26,045 nt of DNA, taken from a virus. The stretch covers positions 1 to 26,045 of the IMG/VR virus record IMGVR_UViG_3300042448_000231; one strand, written 5' to 3'. The position numbers were made by a program, and so were the translations under genes. Each line of letters starts with the position of its first letter. Within the stretch, counting starts at the first letter, position 1. Below are positions 1 to 26,045 of the stretch, piece after piece. A model generated the notes under the pieces. The model did not search any database. It had not been told where the DNA came from and worked only from the letters and a program-made list of their open reading frames with translations.

Positions 1-2
1 TG

Positions 3-1007
3 TCATAAAATTTGTTTACTTTTTAAATAATCTTCAATCACTTTTAATCCATGGACCTTTGCAAGATCTGCCCAATCTTTAATGCCTTCTGCTAAATACT
101 GACGTGGGACGTTAGTATAGTCAAAGTCAAACATCTTTGTAATCTGTACAGAATTCTGTACACCTACATCATCAGCATCAAAGCTAAGTATTTGTCTATC
201 AGAGTTTGCTTTTAGATATTCTACATTGTCATGTGAGAAACATCCAAGTCCTTCATTTTGGACAGCACAGCTGCATGGGAATATCTTCTTCATCACCATA
301 AAGTCTTTTTTACTCTTGTTGATGAATGCTGTCTTACAGTCTTTTATATTCTCTTTACCATCCATTGCTGTGATAGGAACATTGTTAGGCATCCACTTAT
401 GCTTCTTATCAGCATATGGCCTATATATCTTCCAATACTGTCCTTCATAAAGGTAACCAAATCTAAGCTCATCTTCTCCTAGTGGGAATCTTTGCTTATT
501 AAGATATAGTTCTTTGATAGAATACACATTGTTATCTCTGAGGTCTTGGAGATCCTGGTGATACTCTGCCCAATACTCAAGTTCTCTATTAGTGAACTTT
601 CTAGTTTTGACTTGAATCAGAGAATATCTCTTCTCTATCTCAGGCTGTTTGTATTCAGATATGATCTTCTTGTACTCTCCTGTCATGATACCTGTAGAGA
701 AACCTAGACCAAAGTCTCTGTCTATCATCTTCAAAGTATCACTGACGCTAGGAAGGCTATGAAGCTTCTGAACAAAATTAAAACAATCACCACGAAGACT
801 AGTATCAGCATAGTCTATAAACATTAGATAGCCCATCTTGTTACCAATCATAAATGATGGATTGTTCTCATGCCTGAATGGAGAATAGGTCACTCTGTTA
901 ATCTTCCAATCTTGATTAGGCATATAATACCTAAATATATCATACTCTGATATCCTACTTAGAATAGCTTCTATAGACATCTTTGTCTTTCTTTCTCCAG
1001 TAATCAT
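3..1007 (-). CDS. DnaG-type DNA primase (TOPRIM)
   Basis: Probable primase making RNA primers for the phage replisome. Residues 41-80 look like a DnaG zinc-binding domain: SPFRHENNPSF (42-52) matches the CPFHxExxPSF signature and GDCFNFV (73-79) its downstream part. The usual Cys/His ligands are replaced (Ser, Arg), so zinc binding looks lost. A TOPRIM core follows: FINKSKKD (about 228-235) and the metal-binding DADD (277-280). At 334 aa there is no room for the helicase-binding domain of bacterial DnaG. The first ATG is at 1007; an internal ATG at 980 (MSIEAILSRI) is an equally good start. The gene is complete: its TGA occupies positions 3-5. A terminator lies directly upstream, so the primase may have its own promoter. 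Confidence 0.85.
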   Translation of the reverse strand: MITGERKTKMSIEAILSRISEYDIFRYYMPNQDWKINRVTYSPFRHENNPSFMIGNKMGYLMFIDYADTSLRGDCFNFVQKLHSLPSVSDTLKMIDRDFGLGFSTGIMTGEYKKIISEYKQPEIEKRYSLIQVKTRKFTNRELEYWAEYHQDLQDLRDNNVYSIKELYLNKQRFPLGEDELRFGYLYEGQYWKIYRPYADKKHKWMPNNVPITAMDGKENIKDCKTAFINKSKKDFMVMKKIFPCSCAVQNEGLGCFSHDNVEYLKANSDRQILSFDADDVGVQNSVQITKMFDFDYTNVPRQYLAEGIKDWADLAKVHGLKVIEDYLKSKQIL

Positions 1008-1020
1008 AACTTAAGTTAAT

Positions 1021-1045
1021 GAAAAGGCCCCACAATAGTGAGGCC
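1021..1045 (-). terminator. Rho-independent terminator after the SSB-like gene
   Basis: An 8-bp stem (1026-1033 with 1038-1045) with a 4-nt loop is followed on the minus strand by TTTTC. One pair is G-U on the minus-strand RNA but would be a C-A mismatch on the plus strand, which supports minus-strand use. It lies between the stop of the SSB-like gene (1068) and the primase start (1007). Confidence 0.8.
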
Positions 1046-1067
1046 ATTTCTTATTTAGAGGGGTATA

Positions 1068-1943
1068 CTAAAAATCACTATCATCTTCAGCAATCACCTT
1101 ATCAGATGCTACCAAATTATCTTCAGAGCTATACTCTTTCAATTCCTTAAATGTAAAGAAATCTTTACAACCATACTCACCCACTACGTTTAATACAAAA
1201 CGCTCATGAGGTTTCAAGTCTTTAGAAGCCTTCTGACGTAATCCACTGATAGTACCAGCTGCATTATAATCTAACAATCTGAAAGCTTTGATGCTATATG
1301 GAGGTAAGAATGCTTTGTTATATATATTCTGAAACTCCTTTACACCATCATCTGTTTCTTTTGTATTGATAGTAGCCAATGCTACAATGTTTGTAGCCCA
1401 CTCACCATTGATTTGTTCTTTAAGTTCTTTAACATTACCCTTGATTAACTTATTAAACTCCACTTGTAATGTAGATTTCTTGCTGCTAAAGTCAATGTTA
1501 CTTAACCAAGAGCGTAAGAAATTGTAAAGATCTTCCTCACCTACAAATGATACACGATTCTCTCTTTCTTTGAACCATGTTGGTAAGTTGTTTGGACTGT
1601 CAGCCCATGTACAACGTCCAATGTTGTTGATGTATTGTTTCTTTGTTTGATCTCTGTTCTCTTTTTCTTTGTTCTCAATGAAGAAAGTTAATTTGAACTT
1701 CTCTTTTGATTTAACTTCCTCTAACCAGAAGTCTAAACGCAATCTAGCATTACCATCTTTACTAGTACCTAAGTACTCTGTAGCTTTGCTATCTTCTTTT
1801 AATTGTCTTCCCAATACATCAGCATATTCCTCTGTTGTAGGGTTAACTGCAATTACTCTTGCTTCGAATAAGCCAACTTTCTTGGCAAATTCTTTGTCTT
1901 CAAATACTGGGCTTTGTCTTTTTTCTCCTCCAATGTTACTCAT
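1068..1943 (-). CDS. Probable single-stranded DNA-binding protein
   Basis: A 291-aa protein with no catalytic motif. Its C-terminal tail is acidic and ends in EDDSDF, as SSB tails that recruit partners do (DDDIPF type). The middle is rich in Trp, Phe, Lys and Arg, as expected for ssDNA contacts. It sits beside the P-loop ATPase and the helicases, a position typical of the crAss-like SSB family. The stop is TAG directly after the acidic tail, so TAG works as a normal stop here. The start is ATG at 1943, with 21 nt to the upstream ATPase stop. The assignment rests on tail, context and length; I cannot verify an OB fold by eye. Confidence 0.55.
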   Translation of the reverse strand: MSNIGGEKRQSPVFEDKEFAKKVGLFEARVIAVNPTTEEYADVLGRQLKEDSKATEYLGTSKDGNARLRLDFWLEEVKSKEKFKLTFFIENKEKENRDQTKKQYINNIGRCTWADSPNNLPTWFKERENRVSFVGEEDLYNFLRSWLSNIDFSSKKSTLQVEFNKLIKGNVKELKEQINGEWATNIVALATINTKETDDGVKEFQNIYNKAFLPPYSIKAFRLLDYNAAGTISGLRQKASKDLKPHERFVLNVVGEYGCKDFFTFKELKEYSSEDNLVASDKVIAEDDSDF

Positions 1944-1964
1944 TTTTACTGATTTTATTTGTTA

Positions 1965-2636
1965 TTAATTGTAATATTCATCAATTGAATTGACTACTTG
2001 TTGTAAGTTGTTAGGTATTCTAATATCTGCAAACATTCCATCAGGACTCTTTGCTGGATACTTCTTGAATCTGTTAGTTACAAAGTTATATGTGGCTGTG
2101 CCATCTTTGCTTTCTTCTACGTGTGTATATAAACAGATAGTAAGTAAACCTTCTAACACAATTTGGTTATCAATTAACTTACCTGCTGTCTTAATCTTGT
2201 ATCCTATAATCTCACCTGAGTCTTCAATAGTCTCTGGGTGTGTGAAATAGAATACTTTTAAGTCATCACGTAAACGTCTTGCTTCTCTGAATAGTTCCAC
2301 CATATCTTTAGCCATAATGGTAAACTTGGTGAATCCTACTTCTGTAGCTCTCGCTAACATATTGAAACCCATAATGTAATTAGAGTCTTCAATAATAATG
2401 TTCTTAATGTGTGGTGCCTTGTCAGAGATAGTCTTTAATAGACGTGTAATCTCGTTAGCATCATCCACTTCTTTGTAGTTTTTAGCCTCAGCGTTATACA
2501 ACTTCTCTGCTCCTTTAAAAGGTAATTCCTTTTTAGCAACATTGATGATGTAAGTCTCTTTTGGATCTAAATGTTTTACTGATGTTGACTTGCCAGTGCC
2601 TGTAGCACCAACAATTCCAATTAATTTGCTTGCCAT
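1965..2636 (-). CDS. P-loop ATPase, Sak4/RecA-like (AAA family)
   Basis: A 223-aa ATPase. Walker A is GATGTGKST (10-18) and Walker B is IIIED (80-84). Size and layout fit the phage AAA_24/Sak4 type of RecA-like ATPases, which promote single-strand annealing or recombination together with an SSB. The SSB-like gene is the next gene downstream. Conserved crAss-like replication loci contain such an ATPase. The start ATG at 2636 is preceded by an A-rich leader without Shine-Dalgarno, as is usual in Bacteroidota phages. The enzyme class is well supported; the exact role (annealing, loading or repair) is inference. Confidence 0.7.
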   Translation of the reverse strand: MASKLIGIVGATGTGKSTSVKHLDPKETYIINVAKKELPFKGAEKLYNAEAKNYKEVDDANEITRLLKTISDKAPHIKNIIIEDSNYIMGFNMLARATEVGFTKFTIMAKDMVELFREARRLRDDLKVFYFTHPETIEDSGEIIGYKIKTAGKLIDNQIVLEGLLTICLYTHVEESKDGTATYNFVTNRFKKYPAKSPDGMFADIRIPNNLQQVVNSIDEYYN

Positions 2637-2641
2637 GTTTT

Positions 2642-2857
2642 TTACTGTTTTTGTTCTGATAAAGGTACTTCAATTTCTTCAGATTGCAAAATAATTTCTT
2701 TAGTTATTGTTGCATCTGGATTGTTGACTATATCATTATAAATGGCCTCTGCAACCTCTTTATCTCTAGTCCATCTTATTGATGCACCATTGACTCTTAC
2801 ACCATACCATGGTTGATCACTGAATGGTTCCATTTGTTCAACTAACTCTATTTTCAT
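2642..2857 (-). CDS. Small hypothetical protein in replication operon
   Basis: A 71-aa protein I do not recognise. It is acidic toward the C-terminus (EEIEVPLSEQKQ) and has a Trp-containing N-terminal half (QPWYGVRVNGASIRW). It overlaps the end of the SF2 helicase gene by 4 nt (ATGA), which implies translational coupling, and ends 5 nt before the ATPase gene. The tight fit supports a real gene. Confidence 0.65.
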   Translation of the reverse strand: MKIELVEQMEPFSDQPWYGVRVNGASIRWTRDKEVAEAIYNDIVNNPDATITKEIILQSEEIEVPLSEQKQ

Positions 2858-3948
2858 ATGTATTTAATTTTGTCTTTATCAAAGAATTCTAGTGCTTTTC
2901 TAAGCCACTTTCTTTCCACGTCTTCAACAGAAGATATGATGTATATATAAGCTTTCTTTTCTGGAGTGTTATATTCCATAGCCATACACCTATTAATCTT
3001 CTGTGCTAGATTTTCACCATTACTATCAAAGTAATTAATAATCACCCTATTGAGTGGTTTATATGTAACACCTGTATTACCTATCTTTACGACAGCCAGG
3101 TGGTTACCAACACCAGATGCAAAGTCATCAAACACTTGCTTGTCTCCTGCTTTGCTATGATAGACAGGAATGCCTAGGTCATCTGCTACCTTTGTGACAC
3201 CACAGAACACTAGTACACGCTCATCTTTGTGCTTAACTAATAGCTCTTTTGTCTTATTAAGCTTAGCAAGACTGTTCTGAATGAGTCTCATTCTAGCCAA
3301 ACGCAAGAACATGGTTGCTTTACCTTGCTTCTCTAGCTGATCTATCACCCATCCATATGCAGCAAACTGAGTCTTTTCAGTCTTCCACTTACCTTTGTAG
3401 TTGTTCTGTTGTGTATTATCCAATGGTACTCCTACCACTGTGATTTCATAGTCAGAGACAACTCCTTCCTGAATAGCCTGATCTATGGAATAGGTAGCTA
3501 AGACAGATAGTCCTAGCTCTGTTCCCAATGTTTGTTCTGTATGTGATGATAAGGTTCCTGTTAGACCTAACACCTTTGTGCATTGCAGATCCTTTACAGC
3601 CTCCATTTGTGCTTCAGACAGTAAATGTACCTCATCTAGGATTACTATGTCATAAAAGGCAGCTGTGTGCTTTTTTAGAGACAAATGGGTGGTATAAGTC
3701 ATATTCCTATTCTTATACTTTCTAGCCAAGAAATGCTCTTCCCATGCATTCTTAATCTTAAGATCAGGATATGCTATGAGAATATTGATGTCTTTGTCCA
3801 GTTTTTCTAATATATTAATGGACACATTGATTTTACCAAACCTAGGACATAGGTTTAGGATACCAAACTTACCATTGTTCAGCCATATGTCAGCAAATTC
3901 TGCTTGTCTCTTATCTCGTAATGTAAGGGTGGGCTTGCTTTTTGCCAT
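2854..3948 (-). CDS. SF2 DNA helicase (DEAD/DEAH, SNF2/UvsW-like)
   Basis: A 364-aa superfamily 2 helicase. Motif I is CPRFGKI (34-40), motif II DEVH (105-108), motif III TGT (130-132), motif V region VVKIGNTGVTY (286-296), and motif VI QKINR (316-320, arginine finger R320). Motif I ends GKI where GKT or GKS is expected, so the magnesium-coordinating hydroxyl is missing. Likely roles are fork remodelling, origin melting or recombination; crAss-like phages carry an SF2/SNF2 helicase at this place. Its 5' end overlaps the preceding small gene by 38 nt and its 3' end overlaps the next by 4 nt. Confidence 0.85.
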   Translation of the reverse strand: MAKSKPTLTLRDKRQAEFADIWLNNGKFGILNLCPRFGKINVSINILEKLDKDINILIAYPDLKIKNAWEEHFLARKYKNRNMTYTTHLSLKKHTAAFYDIVILDEVHLLSEAQMEAVKDLQCTKVLGLTGTLSSHTEQTLGTELGLSVLATYSIDQAIQEGVVSDYEITVVGVPLDNTQQNNYKGKWKTEKTQFAAYGWVIDQLEKQGKATMFLRLARMRLIQNSLAKLNKTKELLVKHKDERVLVFCGVTKVADDLGIPVYHSKAGDKQVFDDFASGVGNHLAVVKIGNTGVTYKPLNRVIINYFDSNGENLAQKINRCMAMEYNTPEKKAYIYIISSVEDVERKWLRKALEFFDKDKIKYI

Positions 3949-4123
3949 AGCTTATTATTGTTGTTAATGACCAAAATAGATACTCTACATTTAGAGCTAC
4001 ATATGGATCATGTTTCTGTATGTTATTCATAACAGATACTGTTGGAAATAATACCACTTGCCACCAATGACTTTTTTCATTGGGCAATGTATTATATGTT
4101 TTAAAATTCAATTTCATTATCAT
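3911..4123 (-). CDS. Small hypothetical protein between helicases
   Basis: A 70-aa protein with an aromatic N-terminal half (EKSHWWQVVLFPTV) and a hydrophobic centre. It overlaps the DnaB-type gene by 4 nt (ATGA) and runs 38 nt into the SF2 helicase gene. Without it about 170 nt of an otherwise packed operon would be empty, and the coupling supports translation. An alternative start is the ATG two codons later. Function unknown. Confidence 0.6.
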   Translation of the reverse strand: MIMKLNFKTYNTLPNEKSHWWQVVLFPTVSVMNNIQKHDPYVALNVEYLFWSLTTIISYGKKQAHPYITR

Positions 4124-5181
4124 TTATTTAAAAAGAATGTTTTACTAATAATATCATTATATATACTCTCGTTCATATACTTAACCTTAGGTAGTTCTTT
4201 GAACATACCAATCTGGCCAAGAAAACTTAATCCTATTCTTACATCATCTTCCCCATAACTATTCTTTATTAGTCTCAATGATCTGAAATACTTTGCACCA
4301 AACTCATCTCTGAGTCTGTTCAGGTCATACCCTGAAGGGTCTGCAACCTTATATCTCATAGGATCAAATAATGCTAGGACAACATCAGCATCGTTCTGGG
4401 TCTGTGAACTGTCAGCAAAGTCTTCTAGCTGTGGTTCTACGTCACCATTTTTGATCCTAATAGGATTGTTTATGTCTCTGTTGAATTGACTGACAATTAC
4501 AGGACTGTATCCATACATGTCACGAGCATATCTCAGCTCATCAGACATCTTATCAATTGTCTGCTTCTTTGTAGGATAGTCTTTAGTTGGCTTTAATAAA
4601 CCTATATGGTCAATAACAACAATAGTGATTTCATTCTCATTGTTAGGAATGTACTTCTTATTGTATTGATCTACTTCTTCTATTGTACCATTAGCCAATG
4701 CATGGTCTTTTAGATGCTTAGCTATACCTATTGGATTCTCTGGTCCATCCATAATTGTAATTACCTCTTTCATACTTTCAAGGTAATCCTCATACATCAG
4801 GAACAGATCATGCTCATCAGGAGTCATCTTCTCTGTCCAACCTAATAGCTTGGGCACAGGAATGATTACACCTTGGTCTAGAAATATCTTTCTTGCAACC
4901 CATTTAGCATATTTGTATGTTCTGCTACGTTCCATAGATCTGTATATGATCTTTAACTTAAGACCTGAAGTCTTCTGACTGATAAACCAATCAAATGGAT
5001 TTAAAACATACGCATCATCTAAGAAGCTAGTTTTACCTGATCCAGTGAGGCCACCTATCAGTGTGTACATAGACTTTCTGATGCCAATATATCTGTTCAA
5101 TCTTTCAAAGCCCATAGGTATACCATTGTTCCTACCATCTAGGCCTGCTTGAACTTCTCGTTTTAAATCTTCAAAACTCAT
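4120..5181 (-). CDS. Replicative DNA helicase, DnaB-type (SF4)
   Basis: A 353-aa hexameric-type helicase that would unwind the fork ahead of the polymerase. Walker A is GGLTGSGKTS (43-52), the catalytic Glu region is MERS (83-86), Walker B is VVIDHIGLL (188-196), motif H3 is VIVSQFNRD (228-236), and the DnaB motif H4 region FADSSQTQNDADVVL follows. It lacks the N-terminal primase-binding domain of bacterial DnaB and so is a core RecA-fold version, as in other crAss-like phages. ATGA overlaps link it to both neighbours. Confidence 0.9.
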   Translation of the reverse strand: MSFEDLKREVQAGLDGRNNGIPMGFERLNRYIGIRKSMYTLIGGLTGSGKTSFLDDAYVLNPFDWFISQKTSGLKLKIIYRSMERSRTYKYAKWVARKIFLDQGVIIPVPKLLGWTEKMTPDEHDLFLMYEDYLESMKEVITIMDGPENPIGIAKHLKDHALANGTIEEVDQYNKKYIPNNENEITIVVIDHIGLLKPTKDYPTKKQTIDKMSDELRYARDMYGYSPVIVSQFNRDINNPIRIKNGDVEPQLEDFADSSQTQNDADVVLALFDPMRYKVADPSGYDLNRLRDEFGAKYFRSLRLIKNSYGEDDVRIGLSFLGQIGMFKELPKVKYMNESIYNDIISKTFFLNK

Positions 5182-5804
5182 ATATCCATACCTTTAATTG
5201 GTTCAGCAGATTCTTTAATCGTCTTACCATCTCTTATCAACTCAATGAATGGTTCAAATGACCTTTGGTTGAGATAGGTGAGACTGTTCTGCATAAATGT
5301 AAGTCTATTGACTTTTGTCTTAATTGAATTCTCTTTCTTCTGCAGTATTTCGTATTCTAATGCTGCTATGAGCTCTGTAGGTTTGTACTCGCCTTCTCCA
5401 ACAATGCTGTCAAATTTGACTTTACAATCCTCTTTCTTTACACGCATACCACGTGTACCTGTAAATGATTGACTCTTATATGTGAAGGTGTCAGTACCTG
5501 GGTACGTCATCCACCACTTATCAAAGTCAGAATCTGTTTTCTTCTTCTTAACTATCTTAGGTTGTTCTATCTTCTCATTAAGAAAAGATAACACTTCCTT
5601 ACCTATAATAGTAATCTTATTTGACTCTGACAATAGACCTTTTCTGCGTACAGTTTGATGTAACATTTTCATCTTACTATCATCTGTACACATTACATCT
5701 ACATCATTGCCTTCTTCAACAAGTGTTATGAAGCATAACATGTCTAAGCTGTAGCCAGCTTTAGTCAGCTCCTTAAAATGGGAGAACGTTAGCGTGAGGT
5801 TCAT
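5178..5804 (-). CDS. Putative replication initiator / helicase loader
   Basis: A 208-aa protein immediately upstream of, and 4-nt coupled to, the DnaB-type helicase. Residues 1-80 look like a winged helix (alternating hydrophobic pattern, then QTVRRKGLLSES, which suits a recognition helix and wing). After a Lys-rich linker (KKKKTDSD) comes DFDKWWMTYPG, resembling the FxxFWxxYP signature at the start of the C-terminal domain of phage replisome organisers. Pairing of initiator and helicase gene is common in phages. The role is inferred from context and this pattern only. Confidence 0.5.
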   Translation of the reverse strand: MNLTLTFSHFKELTKAGYSLDMLCFITLVEEGNDVDVMCTDDSKMKMLHQTVRRKGLLSESNKITIIGKEVLSFLNEKIEQPKIVKKKKTDSDFDKWWMTYPGTDTFTYKSQSFTGTRGMRVKKEDCKVKFDSIVGEGEYKPTELIAALEYEILQKKENSIKTKVNRLTFMQNSLTYLNQRSFEPFIELIRDGKTIKESAEPIKGMDI

Positions 5805-5973
5805 TATGTTTCTCTAGGATTTTGTCTGTGTCTATTACTTCAATACGAGCAGGTTGTTTCTGATTTAATTCTTTCTGAATTGCTTCGTTCCACTCCTGTC
5901 CCTGTTCATGCAAATATATGAAATCCTTGAGATATTCTCTCTCCCAATCCTCAATTATTTTTAGGTTTTTCAT
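5773..5973 (-). CDS. Small hypothetical protein
   Basis: A 66-aa charged, helical protein (KIIEDWEREYLKDFIYLHEQ) with no known motif. It overlaps the probable initiator gene by 32 nt and the upstream Cys-rich gene by 23 nt. Membership of the operon and the overlaps support it; function unknown. Confidence 0.55.
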   Translation of the reverse strand: MKNLKIIEDWEREYLKDFIYLHEQGQEWNEAIQKELNQKQPARIEVIDTDKILEKHNEPHANVLPF

Positions 5974-6178
5974 CTTTATATTCTTTATTGTTCCAAAAAT
6001 AAGAACAACTTAATGTTGCAACACCAAGATTTGATTGATGTTCATCAAACATAAAATTTAATTTATATGGAGGTTCACTAAAAAATGATTGTCCTAGTTC
6101 TTCAGCCTTAGCTGTATATCTGTGGCAGTTCAGTCTTAGTAGACAACTACCACCTTTGCACATTGAAATGTCTGGCAT
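5951..6178 (-). CDS. Small Cys-rich, possibly zinc-binding protein
   Basis: A 75-aa protein. The ATG at 6178 (MPDISMCKGGSCLL) is preferred over the farther one at 6211, because the latter would run into the preceding gene, which ends at 6196. Cysteines follow C-x4-C-x5-C near the N-terminus, with a fourth Cys in CSYFWNN near the end, a plausible four-Cys metal site. The layout (CKGxxC, then CHRYTA, then CxYFWxN) resembles a small protein family I associate with Bacteroidota phages. Function unknown. Confidence 0.6.
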   Translation of the reverse strand: MPDISMCKGGSCLLRLNCHRYTAKAEELGQSFFSEPPYKLNFMFDEHQSNLGVATLSCSYFWNNKEYKDEKPKNN

Positions 6179-6195
6179 GTTTTTAATTTTAATTG

Positions 6196-6747
6196 TTATT
6201 CTGCAGCCCAACCAAAGAGTATGTATTTACCTGCTCTCTCTGTTGTAGACTTCTTGTATGTTATCTTAGCTACTGTAGGATCAGATTTGATTAACACCTT
6301 ACGCATTACAATTCTTGTAGACTGTTGATTCTTTTCTGTATATGCTCTAGCCATTTTAACAGCCTCACCTTTGGTCATGCATGAAGCAATCACTCCATCT
6401 TCAAAATACTTTTCCACTTCATATTTAAGTACCCATTTCTTCGTACCTGGTGTAACTACATGCTCCACTTGAGACTTTGTCTTGTTCTTATTAACAATTG
6501 GATCTAATATACATATGCCAGCACAATCTCTTTTGCTAAGCTTATCTACTTGCATCTTTACATACTCATCAAAGCTTTTTTTACTTCTTCTAAATTGATC
6601 TGTAAGATCTGAACATTGATGTGTTGTACTAATTGTACCATTATATGAATCATTTCCTGATTCTACTTCTGCTTCTGCAACAGCATTAGTATATGCATCT
6701 GATAATGTTTTACCATATGCTGTCATTTCAAACCAACTTGCTCCCAT
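6196..6747 (-). CDS. Conserved-looking hypothetical protein
   Basis: A 183-aa protein I cannot assign. The N-terminus reads MGASWFEMTAYGKTLSDAY, followed by a segment rich in small and acidic residues; the C-terminal half is basic with beta-strand character. No catalytic motif or membrane segment is visible. The start is ATG at 6747, preceded by an A-rich leader, 11 nt after the upstream stop. Confidence 0.65.
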   Translation of the reverse strand: MGASWFEMTAYGKTLSDAYTNAVAEAEVESGNDSYNGTISTTHQCSDLTDQFRRSKKSFDEYVKMQVDKLSKRDCAGICILDPIVNKNKTKSQVEHVVTPGTKKWVLKYEVEKYFEDGVIASCMTKGEAVKMARAYTEKNQQSTRIVMRKVLIKSDPTVAKITYKKSTTERAGKYILFGWAAE

Positions 6748-6758
6748 AATTGTGTTTT

Positions 6759-7013
6759 TTAATCTTTAATACGTAAGCCAAACTCTAAATCAAACCATTG
6801 AAAGTTTGCTTCAGCTCTTGCTTTGTTTATTTTAAATACCTTTTTCATTAATGGTACAGCATATGCTTTGAACTCATTATGTTGTTCTTGAGTCATAGTC
6901 CATTTACTGTACCACTCTTTTGTCATATATGCTTCTTGCATAGATTTACCAACCATACTTAATTGATAATCAACAAGATGATCGCCTATGTTTTCTCTAT
7001 TTATCTTTGCCAT
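6759..7013 (-). CDS. Small hypothetical protein
   Basis: An 84-aa protein, mostly helical and rich in Trp, Tyr and Lys (KEWYSKWTMTQEQHNEF). It is coupled to the upstream gene by a one-base overlap at 7013. Function unknown; its place just downstream of the polymerase gene suggests an accessory replication role, but nothing in the sequence proves this. Confidence 0.6.
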   Translation of the reverse strand: MAKINRENIGDHLVDYQLSMVGKSMQEAYMTKEWYSKWTMTQEQHNEFKAYAVPLMKKVFKINKARAEANFQWFDLEFGLRIKD

Positions 7014-7201
7014 TAGAATGTATCTATAAGTTTAACTATTTCATCGTAGTCATAAACATCTTCTTCTTGTTGTGTTTTCATTAATAGCTTTGCAGCCACT
7101 TTAGCACATTTTTTACCTGTTTCTATACCTGTATATGGATCTTGTCCTACAATTGGTAGGAATTCCAATACTAATTCTGCTGCTTTATGTTTGTTGTCCA
7201 T
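7013..7201 (-). CDS. Small hypothetical protein
   Basis: A 62-aa protein with a helical N-terminal half and an acidic C-terminal half (EEDVYDYDEIV). It shares one base with each neighbour (7013 and 7201): the polymerase stop codon overlaps its start. Such stop-start overlap supports translation. Function unknown. Confidence 0.6.
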   Translation of the reverse strand: MDNKHKAAELVLEFLPIVGQDPYTGIETGKKCAKVAAKLLMKTQQEEDVYDYDEIVKLIDTF

Positions 7202-9153
7202 TAGAATAGTGTCATTTGATTTGGGTTAATAATAATTTTACGCTTTCTACCTTCATACTGTATTTTGTGCATGATTCTCTCAGCACGCTCTATATAATAT
7301 GCATGATTGATGTTATCCAAAGGATGATCTGGCAATAGATGATTACATACTTTCATCACCCATTCACCTGCTTCAACTTGTGATACATCAACAGCTGTGC
7401 TATCTGAATTCTCATTCTTAACCTTCAATAACTTCTCACCTGTATTACTTACATAATATCTGATAAGTTTATTGTAGACTGTTCTGTTTTCTTTCGAGTG
7501 TCCTTCATAGTGAAAGTCTTTACTAGCTTTCTGCCTGAGACAATAGTCATAAATATTTGTGTGATTACAAATAGTGGTAGCCACAGGCACATCATTAACA
7601 AAAAACTGCTCCAGTGCAATAGGTACAATCCTAGCACTCTTATTTTTGTGTAACTCAAAGTCAGTAAGGAAATCTCCTTTCTTTTTAATTTCTCCATTGG
7701 TTTTAATTGCTAAATAGTCATTTACTGTAGAGAATATAATCTTAGCATAGTCTGTACGCTCTAGCTCATAGCTAGTTATATTCATCCACCACTTGTTTAT
7801 CTCATGCATCTTATCTATTAGTGATTTATTAACCATAATAGTTACACCATCTGTATTTGCAGATATAACATGTATATCAGCTAATTCATATGCTTCGATG
7901 AGCATAAGAAGACTCAATTCACCTGTAATAGTGGTGAACATAGTGAGCTGTCTATCATAGATCCAAGATAGCATATCACTAGACTTACCATACACAGAGT
8001 TAACTGCAAGCTTAAGAGCACCAACAATACCTGCTATCTTCTTATCTTTCTTAGCCATTGGTTTGAGTTCCAATCTCTTTTCAAACATTGCTTTATATCC
8101 AAGTAAGAATTCCTTACCCAGGTGACCAGGATATCTGCCATTGCTAATAATAATAGCAGGATAATAGCTAGACACATCCCAATCAATAATCTCATGATCC
8201 TCATCACATTCGAAAACCTTTGGTTTATTCTCTGTATGAAGACCTCCCTTTGCAAACGTATAGGTATTTTCATAAAACACTAATGATTCTTTGAATTCAT
8301 CCTTCATTGTCAAACGCTCCTTACTAACCTTCTTTAAGAATGCTTGTAGCTCTGGTGTCTGGAATGATATGTAATCAGCAATACAATCTCTCACCTTTAC
8401 CTCTGTTCTAAATAATCCTTTCTTTGGTAAATCAGAATACTGTATACCTTTCTCCTGACAGTAGTATTTCTTAATCATCTCATCACCAATCTTACTATCT
8501 GAATAGTTTAAGCATGGTATGCCAAACTCTTCGTATATGTCTTGTCTAAGCTCTATCTGATTGTTACCTTTGTATAGTGGATGGTTAGTGTTACCTGTTG
8601 TTACCTTATAGAATTCATACGTAGCCATAACATCGTTACGACAGTAGTCTATTGTTATAGATATGTCATCCTGAGTCATGTTCTCTTTAGTATGATGGAT
8701 GGGCATCTCTTCAATGTTCTCCAGATCCATCTCAAACTCTAACCTTTTTAGTGAGACCATTCTATTCTTGTTATCATAATGATTAATCTTGAATAGGTCT
8801 AACTGTTTTAGTGATAACCATTCCTCTCTATATTCAGGGAATACATCATAATTAGCATCATGTATTGTGTCTGCAGCCTTCTGTGCTATGATAGCACATA
8901 TCTCTAGCCCACTCAACTCATGCCAATTCTCATAGTTCCTAATTATATGCTCAACAACTTGACTATCAAAGCGTAAGTTATTGTAGCCCACCCAATAATG
9001 CTCATCATGTTGTTCAGTGAATCTCATGAATCCATCTAATTGATTGGTCCACCTACTCACCTGAAACTCATATGTTACATCACTCTCTGGATTGTATATA
9101 ACAATAAGAAACAGTTCTTTCAGTGTTTCAATATCATAGATGAGTACGTTCAT
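7201..9153 (-). CDS. Family B DNA polymerase with 3'-5' exonuclease
   Basis: A 650-aa replicative polymerase. Exonuclease motifs: ExoI YDIET (D7, E9), ExoII NNLRFD (58-63), ExoIII YCRND (170-174). Polymerase motifs: A DVSSYYP (326-332), B KLAVNSVYG (381-389), C ANTDG (432-436), where NTD stands for the usual DTD. The proofreading and polymerase residues that matter most (D326, D435, K381) are present. It is compact compared with cellular PolB. Crassvirales use either family A or family B polymerases; this one belongs to the B type. The gene is flanked by short genes of unknown role in the same operon. Confidence 0.95.
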   Translation of the reverse strand: MNVLIYDIETLKELFLIVIYNPESDVTYEFQVSRWTNQLDGFMRFTEQHDEHYWVGYNNLRFDSQVVEHIIRNYENWHELSGLEICAIIAQKAADTIHDANYDVFPEYREEWLSLKQLDLFKINHYDNKNRMVSLKRLEFEMDLENIEEMPIHHTKENMTQDDISITIDYCRNDVMATYEFYKVTTGNTNHPLYKGNNQIELRQDIYEEFGIPCLNYSDSKIGDEMIKKYYCQEKGIQYSDLPKKGLFRTEVKVRDCIADYISFQTPELQAFLKKVSKERLTMKDEFKESLVFYENTYTFAKGGLHTENKPKVFECDEDHEIIDWDVSSYYPAIIISNGRYPGHLGKEFLLGYKAMFEKRLELKPMAKKDKKIAGIVGALKLAVNSVYGKSSDMLSWIYDRQLTMFTTITGELSLLMLIEAYELADIHVISANTDGVTIMVNKSLIDKMHEINKWWMNITSYELERTDYAKIIFSTVNDYLAIKTNGEIKKKGDFLTDFELHKNKSARIVPIALEQFFVNDVPVATTICNHTNIYDYCLRQKASKDFHYEGHSKENRTVYNKLIRYYVSNTGEKLLKVKNENSDSTAVDVSQVEAGEWVMKVCNHLLPDHPLDNINHAYYIERAERIMHKIQYEGRKRKIIINPNQMTLF

Positions 9154-9155
9154 AA

Positions 9156-9389
9156 TTAAAATGTTATTTGTGGTGTAACAAAACTGAATTTTATAGGCTC
9201 ACCTAATTCATAAATTTTAATCTTATCCTTAGCATCTAAATATGTATCAGGATTTTCATTGAAATCATTAATTATGTCCTTTTTTGTACCTACTACCCAT
9301 GCTTCTGTATTTTCATACATTACAACATATTGTTTTTGTTTAGCTGTTGATAGTTCTTTAACTAAGTGAGCTGGTGTTTTCTTTCTCAT
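9156..9389 (-). CDS. Small hypothetical protein upstream of polymerase
   Basis: A 77-aa protein with a basic N-terminus and beta-strand pattern (KQKQYVVMYENTEAWVVG), ending 2 nt before the polymerase start. No motif recognised. Spacing and orientation fit the operon. Confidence 0.6.
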   Translation of the reverse strand: MRKKTPAHLVKELSTAKQKQYVVMYENTEAWVVGTKKDIINDFNENPDTYLDAKDKIKIYELGEPIKFSFVTPQITF

Positions 9390-9392
9390 ATG

Positions 9393-9485
9393 TTATTTGT
9401 TTTTAATTAAACTTCTAATAGATAATATTAATGAAATAAATGATAAAATAATTGATATTATTAGTAGTATGTCAAATGTTTTCAT
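9393..9485 (-). CDS. Tiny single-pass membrane protein (30 aa)
   Basis: A short frame, ATG at 9485 to TAA at 9393-9395, that encodes MKTFDILLIISIILSFISLI followed by a basic tail ending KNK. Residues 5-23 form one hydrophobic helix and the Lys/Arg tail gives the orientation (tail inside). It exactly fills the 99-nt space between the genes at 9156-9389 and 9489-9737, with 3 nt to each neighbour. Role unknown; short phage membrane proteins often act in host takeover or lysis timing. Confidence 0.6.
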   Translation of the reverse strand: MKTFDILLIISIILSFISLILSIRSLIKNK

Positions 9486-9488
9486 AGT

Positions 9489-9737
9489 TTATTTGTTTTG
9501 GTTATAGGTTTGGTTGTAATATTGTTCAGCATATTTTGGATATGTTTTTTGGAAATAACCATCTAAATCAGCCTGATTATAAGCATCTATTATCTGCTCT
9601 TTTTCTTTTATAATTAAAGATTTAGCATAGTCAATAGTTCCTTCTATTGCACCACACGCTTGTAGCATTTCTGCATTAGATAGTACTTTATATCTTAATT
9701 CTAAATCTTCTAACATTAGTTGCATTGCTGTTTTCAT
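9489..9737 (-). CDS. Small hypothetical protein
   Basis: An 82-aa helical protein (MKTAMQLMLEDLELRYKVL) with a Tyr/Gln-rich C-terminus. It is linked to the upstream gene by a 4-nt ATGA overlap. No known motif. Confidence 0.6.
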   Translation of the reverse strand: MKTAMQLMLEDLELRYKVLSNAEMLQACGAIEGTIDYAKSLIIKEKEQIIDAYNQADLDGYFQKTYPKYAEQYYNQTYNQNK

Positions 9738-9946
9738 GCTGCTTTGTTTTTATCTTTATGTATACCATACTTCTTCAATCTAAATTCTAATGCAGACTGT
9801 TTACCATTAAGTTTGTCTCTTGTTTTATCAGTAAGGTTTAACTTACTAGTTTCTATTTCAAAATCAAACTTGTCATCATATGATAATGTATCTCTATGTT
9901 TTTTAATAGCTATCATTATGTCTATTTCTGATATGTATGTCTCCAT
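9734..9946 (-). CDS. Small hypothetical protein
   Basis: A 70-aa charged protein ending in a Lys-rich tail. Its ATG overlaps the preceding tiny gene's stop codon (TAATG at 9948-9944), and its own stop overlaps the next gene's start (ATGA). Function unknown. Confidence 0.6.
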   Translation of the reverse strand: METYISEIDIMIAIKKHRDTLSYDDKFDFEIETSKLNLTDKTRDKLNGKQSALEFRLKKYGIHKDKNKAA

Positions 9947-10065
9947 TATTTATATGTTTTAATGTATGCTTTGATGCACCATTTGATCATGTCCCAAATG
10001 TAATACCTCTGTTTTGATTTAGAAAGCTTGTGTAAGCTCTCATAATAACTAAAATATTCATTCAT
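9946..10065 (-). CDS. Tiny basic protein (39 aa) coupled to neighbours
   Basis: A frame from ATG at 10065 to TAA at 9946-9948 encodes a 39-aa Lys/Tyr-rich peptide (starts MNEYFSYYESLHKLSKSKQR). Its start lies inside the end of the HNH-like gene (8-nt overlap) and its stop shares a base with the next ATG (TAATG). Both ends therefore show coupling, good support for a real gene in what otherwise looks like a 111-nt gap. Function unknown. Confidence 0.55.
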   Translation of the reverse strand: MNEYFSYYESLHKLSKSKQRYYIWDMIKWCIKAYIKTYK

Positions 10066-10564
10066 AATTGTTTACAATTTCTTTGATAAAATCTTTTGTC
10101 TGTTGGTCAGTCATATTGTTCTTCATATAGTTAATAGATGTAGAAACAAACTGTACATTACCTTTAATGTATCCTTTAGATGAATCAATTCTATCTAATG
10201 AAGCAAGATATCTGTGATCGTTGTTTCTTTGTTTACGTTTAGCTACATATAATTTAACTCTAGTATATGGACATGTACCTTTTTGTTTATTCCAAAGTTT
10301 AGATAAATATTCAGTATCTATATTCACTTCTAAATTTGCTTTTTCTCTTTTTCTTAAATTTGCTGTATGAACATAACTATGAAAAGGTATTGCTGGTTTT
10401 CTATTACCTAAGCCAGTAGGACCAAAGTTAGGAATAGATACTTGCCCTACACATTTTGTAGAACAACATACTCTCCAACCTTTTCTTATTCCATTATCAT
10501 ACTGACTTTTTTCTCTTTGAAATGTAATACTACAATTAGAACAAACTATATCTATTTTTGCCAT
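10058..10564 (-). CDS. HNH-type endonuclease with N-terminal zinc finger
   Basis: A 168-aa protein. The N-terminus carries paired cysteines (CSNC, then CC and C in CCSTKC), suiting a zinc finger. The C-terminal half has the HNH-family pattern: CPYTRVKL, then LDRIDSSKGYIKGNVQFVS and a conserved Asn region. Free-standing HNH nucleases of this type are common in phages as homing endonucleases or morons. It sits among tiny genes within the operon, which fits a mobile insertion. The initial His of the classic motif is not obvious (nearest is DH), so activity is uncertain. Confidence 0.7.
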   Translation of the reverse strand: MAKIDIVCSNCSITFQREKSQYDNGIRKGWRVCCSTKCVGQVSIPNFGPTGLGNRKPAIPFHSYVHTANLRKREKANLEVNIDTEYLSKLWNKQKGTCPYTRVKLYVAKRKQRNNDHRYLASLDRIDSSKGYIKGNVQFVSTSINYMKNNMTDQQTKDFIKEIVNNYE

Positions 10565-10605
10565 AATGTGTAATTTAATGCACTAAATTAGAAATATATT
10601 ATTTT

Positions 10606-10884
10606 TTAGCCCTTTTTTACTGCTTTTGCAGGCTTTTTAGGCACTGTATTGCTCTTTTTAGAACTATCTTTCTCTTTATTGAATTGTAATTCATGAGCAG
10701 CAATACCAGCAGCTGTAGCTAATATTTGTTTTAATTGCTCTCCATCTTTTCTATTATCAAGAAGAAGCGTTGCAAATGCTGCAGCTATTACATCTTTATC
10801 ACCTGAGCAATTTACATCTAATTCACCATTACAGATACTCATAAAGAAATACCCATCAATCTTTGTTTTTTTACTTGTTGCCAT
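10606..10884 (-). CDS. Small hypothetical protein with basic tail
   Basis: A 92-aa protein with an Ala-rich helical centre (VIAAAFATLLLDNRKDG) and a Lys/Pro/Ala tail (KKPAKAVKKG) that could touch DNA. The preceding tiny membrane-protein gene overlaps its start by 14 nt. Function unknown. Confidence 0.6.
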   Translation of the reverse strand: MATSKKTKIDGYFFMSICNGELDVNCSGDKDVIAAAFATLLLDNRKDGEQLKQILATAAGIAAHELQFNKEKDSSKKSNTVPKKPAKAVKKG

Positions 10885-11002
10885 GTTGTTGTTTTTTCTT
10901 TTTAATTATGTTACCATCTCTATCCATGAATGGAGCCCTATGAATTTCATAGGACATCCATGCAAAGATTGATAGTAACACAAATATAACTAAATATATC
11001 AT
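10871..11002 (-). CDS. Tiny single-pass membrane protein (43 aa)
   Basis: ATG at 11002 to TAA at 10871-10873 encodes a peptide beginning MIYLVIFVLLSIFAWMSYEI: one N-terminal hydrophobic helix, then a charged, Lys-rich tail (KKKKQQHGNK). Its ATGA start overlaps the upstream gene's stop by 4 nt, and its end overlaps the next gene by 14 nt. Both overlaps and the membrane pattern support it. Function unknown. Confidence 0.6.
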   Translation of the reverse strand: MIYLVIFVLLSIFAWMSYEIHRAPFMDRDGNIIKKKKQQHGNK

Positions 11003-11247
11003 TTGTCAAAGTTTTTAACTCTGATTAGTAACTGATATGTATCAGAACTTATGTACATATATTTGCGTCCTTTAATGTGTAAACGTTTAGATGGTGTGTA
11101 ATGTGCTTTGGTAGCAAATATAGCATCTATTAGTTTAGAGCACGCTTTAAGTCCCCTAACATAAGGAGAATCTTGTTGGTTTGGTTCGTAAACCTGGATT
11201 GTATGTGTGCAATGTGGTTTTGCACTGTAGACTAGACTGTAAGACAT
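10999..11247 (-). CDS. Small hypothetical protein
   Basis: An 82-aa basic protein with beta-strand character (MSYSLVYSAKPHCTHTIQVY; HIKGRKYMYISSDTYQLLIR). It is coupled to the tiny membrane-protein gene downstream by ATGA. No known motif. Confidence 0.6.
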   Translation of the reverse strand: MSYSLVYSAKPHCTHTIQVYEPNQQDSPYVRGLKACSKLIDAIFATKAHYTPSKRLHIKGRKYMYISSDTYQLLIRVKNFDK

Positions 11248-11265
11248 GATGTGTTAGTTTATTAG

Positions 11266-11553
11266 TTAGAAATAGAATGTCATACCTTGATCAGATATCT
11301 CTATCTTGGTTGGTCTACTACTAATAGTGTGTTTCTTACCTTCCACTACTGTTTTAGTACGCACAGTGTTGGTGATAACAGGCTCCACTTTTATCTGCTT
11401 ACGCATAATTAATAGTTTAGCATACACCCCACCAAATGTTCTGTTGAACTGTTTAGCTAGTCTTTTAGCTAATCTAGTTGTTGAAATAGGCTTCTTAGCC
11501 ATTTCTTGCATTGTTGATAACTCTGCTTGAGAGTACATTTTCATGTTTTTCAT
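11266..11553 (-). CDS. Small putative helix-turn-helix protein
   Basis: A 95-aa basic protein. Residues 6-50 (YSQAELSTMQEM, then STTRLAKRLAKQFNRTFGGV and AKLLIMRKQ) have the spacing of a SANT/GcrA-like DNA-binding helix bundle, in which a short linker precedes a recognition helix. DNA binding is inferred from this pattern only. An ATG three codons later (MKMYSQ) is an alternative start. Confidence 0.5.
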   Translation of the reverse strand: MKNMKMYSQAELSTMQEMAKKPISTTRLAKRLAKQFNRTFGGVYAKLLIMRKQIKVEPVITNTVRTKTVVEGKKHTISSRPTKIEISDQGMTFYF

Positions 11554-11557
11554 GTGC

Positions 11558-11824
11558 TTATTTTTTGTTTTTGTTTTTAAAATGTCTACTAGCTTCTTGC
11601 TGTCTAATCACCTGCTTTGGTATATCATTAACCCAATCAGGTATACTATCTAACATTTCTGCTATCTTTGTTGAAATAGGACTCATTGGTTTAAGTGGTA
11701 ATGGTAATTTGTTAGAACTAAATCTACCTGTATCCACTCCATCTTTATATCTTTTATCTGTGGCTCTCTGGCCTGGTTTAAGTATAGTGCTATATATTAT
11801 ACCACTCTTTATTTTTCTTCTCAT
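11558..11824 (-). CDS. Small basic hypothetical protein
   Basis: An 88-aa basic protein starting MRRKIKSGIIYSTILKPGQR and ending in a Lys/Asn tail. A frame open from 11890 exists, but a terminator (11841-11866) lies between that ATG and this one, so the ATG at 11824 is chosen. Function unknown. It would be the first gene of the transcript that continues through the replication genes. Confidence 0.6.
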   Translation of the reverse strand: MRRKIKSGIIYSTILKPGQRATDKRYKDGVDTGRFSSNKLPLPLKPMSPISTKIAEMLDSIPDWVNDIPKQVIRQQEASRHFKNKNKK

Positions 11825-11840
11825 AATAATGGGTTTAAGA

Positions 11841-11866
11841 AAAGCCCCACATTTCTGCAGGGCTTT
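11841..11866 (-). terminator. Rho-independent terminator with GAAA loop
   Basis: Stem 11841-11851 with 11856-11866 (11 bp), with a GAAA tetraloop on the minus strand, followed by TTTCTTAAA. Two pairs are G-U in the minus-strand RNA but C-A mismatches on the plus strand, so it serves minus-strand transcription. It lies just after the gene ending at 11891. Confidence 0.8.
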
Positions 11867-11890
11867 CTTGTTTACTAACCACACACACAT

Positions 11891-12088
11891 CTAACCTAAT
11901 CTCTTATTATTTAAATCATAAATCAATTTATACCATTCATTTTCATCTAATTGCTCATCAGGTGTAGCAGTAGACATAAGCTTTATCTCAAGCTTTAATG
12001 GTTGTTGTTCAGGCTTTTTATCTTCAAATAAAATTTCATATAACTTCTTCATCTCTTTGGTTTTAAAGGGTTTATTATTCTGTTTCAT
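11891..12088 (-). CDS. Small hypothetical protein
   Basis: A 65-aa charged protein (MKQNNKPFKTKEMKKLYEIL...). The ATG at 12088 gives a 14-nt overlap with the preceding gene; an earlier ATG at 12139 would overlap by 65 nt and adds residues unlike the rest. It ends in TAG, directly before a terminator. Function unknown. Confidence 0.6.
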   Translation of the reverse strand: MKQNNKPFKTKEMKKLYEILFEDKKPEQQPLKLEIKLMSTATPDEQLDENEWYKLIYDLNNKRLG

Positions 12089-12677
12089 GATCTGTATCGT
12101 ATTGAGTGATGTCATCCATATCATCAAAGTTTTCTTCATCTTCTAATCTATCATCTTCAATAAACCCTGCACTATCATATTCTGGTTCATCATCCTCATC
12201 TACAAAGTCAGCTTGTTTAATCATCACCTTATTGGTGTCTTCATATAACAATGGCTCTCTAGTCTCATCATCTACTTCAAGGGCTATGAGACCATCATTA
12301 TCACCATTCTCACCATATAACCAATCATTGATAATCTTTGGTGACAAGTCTTCTAATGTAGTGTGATCTGTCCATGTACCATCTTCATTCTCTTCAGCAA
12401 GGTTATCTTCCCACCAACCTATGTGCTCAGGACGTACAAGTATTTCTTCTACATCATCAGGGTTAGTCATTGGTTGAATAATGTATGGCTCAACAGGTGC
12501 ACCATGTATAGACATATATTCATACATGTCATATGGTATTTCTTTTAATTCATATATAGTAAAATAGTTATATACTTTACCATAGACCACATCACTGTGA
12601 TCTCTTTTAAACCACATACCTATTTCCAATTGCTTGGGCATATATGATTTAAATATAAGTTTTGCTAATATAAACAT
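12075..12677 (-). CDS. Acidic hypothetical protein
   Basis: A protein of about 200 aa, strongly acidic, with a C-terminal third dominated by Asp and Glu (DDRLEDEENFDDMDD). The frame is open up to 12854, but a terminator at 12710-12737 and another gene lie there, so the start is placed at 12677, with 12641 (MPKQLEIGMWFKRD) as an alternative. No motif recognised. Acidic small phage proteins can be DNA mimics or host-protein binders, but nothing here proves that. Confidence 0.6.
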   Translation of the reverse strand: MFILAKLIFKSYMPKQLEIGMWFKRDHSDVVYGKVYNYFTIYELKEIPYDMYEYMSIHGAPVEPYIIQPMTNPDDVEEILVRPEHIGWWEDNLAEENEDGTWTDHTTLEDLSPKIINDWLYGENGDNDGLIALEVDDETREPLLYEDTNKVMIKQADFVDEDDEPEYDSAGFIEDDRLEDEENFDDMDDITQYDTDHETE

Positions 12678-12709
12678 AATTGTTTGTTTTGCAGCTAGAG
12701 GTGTAAATA

Positions 12710-12737
12710 AGGACCCTGCTAGGGGAAGCAGAGTCCT
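12710..12737 (-). terminator. Rho-independent terminator
   Basis: An 11-bp stem (12710-12720 with 12727-12737), loop of 6, followed on the minus strand by TTATTT. One G-U pair on the minus-strand RNA is a C-A mismatch on the plus strand. It follows the three small membrane-protein genes and separates them from the acidic gene. Confidence 0.8.
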
Positions 12738-12760
12738 AAATCTAACACACATATTACCAA

Positions 12761-12952
12761 CTAGCCAATCTTTTTTGTGTTGTGTTTGTAATTGTAAACA
12801 AATAATGCTGCTAATGTATATCCTACAGAAGATACAAATGTAAGCATACTCCATCCAAGATTACTCTCTTCAAAAGTATATAATATCCATAGGATAAGAG
12901 TTGTCGTAATTAAAGTCATCATAATGGCCATAAATAAATTAAATAGTTTCAT
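12761..12952 (-). CDS. Small two-helix membrane protein
   Basis: A 63-aa protein with two hydrophobic helices (about 5-26 and 34-53) and a basic tail (KHNTKKIG). It is the last of three consecutive two-helix membrane proteins and is followed by a terminator. Holin-like topology is possible, but no lysin gene is seen nearby. Confidence 0.6.
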   Translation of the reverse strand: MKLFNLFMAIMMTLITTTLILWILYTFEESNLGWSMLTFVSSVGYTLAALFVYNYKHNTKKIG

Positions 12953-12954
12953 AA

Positions 12955-13182
12955 CTAATTGATTTTAAATAGTTTAATAGAATCAAAGTCTTTTTCATCA
13001 CCTGCTACATACATCATAAACATCATAATGTAATAGATTGAATATACAAATACAAATGCTGTGTTTGAAACACAATCACTGTATGTAAATGCAAATCCTG
13101 ATACCAACATGAAGAACAATACAATAATAAATGGTATTGTCCATAGTGCTAATAAATTAGCAATGTGTTTAAATAAATTCAT
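12955..13182 (-). CDS. Small two-helix membrane protein
   Basis: A 75-aa protein with hydrophobic helices at about 9-32 and 40-60 and a charged C-terminus (DEKDFDSIKLFKIN). It is spaced 2 nt from each neighbour, and its N-terminus (MNLFKHIANLL) resembles those of its neighbours (MKLFN, MNKLFNRI). Function unknown. Confidence 0.6.
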   Translation of the reverse strand: MNLFKHIANLLALWTIPFIIVLFFMLVSGFAFTYSDCVSNTAFVFVYSIYYIMMFMMYVAGDEKDFDSIKLFKIN

Positions 13183-13184
13183 AA

Positions 13185-13406
13185 CTACTTGGTTTTGTGT
13201 GTTTTGTTTAATTTGTTTCCTATTATAATGAGAAATACGCTAAATACTGTTAATCCCACCCAACTCAATGCTATCCAATTAGGAAGATTGTGTTGTGGTT
13301 CATCATCAAATGTTGGTTCAGCCATTGTTAATAAAACAATAGGCATAATTAAAACAATGAACAAGCACCAGCCTGTCCATTCAATTCTGTTAAATAATTT
13401 GTTCAT
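13185..13406 (-). CDS. Small two-helix membrane protein
   Basis: A 73-aa protein with helices at about 10-29 and 44-63, an acidic loop (EPTFDDEPQHN) between them and a basic tail (NKTHKTK). It is the first gene of the membrane trio. A copy of the 13-mer ATTAATAATGTGT (plus strand) lies 21 nt upstream of its start. Confidence 0.6.
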   Translation of the reverse strand: MNKLFNRIEWTGWCLFIVLIMPIVLLTMAEPTFDDEPQHNLPNWIALSWVGLTVFSVFLIIIGNKLNKTHKTK

Positions 13407-13426
13407 AAATGTGTGTTAAATGATTG

Positions 13427-13439
13427 ATTAATAATGTGT
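13427..13439 (-). promoter_or_regulatory. Repeated upstream 13-mer, copy 1
   Basis: ACACATTATTAAT on the minus strand, an exact copy of the motif at 14816-14828 and 14996-15008. All three lie 19-45 nt upstream of a minus-strand gene start. It may be a phage-specific promoter or regulator element. Confidence 0.4.
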
Positions 13440-13480
13440 TATAATATGTCTCCGACATGTATGTCGTGAACATAAGAGCA

Positions 13481-13530
13481 AATATATATCGCCTTTGGTA
13501 CGCTAAAGGCTAATAACAGAGATATATATT
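13481..13530. repeat. Nested inverted repeat (10-bp arms, inner 6-bp hairpin)
   Basis: Arms AATATATATC (13481-13490) and GATATATATT (13521-13530) are perfect complements. Inside is a hairpin GCCTTT/AAAGGC (13491-13496 with 13505-13510). It lies at the end of the gene whose stop is at 13529, so it may act as a weak terminator or an RNA-processing site. A TAnnTTTG-like box (TATATTTG, minus strand, 13492-13485) overlaps the arm but lacks a -33 partner. Confidence 0.5.
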
Positions 13531-13732
13531 ATAATGCTTTAATAGCATCAGTCAGCTGTAACATAGAAACATGCTTAACTAATACAACTGACTCCTTTGG
13601 AACAAACCTATAAGGAGCATAGTCATCGTGTTCTACGTCATATCTAACATGGTTATCTATATACTGAACATCATTAGTAAGTACAAGTTCTTCTTCTAAT
13701 GTTATAGGATCTAATATTATTATTGCTTTCAT
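13529..13732 (-). CDS. Small hypothetical protein
   Basis: A 67-aa protein with beta-strand character (MKAIIILDPITLEEELVLTN) and a mixed acidic centre. It starts 5 nt after the stop of the upstream gene. No motif recognised. The stop codon lies inside the right arm of the inverted repeat at 13481-13530. Confidence 0.6.
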   Translation of the reverse strand: MKAIIILDPITLEEELVLTNDVQYIDNHVRYDVEHDDYAPYRFVPKESVVLVKHVSMLQLTDAIKAL

Positions 13733-13737
13733 ATGTA

Positions 13738-14256
13738 TTATATTACAGTTGTTTCTAATGTGTTTATTCTTTTAAATAGATTGTGTATGTTATTACCACC
13801 ATTAAGCGTCTTGACATGTATATATTTATACTCATCAGTGTTTAATTGAATAACAGCAGCTATAGGATCTTCCCAATTATCAGAGCCATATCTTAATGCT
13901 AAACAGGCAAGATCATCAAGATCAGTGATTTCTCCTTCTGCATTAGAAGGAAATACCATTGTTTCTGCTAGTTTATAACTGGTGGAAGCAACAACATACT
14001 CTGGATGAGCGTCAATATAATCTGTACGATTAAGCTCATGAGCTAATTGTTCTGCAGCCTCATTTTCAGCAGCCATTTGATTGTAATCATCATCAGACCA
14101 TTCCATTTGATCTTTATCATTATAATCATCTCTAGCCATTTGATCAGCATCGTCTTCAGGTGCTCCTGAATTAAGATAAGCTCCTGAATCAACATAGTCA
14201 AATACATCTTGTAATGTAATAAACCCATTGTCTAATAGAATTTGAATCTTCTTCAT
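13738..14256 (-). CDS. Acidic hypothetical protein
   Basis: A 172-aa acidic protein. A Gln/Asp/Asn-rich low-complexity stretch (about 33-75, repeats of DDYN and DQM) precedes a more ordered C-terminal half (TDLDDLACLALRYGSDNWED). No known domain. Its 5' side is a long gene-free stretch full of structured repeats (14257-14644) with a host-type promoter candidate at its head, so this gene may be controlled by a structured leader. Confidence 0.65.
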   Translation of the reverse strand: MKKIQILLDNGFITLQDVFDYVDSGAYLNSGAPEDDADQMARDDYNDKDQMEWSDDDYNQMAAENEAAEQLAHELNRTDYIDAHPEYVVASTSYKLAETMVFPSNAEGEITDLDDLACLALRYGSDNWEDPIAAVIQLNTDEYKYIHVKTLNGGNNIHNLFKRINTLETTVI

Positions 14257-14285
14257 GTGTTTTTTATTTAATATGTGTGTAAAAC

Positions 14286-14342
14286 GAATATATAGCCTAA
14301 TGTTGCCTCAGCTTATATATTCTAATGTATTCATATGCAACA
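14286..14342 (-). ncRNA. Hairpin with pseudoknot, leader element 1
   Basis: Arms GAATATATA (14286-14294) and TATATATTC (14314-14322) pair over 9 bp, with a further GC/GC step across a one-base bulge. The loop sequence TGTTGC (14301-14306) is complementary over 6 bp to GCAACA at 14337-14342, outside the hairpin, giving pseudoknot topology. Flanking genes are on the minus strand, so it would form in the leader of the gene starting at 14256. Seen in sequence; function unknown. Confidence 0.4.
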
Positions 14343-14350
14343 AATAAAAA

Positions 14351-14449
14351 TGTTATATCCTCACAATCTGTGCACTAAACTCTAGTTGATCAGACTGTCT
14401 GTTCCCAACAGCTTTATGTTGGCTTATAATTGGCTATTTGGATATAACA
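14351..14449 (-). ncRNA. Multi-helix structured element, leader element 2
   Basis: A 10-bp perfect closing stem (14351-14360 with 14440-14449) encloses 79 nt. Inside are a 6-bp hairpin CCAACA/TGTTGG (14405-14410 with 14417-14422) and, on the minus strand, a 7-bp helix CAGTCTG/CAGATTG with one wobble. No tRNA features (T-loop, CCA, anticodon arm) fit. A 5' leader structure or small RNA is the best reading. Confidence 0.45.
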
Positions 14450-14520
14450 ACCTAAATCACCAATGCTCTATTATATCTGTATTAGGTTGTACGTATGATA
14501 TAATAGTTAAATAACATTGG
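14447..14520 (-). ncRNA. Pseudoknotted hairpin, leader element 3
   Basis: A nested hairpin: CCAATG (14460-14465) with CATTGG (14515-14520), then a 10-bp perfect stem CTATTATATC (14468-14477) with GATATAATAG (14497-14506) and a 19-nt loop. Nine loop bases (14482-14490, TTAGGTTGT) are perfectly complementary to ACAACCTAA at 14447-14455 outside the hairpin, a true pseudoknot. That outer arm shares 3 bases with the closing stem of element 2, so the two folds partly exclude each other. The element starts just after the predicted transcription start of the promoter at 14544-14576. Confidence 0.5.
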
Positions 14521-14521
14521 C

Positions 14522-14642
14522 TACCATTCAATCCCTCTGTACTCAAATGTATAATACCTGTATGCTTAATAACAAAACCCTATAAGAGCATTTAACTCTT
14601 AGTATTACTACATCTGTCTATCCTTGGGAAATAGAAATGGTA
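14522..14642. repeat. Long imperfect palindrome overlapping a promoter
   Basis: Outer arms TACCATT (14522-14528) and AATGGTA (14636-14642). Inside, on the minus strand, a 14-bp helix with one bulge and one wobble forms between about 14602-14616 and 14544-14557, plus hairpins TAAGAG/CTCTTA (14583-14601) and TCTAT/ATAGA. On paper it folds as a three-way junction. It overlaps the host-type promoter candidate, so DNA-level (operator) and RNA-level readings are both possible. Confidence 0.45.
14544..14576 (-). promoter_or_regulatory. Bacteroidota-type promoter candidate
   Basis: On the minus strand TTTG (14576-14573) is followed after 21 nt by TACATTTG (14551-14544), matching the -33 TTTG and -7 TAnnTTTG consensus of Bacteroidota. 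Transcription would begin near 14537 and run through the structured elements into the gene starting at 14256. Confidence 0.5.
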
Positions 14643-14644
14643 CA

Positions 14645-14797
14645 TTAAAACATAAGACTATTCCATCTATGTGTAATATCTCCAATGGTAAATCTTATAT
14701 ATCCATTGTATGATGTAAATATCTTACCCAAATCCTTGTGTTCTCCTTGTACATATCCATTATCTAATAGATATACAATCTTTTGTTCTGTTGTCAT
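14645..14797 (-). CDS. Small hypothetical protein (50 aa)
   Basis: ATG at 14797 to TAA at 14645-14647 encodes 50 aa beginning MTTEQKIVYLLDNGYVQGEH, a mix of helix and strand residues with a well-balanced composition. The N-terminus (QKIVYLLDNGYV) resembles that of the protein starting at 14256 (KKIQILLDNGFI), so the two may share a short common module. The 13-mer ACACATTATTAAT lies 19 nt upstream of its start. Confidence 0.5.
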   Translation of the reverse strand: MTTEQKIVYLLDNGYVQGEHKDLGKIFTSYNGYIRFTIGDITHRWNSLMF

Positions 14798-14815
14798 ATA
14801 AATATGATTTAATTA

Positions 14816-14828
14816 ATTAATAATGTGT
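14816..14828 (-). promoter_or_regulatory. Repeated upstream 13-mer, copy 2
   Basis: An exact copy of ACACATTATTAAT (minus strand), 19 nt before the start at 14797; it overlaps the last codons of the upstream small gene. Copies 2 and 3 agree over 15 bases (GACACATTATTAATT). Confidence 0.4.
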
Positions 14829-14951
14829 CTCATAGTCAATAATATCATCCCAATCAAGACCAGAAGCCTTAATCATCTTATCAGTAGGATAACTATCAAA
14901 CACCCTAGTGTTAATAGATCCATCTTTCATAAAGAATATCGTATTGTACAT
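14817..14951 (-). CDS. Small acidic hypothetical protein (44 aa)
   Basis: ATG at 14951 to TAA at 14817-14819 encodes 44 aa beginning MYNTIFFMKDGSINTRVFDS and ending in an acidic DWDDIIDYETHY. The composition is protein-like and the A/T-rich leader matches other genes of the strand. Function unknown. It lies downstream of a TTGACA-type promoter-like sequence and the third copy of the 13-mer. Confidence 0.5.
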   Translation of the reverse strand: MYNTIFFMKDGSINTRVFDSYPTDKMIKASGLDWDDIIDYETHY

Positions 14952-14981
14952 ATAAATGTTATTTAATGCTATATATATTGT

Positions 14982-15021
14982 ATTGTATAGCGTGAATTAA
15001 TAATGTGTCAAAATGTGTCAA
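14982..15021 (-). promoter_or_regulatory. Promoter-like region with 13-mer copy 3 and tandem TTGACA
   Basis: Minus strand: TTGACACATT occurs twice in tandem (15021-15016 and 15011-15006 for the TTGACA parts). The nearer is followed after 18 nt by TACAAT (14987-14982). The 13-mer ACACATTATTAAT occupies 15008-14996. This looks like a sigma70-type promoter, unusual for a Bacteroidota phage, or a binding site for a phage factor. Confidence 0.4.
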
Positions 15022-15024
15022 TAA

Positions 15025-15102
15025 GTGGGTAAAGAGTACACACCATCTCTCACATTCTCATATAAAATATTGAGAATCAGTGAGTTATATAATTATTCCC
15101 AC
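15025..15102. repeat. Nested inverted repeat
   Basis: Outer GTGGG (15025-15029) pairs with CCCAC (15098-15102). An inner stem of 12 bp with a 2-nt bulge joins 15049-15060 to 15071-15084 (ATTCTCA/TGAGAAT and CTCAC/GTGAG). A small hairpin GTGTT/AACAC (15109-15121) follows. No gene lies here; it may be an RNA element ahead of the small genes, or a processing site. Confidence 0.45.
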
Positions 15103-15126
15103 CCAGATGTGTTGCTAACACCCACC

Positions 15127-15182
15127 CTTATATACGAATAAGGGAAAACAAGAGCTTGGATGATGTTCCAAGCCCTTGTTAA
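15127..15182 (-). terminator. Strong Rho-independent terminator plus second hairpin
   Basis: A 13-bp stem (15149-15161 with 15170-15182), loop of 8, followed on the minus strand by TTTTCCC. One U-G pair on the minus-strand RNA is an A-C mismatch on the plus strand. Directly beyond it lies a second perfect 7-bp hairpin CCCTTAT/ATAAGGG (15127-15133 with 15140-15146). It ends the monocistronic gene at 15191-15616. Confidence 0.85.
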
Positions 15183-15190
15183 GTGTGAGA

Positions 15191-15616
15191 TTAAGCCCCT
15201 GCCAACTCTTCAAGCTCTGCTTCGCTTGTGATGCCCACAGCAGTGTACTCTTTCTTGATAGCCTGTGCAACTTCTGCATCTAATGTAGCGTCTATCACGT
15301 GAGCGTCAATGTACTCTTTCTTGGTCTTGAACACTGCAGTTGCAGTATCACGAGTCATTGTGAACTTTCCATCTGCATAAGGAATGTAGATTGGATTGTT
15401 GTCTGCATCAACCATTGGTTGCTTGGTTGTAGGGTCAAGCTTTGGTCTTGCACCATAAGTCTTCTTTGCAACTATAGCGAAGAATTGCTTAAATTCTTCA
15501 TCTTTCTTAATGCCCAATGCATCCATCTGACGCTTGTAGATGTGGATTCTTTCGCCTTTAGTGTTGTAACCATTGAAGTTACCATTTGGTGAGAAGTTGC
15601 CTGAATTGATTACCAT
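15191..15616 (-). CDS. Hypothetical protein, monocistronic, probably abundant
   Basis: A 141-aa protein starting MVINSGNFSPNGNFNGYNTK and ending in an acidic Ala/Glu tail (EAELEELAGA). No known domain recognised. It is the first minus-strand gene beside the divergent control region and is closed by the strongest terminator in the window. Its codons are visibly less AT-rich than those of its neighbours. Together these suggest an abundant, separately regulated, perhaps early product. Confidence 0.7.
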   Translation of the reverse strand: MVINSGNFSPNGNFNGYNTKGERIHIYKRQMDALGIKKDEEFKQFFAIVAKKTYGARPKLDPTTKQPMVDADNNPIYIPYADGKFTMTRDTATAVFKTKKEYIDAHVIDATLDAEVAQAIKKEYTAVGITSEAELEELAGA

Positions 15617-15663
15617 AACGAATTTTACAGTTTTGTAGTGGTGTCTCCACTATAGGTTTGTTA

Positions 15664-15691
15664 ATTGTGAGCCATAGGGGGGATATGTCAA
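15664..15691 (-). promoter_or_regulatory. Promoter-like TTGACA / CACAAT
   Basis: Minus strand: TTGACA (15691-15686), 16 nt, CACAAT (15669-15664), upstream of the gene starting at 15616. The -10 match is 4 of 6. A small hairpin TAGTGG/CCACTA follows in the leader. Weak support. Confidence 0.3.
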
Positions 15692-15763
15692 CCCCCTGTT
15701 TTGTGCACGGGGGTGCAATCTGGGTTACCCTCCTCCCCCATGGACACAAAAGGGGTAGGGGGC
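15672..15763. other. G-tract/C-tract block in AT-rich DNA
   Basis: Runs of G at 15677-15682, 15709-15713, 15722-15724, 15752-15755 and 15758-15762, and of C at 15692-15696 and 15735-15739, stand out in otherwise AT-rich DNA. AGGGGG/CCCCCT and CCCC/GGGG can form hairpins; the plus-strand G-tracts could also form a quadruplex. Confidence 0.5.
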
Positions 15764-16213
15764 TATATAAAATTTTGGGCCTAAGCAGGGGATAGTTCCA
15801 CAAGGAACGTTTGCATGAATTTTTCCAAATTCTTCATGCACATTGTGTCACAGTTTTTCAAATATTTGTGACATATTTATATAGGTATTTGTTACAGATT
15901 TATATATATAGGTAACAAAGACTTCCAGGGTTGGCTGTGTTTCACTTCCTGATTTGGCAAGTTATAGCTTGATTATATTCTGCCAAAAGTCAATCTATAG
16001 CTTTACATAATGTGTCTTATAAGGGACATGCTCAGCTTAACAATGTTGCTTTTATGACACATTATGATATGTCTTTACATATAATGATGGAATCATCTTA
16101 CATATTATATGTTATAGCATATTGTTGCTCCCAACAAAATGGACCAATATTATAATATCCTGTTGTATCAAAACTAGAAAATCCTGCAAGTTTTGATAAT
16201 AGGAAAAAATAAA

Positions 16214-16246
16214 TTTGGTGGGTAATATATTTTCACACTACCTTTG
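16214..16246 (+). promoter_or_regulatory. Bacteroidota-type promoter for rightward genes
   Basis: TTTG at 16214-16217, 21 nt, TACCTTTG at 16239-16246, matching the host consensus TTTG and TAnnTTTG. The predicted start is near 16252, giving a leader of about 40 nt to the gene at 16296. Confidence 0.6.
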
Positions 16247-16295
16247 AGGGTGGAGGGTGGGTTGTATGCTCCTCTCTTAAATAAAGCTTAGATAT

Positions 16296-16541
16296 ATGGT
16301 AGTAGTAAATGTGTTGTTGGTGATGGTGACAGTTTTGAGTATGGCAGTGATTGTATGGGGGTTTTACCACTTTGATGAATACGAGATAGGTATAGAGTTT
16401 CTCCCTAAAGACTACAATAGTTTTGAACTAGGGGTGTCTAATAGAAACTACAAGCTAGATGATGGAGGATTAGAACAAGAGCTTAGGATAGGACTGTTGT
16501 TATTCAGTGTTATTTTCCTGTTTAGGAGATTTGATGCATAA
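16296..16541 (+). CDS. Small membrane protein, first rightward gene
   Basis: An 81-aa protein with a strongly hydrophobic N-terminal helix (about 3-24, VVNVLLVMVTVLSMAVIVWG) and a second hydrophobic stretch near the C-terminus (LRIGLLLFSVIFLF), with a soluble acidic region between. It follows the host-type promoter at 16214-16246 and precedes a second one. Function unknown; the place next to an early-type promoter would suit a host-envelope effector. Confidence 0.55.
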   Translation: MVVVNVLLVMVTVLSMAVIVWGFYHFDEYEIGIEFLPKDYNSFELGVSNRNYKLDDGGLEQELRIGLLLFSVIFLFRRFDA

Positions 16542-16576
16542 TATAGCATTAAGTTTTATAATAACTAAAATTGTTA

Positions 16577-16607
16577 TTTGTAGATAGGTAAGATATACAT
16601 ACCTTTG
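16577..16607 (+). promoter_or_regulatory. Bacteroidota-type promoter before the structural operon
   Basis: TTTG at 16577-16580, 19 nt, TACCTTTG at 16600-16607. The -7 box is identical to that of the promoter at 16239-16246. Transcription would start near 16613, only some 7 nt before the ATG at 16620, so the mRNA may be nearly leaderless. Confidence 0.6.
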
Positions 16608-16619
16608 TATCAACTAATT

Positions 16620-16979
16620 ATGGAAACCAAACCTAAATCTCCCATTGTACAACGACTGAAAAAATCAGTGGAGGACAGTTACGTCCTGGCTGAGAAGTAT
16701 TATAGGATCTTGTCCTCTGTCAACGACCTTAAGTTGACAAACAGGGAAATACAGCTTATTGCGTTTGCTGCTATGAAGGGTAATATATCCTATGCTAACA
16801 TACGTAAGGAGTTTTGTGAGAAATACGACAGTACGTCTCCTGCAATCAATAACATTATTAGTAAGCTAAAGAAGATGGGTGTGTTTGTAAAGGATGGGAC
16901 AAAGGTAAAGGTCAATCCTCTTATTCTGCTCAACTTCGACAAGGATATTGTATTACAAATAAGTCTAATACATGGATAA
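16620..16979 (+). CDS. Winged-helix DNA-binding protein
   Basis: A 119-aa protein starting METKPKSPIVQRLKK. Residues about 39-100 read LKLTNREIQLIAF, then an ISYANIRKEFCEKY segment, AINNIISKLKKMGVFVKDG (recognition helix and wing) and VNPLILLNF, a typical winged helix. The frame stays open to a TTG at 16605, inside the promoter's -7 box, so the ATG at 16620 is chosen. It overlaps the HU/IHF-like gene by 8 nt and leads the structural operon. It is probably a regulator of late genes or a packaging-site binder; the choice is open. Confidence 0.65.
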   Translation: METKPKSPIVQRLKKSVEDSYVLAEKYYRILSSVNDLKLTNREIQLIAFAAMKGNISYANIRKEFCEKYDSTSPAINNIISKLKKMGVFVKDGTKVKVNPLILLNFDKDIVLQISLIHG

Positions 16980-17373
16980 GCCTATAAGCATGTCTGTCAA
17001 AGACTTCCTAGTTAGGACCCTTGCAGTTAAGATGATGATGAGTGAAAAGATGATTGAGGCTGTGGTGAACCATCAGTTTCAGTCTGCCAATGAGGCAATG
17101 GATCTTAACAATAGTCTAGAGATATCTGGCTTTGGTAAGTTCTATTTCAATGAGAAGAAGGCTATAAAACGACTAGGACAGTTGAATGCTAAGAAGCAGG
17201 CAATGGAAAGGATAATAATAGATGAAACTACATCTGAACAAAAGAAACGTTCATCTAAGGTGACACTAGAGAAAACAGAAGCTCTGATCAATTTGCTAAC
17301 AACAAAAACTATATATGAAGATCAACTTCTCTCAGATATACGAGGGGTGGAAGAACAACCTCTTTCCAGCTGA
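16972..17373 (+). CDS. HU/IHF-family DNA-binding protein
   Basis: A 133-aa protein. Residues about 8-59 follow the HU/IHF layout: two helices, then LEISGFGKFYF (49-59), the family signature around GFGxF. The DNA-binding arm is short or altered, and a Lys-rich C-terminal extension follows. An IHF-like subunit near the structural block is conserved in crAss-like phages. It may bend DNA for packaging or act as a virion protein. The ATG at 16972 overlaps the upstream gene by 8 nt; the ATG at 16990 is an alternative. The end overlaps the next gene by 59 nt. Confidence 0.7.
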   Translation: MDKPISMSVKDFLVRTLAVKMMMSEKMIEAVVNHQFQSANEAMDLNNSLEISGFGKFYFNEKKAIKRLGQLNAKKQAMERIIIDETTSEQKKRSSKVTLEKTEALINLLTTKTIYEDQLLSDIRGVEEQPLSS

Positions 17374-17662
17374 TGAAATAAAAGAACAAATTAGACAAGT
17401 GAGCCAGGAACGTATGGCCATTTGTGATCAATGCGAATGGTGTTCTGAGAACAAACCTAAGAAGCCTCGTAGATTTGATAAGCATTGCACTCATTGTGGA
17501 TGTGTCCTATCAGCCAAAACTAAGTGTTTATCTTGTAGCTGTCCTATAGACAAATGGGGACCAGAAATGGAATCTAAGGAAGATGAAGATCAATTAATAC
17601 AAACAATATATGAAAAACAGGGAAGTGAAAATAGAGAGGATTCCACTGGACAGGCTAATTGA
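17315..17662 (+). CDS. Cys-rich zinc-ribbon protein
   Basis: A 115-aa protein with nine cysteines in pairs: CDQCEWC (37-43), CTHCGC (58-63) and CLSCSC (71-76), then PIDKW and an acidic tail. This suits two treble-clef or ribbon-type metal sites. The preceding LFPADEIKEQIRQVSQERMA is helical. Similar small Cys-rich proteins occur near terminase genes of Bacteroidota phages, as far as I recall. It may be a transcription or packaging cofactor; that is inference. It overlaps both neighbours (59 nt upstream, 53 nt downstream). Confidence 0.65.
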   Translation: MKINFSQIYEGWKNNLFPADEIKEQIRQVSQERMAICDQCEWCSENKPKKPRRFDKHCTHCGCVLSAKTKCLSCSCPIDKWGPEMESKEDEDQLIQTIYEKQGSENREDSTGQAN

Positions 17663-17864
17663 TACGCTTGTTGACTTATATAATAAAGGTATAGACTATG
17701 TTGATATAGTGGGAGTTCCTGGGGTTGAGTTTGATAGAATGGGTATAGCTTTTACAAAAGACTATATGACAGAACATGGAAAAGAAAACTTTGGAGAAAT
17801 AGGTGTTGACTTAGAGATTACATCTTCAAAGCTAACAGATGATGATTTAAATGAATTAATATAA
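17610..17864 (+). CDS. Small acidic hypothetical protein
   Basis: An 84-aa acidic protein with alternating helix and strand (KIERIPLDRLIDTLVDLYNK; YVDIVGVPG) and an acidic end. ATG at 17610; a GTG at 17625 (giving a start at KIERIPL) is equally plausible and reduces the overlap with the previous gene. No function known. Confidence 0.6.
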   Translation: MKNREVKIERIPLDRLIDTLVDLYNKGIDYVDIVGVPGVEFDRMGIAFTKDYMTEHGKENFGEIGVDLEITSSKLTDDDLNELI

Positions 17865-17869
17865 AACTA

Positions 17870-18154
17870 ATGAGTAAAAAGACTCACTATACAGAAGTCA
17901 TTAATATACTACAAGAACTACATAGTGATTTTCCAACATATAACATTGGAAGACATCTAGCTACAGCTCTTGCAGATTATGGTGATATTTGGGGCATAAC
18001 AGATAAAGAACTTGCATTTGCTCTAAGCAAATATAAGAGCGAGATTGAGATGGATGTCCCACACACAGATGACTCTGAACTTGAAAAAATAATTAAAGAG
18101 GGCATGGACCTTGATAATATCCTTAAGGAGGAGGAAGAAGATGGCAACTATTAA
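17870..18154 (+). CDS. Hypothetical protein in packaging operon
   Basis: A 94-aa mostly helical protein starting MSKKTHYTEVINILQELHSD, with a strongly acidic C-terminus (KEEEEDGNY). It lies 5 nt after the previous gene and overlaps the next by 14 nt. No motif recognised. Confidence 0.65.
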   Translation: MSKKTHYTEVINILQELHSDFPTYNIGRHLATALADYGDIWGITDKELAFALSKYKSEIEMDVPHTDDSELEKIIKEGMDLDNILKEEEEDGNY

Positions 18155-18473
18155 GAAAACTACATATGTAAATACAGAGCTTGAATGGGCTGAGTCACAA
18201 CTCGTTTCATGGAAAGCTTATGTAAATGCTAACCCACTACATGAATTGAAAGATAGGATTGAGTGGAAACCTACAGCAAAAGGAGGACTATTACCTATGG
18301 TGATAGCATCTATTGAAGCTCAAGGTAAATTTGTCCAAGAGACAATGAAAAACTATCTAGCATTGATAGAGGTGGTAGATAAGCTAAGAAACATGGAAGA
18401 AGCTAAGGTGGAAGTGAGAGGTAAAGGTGAGTTGTCAGGAGCTGCTGCTGAGTTCTTAGCAAATAGAAAATAA
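18141..18473 (+). CDS. Hypothetical protein before TerL (terminase small subunit candidate)
   Basis: A 110-aa helical, basic-to-neutral protein starting MATIKKTTYVNTELEWAESQ. The ATG at 18141, after a purine-rich GGAGGAAGAAG sequence that may serve as ribosome binding site, is preferred over 18111. Its TAA shares a base with the TerL ATG (TAATG). The slot directly before terL often holds the small subunit, and size fits, but no DNA-binding fold is obvious, so the role is a guess. Confidence 0.55.
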   Translation: MATIKKTTYVNTELEWAESQLVSWKAYVNANPLHELKDRIEWKPTAKGGLLPMVIASIEAQGKFVQETMKNYLALIEVVDKLRNMEEAKVEVRGKGELSGAAAEFLANRK

Positions 18474-20512
18474 TGGAACTACAAAGTATAGACTACAAAG
18501 ACTGGTTTATAAATCAGAAGCGTATTCCTGATAAAGAGTCTCAGGAATGTAAGCCATTCTTTGACTTCCACAGAGAGCTATGCTTAAATGGAGCTATGAT
18601 GGGAGGTACATATATTAACCCCTTCCTTTACTGGCACCTTAATATATGGCATACAGAAGTAGATATAATAGATAGTTATGGGAGGATTGCACAGAAATAT
18701 GCCAATCCCCTATTGAGAGATAATGAATGGCTTGTGACGAACGAAATTGACAGAGCTCAACAAGAAAAGAGGGGCTTAGTCATTCTAGGTATTAGACGTT
18801 TTGCCAAGTCTGTTCTTGAAGCATCCTATATTGCATGGGGTGCGACCTTTGATGAAAACAGTCAGAATATCATAGCAGGCTTAAATGCCCCAGATATAAA
18901 ACTGATTACTGATAAGATTGACAAAGGATTGAATTTCATTCCTGAGTATTGGAGGTGGCAGAGAATTGAGGATAACTGGAAGAACCAAGTGACTCTAGGT
19001 ATAAAGACCAAGTCTGGTGAACGTATCCCATTCTCTTCCATTCTAATACGTAACCTTGATGAAGGTAATAATGAAGAGGCAATTGCAGGTACAAAACCAC
19101 GTAAATTAATTATAGATGAGATTGGTAAAGGGAATTTTCTTAGAGGCTTACAAGCTGCTATTCCAGGTTTCACTACACCCTATGGCTGGGGATGTAGTCC
19201 CATTCTTACTGGTACAGGTGGGGACATGAAGAAATTCATGGATGCCAAAAGTTTAATGTTTGACGTAGACAACTTTAATTTCCTTACATATAATAATGCT
19301 AAAGATGACAAACGTATACATGGTTTGTTTATCTCCCATAAATATAGAATGGAGGCAAAGGAGGATTCTACACTAGGAGAATATTTAAACGAGCCAACTA
19401 GTTCAGACTTACATAATGTTAAAATGCTTGTAAGTAATGAAGATAAGGCTACAGAAATTACTAACAAAAACCTAGAAAGACTTAAGAAAGCTGGTGATCG
19501 TATAGCCTATTTAAAAGAAAAGATGTATTATCCTCAAGAAGTAGATGATATCTTCTTGAACGAGGACACAAATATATTTGACATTGAGAGTGCTAAGAGA
19601 CAGAAGACTAGACTGTTACAACAAGAAAGAACAGGAACTCCTGTTATATTGTTTAATGATGGAGAGAAGATAGCTCATGAGTTTACAGATAAACTACCTA
19701 TATCTAACTTCCCTCTAAAGAACTCAGATTTAAAAGAAGCACCTGTTGTTATATATGAATTCCCTATAGATAATCCACCTTATGGATTGTATGTAGCAGG
19801 AGTCGATCCATATAGACAAGGTAAGTCTGCATATTCAACTTCGCTTGGATCTGTATACATATATAAAAGGATGCATGAAATTAGTGGTGAGAAGTATCAA
19901 GATATGTTCGTAGCTTCGTATTGTGCAAGACCTGATAAGAAAGAAACTTGGGAAGAACAAGCTAGACTTCTTATAAAGTATTATAACGCTAGAGCTCTTT
20001 GTGAGAATGATGATATATCCTTTATTGAATATATGAAAGCTAAAGGAGATGCTCACTTTTTAGAAAGACAACCTGAGTGGCTTAAGGAAATTGTTCCTAA
20101 CACTACAGTTAAAAGAGATTATGGTATTCATCGTTCAAGTCAGAAGATAATTGACTATCTTCACACTTGTTTAAAGAAGTATATGGAAGCTCCAATCTTT
20201 GTAGAAAAGAATGATGCAGGAGAAGTGATTAGAGAAGTGTTAGGTGTGAGTAAGATATTTGATCCTGTATTGCTTGAAGAGATTATTCAATATAATGATT
20301 CAGGTAACTTTGATAGAATCATAGCTGCAGAGTTAGCCATAGCACAAGCTTTAAAGATGGACCCAATAATGGGTAAGATAGGTGGAACAGGTGATGAACG
20401 AGTTGCTTCTATGTTTAAGAAGAAGAGAGGAAACATACTCTTCACTGACTCTAGAAACAACATGTTTGGACAATCAAAAAATAAATATAAACGAAATAAA
20501 TTGTTTTCATAA
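18473..20512 (+). CDS. terL: Terminase large subunit (packaging motor)
   Basis: A 679-aa DNA-packaging ATPase-nuclease. The Walker A-like motif is GIRRFAKS (106-113), a variant of GxxxxGKS with Ala-Lys-Ser; Walker B is LIIDE (212-216) and the coupling motif is TGTGG (246-250). The C-terminal nuclease (RNase H fold) shows AGVDPYRQGK (D445), CENDD (510-514) and a late acidic FDRIIAAELAIA segment. Length and order fit the crAss-like TerL. One-base stop-start overlaps join it to the preceding gene and to the portal gene. Confidence 0.92.
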   Translation: MELQSIDYKDWFINQKRIPDKESQECKPFFDFHRELCLNGAMMGGTYINPFLYWHLNIWHTEVDIIDSYGRIAQKYANPLLRDNEWLVTNEIDRAQQEKRGLVILGIRRFAKSVLEASYIAWGATFDENSQNIIAGLNAPDIKLITDKIDKGLNFIPEYWRWQRIEDNWKNQVTLGIKTKSGERIPFSSILIRNLDEGNNEEAIAGTKPRKLIIDEIGKGNFLRGLQAAIPGFTTPYGWGCSPILTGTGGDMKKFMDAKSLMFDVDNFNFLTYNNAKDDKRIHGLFISHKYRMEAKEDSTLGEYLNEPTSSDLHNVKMLVSNEDKATEITNKNLERLKKAGDRIAYLKEKMYYPQEVDDIFLNEDTNIFDIESAKRQKTRLLQQERTGTPVILFNDGEKIAHEFTDKLPISNFPLKNSDLKEAPVVIYEFPIDNPPYGLYVAGVDPYRQGKSAYSTSLGSVYIYKRMHEISGEKYQDMFVASYCARPDKKETWEEQARLLIKYYNARALCENDDISFIEYMKAKGDAHFLERQPEWLKEIVPNTTVKRDYGIHRSSQKIIDYLHTCLKKYMEAPIFVEKNDAGEVIREVLGVSKIFDPVLLEEIIQYNDSGNFDRIIAAELAIAQALKMDPIMGKIGGTGDERVASMFKKKRGNILFTDSRNNMFGQSKNKYKRNKLFS

Positions 20513-23097
20513 TGGCAATTATAAGGTACACGAAAGACGCAACAATAAGATATGCTTATCTGAATATCTTTCCTGATCAGTTTAAAACTGAGAAGGAAAA
20601 GATGGATGAAAGCTGGATAAAGAATTCAATGGACTACTTTGCAAACAAAGCTTATGCTGAGTATGTCAAAGCTAGAGATACATTTGTAAAAAACTATGAT
20701 CTTGTTAAAGGTATTTTAAGAAGAGAAGATTTCTTTGTAGAACCAGAAGTTAGAAGTTTTACAGATGTGCTTACATCAGATCTTGAACTTCCTGCTTATG
20801 TAAAACATTATTCTATAATGACCACTCCTATTAATGAGTTAGTAGGAGAGATATCAAAGCGACCTGATGCTTTCCTAGTAAAAGCATTTGATGATGATAG
20901 TCAAGCTGAAGAGTTACAATTTAAGACTCAGATACTAAATGAATATGTAATTAATCAAGCAAAACAAAAGATAGAAGAACAAGCAATGGCTCAAGGTCAA
21001 GAAATTGATCCTGAAGAGTTAGATCAAATGACCATGGAACAAGTGAAAGATGAAATAGATAACTATACATCTGTAGCAGAGAAATGGGCAAATCATATTC
21101 TTTCAGCTCAAAAGATTGAATTTAATCTTAAAGAAAAAGGAGAAGATTCATTTAGAGACTTATTGATATCTGCTAGAGAGTTCTTTCATATCTATGAGGA
21201 CAACTCTAAGCTAGGATTTAATATAGAAGTAGCTAATCCAAAGAACACTTGGTTCTTAACTACTCCAGATAGAAAGTGGATATCTGATACTACAGGACGT
21301 GCACAAGGAGCGTATGCTGCTGGCACTGTACAAGTGTTAGAATTATCTGAAATTATTGAAGCAGTTCCTGACTTAACTAAAGATGAGATTGATCACTTAC
21401 GTAGTTCATTACAAGACTATGGATTGATTAATGTACGTGAATCTAACTTAGGTAATCCTAATGCTGTTCCAGGCAATGACTCTATTCAATACGATACATA
21501 TGATCCATTAGTATTACAAACTAGAATGCTTATTGAATCAGAAATGAAAGAGAACAATGATGGTCTTAAGGACTTCTTAGGACTTACATCTAACGTATCT
21601 TCATTTGGTTATAAGTATGTTGTGGTAAGAGCTTATTGGATTTCTAAAAAGAAGATAGGTAAAGTAATATATACAGATGAGATGGGTAATGAACAATCTA
21701 TGTTAGTAGATGAGAATTATAAGTCTGGAACTATTCCTACACAAGAATCATTAGAGTGGGGATGGATTAACCAATGGTATCAAGGTATTAAGATTGGTCC
21801 AGATATCTACCATATCAAACCTTATAAGTTATTACCTTATTGTCCAATCATTGGTCAAACGTTTGAAGTTAAGAATACAGAGGCTAAGAGCTTAGTAGAT
21901 ATGATGAAGCCTTTCCAAGTTATATACAATGTTTGTATGAACCAATTGTATAAGTTACTTGAGAAGGAAGTAGGTAAGGTGCAGTTAATGTCTATTAGAC
22001 ATATTCCTATTCCTAAAGATGGTGATGCTCAAGATGCATTAGATATCTGGGAAATGGAAGCACGTAATAGAGGAGTTGTGTTTGTTGATGATAGTCCTGA
22101 GAACTTAAAGAGTCCATCTAGCTTCAACCAATATACAAGCTTAGATCTTACACGTACTACAGAGATCCAAGCAAGATATACTCTAGCACAACAAATCAAG
22201 AACGAATGTTGGGAATTGATTGGTATGTCTAAGCAAAGACTTGGATCTGTGTCTGCTAGTGAATCAGCCACAGGTACCAATGCAGCTATTACACAATCTT
22301 ATTCTCAAACAGAACCTTTGTTTGTAGCTCATGAATATATCATGGGTCAGTTATACCAAGCTGTTATTGATGCAGCTTTATATGTAGAAGCTAAGAAGCC
22401 ACAATCAACTATATCTTATATCACTAATGAAGGTGAATCTGCTTTTGTAACTGTAAATGGTACAGACTTAAGATTTAGAGATTTAAAAGTTTATTTAACT
22501 AACAGACCTGAAGATAGAAAAGCATTTGAGGAAATTAGAGGATTGTCTCAAGCAGTTCTTCAAAATGGTGGTAGCTTACATGATGTAATTGAATTGTATA
22601 GTACTAACTCCATGAGACAAATGAAGAAGGTATTTAAGACTCTTAAAGAAAGACAAGAGCAATTGCAAAATACTCAAATGCAACAAAAGCAACAAGAACT
22701 TGAACAACAACAACAAATAGGTCAAGCTCAATTAGCTCAGGCTCAACAACAAGCTGAAGAGAAAATAGCTAATGATAATTACAATGCTGAGCTTGATAGA
22801 ATCAATAAGAAAGAGATTGCTCTTATTGCAGCTGAATCTAAATCAGGTCCATTATCTGATGTGGATAAAAGTGGATCTCCTGATGTTCTAGAAATTGAAA
22901 AGATAGGATTACAAAAAGAAAGTGCTTCAAGAGATTATCAAATGAAGATGCAAGATAATATGACTAAGAATAGACTTGCTTCTGAGAAGTTACAATTAGA
23001 GAAAGAAAAATTACAAGTAGCTAGAGAAAACCAAGCAAATGATTTAGCTGTTGCTAAAGAAAATGCTAAAGGAAGATCTACTAAAAAACCTAAATAA
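20512..23097 (+). CDS. Portal protein
   Basis: An 861-aa protein directly after TerL, the usual portal place. The first two thirds are mixed alpha/beta with a Trp-rich centre (SLEWGWINQWYQ) and a stretch MMKPFQVIYNVCMNQLYKLL typical of portal stem and wing regions. The last part (about 700-860) is Gln/Lys/Glu-rich coiled coil, with Q-runs around residues 720-745. Large portals with such tails are seen in crAss-like phages. It forms the dodecameric channel for DNA. Assignment rests on position, size and this pattern. Confidence 0.8.
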   Translation: MAIIRYTKDATIRYAYLNIFPDQFKTEKEKMDESWIKNSMDYFANKAYAEYVKARDTFVKNYDLVKGILRREDFFVEPEVRSFTDVLTSDLELPAYVKHYSIMTTPINELVGEISKRPDAFLVKAFDDDSQAEELQFKTQILNEYVINQAKQKIEEQAMAQGQEIDPEELDQMTMEQVKDEIDNYTSVAEKWANHILSAQKIEFNLKEKGEDSFRDLLISAREFFHIYEDNSKLGFNIEVANPKNTWFLTTPDRKWISDTTGRAQGAYAAGTVQVLELSEIIEAVPDLTKDEIDHLRSSLQDYGLINVRESNLGNPNAVPGNDSIQYDTYDPLVLQTRMLIESEMKENNDGLKDFLGLTSNVSSFGYKYVVVRAYWISKKKIGKVIYTDEMGNEQSMLVDENYKSGTIPTQESLEWGWINQWYQGIKIGPDIYHIKPYKLLPYCPIIGQTFEVKNTEAKSLVDMMKPFQVIYNVCMNQLYKLLEKEVGKVQLMSIRHIPIPKDGDAQDALDIWEMEARNRGVVFVDDSPENLKSPSSFNQYTSLDLTRTTEIQARYTLAQQIKNECWELIGMSKQRLGSVSASESATGTNAAITQSYSQTEPLFVAHEYIMGQLYQAVIDAALYVEAKKPQSTISYITNEGESAFVTVNGTDLRFRDLKVYLTNRPEDRKAFEEIRGLSQAVLQNGGSLHDVIELYSTNSMRQMKKVFKTLKERQEQLQNTQMQQKQQELEQQQQIGQAQLAQAQQQAEEKIANDNYNAELDRINKKEIALIAAESKSGPLSDVDKSGSPDVLEIEKIGLQKESASRDYQMKMQDNMTKNRLASEKLQLEKEKLQVARENQANDLAVAKENAKGRSTKKPK

Positions 23098-23627
23098 TGT
23101 TTGATAAACTAATTGATGTATTGATTGAATGGTGGAATCATATTCTACCATTCATCATTATCAGAGACTATGAACAAGCTGTACTCCTTAGATTTGGAAA
23201 GTTTAATCGAGTGCTATTACCAGGTATACACTTTAAGATACCTTTCTTTGATGAGGCAATTGATCAGCATGTAGTAGTTACAACACTTAGTCTTGATGCT
23301 CAATCTTTATATACAAAAGATAAGCAAAACATTGTAGTCAAAGGACTTGTCAAATATAAGATAGCAGATGTTAAGATATTCCTATTAGAAGTCTATGACG
23401 CACAGGATGCCCTGTCAGATATGTCTCAAAGTATTATAAAAAATATTATTATGTCTATGACCTTAGAAGAATGTACAGATTCTGAACTTGATAATATTTT
23501 GACAAAGAAAGTTAGGGTGGAAGCACGCAAGTGGGGAGTTGAAGTTCAACAAGTTACGCTTACAGATCTTGCTCCAATAAGAAGCTATAGACTTATAAAT
23601 GACAATTTTCTTAACAAATTAGATTAG
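23097..23627 (+). CDS. SPFH/Band-7 (stomatin-like) protein
   Basis: A 176-aa protein. A hydrophobic N-terminus (about 5-22, IDVLIEWWNHILPFIII) is followed by the Band-7 signature: EQAVLLRFGKF (26-36), LLPGIHFKIPFFDEA (40-54), then VTTLSLDAQSLYTKDKQNIVVKG (61-83), and a C-terminal EARKWGVEVQQVTLTDL (142-158). It is short, ending at the SPFH domain without the long coiled coil of cellular stomatins. One-base overlap with the portal stop (TAATG) places it in the head operon. It stops in TAG. SPFH proteins form membrane-bound rings; a phage role is unknown. Confidence 0.85.
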   Translation: MFDKLIDVLIEWWNHILPFIIIRDYEQAVLLRFGKFNRVLLPGIHFKIPFFDEAIDQHVVVTTLSLDAQSLYTKDKQNIVVKGLVKYKIADVKIFLLEVYDAQDALSDMSQSIIKNIIMSMTLEECTDSELDNILTKKVRVEARKWGVEVQQVTLTDLAPIRSYRLINDNFLNKLD

Positions 23628-23745
23628 AGTAAAAAATATTAATGCTATATTATATTGAATAATAGCCTATATAGAGCCTAGTCTCTTTGCTGTTAATTTA
23701 ACTTGATATACTTTTACATTGAAAACCAAATAAATACAACTACAT

Positions 23746-25026
23746 ATGGCTGAAAATCTAGATATGCCTCAAATAGGCAACTTTAGTATTCAAGATACTA
23801 TGGACATGGGTATGGGTAACCAAGAGTTATTAAATGATTTAATGTCTCCTGAAAGTGCTACATCTAATCCTGATGACATTCAGGATATCAAAGATGAACC
23901 TGCTCCTGCTCCAACAAAGAAAACTACTTCTAAACAACAAGCTATCCCAGATCCTGCAGAACCTGCAGACGATAAGAAAGACGAACCTGTTAAAGGGATT
24001 CAAGATTTTTTATATGGTGAAGATGATGATGAGGATGGTGAAGATAATGACAAACCAGCAACTGCACCAGCTAAGAAAGCTACGCAACCTGCTGATAATC
24101 AAGAAGATAGTAAAGATAATGATGATGATGAAGAAGGAGCTCCTGAGAGTCAATTCACTGCATTATCAAATGACCTTTTCAAACTAGGTGTTTTCTCTAA
24201 AGAAGACGAAGAAGAAGAAACTGCAATAGATACTCCTGAAGCATTCTTAGAACGCTTCCAAGCAGAAAAGAAAAAAGGAGCTATTGAAATTGTAGATAAT
24301 TTTATTGGTCAACATGGAGAAGATTATCAAAAAGCATTTGAGGCCATATTTGTAAAAGGAGTTCATCCTAAAGATTACTTTGGTGCATTTAACCAAATCC
24401 AATCTTTTGCTGAAATGGACTTAACTCAAGAGAACAATCAAGTGGCTGTTATTAAACAAGCTTTGACTGATCAAGGATTTGAGCCTGAAGATGTTATAAC
24501 AGAAGTAGAAAGATTAAAAAACTATGGTGATTTAGAAAGTGTTGCTGCTAAACATCATAAGGTCCTAATAAAGAAAGAAGGCCAAAAGCTTCAACAAATG
24601 GAGCAACAAAAAGAGGTCCAATTACAACAGCAACAAGCCATCAAGCAACAATATCATCAAAACGTAAACAACGTTTTACAAGAGAAGATCAAAGCTAAAG
24701 AATTTGATGGCATACCAATTAACCCTAAATTAGCTGGTGAACTACAAGATTTCCTAGTAACAGACAAGTACAAAACAAATTCAGGTGAGACTCTCACTGA
24801 TTTTGATCGTACAATTCTGGAGCTGAAACGTCCTGAGAATCATGCAACCAAAGTAAAGCTTGCGTTGATCATGAAGATAATGGAGAAAGATCCTACATTA
24901 TCTACTATTCAAAAGACAGGTATCACCAAAAAGTCTAATGAATTATTTGGTGAAGTTGCCAGACAAGCCCAGAAGAGTTCAGTGAAATCTAAACCATCAA
25001 CTAAACCCAATTCTTGGTTTCAATAA
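23746..25026 (+). CDS. Acidic scaffold-like / head assembly protein
   Basis: A 426-aa protein directly upstream of the capsid gene. The N-terminal 150 residues are low-complexity and acidic (runs of D and E with Pro/Ala/Lys repeats), the middle is a Gln/Lys-rich coiled coil (about 280-310, EQQKEVQLQQQQAIKQQY), and the C-terminus is basic (KSSVKSKPSTKPNSWFQ). This acidic, helical build before the MCP is the classic scaffold pattern. The 118 nt upstream (23628-23745) hold no gene; an A-rich leader precedes the ATG. Confidence 0.65.
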   Translation: MAENLDMPQIGNFSIQDTMDMGMGNQELLNDLMSPESATSNPDDIQDIKDEPAPAPTKKTTSKQQAIPDPAEPADDKKDEPVKGIQDFLYGEDDDEDGEDNDKPATAPAKKATQPADNQEDSKDNDDDEEGAPESQFTALSNDLFKLGVFSKEDEEEETAIDTPEAFLERFQAEKKKGAIEIVDNFIGQHGEDYQKAFEAIFVKGVHPKDYFGAFNQIQSFAEMDLTQENNQVAVIKQALTDQGFEPEDVITEVERLKNYGDLESVAAKHHKVLIKKEGQKLQQMEQQKEVQLQQQQAIKQQYHQNVNNVLQEKIKAKEFDGIPINPKLAGELQDFLVTDKYKTNSGETLTDFDRTILELKRPENHATKVKLALIMKIMEKDPTLSTIQKTGITKKSNELFGEVARQAQKSSVKSKPSTKPNSWFQ

Positions 25027-25061
25027 ACAATTTATATAACAAAAATTAAAAAAGGATAAAA

Positions 25062-26045
25062 ATGGCAATTCAAACAATCCCAGGTTTAACTGGTTTTACC
25101 TATGCTAGAGTAGCTTCTATGGACAAGCGTGCAGTAGGTAAATTGACTGACTCGAACCATCTAGAGAGCTTTCACTCAACTGAGCCTGCTGATTATGATA
25201 AAAAAATCATCAGCTTGTACACTCAGAGTTCTCTTTATAGTAATGACTTCTTGGACATGATTAACAAGAGCACACCTTACTATATCGACAATAATAGTGA
25301 TGCTTGGAAATGGCAGGTACAAGTACCTTACAAGTTCCCAAAAATCATTGACGTTCCAACTACAACTCAGGAATTAAACAAGCCTGGTATTGATGGACAA
25401 GAGTTTCAAATCATCGTTGACACTAATGAGTTTTCTAAGAACGCAATTGTATCTGTTGGTACACGTCAATATGGTCCACGTTTCTACGTAGTAAAAGATC
25501 CAGTTCCTTGGAATGTTGGATACTTATACACTGTTACCTTAGTAAGTGACAACCCAACTGTTGATTTCGTAAGCCCTATCTTCTTGCAAGTGGGTGTTGA
25601 ATTAGAGTTAGTTGATGCTGCTATTGGTGAATTCGATCAAGACTTATTAGGTCTTCCTCGTTTGGGTGAGCAAATCACAATGTTTGAATCTTTAGGTTCT
25701 GCATATGGTTATGAGCACAAAATTACTGAGTGGGCTGATGACAAGATGATGAGAGATGCTTCTGGCAAACCTTTAGACATCTTAGTATATGCTCCTCAAA
25801 GACGTAACCAATTACCTTTAACTCGTAACGATGTTAAGTGGGAACCATTTATTGAGTTCTGGATGCGTAAGTCTATGTTAGAATTAAAAGTTAAGCGTAT
25901 GATCTGGGCTCGTCCTGGAACTGTGAAGACTAATGGTTCTAAGCAAGAATTAAAGCGTACTTCTGCTGGTGTATATCACAGAATGCGTAACAATGGTAAC
26001 TTAGTACAATACAATCGTGGTGAGTTTACAGCTAACTTGATTCGT
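25062..26045 (+). CDS. Major capsid protein (3' end outside window)
   Basis: An open frame of 328 codons from ATG at 25062 to the window end. It starts MAIQTIPGLTGFTYARVASM and continues through a WKWQVQVPYKFPK stretch and FWMRKSMLELKVKRMIWARPG, matching in my reading crAss-like capsid proteins. Its place after TerL, portal and scaffold-like genes supports this. It forms the icosahedral shell. Arg is mostly CGT and Gly GGT, unlike the AGA-rich neighbours, a bias typical of very highly expressed genes. A purine stretch AAAAAAGGA lies 5 nt upstream of the ATG. Confidence 0.8.
   Translation, partial: MAIQTIPGLTGFTYARVASMDKRAVGKLTDSNHLESFHSTEPADYDKKIISLYTQSSLYSNDFLDMINKSTPYYIDNNSDAWKWQVQVPYKFPKIIDVPTTTQELNKPGIDGQEFQIIVDTNEFSKNAIVSVGTRQYGPRFYVVKDPVPWNVGYLYTVTLVSDNPTVDFVSPIFLQVGVELELVDAAIGEFDQDLLGLPRLGEQITMFESLGSAYGYEHKITEWADDKMMRDASGKPLDILVYAPQRRNQLPLTRNDVKWEPFIEFWMRKSMLELKVKRMIWARPGTVKTNGSKQELKRTSAGVYHRMRNNGNLVQYNRGEFTANLIR

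Follow-up and report, generated by a model that had tools for sequence, protein, structure and literature searches.

A pseudoknot-capable RNA cassette beside a conserved three-way-junction scaffold in the leader of a crAss-like phage

PK1 is a minus-strand RNA element of a crAss-like phage which is able to form a pseudoknot beyond what chance would provide, and for which comparison with one relative (L082) supports purifying selection. It is located in a window (the whole 26,045-nucleotide stretch analysed here) that is a fragment of the phage genome, with the DNA polymerase and primase genes on the left (minus strand) and the terminase and portal genes on the right (plus strand); judged by its terminase, the nearest named phage is Leptolyngbya phage Lbo-JY46 (39%). 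From the comparison of related loci, PK1 appears to be one swappable cassette in the leader of the leftward (early or replication) module. Directly upstream on the minus strand it is adjoined by scaffold B, a conserved three-way-junction RNA which is the larger discovery of the two. The order of elements on this strand is scaffold B, PK1, a second pseudoknot (PK2) and the first gene (Table 1).

The sequence-only reading had described a 10-bp stem with a 19-nt loop, closed by a further 6-bp stem, in which nine loop nucleotides are complementary to a strand outside the hairpin, and all three pairings are indeed perfect on the minus strand. The inner and outer stems are separated by an 8 x 2 internal loop, and a linker of 4 nt connects the outer stem with the pseudoknot strand. 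PK1 occurs once in the window, between the small ORF and the 172-aa ORF where no ORFs of at least 50 aa are found, and the cassette directly follows the GAGGGATT of scaffold B, a boundary defined by comparing the window with L082 and L090. The same reading held the arrangement to be improbable by chance, which is borne out by shuffling. Of 400 dinucleotide shuffles of the 745-nt leader, 23 contain a perfect hairpin of at least 10 bp with a loop of 10-30 nt; none of the 400, and none of 30 shuffles of the whole window, contains such a hairpin together with a loop complement of at least 9 nt, and when the hairpin is taken as given the complement has P = 0.0037. The nested fold alone is unremarkable (z = -1.1 against shuffles), and the improbable part of PK1 is the pseudoknot complementarity, not the nested fold. 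PK1 would have the topology of an H-type pseudoknot, the hairpin loop being complementary to its flank beyond chance.

The calculated energies are -11.5 kcal/mol for the inner and outer stems, -15.2 for the best nested fold and -10.0 for the pseudoknot duplex. When the geometry is worked out by hand, the pseudoknot with an open outer stem has loops of 6, 4 and 12 nt and is comfortable, whereas with a closed outer stem 4 nt have to span some 18 stacked pairs. In such a model the closed outer stem and the pseudoknot could possibly coexist, but only if the second stem folds back.

Table 1. Features of the leader and its surroundings in the window
Feature	Position	Strand	Remarks
172-aa ORF, the first long one past the leader	13738..14256	-	No family match
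PK2, H-type pseudoknot	14286..14342	-	TGTTGC 14342-14337 with GCAACA 14306-14301
PK2, second pairing	14322-14314/14294-14286	-	GAATATATA with TATATATTC
Third module	14352..14448	-	From folding; closing stem GTTATATCC 14448-14440 with GGATATAAC 14360-14352, then ATTTTTATTTG
PK1 cassette	14443..14528	-	Comprises the long hairpin, its outer stem and the strand that pairs with the loop
PK1 outer stem, 5' strand	14515..14520	-	CCAATG
PK1 inner stem, 5' strand	14497..14506	-	CTATTATATC
PK1 loop strand	14482..14490	-	ACAACCTAA; partner is 14447-14455
PK1 inner stem, 3' strand	14468..14477	-	GATATAATAG
PK1 outer stem, 3' strand	14460..14465	-	CATTGG; CGTTGG in L082, U-G pairing retained
PK1 pseudoknot strand	14447..14455	-	TTAGGTTGT; L082 retains 7 of 9 pairs
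Scaffold B	14532..14647	-	Three-way junction and putative pseudoknot; covariance model, E 6.7e-23
Scaffold B P1	14644-14640/14542-14538	-	
Scaffold B P2	14634-14631/14621-14618	-	
Scaffold B P3	14616-14608/14552-14544	-	Variable arm, carries variable insert
Scaffold B putative pseudoknot	14629-14626/14535-14532	-	UCCC with GGGA; 3-4 bp
Bacteroidota-type promoter match	14544..14576	-	TTTG-N21-TACATTTG; overlaps scaffold B P3
Small ORF, 50 aa	14645..14797	-	Stop codon overlaps first bases of scaffold B
Sigma70-type promoter match	14982..15011	-	TTGACA-18-TACAAT; upstream of small ORFs

The locus was followed through 80 viral loci found via the terminase, whose noncoding regions were aligned to define conserved blocks. 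L082 carries the one independent homolog of PK1. Between the window and L082, 47 of the 50 paired sites of PK1 are identical (94%) as compared to 16 of the 24 unpaired sites (67%; Fisher P = 0.004), so that 3 paired and 8 unpaired sites differ, and the unpaired figure is close to the 66% identity at third positions of conserved TerL codons. One of the paired changes converts a U-A to a U-G pair in the minus-strand RNA and would give A-C if the plus strand were read, which supports the minus strand as the RNA. The two others cost the pseudoknot helix two of its 9 bp, leaving 7, and weaken its duplex energy from -10.0 to -6.3 kcal/mol. Of the covariation that had been proposed as a check on the element, this comparison shows none: a single change, U-A to U-G, keeps its pair, and no pair differs on both sides. 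With two distinct PK1 sequences and no double-sided change, the pairing is unproved by covariation and is best described as probable rather than proved. Three pattern scans of viral contigs, a profile search and a covariance model over 99 sources found no wider PK1 family beyond the lineage of the window and L082/L084, and there is no general excess of pseudoknots among leader modules (mean z -0.08 over 83 pieces). An eight-base hairpin loop, AACGTATG, recurs in unrelated modules of L088, L105, L082 and L053, located in P3 or downstream, and the PK1 loop of the window holds its near-complement, CATACGTA.

Scaffold B is far more widespread. Its core pattern is found in 84 stretches of viral contigs (70 distinct), and where its carriers were compared by terminase, identity to that of the window runs from 96% to about 25-30%, with 20 of 49 records, mostly short contigs, giving no terminase match. 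Over all phages with the scaffold the terminases extend from 99% to about 25% identity. This range suggests that scaffold B is old and probably matters to the phages. In 26 aligned sequences its pairing holds in 97.4% of cells, compared with 88.4% after shuffling and no more than 55% after sliding, and double-sided changes occur in ten pairs (one in P1, three in P2 and six in P3); an alignment of 59 rows gives the same covariation picture. The UCCC of the P2 loop faces GGGA/G after P1, and the pseudoknot proposed between them is putative because these pairs hardly vary. The invariant single-stranded positions suggest a specific partner. In the genomes compared, scaffold B is divergent to TerL and is followed by an ORF. 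The strict pattern finds one copy per genome, to which the covariance model adds copies that have diverged or stand in tandem, with a maximum of three or four in L144 and the L155 genome, and in some genomes the tandem copies have no ORF in between. Genomes with two or three copies have them at 4540-5223 of L144 (minus strand), 2621-3057 of L122 (plus) and 1301-1435 and 3762-3901 of L156 (plus); some of the multiple copies have slightly different cores (ACCATAACTCAC or ACCATTCTCAC), and a further long module, GGATATGAAGACTTCT...GATGTGAAACCAC, recurs near or inside the scaffold copies of L047, L103 and L156. No credible BLAST match to scaffold B was obtained in the phage collection and none by pattern in bacterial genome contigs, and a weak match in Lbo-JY46 (E 0.01-0.06) was judged unproven. 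The notion that scaffold B is always entered through a TAA stop was rejected as well, as the upstream ORF stops there in a minority of loci.

Around this scaffold the other modules come and go. L004-L006 lack PK1 at a TerL identity of 99%, L082 has it at 85%, and L090 (also 85%) carries the P3 insert of the window at 96% and proceeds without PK1 from the scaffold directly to PK2. The module that follows PK1 in L082 is also found in L053, there without PK1, and one H-type module lies inside P3 of L030 and behind the scaffold in L033. At 3928-4085 of L004 and 4071-4143 of L058 (both minus strand) there are tRNA-like modules which score 36.7 and 44.4 bits against Rfam RF00005 and are not called as tRNAs by ARAGORN; the insert in L004 interrupts the P2 hairpin of the scaffold, a part of which it duplicates. 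ARAGORN does predict a tmRNA at 744-1161 of L028 (minus strand) with a tag ending in AVAA, which may be a false positive. These comparisons show that the gain, loss and relocation of the cassettes around PK1 do not track the terminase phylogeny.

Downstream of PK1, the third module overlaps the end of the PK1 pseudoknot strand by 2 nt, and no homolog of it was found by BLAST in the noncoding region of the relatives. In relatives PK2 precedes different genes, lying a short and similar distance upstream of their start codons. The whole 284-nt leader folds beyond its shuffles (z -3.2), and a comparison of leaders with random windows gives mean z values of -2.5 and -1.3 versus -0.5 (P = 4e-9), the leaders being the more structured. 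The folding energy of leaders shows no strand preference (P = 0.19), the excess on the opposite strand being equally strong, and it therefore leaves the strand unfixed. The divergent intergenic region also contains inverted repeats at 16006-16066 and 16067-16122, the former of which is conserved in relatives in both orientations according to BLAST.

PK1 had been placed at the head of a leader and was expected to be the first thing transcribed, from about 14537. The host-type promoter on which this placement was based does exist in the window as an exact TTTG-N21-TACATTTG match, yet its supposed -7 box sits in the 3' strand of scaffold B P3, and L082, the only other genome with PK1, has TATATGAG there and does not match the box. 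A transcript from about 14537 would miss the 5' half of scaffold B, although both halves covary, which argues against this start; scaffold B needs a transcript that begins upstream of 14647. Both parts of the proposal are therefore unsupported, the covariation-supported scaffold B being located directly upstream, and the promoter may possibly be active in the lineage of the window alone. The sigma70-type match further upstream was rejected as the driver since it is not kept in more distant relatives. Between 3837 and 16607 of the window there are 7 exact TTTG-N17-23-TANNTTTG matches versus 1.5 expected, a number reached in 0 of 100 shuffles, and a Shine-Dalgarno-like motif is missing from all 35 starts in the window; taken together these suggest that the host is probably a member of the Bacteroidota. 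A conserved block at 14940-15000 precedes the small ORFs, and many relatives have in it a hairpin (GCTATA..TATAGC) that lies about 15 nt before an ATG.

Searches of known families with Rfam, Pfam, PHROGs and PADLOC yielded no useful assignment. Rfam 15 gives no match at or above the gathering score in the window, nothing at E<=5 that overlaps 14440-14650 and no match to scaffold B in 12 relatives. Its GOLLD and ROOL models do not match at their thresholds, and the tRNA models match neither PK1 nor the scaffold in the window, the tRNA-like modules being confined to relatives. The GOLLD and ROOL RNAs known from phages and prophages are likewise pseudoknotted structured RNAs of unknown function, and GOLLD combines a conserved with a variable part, sometimes containing tRNAs, which is reminiscent of the variable P3 of scaffold B and the tRNA-like inserts; both are far larger, whereas scaffold B is about 115 nt long and is located before early genes (PMC12286853). 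Structured phage RNAs of unknown role are a known kind; what is new, as far as could be checked, is the combination of a conserved scaffold and exchangeable cassettes.

We tentatively give first place, at a confidence that stops short of likely, to PK1 acting in cis as a structural element by which the early leader is protected or insulated. PK1 would fold during RNA synthesis as an H-type pseudoknot with a 10-bp stem, a 9-bp second stem and a 12-nt third loop, the outer 6-bp stem being an alternative pairing, or strained if both form. The resulting compact block would shield the long leader in cis from nucleases or from mis-pairing with neighbours, and would be no specific sensor of the following gene, as the modules are tied to no one gene. 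As the cassettes swap freely and none is bound to one gene, a general structural function in cis is preferred. Another idea, that of a switch in which a protein or ligand would decide between the outer stem and the pseudoknot as competing pairings and thereby control the first gene, seems rather improbable. The 16 bp and internal loop that part the ends joined by the 4-nt linker would strain both pairings together, and the energies of stem, nested fold and pseudoknot duplex are of the same order; however, modules such as PK2 recur before unrelated downstream genes, which speaks against a gene-specific sensor, two sequences define no ligand-like conserved core, and the pseudoknot is weaker in L082. 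That the region acts as DNA, for instance by forming a cruciform or by belonging to an origin located between divergent gene modules, is very improbable. It is a divergent intergenic site and contains the additional inverted repeats described above, but the compensatory and G-U changes in the neighbouring scaffold B fit a single-stranded RNA and a pseudoknot topology is useless in a DNA cruciform.

Somewhat unlikely, though a real possibility, is that the leader is processed from one transcript into an array of small structured RNAs that act in trans as decoys or mimics against host defences. This would account for the rapid cassette exchange, in which presence and absence do not follow TerL, and for the tRNA-like modules of L004 and L058 which ARAGORN does not call; the tandem scaffold copies without intervening ORFs fit free-standing RNAs as well as a leader. 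There is a precedent in the pseudo-ToxI RNA of phage PhiTE (PMC3475682). The type III antitoxin ToxI resembles PK1 as a small pseudoknotted RNA of which phages can carry mimics, but consists of tandem repeats and is encoded next to a toxin gene (PMC3475682, PMC5772629), whereas no tandem repeats of the PK1 pseudoknot unit were found and PADLOC gives no toxin-related match in nine nearby ORFs and no credible defence-related gene nearby; a Cas9 match to an 82-aa ORF (E 0.0089) was judged to be due to chance. Moreover PK2, and often the scaffold, are located just before start codons, as elements of a leader would be. More doubtful is an antiterminator akin to the putRNA of phage HK022, in which the scaffold with PK1 as an add-on would bind RNA polymerase at the start of the long early operon and allow read-through of terminators. 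HK022 putRNA is a cis-acting structured RNA ahead of early phage genes and has been shown to act on RNA polymerase (PMC9378689), an action that is putative for scaffold B, which has a three-way junction with a pseudoknot and a variable arm and belongs to a different phage group. Scaffold B likewise precedes early genes that share its strand, is kept even where TerL identity is as low as 25-30%, lies divergent to TerL in the genomes compared, and has invariant single-stranded positions as would suit a specific partner. Against this, no terminator-like site is found on the minus strand of 13500-16400, there is no Rfam match, and PK1 itself is dispensable in most relatives.

No description of structured noncoding RNAs of crAss-like phages was found, most subscription papers being outside the search, and in the literature searched such RNAs are hardly described. 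Scaffold B may serve a broad crAss-like group as a docking scaffold for interchangeable cassettes in a fast-evolving early RNA array, possibly of anti-defence decoys, a proposal which is somewhat unlikely to be right as a whole. PK1 is one part of this larger RNA array, and the exchange of cassettes among relatives provides a natural series of variants in which the job of the RNA can be tested.
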